Positions 1 to 10,210 of a DNA stretch of 10,210 nucleotides are shown in pieces. The stretch is from Lachnospiraceae bacterium UBA4292 (GTDB lineage: Bacteria; Bacillota; Clostridia; Lachnospirales; Lachnospiraceae): NCBI GenBank assembly GCA_002395865.1, contig DGVE01000120.1, positions 1 to 10,210 of the forward strand, in the 5' to 3' direction. Every line of letters starts with the position of its first letter. Position 1 is the stretch's first letter. A program made the translations under genes and the position numbers. Under the pieces are notes generated by a model. The model was not told the origin of the DNA. It did not search any database and worked only from the letters and a program-made list of their open reading frames with translations.

Positions 1-1553
1 ATGATTTCGGAAGCGGCTACTCGTCGCTCGATGTTCTGCAGGATATACAGTTCGACCTCATCAAGTTCGATATGCACTTCATGAGAAAGCTCGAAACAAA
101 TGAACGCAGCAAGATCATTCTGACGGAGCTTCTGCGAATGGCCACCTCTCTTGGCCTTGAGACCATATGCGAGGGCGTGGAGACGGAGGAACAGGTCCAG
201 TTTCTGCGCGATGTCGGATGCACAAAGCTGCAGGGATACTATTTTGAAAAGCCCATATCGCTTGAGGGTATCCTGAAGAAATACGCGGAGGGGCGTCAGA
301 TAGGCTTTGAGAACCCCGATGAGAGGCCCTATTTTACGGCGGTCGGGCGGCTGAATCTGCACGATATGACGATCATAGCCCAGGATAACCCGGGTGATTT
401 CAAGAGCTATTTCAATACCCTGCCCATGGCTGTAATAGAGGTGTGCGGCGGCAATGTAAGGTTCACGAGAAGCAACAGATCCTACAGGGATTTCATGCAG
501 AGGTATTTTAACTTCACCATCGACGATGCTCCGGAGCCGTTCTACGGTCGTCCGGATGCCATGGCGTCCGTGTTCATGAAGACGCTGTTAAAGACTGCGG
601 ACACTGCGGGTACGCTCTATGTGGACGAGAACCTTCCGAACGGTACCACCGTGCACTCCTGCATGAGAAGGGTCGCGGTGAACGAGATAAGCGGAACATT
701 TGCGACCGTGGTCGTTGTGCTTTCCATTTCCACGGGCGACTTGAGCATCACCTATGCGAATATAGCGAAAGCTCTCGCGGCGGATTATTTCGACCTCTTC
801 TATGTGGATCTGGAGACGGAGACCTTCTATGAGTACTCGTCAAAACGCGGCTCGGAGGATATCGCCATGGAGAGGCGCGACACAAACTTCTTCAGCAAGG
901 CGCGACACGACGCCGTGAAATATCTGCACCCGGATGACGCGGGTGATTTCGCCGCCATTTTCACTAAAGAAAATGTGGTGAGGGATCTGAACGAACACGG
1001 CATGTTCACAGTCTATTACCGCCTGATGCTGGAGGGAATACCGGTGTACGTGAATATGAAGGCCGTTCGCACGGAGGATGATCCGCGCCATATCATCATA
1101 GGCGTGAGCAATGTGGATTCTAAGCTGAAGCAGAAGAAGATGGCCGAGAAGATCAACCGTACACACAGCGTTTTTTCACGAATTCTCGCGCTTTCGAGCG
1201 AGTACTACAGTATCTACTGGGTCGACCCGGATACCGGAGCCTACACCGAATACTCCGCCAACAGGACGTACCGCAGCTTTGAGCTTCCGCAACAGGGTGA
1301 AGATATCTTCTCCGAGGCTACCGAAGAGAACTATAAATATGTGATCGCGCAGGAGGACTGGGAGTCATTCCGAAGTTCGTTTAATCGCGAAAACGTTCTG
1401 GACGCGATACATAGAAATGATATCTACACGCTTCAGTATAGGATCATCGTCGATGGCAAGGTGGTTCCCGTGACACTTCGCGCCACTTTGGTCAACGATG
1501 AGGACGGTGCACAGAAGCTTCTGATGGGTGTCTGTAGGAGGAAGGAACAGTGA
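1..1553 (+). CDS. EAL-domain c-di-GMP phosphodiesterase with C-terminal PAS-like domains (5' partial)
   Basis: The frame is open from base 3, so the gene begins before the window and 516 codons are visible. The first ~95 residues are the C-terminal half of an EAL domain, the phosphodiesterase that hydrolyses cyclic di-GMP. It shows DFGSGYSSL at the left edge, the IKFD lysine near base 57, EGVET (Glu codon 171-173) and LQGYYFEKP (Gln codon 231-233). These conserved family positions are intact, so activity is plausible, but the EAL motif itself is outside the window. After it come a PAS-like segment (about 415-760) and two clearly related PAS-like domains. One begins near ADYFDLFYVDLETETFYEYS (about 780-1115) and the other near SEYYSIYWVDPDTGAYTEYS (about 1195-1540), suggesting internal duplication. 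No membrane segments are visible, so it is probably cytosolic. A GGDEF domain upstream is possible but unseen. Its stop overlaps the start of the next gene. Confidence 0.9.
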   Translation, partial: DFGSGYSSLDVLQDIQFDLIKFDMHFMRKLETNERSKIILTELLRMATSLGLETICEGVETEEQVQFLRDVGCTKLQGYYFEKPISLEGILKKYAEGRQIGFENPDERPYFTAVGRLNLHDMTIIAQDNPGDFKSYFNTLPMAVIEVCGGNVRFTRSNRSYRDFMQRYFNFTIDDAPEPFYGRPDAMASVFMKTLLKTADTAGTLYVDENLPNGTTVHSCMRRVAVNEISGTFATVVVVLSISTGDLSITYANIAKALAADYFDLFYVDLETETFYEYSSKRGSEDIAMERRDTNFFSKARHDAVKYLHPDDAGDFAAIFTKENVVRDLNEHGMFTVYYRLMLEGIPVYVNMKAVRTEDDPRHIIIGVSNVDSKLKQKKMAEKINRTHSVFSRILALSSEYYSIYWVDPDTGAYTEYSANRTYRSFELPQQGEDIFSEATEENYKYVIAQEDWESFRSSFNRENVLDAIHRNDIYTLQYRIIVDGKVVPVTLRATLVNDEDGAQKLLMGVCRRKEQ

Positions 1554-1945
1554 AAAACAGACACATTTCACTCATTTTGATCATTCTTATGACCTTATGC
1601 CTTGCCGCCTGCGGGGGGCATGACGATGAGGAGACCACAACAGAGACTGAGGCGCAGAGCCTTCAGCCTTTCAACAGGGATGACCTGGTAGGTACATGGA
1701 AGGGCACGCAGGGGGAGCCCTCGACGCTCACGCTCGGCAAAAACGGCTCATACCGTGATGTGGCGGATTTTGCGAGCATCATAGGATCTTATATTGTCGA
1801 TCCGGCTCTTAGGACCATAACGGTCAACGAGAGCGAGTACGGGATGGTATTCGTGTATCATTTCGAGCTGTCGGATAACGAGCTTACTATTCAGACAAAC
1901 GGAGGCCTTCCGAGACATTTTGTAAAGGAAGTAAAGAAAAAATAG
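1550..1945 (+). CDS. Small lipoprotein, lipocalin-like beta-rich domain
   Basis: This encodes 131 residues starting at a GTG that overlaps the upstream TGA (GTGA). An AGGAGG at 1536-1541 lies 8 nt before the start, inside the end of the upstream gene, so translational coupling is likely. The N-terminus is a lipoprotein signal: basic residues, a hydrophobic run, then the lipobox LAAC with Cys21 as the expected lipidated residue. An acidic, Thr/Glu-rich linker (about 22-36) follows. The mature part (about 45-125) starts LVGTWKGTQGEPSTLTLGKN and continues with alternating hydrophobic strands. That pattern resembles the small lipocalin-like or DUF5640-type domains of clostridial lipoproteins; this family link is recalled, not searched. 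It should be anchored on the outer face of the cell membrane. Its ligand is unknown. The overlap with a c-di-GMP enzyme suggests co-expression but does not prove a shared role. Confidence 0.85.
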   Translation: MKNRHISLILIILMTLCLAACGGHDDEETTTETEAQSLQPFNRDDLVGTWKGTQGEPSTLTLGKNGSYRDVADFASIIGSYIVDPALRTITVNESEYGMVFVYHFELSDNELTIQTNGGLPRHFVKEVKKK

Positions 1946-1973
1946 AACCTGCACTTAGGCAATCATGTTATGA

Positions 1974-2001
1974 GAGCTCCGCCTCTAAAGAGGCGGAGCT
2001 C
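1974..2001. terminator. 12-bp hairpin between convergent genes
   Basis: GAGCTCCGCCTC (1974-1985) and GAGGCGGAGCTC (1990-2001) form a perfect 12-bp stem with a TAAA loop. It lies 28 bp after the lipoprotein stop and 28 bp before the stop of the leftward cyclase, where a shared bidirectional terminator would sit. Neither side has a good T-run directly after the stem (CTGACTTC on the plus strand, TCATAAC on the minus), so it may act only weakly as an intrinsic terminator or mainly protect 3' ends. Confidence 0.6.
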
Positions 2002-2029
2002 CTGACTTCTGATGCTGTTTTGCTCAGAA

Positions 2030-3403
2030 CTATCTTGTTTTTAATACCAGCTCGACCATGCGGGCAAAGTAGAGAAAATCCGAAAGATCGGTCTCGGACG
2101 GCCTGCATATACTGTTCAGGTAGTTCATATATACCATGTACGCCGGTATGCGGCACTCGGTCATATGGTAGACCATGATGAAGCGCAGCTTGTTTTCCTT
2201 CATATAGGAGATAACCGGTGAGGACTCGAGATCGATATAGTTGTCTGTGGCGATCCACAGGGCATTGTTTTCATTCAGCAGCGAATTGAGTGCCGGAACG
2301 TCCTTTATAAACGGGAAAGCTGCGGAACACAGCTCTGTGGACAGATCACCCTCTGGGGTCAGCTTCTTTCTGACGCCGTAGTGTGACTGCTCCCGTCCCT
2401 CGTAGCAAATATGGATCTCGTCCATATTGTAGGCGGTGAGGACATCCGAGAGGGCAACATCGATATTTGTGGAGTCCGTCATAAGGAAGCTGCTCATAAG
2501 CTCCATTATCAGGCGGTTCTTTTCCTTTTCCGTATATATGTGGTGCTTGCTCACAAGCTCCGCGTCGGCGCCGCCCCTGATATGCGCGTGTATCTCGGGA
2601 GTGTAGATGACATAGCGGTTGCGGCCCTTCTCCTTCGCGCGGTAGAGCATCTTGTCCGTCAGGCTGAAGAGCTCGTTGTAATCCACAGAGTAGTCGGGGT
2701 AGAGCGTGACACCGACAGAGATCGTCAGATGAAGGTCATCCTCGGACTTGTTGTAAGTGGCTTCAACGGTATCCCGCAGATTGTTCAGTATCTCGCGAAG
2801 ACGAGGCCTCTCGTGCACGTGCTCCATGACGATCATGAACTCGTCGCCGCCGATGCGGCCGACCAGACCGTCCTTGCCGATGCACTCCCTGATGGTGTGA
2901 GCCACCTCGATGATGACCTCGTCGCCCCTCTTGTGGCCGTAGGTATCGTTCACCCTCTTGAAATGGTCTATATCCGCGAGGGCAAAATAGAAGTTCGCAT
3001 CGGGGCGCATCGTGAGATCCATGGCTATATCGGTGATGGTCTTCTTGTTCAGAAGGCCGGTCATGGGGTCGTAGGTGTTGGAATTGCCCGCGCTCTTTAA
3101 TGTCTGTATGTCCGAAAGCTCCATGAGGATGTTGCCGCTGCCGTCGTCAGCTTTCCTGATATTGGCCGCGATCCAGTTGAGCGTGCCGGAAGAGGTTCGG
3201 ATCCTGAAGCAGCTGAGCGTATTGCCGCCGAAATCGACCGCGAATATGGTGTTCTTCAGAAGAAGCATGTCCTGAGGCGGCACGACCTCGTCGAGATAGT
3301 TCAGTCTTTTCATACCGACATAGTGGTAAAAATCCTCCTCGGCCTCGAGAAGCTTCAGGTTTGTATCGAATGCTAAAAGGTATTTTTTAAAATTGATCGA
3401 CAT
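2030..3403 (-). CDS. Diguanylate cyclase, PAS-GGDEF-GAF-like
   Basis: A 457-residue protein that should make cyclic di-GMP from two GTP. Residues ~7-103 look like a PAS sensor domain. Residues ~111-270 are a full GGDEF domain: YDPMTGLLNK, metal-site ADIDHFKRVND (Asp144), TYGHKRGDE and the active-site loop GRIGGDEF (GGDEF at 185-189). Residues ~290-457 read as a GAF-like sensor domain ending FLYFARMVELVLKTR. There is no membrane segment. The RxxD inhibitory site expected at 176-179 is replaced by GKDG, so classical product inhibition is unlikely. I chose the ATG at 3403 because a GGAGG sits 6 nt before it. The longer frame opens at a TTG (3442) without a Shine-Dalgarno, and a candidate promoter starts transcription downstream of that TTG. 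It faces a c-di-GMP phosphodiesterase, so the two could act on the same pool. Confidence 0.9.
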   Translation of the reverse strand: MSINFKKYLLAFDTNLKLLEAEEDFYHYVGMKRLNYLDEVVPPQDMLLLKNTIFAVDFGGNTLSCFRIRTSSGTLNWIAANIRKADDGSGNILMELSDIQTLKSAGNSNTYDPMTGLLNKKTITDIAMDLTMRPDANFYFALADIDHFKRVNDTYGHKRGDEVIIEVAHTIRECIGKDGLVGRIGGDEFMIVMEHVHERPRLREILNNLRDTVEATYNKSEDDLHLTISVGVTLYPDYSVDYNELFSLTDKMLYRAKEKGRNRYVIYTPEIHAHIRGGADAELVSKHHIYTEKEKNRLIMELMSSFLMTDSTNIDVALSDVLTAYNMDEIHICYEGREQSHYGVRKKLTPEGDLSTELCSAAFPFIKDVPALNSLLNENNALWIATDNYIDLESSPVISYMKENKLRFIMVYHMTECRIPAYMVYMNYLNSICRPSETDLSDFLYFARMVELVLKTR

Positions 3404-3409
3404 GAGGCG

Positions 3410-3414
3410 CCTCC
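3410..3414 (-). promoter_or_regulatory. Ribosome binding site fixing the cyclase start
   Basis: GGAGG on the minus strand, 6 nt before the ATG at 3403. It is the only good Shine-Dalgarno near the 5' end and favours this ATG over the TTG 13 codons upstream. Confidence 0.75.
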
Positions 3415-3441
3415 AATAGGATACGTAGCTTTCATTCGACA

Positions 3442-3471
3442 ATCATAACACAAAAGGAGTGCGCTGCGCAA
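3442..3471 (-). promoter_or_regulatory. Candidate sigma-A promoter for the diguanylate cyclase
   Basis: On the minus strand, TTGCGC (3471-3466), an 18-nt spacer and TATGAT (3447-3442). The -10 matches 5 of 6 consensus positions and the -35 keeps TTG. Transcription would begin near 3435, giving a leader of about 32 nt that carries the GGAGG. This would give the cyclase its own promoter, separate from the zinc-ribbon gene upstream. Motif matching only. Confidence 0.4.
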
Positions 3472-3498
3472 GTTAATAAAGCATAAAAAGATAATGCA

Positions 3499-3714
3499 TC
3501 AACCGTATTTTCTGTTGCACTTTTTTACAAGCTTTTCGGGGTTTTTGACGAAGCTTCCGACTACGAGGCCGCACTCGAGGCAGACGGTGTGATAGAGGGT
3601 CGCACCAAGCAGAACGCTCTCGCCTGCAAGCGCGCCGTAGCCTGACTGATAGGCCTCCACAAATCTGTTTCCCCCGCAGCAGGGGCATCTCATCCTGTTG
3701 TCTGTCGTATACAT
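3499..3714 (-). CDS. Small zinc-ribbon-like protein
   Basis: A 71-residue protein starting at an ATG with AAGGT (3721-3725) 6 nt upstream. It has two Cys pairs, CPCC near residues 10-13 and CLEC near 45-48, spaced as in a zinc ribbon that would hold one metal ion. Between them is a Tyr/Gly-rich stretch and after them a basic tail (KNPEKLVKKCNRKYG). No other domain, signal peptide or membrane segment is visible. Many small clostridial proteins have this form without a known function, so I do not name one. It lies on the same strand as the diguanylate cyclase, with a gap of ~95 bp, and could be co-transcribed with it or be separate. The Cys spacing and the good start make it more likely real than the overlapping frames here. 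Confidence 0.7.
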   Translation of the reverse strand: MYTTDNRMRCPCCGGNRFVEAYQSGYGALAGESVLLGATLYHTVCLECGLVVGSFVKNPEKLVKKCNRKYG

Positions 3715-3738
3715 TCTATCACCTTCTTTCTGAGGGGC

Positions 3739-3747
3739 ATATTAGCA
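3739..3747 (-). promoter_or_regulatory. Candidate extended -10 promoter for the zinc-ribbon gene
   Basis: On the minus strand, TGCTAATAT (3747-3739) gives an extended -10 (TGnTAATAT). The expected transcription start is near 3732, just before the AAGGT ribosome binding site. No convincing -35 element lies 17 nt upstream, as can be the case for extended -10 promoters. Confidence 0.35.
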
Positions 3748-3805
3748 TAAAAAAGCAGCGGGTTCTTTAAGGACTGAATTAGGAAATCTTTCGGTTTTCT
3801 TAAGC

Positions 3806-3834
3806 TTGACCAACAGGCAAAATTGTTTTATAGT
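3806..3834 (+). promoter_or_regulatory. Sigma-A-type promoter ahead of the ABC exporter
   Basis: TTGACC (3806-3811), a 17-nt spacer and TATAGT (3829-3834) match 5 of 6 positions in each box at optimal spacing. Transcription would start near 3841, leaving a leader of about 190 nt before the exporter ATG at 4030. No other plausible promoter is seen in the gap, so it probably drives the exporter and the membrane gene after it. The long leader contains a coding-like gene tail and two alternative hairpins. Confidence 0.5.
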
Positions 3835-3973
3835 GGACATATTCGTGGGCATCAGCGCCATCGCGGGGATGTTCGATTCAATAAAGGAGATGTTCTCCGA
3901 GAAGTCGCATATAACACCTGCGAATCTGGTCATGGCGGTAATCATGGTGGCTAAATTGTTTATCGATATGTGA
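3833..3973 (+). pseudogene. Coding-like gene tail or small ORF of unknown origin
   Basis: From GTG 3833 to TGA 3973 the frame reads 46 residues, including AGMFDSIKEMFSEKSHITPA and ending MVAKLFIDM. Codon choice looks like the real genes here, with many third-position G or C and repeated ATG, GTG and ATC. The sequence just upstream (about 3745-3832) is A+T-rich and does not look coding. No start has a ribosome binding site, and the GTG overlaps the -10 box of the candidate promoter, so it could not be translated from that transcript. The best reading is the 3' end of a gene whose front was lost. A small intact protein starting at TTG 3806 is less likely. I do not recognise the family. Confidence 0.3.
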
Positions 3974-3982
3974 AATAACTGA

Positions 3983-4000
3983 CCGGCGCAGCCGGGCTGC
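3983..4000 (+). other. Two overlapping, mutually exclusive small hairpins in the exporter leader
   Basis: CCGGC-GCA-GCCGG (3983-3995) and GCAGC-CGG-GCTGC (3988-4000) are both perfect 5-bp stems with 3-nt loops and share bases, so only one can form at a time. They lie 18 nt before the AGGAGG of the exporter gene. No T-run follows, so this is not an intrinsic terminator. A regulatory role is unproven. Confidence 0.25.
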
Positions 4001-4029
4001 ATAATTAGTTATAGTTCAGGAGGTATGAT

Positions 4030-5856
4030 ATGCCCCCCGGAGGAGGAAGAATGGGTGGCCCCGGCGGCCACTTTATGACAGAGGAGGAGAAGGCGGCGCA
4101 GCCCAAAGTGACGGGTGCGCTGCTTCGCCGAGTTTTTTCGTACCTGAAGCCGTACTGGAAGCAGTTCATACTGGTCCTCGTGTGCATAGCCGTGTCGTCG
4201 ATATTCAATCTGATGCCGTCGATACTGACAGGTAAGATAATCGATGAGGGACTCATCGGCAGGGACATGAATCTGCTTATCACATATATAGTGCTGTCCC
4301 TTGGCGTGACCCTCGCGGCAAATCTCATAGGTGTGGCGGAGAGCTACATCAACACATGGATCGCGCAGCACATCACATTCGACATGCGAAATCAGATGTA
4401 TGCGCATCTGCAGAGGATGTCGCAGCGCTTCTTCACATCGAACAACCAGGGCGATATCATTACCAGGATGACATCGGACACGGCGGGTGTGGAATCCACC
4501 ATCACGGGGACCTTCAAGAGCATCCTGTCGAACTCGATAACACTTATATTCGCGCTTGTGGCGATGTTTCAGAAGAACTGGATACTGGCGCTTCTGGGCA
4601 TTGCAGTGATACCGCTCTTCGTAATACCTACGCGAAAGGCGGGCAAGACCCGCTGGACGCTCACCCGCGAGGCACAGGAGTGCAACGATGAGGTGAACGG
4701 TATCTTAAATGAGACTCTCTCCGTGTCGGGACAGCTGCTCGTGAAGCTGTTCTCGAAGGAGGAGCAGGAGTATGAGCGCTACGCATCCGTAAATAAGAGG
4801 ATGATCAAGCTCAACATCAAGGAGAGGATGGCGGGCAGATGGTTCTTCGTGGTGCTCTCCACTGTCACGAGCATCGGACCCATGCTTTTATATCTGGTGG
4901 GCGGAATACTCATGATGGAGTACGACAGCTCGCTCACGGTCGGTGATATCACGGTTCTGGTGGCACTTCTCGGAAAGACCTACATGCCGGTGAATTCGCT
5001 TCTCAACATACAGGTCGACTGGATGCGCTCCATGGCCATGTTCTCGAGAGTATTTGATTACTTTGATATGGAGATAGAGGTGGATAACCCGAAGGCTCCG
5101 GTGACACCTGCGAAGAACACGGGGGAGGTGGAGTTTAAAAATGTGGATTTCTCCTACGACGGGGCGAGGAAGATTCTTAAAGATGTCAGTTTCAGGCTGG
5201 AGAGCGGCAGGAGCATGGCGATAGTCGGCCCCTCGGGCTCGGGCAAATCCACGATCATCAACCTCATACCGAGACTATACGATGTAAATTCGGGCTCGGT
5301 GACTTTTGACGGAGTGGATGTGAGACAGCTCGATCTGGGCTTTCTGCGCTCGCAGATAGGTGTGGTGTCGCAGGAGACATATCTGTTCAACGGAACGATA
5401 CGCGAGAACCTGCAGTATGCGGATCCCGAAGCCACGGAGGAGGATATGATAGAAGCCTGCAAAAAGGCGAATATCTACGACTTCATACAGGCTCAGGAGA
5501 AGGGGCTGGATACGGAGGTCGGCAACCGCGGACTGAAGCTCTCCGGAGGCGAGAAGCAGAGGATATCCATTGCCAGAGTGCTTCTTAAGAACCCTTCGCT
5601 GCTGGTGTTTGATGAGGCGACATCGGCGCTTGATTCCATCTCCGAGAGCAAGATACAGGAGGCCATCGACCCCATAATAAAGAGCAGGACGAGCATCCTC
5701 ATAGCCCACAGGCTCTCCACCATCCTCGCGGCGGATGTCATATATGTCGTGAAGGACGGCCGGATAGTCGAGAAGGGCTCCCACGACGAGCTCGTCGGCG
5801 CAGGTGGAGTGTACACAGAGCTGTATGAGACTCAGTTCAAGCGGCTCGACACCTGA
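4030..5856 (+). CDS. ABC exporter half-transporter (MsbA/MDL-type, fused permease and ATPase)
   Basis: A 608-residue membrane pump that should work as a homo- or heterodimer, using ATP to export a substrate. The ATG follows AGGAGG (4018-4023) by 6 nt. The N-terminus is Gly/Met-rich (PPGGGRMGGPGGHFM), as is often seen in clostridial exporters. Residues ~34-330 hold six predicted helices of an ABC membrane domain, with the coupling stretch NQGDIITRMTSDTAGVE. Residues ~360-600 are a complete nucleotide-binding domain: Walker A GPSGSGKST (Lys406), Q-loop Gln448, signature LSGGE (504-508), Walker B LLVFDE (Asp528, Glu529) and switch His560 in AHRLST. The catalytic Glu is present, so this is not a degenerate half. 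There is no second ABC half next door, which favours a homodimer. The substrate cannot be read from sequence; lipids, peptides or drugs are all possible. Confidence 0.95.
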   Translation: MPPGGGRMGGPGGHFMTEEEKAAQPKVTGALLRRVFSYLKPYWKQFILVLVCIAVSSIFNLMPSILTGKIIDEGLIGRDMNLLITYIVLSLGVTLAANLIGVAESYINTWIAQHITFDMRNQMYAHLQRMSQRFFTSNNQGDIITRMTSDTAGVESTITGTFKSILSNSITLIFALVAMFQKNWILALLGIAVIPLFVIPTRKAGKTRWTLTREAQECNDEVNGILNETLSVSGQLLVKLFSKEEQEYERYASVNKRMIKLNIKERMAGRWFFVVLSTVTSIGPMLLYLVGGILMMEYDSSLTVGDITVLVALLGKTYMPVNSLLNIQVDWMRSMAMFSRVFDYFDMEIEVDNPKAPVTPAKNTGEVEFKNVDFSYDGARKILKDVSFRLESGRSMAIVGPSGSGKSTIINLIPRLYDVNSGSVTFDGVDVRQLDLGFLRSQIGVVSQETYLFNGTIRENLQYADPEATEEDMIEACKKANIYDFIQAQEKGLDTEVGNRGLKLSGGEKQRISIARVLLKNPSLLVFDEATSALDSISESKIQEAIDPIIKSRTSILIAHRLSTILAADVIYVVKDGRIVEKGSHDELVGAGGVYTELYETQFKRLDT

Positions 5857-5884
5857 AAACTATGACCAAAGGAATGTAACTGAA

Positions 5885-7267
5885 ATGGATGATAAATTCG
5901 AAGATTATACCGAAGGGGAAGCTTCCTCATGGACTGAGGCAGGGGATGACGATGCAGTCAGGGAAAATGTCTGGGTGAGGCTGGGCATTTACAAATACAT
6001 GTCCGTCGCGGTCACCGCATTTCTGGTGATCGCCGCCTCGATGCTGTTCGGCTTCTGCTTGATGAATCTGGGCAGGATACTTATATTCTTAAGAAGTGTT
6101 ATATCTGCGGCGGGGCCGATCATCTACGGCATCGTGATAGCGTACATACTGAAGCCCATCTATAACAGGATGGAGATGTGGCTGGAGAAAAAACTGCTTA
6201 AGCGAAAGAGATTTCAGGCAAATCCGGATAAGGCGGACAGCCTATCAAAGGCGATCAGCAGTATTACGGTGGTGCTGGTCCTGGTGCTTGCGGTGGCGGG
6301 CATCGTGTCGATCATCATCCCTGAGCTCTACCGCTCGGTGGTGGGCCTTACAACGAACCTTCCCTACTACGCGGACAATGCGAGGGAGTGGGTGCACGGT
6401 CTTGTAAAGGGTAATCCGAAGCTGAATGAGACGGTCATGAAGTATTTCGACAACATGACCGAATCAGCCTCGAACTATATCAATGACCTGTTCCCGCAGA
6501 TCAGCACGATATTCGAGACTGTGTCATCCGGTATCGGTAGCATGATGGGCATCATCTACAATGTCGGCATCGGCCTGGTATTTGCGGTATACATCCTGAA
6601 CGAGAAGGATCAGCTCACCGCTCAGTTGCGAAAGATCGGCTATTCTATCATCAAGCCCGAGCACGCGGGCTGGTTCAGGGAAGAGACGGATTTCGCGGAC
6701 AGGATATTCTCCGGCTATGTTTTTGCGAGATTTATGGATTCTCTTCTTATCGGCGTCATCTATGCGCTGATCGGAACGCTTCTTCGCCTTCCCTACGTTG
6801 GAATGACAAGCATAGTGATCGCCGTTACGAACATGATACCTTTCTTCGGAATGTACATCGGTATGGTACCATGCTTCCTCATATTGTTCCTGGTATCGCC
6901 CCTTGATGCGGTCATCTTCCTTGTGGTCGATATAATCATCATGCAGGTCGACGCTAACCTGATCAGCCCGAAGATACTCGGGTCGAGCACGGGGCTTTCG
7001 GGCTTCTGGGTCCTTTTTGCCCTTATTTTATTCGGCGGTCTCTGGGGCTTCCTCGGAATGCTCGTAGGTGTTCCTCTTTTTGCGGTGATCTATCATCAGA
7101 TCCACAGCATCGTCGACGGTCGCCTGAAGAAAAAGAATCTTGCCACTGAGCTCGAGGAGTATATACGCGACCCTGTCATAAAGGAACGCACTAAAAAGCG
7201 CCGCGAGAGGGCGGGCCATGTCGCAGCTATAAAGACCAGGCTTTCAAAGCTCAAGTCGCATAGGTAG
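5885..7267 (+). CDS. AI-2E family transporter (YdbI/PerM-like membrane protein)
   Basis: A 460-residue integral membrane protein of the AI-2E transporter family (Pfam PF01594). After an acidic cytosolic N-terminus (about 1-30) there are about eight hydrophobic segments. Family landmarks are IPFFGMYIGMVP around residue 319, QVDANLISPKILG from residue 354, and FGGLWGFLGMLVGVPLFAVIY near the end, followed by a basic tail. I chose the ATG at 5885. The frame stays open upstream to 5804, but that part lies inside the exporter gene and does not look conserved. AAAGGA (5868-5873) precedes the ATG by a rather long 11 nt. It begins 28 bp after the ABC exporter stop and is probably in the same operon. 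Known members range from AI-2 export to sodium/proton antiport, so the family name should not be read as a quorum-sensing role here. Confidence 0.9.
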   Translation: MDDKFEDYTEGEASSWTEAGDDDAVRENVWVRLGIYKYMSVAVTAFLVIAASMLFGFCLMNLGRILIFLRSVISAAGPIIYGIVIAYILKPIYNRMEMWLEKKLLKRKRFQANPDKADSLSKAISSITVVLVLVLAVAGIVSIIIPELYRSVVGLTTNLPYYADNAREWVHGLVKGNPKLNETVMKYFDNMTESASNYINDLFPQISTIFETVSSGIGSMMGIIYNVGIGLVFAVYILNEKDQLTAQLRKIGYSIIKPEHAGWFREETDFADRIFSGYVFARFMDSLLIGVIYALIGTLLRLPYVGMTSIVIAVTNMIPFFGMYIGMVPCFLILFLVSPLDAVIFLVVDIIIMQVDANLISPKILGSSTGLSGFWVLFALILFGGLWGFLGMLVGVPLFAVIYHQIHSIVDGRLKKKNLATELEEYIRDPVIKERTKKRRERAGHVAAIKTRLSKLKSHR

Positions 7268-7354
7268 GCCGGGGGCTGAATGAAAGCCCATATCCCGCGC
7301 TTATGACGCTTATCTTGCCGAGCCACATACCTTTCCGGACGGTTTTCAAGGAAG
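7268..7354. other. Short spacer after the AI-2E family gene
   Basis: No gene is seen. A weak 5-bp hairpin, GGGCT (7273-7277) and AGCCC (7285-7289), follows the stop but has no T-run, so I do not call a terminator. The rest leads into the repeat array. Confidence 0.4.
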
Positions 7355-7503
7355 ATTCTGAAGAAAGTGCATTTTTTGAGCAAAAAATATTGAAGAAACT
7401 GCACTTTTGCGGTAAAAAGATATTGAAGAAACTGCACTTTTGTAGTAAAAAGATATTGAAGAAACTGCACTCTTGAAACAAAAAGATATTGAAATAACTG
7501 CAC
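7355..7503 (+). repeat. Tandem array of 33-bp direct repeats ahead of the DUF4143 ATPase gene
   Basis: The core ATATTGAAGAAACTGCAC occurs at 7387, 7420 and 7453, each exactly 33 bp apart. It recurs at 7486 with one change (GAAATAACT). A diverged copy at 7355 (ATTCTGAAGAAAGTGCAT) matches 14 of 18 positions at a 32-bp spacing. The 15-bp remainders are also alike (TTTTGCGGTAAAAAG, TTTTGTAGTAAAAAG, TCTTGAAACAAAAAG), so units are contiguous and there are no unique spacers. Differences are greatest at the two outer units, as expected for an array that expands and contracts from the middle. The last core ends 4 nt before the GGAGGG ribosome binding site of the ATPase, so the array must lie in its promoter or leader. 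Reading it as coding gives an 11-residue repeat only because 33 is divisible by 3. Confidence 0.95.
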
Positions 7504-7516
7504 ATACGGAGGGCTT

Positions 7517-8854
7517 ATGTTTAAAAGAAAGGCGATGGACCGGCTTAAGGAGTGGAAGGATATGTATGCACCCGGGTATGCGGCCTTGCTTGAGGGGGCG
7601 AGACGTGTAGGCAAATCCACTATAGCTGAGGAGTTTGCAAGGGAGAATTACCGGTCGTACATCAAGGTGGATTTTGCGAACATAGAAAAGGATCTGAAGG
7701 ATGTATTTGATGATATAGCAAGTCTGAATGTGTTTTTCCTGAGACTTCAGACGGTAACAGGTGTCACTCTTTATCCGCGCGAGTCCGTTATCATATTTGA
7801 CGAGATTCAGAGAAATCCGCAGGTACGGCAGGCTATAAAATATCTGGTTGCCGACGGCAGATATGATTATATCGAGACCGGTTCGCTTATCAGTATCAAA
7901 AAGAATGTGAAGGATATACTCATTCCGTCTGAGGAATATAAGATTCCTGTCTATCCCATGGACTATGAGGAATTCATGTGGGCCATCGGAAATGATACAT
8001 ACGGAGTGCTTAGAGATCTGTACAGGCAGAATACGGAGGTCGGAAACGGCATCAACCGCAAGCTTATGCGCGATTTCCGTATCTATATGGCTGTCGGGGG
8101 GATGCCGCAGGCCGTGCAGGCCTATGTCGACGGCAGGGATTTTATGTACATCGATAGCGTGAAGCGGGCGATAATCGATCTCTACATCGATGATTTCAGG
8201 AAGATCGATCCGTCCGGACTGATCGGAAAGATGTACCGTTCGATTCCATCCCAGCTGGCCACAGATAAAAAGCGATATGTGATAGCGAGTGCCACGAAGA
8301 AACGCAAGACGGTCAGAGATCTGGAACGGTTCTCTGATCTGGTAGATTCGAAGACGGTAATAGTGTGTTATAACACTTTGAACCCGGGTGTAACGCTTTC
8401 GCAGACCAGAGATTATGACTCATACAAGTTGTATCTGTCAGACACAGGCCTTTTTACAACGATGATATTTGATGCGGCAAATGACGTGGGAGACAATATA
8501 TACAGTAGGCTCCTCAGCGATAAGCTGCCTGCAGATCTGGGCTACCTTTATGAAAATGCTGCGGCTCAGATGATGACGGCCGCAGGAAGAGAATTGTATT
8601 ATCATACATGGGCTAAGGATGAGAGCACACACTACTATGAGGTGGATTTCCTTTCTCAGTCCGGTGTGAAGATCATCCCTTTCGAAATAAAGTCATCTAT
8701 AACGAAGACCCACAGATCCCTTGACGAATTCTGCAAAAAGTATTCGAAATCTGTCGGCAGTGCATATCTGTTTTCACAGAAGGATGTTTCTAAAAATGGT
8801 GCGATCAGGATGAAACCGGTATATATGCTGCCGTTTGTATTGGAGGAGATGTAG
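7517..8854 (+). CDS. AAA-family ATPase with DUF4143 / PD-(D/E)XK-like C-terminus
   Basis: A 445-residue protein. Residues ~20-150 are an AAA_14-type ATPase domain: Walker A EGARRVGKST (Lys33), Walker B VIIFDE (Asp95, Glu96) and a sensor-like ETGS (Thr121-Ser123). The middle (about 150-300) is helical and basic. The C-terminal part (about 310-445) fits DUF4143, which has a restriction-endonuclease-like fold, with EVDF (Glu375, Asp377) followed by FEIKSS (Glu390, Lys392). These are the D and ExK positions of PD-(D/E)XK, so it may bind or cut nucleic acid, although cleavage by this family is not generally established. The ATG has GGAGG (7508-7512) only 4 nt upstream. It is a single-gene unit behind the repeat array, with a terminator 59 bp after its stop. 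Two sampled 60-base lines are 42-43% G+C against about 55-63% in sampled lines of neighbouring genes, hinting at transfer. No cognate antitoxin, methylase or transposase is adjacent. Confidence 0.9.
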   Translation: MFKRKAMDRLKEWKDMYAPGYAALLEGARRVGKSTIAEEFARENYRSYIKVDFANIEKDLKDVFDDIASLNVFFLRLQTVTGVTLYPRESVIIFDEIQRNPQVRQAIKYLVADGRYDYIETGSLISIKKNVKDILIPSEEYKIPVYPMDYEEFMWAIGNDTYGVLRDLYRQNTEVGNGINRKLMRDFRIYMAVGGMPQAVQAYVDGRDFMYIDSVKRAIIDLYIDDFRKIDPSGLIGKMYRSIPSQLATDKKRYVIASATKKRKTVRDLERFSDLVDSKTVIVCYNTLNPGVTLSQTRDYDSYKLYLSDTGLFTTMIFDAANDVGDNIYSRLLSDKLPADLGYLYENAAAQMMTAAGRELYYHTWAKDESTHYYEVDFLSQSGVKIIPFEIKSSITKTHRSLDEFCKKYSKSVGSAYLFSQKDVSKNGAIRMKPVYMLPFVLEEM

Positions 8855-8912
8855 AGTGTGAAGGTGAAAGAAGTAATCTATTGTCAATGAGAACGGATAT
8901 TTGCTTTTGTGC

Positions 8913-8942
8913 GCCCCATGGCTTATTGCCGTGGGGGCTTTT
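8913..8942 (+). terminator. Rho-independent terminator of the ATPase gene
   Basis: GCCCCATGGC (8913-8922), loop TTATT, and GCCGTGGGGGC (8928-8938) pair with one bulged G and one G-T wobble, then TTTT (8939-8942). It lies 59 bp after the ATPase stop and closes that transcription unit. Confidence 0.8.
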
Positions 8943-9022
8943 CCCATTGATAGAGCTTGTGAACAGTTAGTGAAATGGTTTAGAAGTGAAGAAGAAATAA
9001 CAGTTATTTGTTAATGCGGTGC
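8943..9022. other. A+T-rich spacer before the fold-back element
   Basis: No gene is seen. There is a small palindrome AAATAAC-A-GTTATTT (8995-9009) and a direct repeat AACAGTTA (8962-8969 and 8999-9006). GTTAAT (9010-9015) could serve as a -10 box placing a transcript start at about 9022, where the fold-back begins, but no convincing -35 is present. Confidence 0.3.
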
Positions 9023-9221
9023 CGGCGTGTATGATTATTTCAATCAAAAAACAAGGGGATGTGCGAAAACAATTCCTGAGCGGAAGTCAGCGCAGGAGCC
9101 TGCCCCGGTTTTGCGGCATTATCGCAATACCGGGGCAGGTTCCGAGCTATGAAGCGAGGGATTTGTTTTCGTGCATCCCCGTATTATTTGTATGTGAAAT
9201 ATGAAATGATCATACTCGCCG
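9023..9221. ncRNA. 199-bp fold-back element: candidate structured RNA (6S-like layout) or MITE-like palindrome
   Basis: Three nested complementary segments were found by eye. Outer: 9023-9042 with 9202-9221, 20 bp, 18 identical to the reverse complement, one of the two differences a G-U pair. Middle: 9055-9072 with 9163-9180, 18 bp all paired, two of them G-U. Apical: 9095-9115 with 9123-9143, 21 bp with one wobble and one T-T mismatch, around a 7-nt loop GCATTAT. CAAA (9045-9048) with TTTG (9187-9190) partly bridges outer and middle. Between middle and apical lies an unpaired bubble (9073-9094 and 9144-9162). A closing stem, a central bubble of about 20 nt per side, and an apical stem in about 200 nt is the layout of 6S RNA. 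The 5' bubble strand CCTGAGCGGA also resembles, from memory, CCTGAGCCGA in E. coli 6S RNA. If it is RNA the strand is probably plus, but a fold-back gives a similar structure both ways. The alternative is a small non-autonomous element with 20-bp inverted termini; I see no clear target-site duplication. The fold is well supported; its function is not. Confidence 0.45.
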
Positions 9222-9237
9222 ATTTCCCCCAAATTCC

Positions 9238-9287
9238 ACCCCTCTGTGTTGGACATCTGTTGGACACAGAGGGGTATTATTATACAT
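9238..9287 (+). terminator. 12-bp hairpin after the fold-back element, possible terminator
   Basis: ACCCCTCTGTGT (9238-9249) pairs perfectly with ACACAGAGGGGT (9264-9275) around a 14-nt loop, followed by an A+T-rich ATTATTATACAT. This could end a transcript coming from the fold-back element. The tail is only partly T, so strength is uncertain. The loop region also carries a direct repeat TGTTGGACA (9247-9255 and 9258-9266), so an operator or attenuator for the following gene is an alternative. TTGGAC (9260-9265) and TATACA (9281-9286) are 15 nt apart, a poor promoter for that gene. Confidence 0.45.
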
Positions 9288-9340
9288 AACGGACGTAGGA
9301 GACCCTTTGCGTTGAAGTGAGTTTGAAAGGAGGTGCCGCT

Positions 9341-10210
9341 ATGTCTGATAAAGATGCGAAGATGATACTGGCGTACGGCGCCGACAGGGAGATCGCCGGG
9401 GGAAGCGCAGCGGAGTATATAGAGAATATACAGAGAAAGCTCGCGGGGTGTACCTCCGTGGGGGAGGCATATGTCGCGCGGATAATGGCTGCGAGGATGC
9501 TCGCGGGGTCCGAGCGCGGCAGCCGGAGGAAGCTGGTCAGGACACCGCTTACCGTTCAGGAGATAGAGGAGAGGGCCACGCTGCTGGAGAAGGACCCCAC
9601 GTTCAGGGGCTTCTGTGACAGAGGAGGGCTGGTGCCCGACGATGCGCTGGGAGGCCACGGCGGAAGGCTGGACGATAAATTTACGGAGTACATCAGGAGC
9701 CTTCCGGAGGGCTCGGATATAAACAGAGAGCTGCTTTCAAGGTATATCGAGAGAGATTATGTGTCGTTCGACGATTTCATTGACAGGAACACAGGCAGGA
9801 AGCTTAAGGATGGCGAGGATCAGGTATTCCTTGCGGCAAAGCTGTGCGCGGCGGCAGTCCTCAGAAACACCGGCCAGCCGTTTTCTTTAGCGGGCGTGGG
9901 AGCGGGCGCCGACATGGTCATGCAGGATTCGGTATTTCTGCTGGTGGTTAGAAATAAAAACGTGCTCGGCTTCGCGACGGGGGGAAGGATGGATACCTTC
10001 AACAAGGTCACGATGAAGCTCTATGAGAATGTGTCGACCTGCAGAGCCAAGGAGAACCTGCGAATGAAAAAGATAGGAGCGGCCATCGCAAAGCTCACAT
10101 ACGCGCAGGAGACTCCGGCGGTACAGAAGAAGATGATGGCGGGCAGAAGCGCACAGTATAAGAGCATGGTGAAGGCGGCCAAAGCGATAGTGGACGCATA
10201 CGAGAGGGGT
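9341..10210 (+). CDS. Protein of unknown function (3' partial)
   Basis: An ATG with an ideal AAAGGAGGTG (9326-9335) 5 nt upstream opens a frame of 290 codons without a stop, running off the right edge. I do not recognise a family. The visible protein is soluble-looking, without signal peptide or membrane helices, and is rich in Arg, Lys, Ala, Gly and Glu. Residues ~1-80 are helical and charged (SAAEYIENIQRKLAG). The middle holds VSFDDFIDRNTGRKL. Around residues 165-215 is a small-residue, hydrophobic segment (FLAAKLCAAAVLRNTGQPFS, then SVFLLVVRNKNVLGFATGGR). The visible end is basic and helical. A sampled line is 63% G+C, well above the ATPase before it, and codon choice matches the ABC exporter region, so it looks native rather than recently acquired. 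Its ending and true length cannot be judged from this window. Confidence 0.85.
   Translation, partial: MSDKDAKMILAYGADREIAGGSAAEYIENIQRKLAGCTSVGEAYVARIMAARMLAGSERGSRRKLVRTPLTVQEIEERATLLEKDPTFRGFCDRGGLVPDDALGGHGGRLDDKFTEYIRSLPEGSDINRELLSRYIERDYVSFDDFIDRNTGRKLKDGEDQVFLAAKLCAAAVLRNTGQPFSLAGVGAGADMVMQDSVFLLVVRNKNVLGFATGGRMDTFNKVTMKLYENVSTCRAKENLRMKKIGAAIAKLTYAQETPAVQKKMMAGRSAQYKSMVKAAKAIVDAYERG

Follow-up and report, generated by a model that had tools for sequence, protein, structure and literature searches.

A scattered hairpin repeat family with a conserved core and changing, still paired stems in Lachnospiraceae

The window, that is, the whole stretch of 10,210 nucleotides analysed here, comes from a draft genome (G000; 2.1 Mb in 231 contigs, 71.7% complete) and carries at positions 9023–9221 a fold-back located between two genes of the same strand. 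The 5′ neighbour is an AAA_14/DUF4143 gene that ends at 8854, and the 3′ neighbour, starting near 9341, has no match to any Pfam or NCBIfam model. The plus-strand RNA of the fold-back has a minimum free energy of −114.1 kcal/mol (z −13.55, with 0/200 shuffles as stable), the minus strand being less stable (−93.9, z −10.5). Folding thus bears out the fold-back described in the first-pass annotation, apart from small coordinate slips. Its parts, with pairings read from the sequence together with the fold, are given in Table 1. Two further repeats were observed in the window. One is a second short palindrome at 9235–9275 (CCCCTCTGTGT..ACACAGAGGGG, with a loop containing TTGGACATCTGTTGG); a string related to this loop motif, TCTGTTGGACATCTGTTGG, is present beside a copy of the fold-back on contig C194. 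The other is a tandem array at 7352–7503, shortly before the start of the AAA_14/DUF4143 gene (7517), with 4.6 copies of a 33-bp unit and 85% matches.

Table 1. Parts of the fold-back in the window
Feature	Position	Strand	Pairing, sequence and basis
Outermost stem, 5′ arm	9023–9042	+	pairs with 9202–9221; sequence and fold
Family module common to other copies	9051–9184	+	span of the match to covariance model R1
Middle stem, 5′ arm	9055–9077	+	pairs with 9158–9180; pairing kept though copies differ in sequence
Conserved core, 5′ strand	9078–9096	+	GAGCGGAAGTCAGCGCAGG
Apical stem, 5′ arm	9095–9115	+	pairs with 9123–9143; fold, repeat scan
Apical loop	9116–9122	+	7 nt, GCATTAT; fold
Apical stem, 3′ arm	9123–9143	+	fold, repeat scan
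Conserved core, 3′ strand	9142–9157	+	CCGAGCTATGAAGCGA
Middle stem, 3′ arm	9158–9180	+	fold, copy comparison
Outermost stem, 3′ arm	9202–9221	+	sequence and fold

The outermost stem, earlier described as 20 bp with G-U pairs, does have 20 columns, but these comprise 18 Watson–Crick pairs, one G·U (9036/9208) and one T·T mismatch (9028/9216) rather than 20 clean pairs. Likewise, the apical stem of ‘21 bp’ has 21 columns, not all paired, as one T·T mismatch lies inside it. The 18 pairs of the middle stem (9055–9072/9163–9180, with two G·U at 9062/9173 and 9063/9172) and the 7-nt apical loop stand as first read; past a U·U mismatch (9073/9162) the middle stem extends into 9074–9077/9158–9161. Among the arm differences said to keep pairing as G-U, those at 9036/9208, 9062/9173 and 9098/9140 do so, but 9061/9174 is a G-C pair, the second G·U of the middle stem being 9063/9172. 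An independent repeat scan reports the middle (9045–9076/9159–9190) and apical inverted repeats; the outermost stem is absent from it due to the lack of an exact 9-base seed.

With its size of about 200 nt and its closing stem, bubble and apical stem, the fold-back resembles 6S RNA (RF00013), and it had been proposed as the possible 6S RNA of this genome. Size and layout are all that speaks for this proposal. No Rfam family exceeds its cut-off (gathering score) in the window, and 6S is not among the four sub-threshold matches found around the feature (8860–9340) at E values up to 10, three of which are to microRNA families and one to a CRISPR repeat family. A clear 6S RNA does lie elsewhere in the genome, one of two observations that, according to the first-pass annotation itself, would weaken its 6S reading: RF00013 scores over its cut-off at G000:C160:11019–11218 (62.9 bits), its sole match in G000, as it does somewhere in 7/7 genomes searched. 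Furthermore, unlike 6S RNA, the fold-back is present in many copies. The 6S identity was rejected on these grounds, its probability being next to nil, and a false 6S candidate is taken out of consideration.

The fold-back is a member of a scattered family of hairpin repeats. BLAST against its own genome, the copy-number check suggested at the outset, returned eight other places, a tenth match being the opposite strand of the window copy, and a 20-base core pattern occurs at nine places, window included. A covariance model search added a second copy on C194, which an N gap interrupts, and reading added one at the end of C132, so that the genome holds at least 11 dispersed copies (the window copy and ten others). 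Three of these are incomplete, C146 through truncation and C231 and C132 because a contig end cuts them. Since contigs end inside copies, more of them are probably missing from the assembly. The copies differ in their flanking open frames. The homology between C93 and C180 has sharp limits: it takes in the outer arms and stops about 31 bases left and 52 bases right of the core, beyond which the flanks are unrelated. These two copies agree in their outer arms and not in their apical stems; the reverse holds for C101, C180 and C194, which have a common apical stem and different outer arms. As judged by their sequences, apical stems combine freely with outer arms among copies, with at least four apical stem types in G000. 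In both the C194 and the C132 copy, a pair of additional hairpins sits at one and the same position in the bubble. The pair in C194 was considered as a separate insertion and this was rejected; due to its presence at the same place in C132, it is taken as a variant of the element. The copies on C101 and C180 (L009 and L010) each have another short palindrome, CCCACGACCGGCGGG, nearby. Altogether, the elements are <500 bp, non-coding, multi-copy and located at unrelated insertion sites, which are features of a MITE.

What is constant in the family was defined by the alignment of seven copies, six from G000 and one from the Lachnospiraceae MAG CALWLH010000017.1. The 5′ core strand is identical at every base in all seven and the 3′ core strand nearly so, with a GA-rich internal bubble common to the copies; those on C146, C194 and C206 each have one difference from the 20-base core pattern. 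The stems on either side of the core change and remain paired, with both-sided changes in 22/35 pairs and pairing in 87% of cells. None of 500 shuffles gave as high a count and slid controls gave 6 to 11, a comparison somewhat favoured by the structure having been drawn from folds of the same seven copies. Compensatory changes in helices, as expected of a structured RNA, are thus found, and arm changes that keep pairing suggest that the folded RNA itself matters. As for the arms of the G000 copies, they are not conserved as terminal inverted repeats (TIRs) from copy to copy, while the inner core is.

Relatives were sought at increasing distance. The covariance model R1, built from copies including that of the window, was searched in 61 genomes and matched G000, G002 (four matches, in two tandem arrays) and G003 (two matches), the last two being other species of the window's genus; none was found in G001 or the 57 others. 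A core model, R2, matched three of 397 genomes of the family (G000, G003 and G126), in a search that scored 10 first-look candidates per genome and may therefore have missed some. G126 is a species of another Lachnospiraceae genus (best E value 8.8e-7) with at least 22 near-full-length copies of a 149-bp palindrome, a lower bound as 40/63 candidates were scored. The core of this palindrome reads CCGGAGCGGAAG ... GGAGCGRAGG. Among 40 relatives of G126 none matched, only G126 itself. A loose core pattern occurs in 9/397 family genomes (5 for the reversed control), with more than one match in G126 only. In viral contigs, the exact core pattern was found 0 times and the loose one in 29 stretches, none with a long complementary stem flanking it (best local score 7/20 bases), and blastn gave no match in phage and plasmid records. 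A 27-base BLAST match in G045 was set aside, since it lies at the edge of the query, outside the fold-back. Rfam searches with seven loci of the relatives, including two with a second hairpin type of G126, gave up to E 0.5 only two weak microRNA matches, far below the gathering score. No publication reporting the repeat family was found among the titles and abstract openings retrieved.

Two arrangements of copies were also seen in these genomes. In G126, six copies lie within 13 kb (L107, C4:297500–314500), four of them at a spacing of ∼1.36 kb, which looks like the tandem duplication of a unit made up of a gene and the element. In G002, three head-to-tail copies follow each other with a period of 114 bp (L108, C42:5008–5351); the one closest to the downstream gene has near-perfect arms and the other two imperfect ones.

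Signs of insertion were found in G126. There the ends of the palindrome are TIRs, AGGTAATTGSGAAACT, present at 73 places with ≤2 mismatches versus 11 for a control pattern, and direct repeats of 9–14 bp flank the copies. The flank-to-flank score is ≥8 in 10/16 scored copies (6/22 were dropped as their right end was not recognised) versus 2.5% of cross-pairings. Therefore, the family in G126 looks inserted like a MITE, and insertion is directly supported there. Shorter palindromes of about 38–66 bp retain only the TIR hairpin, and in other elements the same TIR encloses a different inner hairpin. Such a second hairpin type, with the same terminal repeats and the conserved strands TGTTCTTAGGCTGTCTACTACAGTTT / AAACAGTAACGACAGACAAAG, was observed at L160:464–662 and L161:493–692 (G126 C2 and C11); its stem differs between the two copies and still pairs. 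Most paired TIRs lie ∼200 bases apart or less, leaving no room for a transposase gene. A scan of 20 open frames, from the one wide TIR interval seen (C12, about 2.2 kb), the neighbourhoods of eight other loci with a single or short TIR and the flank of one copy, showed no transposase family, three frames being without any Pfam family. The inspection took in 63 of the 73 TIR places, leaving aside nine with 2 mismatches and one with 1 mismatch.

For the window's genus, 11 placements yielded no clear flanking direct repeats; the window copy is not among them, and for one of them the flank lies within the insert. The strongest direct repeat is the tandem array itself, and a distant 11-base flank match at C158 does not exceed the best of the cross-pairings. 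The suggestion of a MITE-like palindrome is supported by the dispersed copies and, in a species of another genus, by TIRs and direct repeats, but not by clear duplications in the window's own genus. As to the observation that had been expected to make it a MITE, namely many near-identical copies with target duplications, the copies are many but not near-identical, and duplications are found in G126 but not in the window's genus. For the window copy itself, we infer insertion from the homology of the core and the dispersed copies. Its outermost 20-bp stem, which has no second place in the assembled genome (BLAST E 0.001; other copies match from ∼9053 inward), may be what is left of the outer layer observed in G126, where an AT-rich bubble likewise separates the TIR stem from the middle stem.

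Whether pairing is kept in DNA or in RNA leaves a trace in the mismatches of the arms. If DNA pairing alone mattered, G·T and A·C should be equally frequent. On the core strand of 12 arm sets of the window's genus, there are 17 G·T versus 1 A·C in the module, defined for this count as the apical stem and 25 bases of each arm, and 13 versus 1 as distinct column-and-type events (p 0.002). A stricter alignment gives 12 to 1, while 20 and 30 bases per arm give 11 to 1 and 14 to 2. Longer arms that reach beyond the module weaken the excess (22 to 9 with 40 nt and 36 to 23 with 60 nt). The arm width was chosen after an earlier, wider count of 21 to 8, in which one copy entered twice, and so was not set in advance. 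In G126 (21 copies), cells give a ratio of 22 to 8 but distinct events one of 8 to 6, so that a G·T excess is not shown there. The early remark that G-U pairs hint at selection on RNA structure therefore holds for the window's genus but not for the distinct events of G126. In addition, the plus strand folds better in 13/13 copies, a preference partly built in due to the GA mismatches of the core.

Orientation bears on the same question. When strands are judged by reading the open frames, 10/12 copies of the genus lie in sense with the downstream gene; a cruder automatic assignment gives 9/12 in the genus and, in G126, 16/22, or 10/16 without one tandem cluster. Neighbouring genes are varied: the C146 copy lies between frames that we take to be folD and glyA, the C206 copy after what is presumably rpoC, and the copy on G003:C43 between genes that we read as tyrA-like and DAHP-synthase-like.

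These data weigh on two further explanations. The first holds that the element is a MITE or fold-back at the DNA level only, with complementarity arising from transposition and arm-to-arm correction (template switching) and a functionless RNA. It would account for the TIRs, the flanking direct repeats, the TIR-only palindromes and the near-equal distinct events, all in G126. However, in the window's genus the inner core rather than the arms is conserved and the 13-to-1 asymmetry departs from it, while the purine-rich mismatched bubble, which arm correction would be expected to remove, is conserved across genera; this explanation is unlikely, though it keeps an appreciable chance. The second, a free-standing family of structured small RNAs (or a cis-regulatory RNA) with several loci arising mainly by ordinary duplication, would fit the covariation in the stems, the strand asymmetry, the prevailing sense orientation and the tandem arrays of G002. 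Yet the open frames around the copies vary, the window copy has one promoter-like match versus 0.9 expected and no terminator-like site was found at it, the copy on C146 is truncated and G126 has its insertion signs, all of which makes a small RNA family quite improbable.

Among known repeats, prokaryotic MITEs come close (PMC10969869): they are likewise <500 bp, palindromic, non-coding, largely intergenic and of very stable transcript fold (QMITE2, for example, with its direct repeats of 7–9 bp, has a transcript that folds at about −113), and the G126 copies have TIRs and flanking direct repeats as MITEs do. Unlike the MITEs of that description, the copies of the window's genus have freely varying terminal arms and a conserved centre, with no clear direct repeats; most arm pairs of the family show compensatory change and no parent IS was found by the transposase scan at TIR places of G126. 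The bcr1 repeats of the Bacillus cereus group (167 bp, 31 copies, conserved stem-loop, according to a table in PMC2267715) are similar in size and have a stem-loop, a likeness of size and description in another bacterial group. REP palindromes, which have GTAG or CGTC tags and are associated with RAYT transposases, are also dispersed and extragenic, but at 20–40 bp (as given in the abstract of PMC3733652) they are smaller than the module of about 100–200 bp with its TIRs and direct repeats in G126, a comparison made by size. Comparisons with kink-turns and attC sites were considered and dropped.

The explanation that we favour, and consider likely, is a dispersed, non-coding, MITE-like palindrome that inserts as DNA, is carried in host mRNAs and has a transcript fold under selection. 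Its RNA part rests on the G·U asymmetry, the covariation and the orientation. Insertion would occur as DNA via a transposase acting in trans. Lying afterwards mostly in sense to the downstream gene, the element would be transcribed within the host mRNA, where the plus-strand RNA would form a long hairpin, and selection would keep this fold through arm pairing and an exact core. The most likely cause of such selection would be that, within the mRNA, this hairpin is bound, processed or tolerated; as for the partner, RNase III or a different protein that binds double strands is a guess. A more specific proposal, possible but rather doubtful, is that of a mobile element carrying an RNA module in which fold and not sequence is inherited: the fixed GA-rich core would be a likely protein or ribonuclease site, outer and apical stems would be swapped or rewritten, and the element would have spread in sense through host mRNAs in two Lachnospiraceae genera with the help of a transposase. 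Beyond this proposal, a repeat family without an Rfam match over the cut-off is now defined, and it provides a MITE-like element, open to testing, in which the RNA fold, not the terminal sequence, is apparently conserved.
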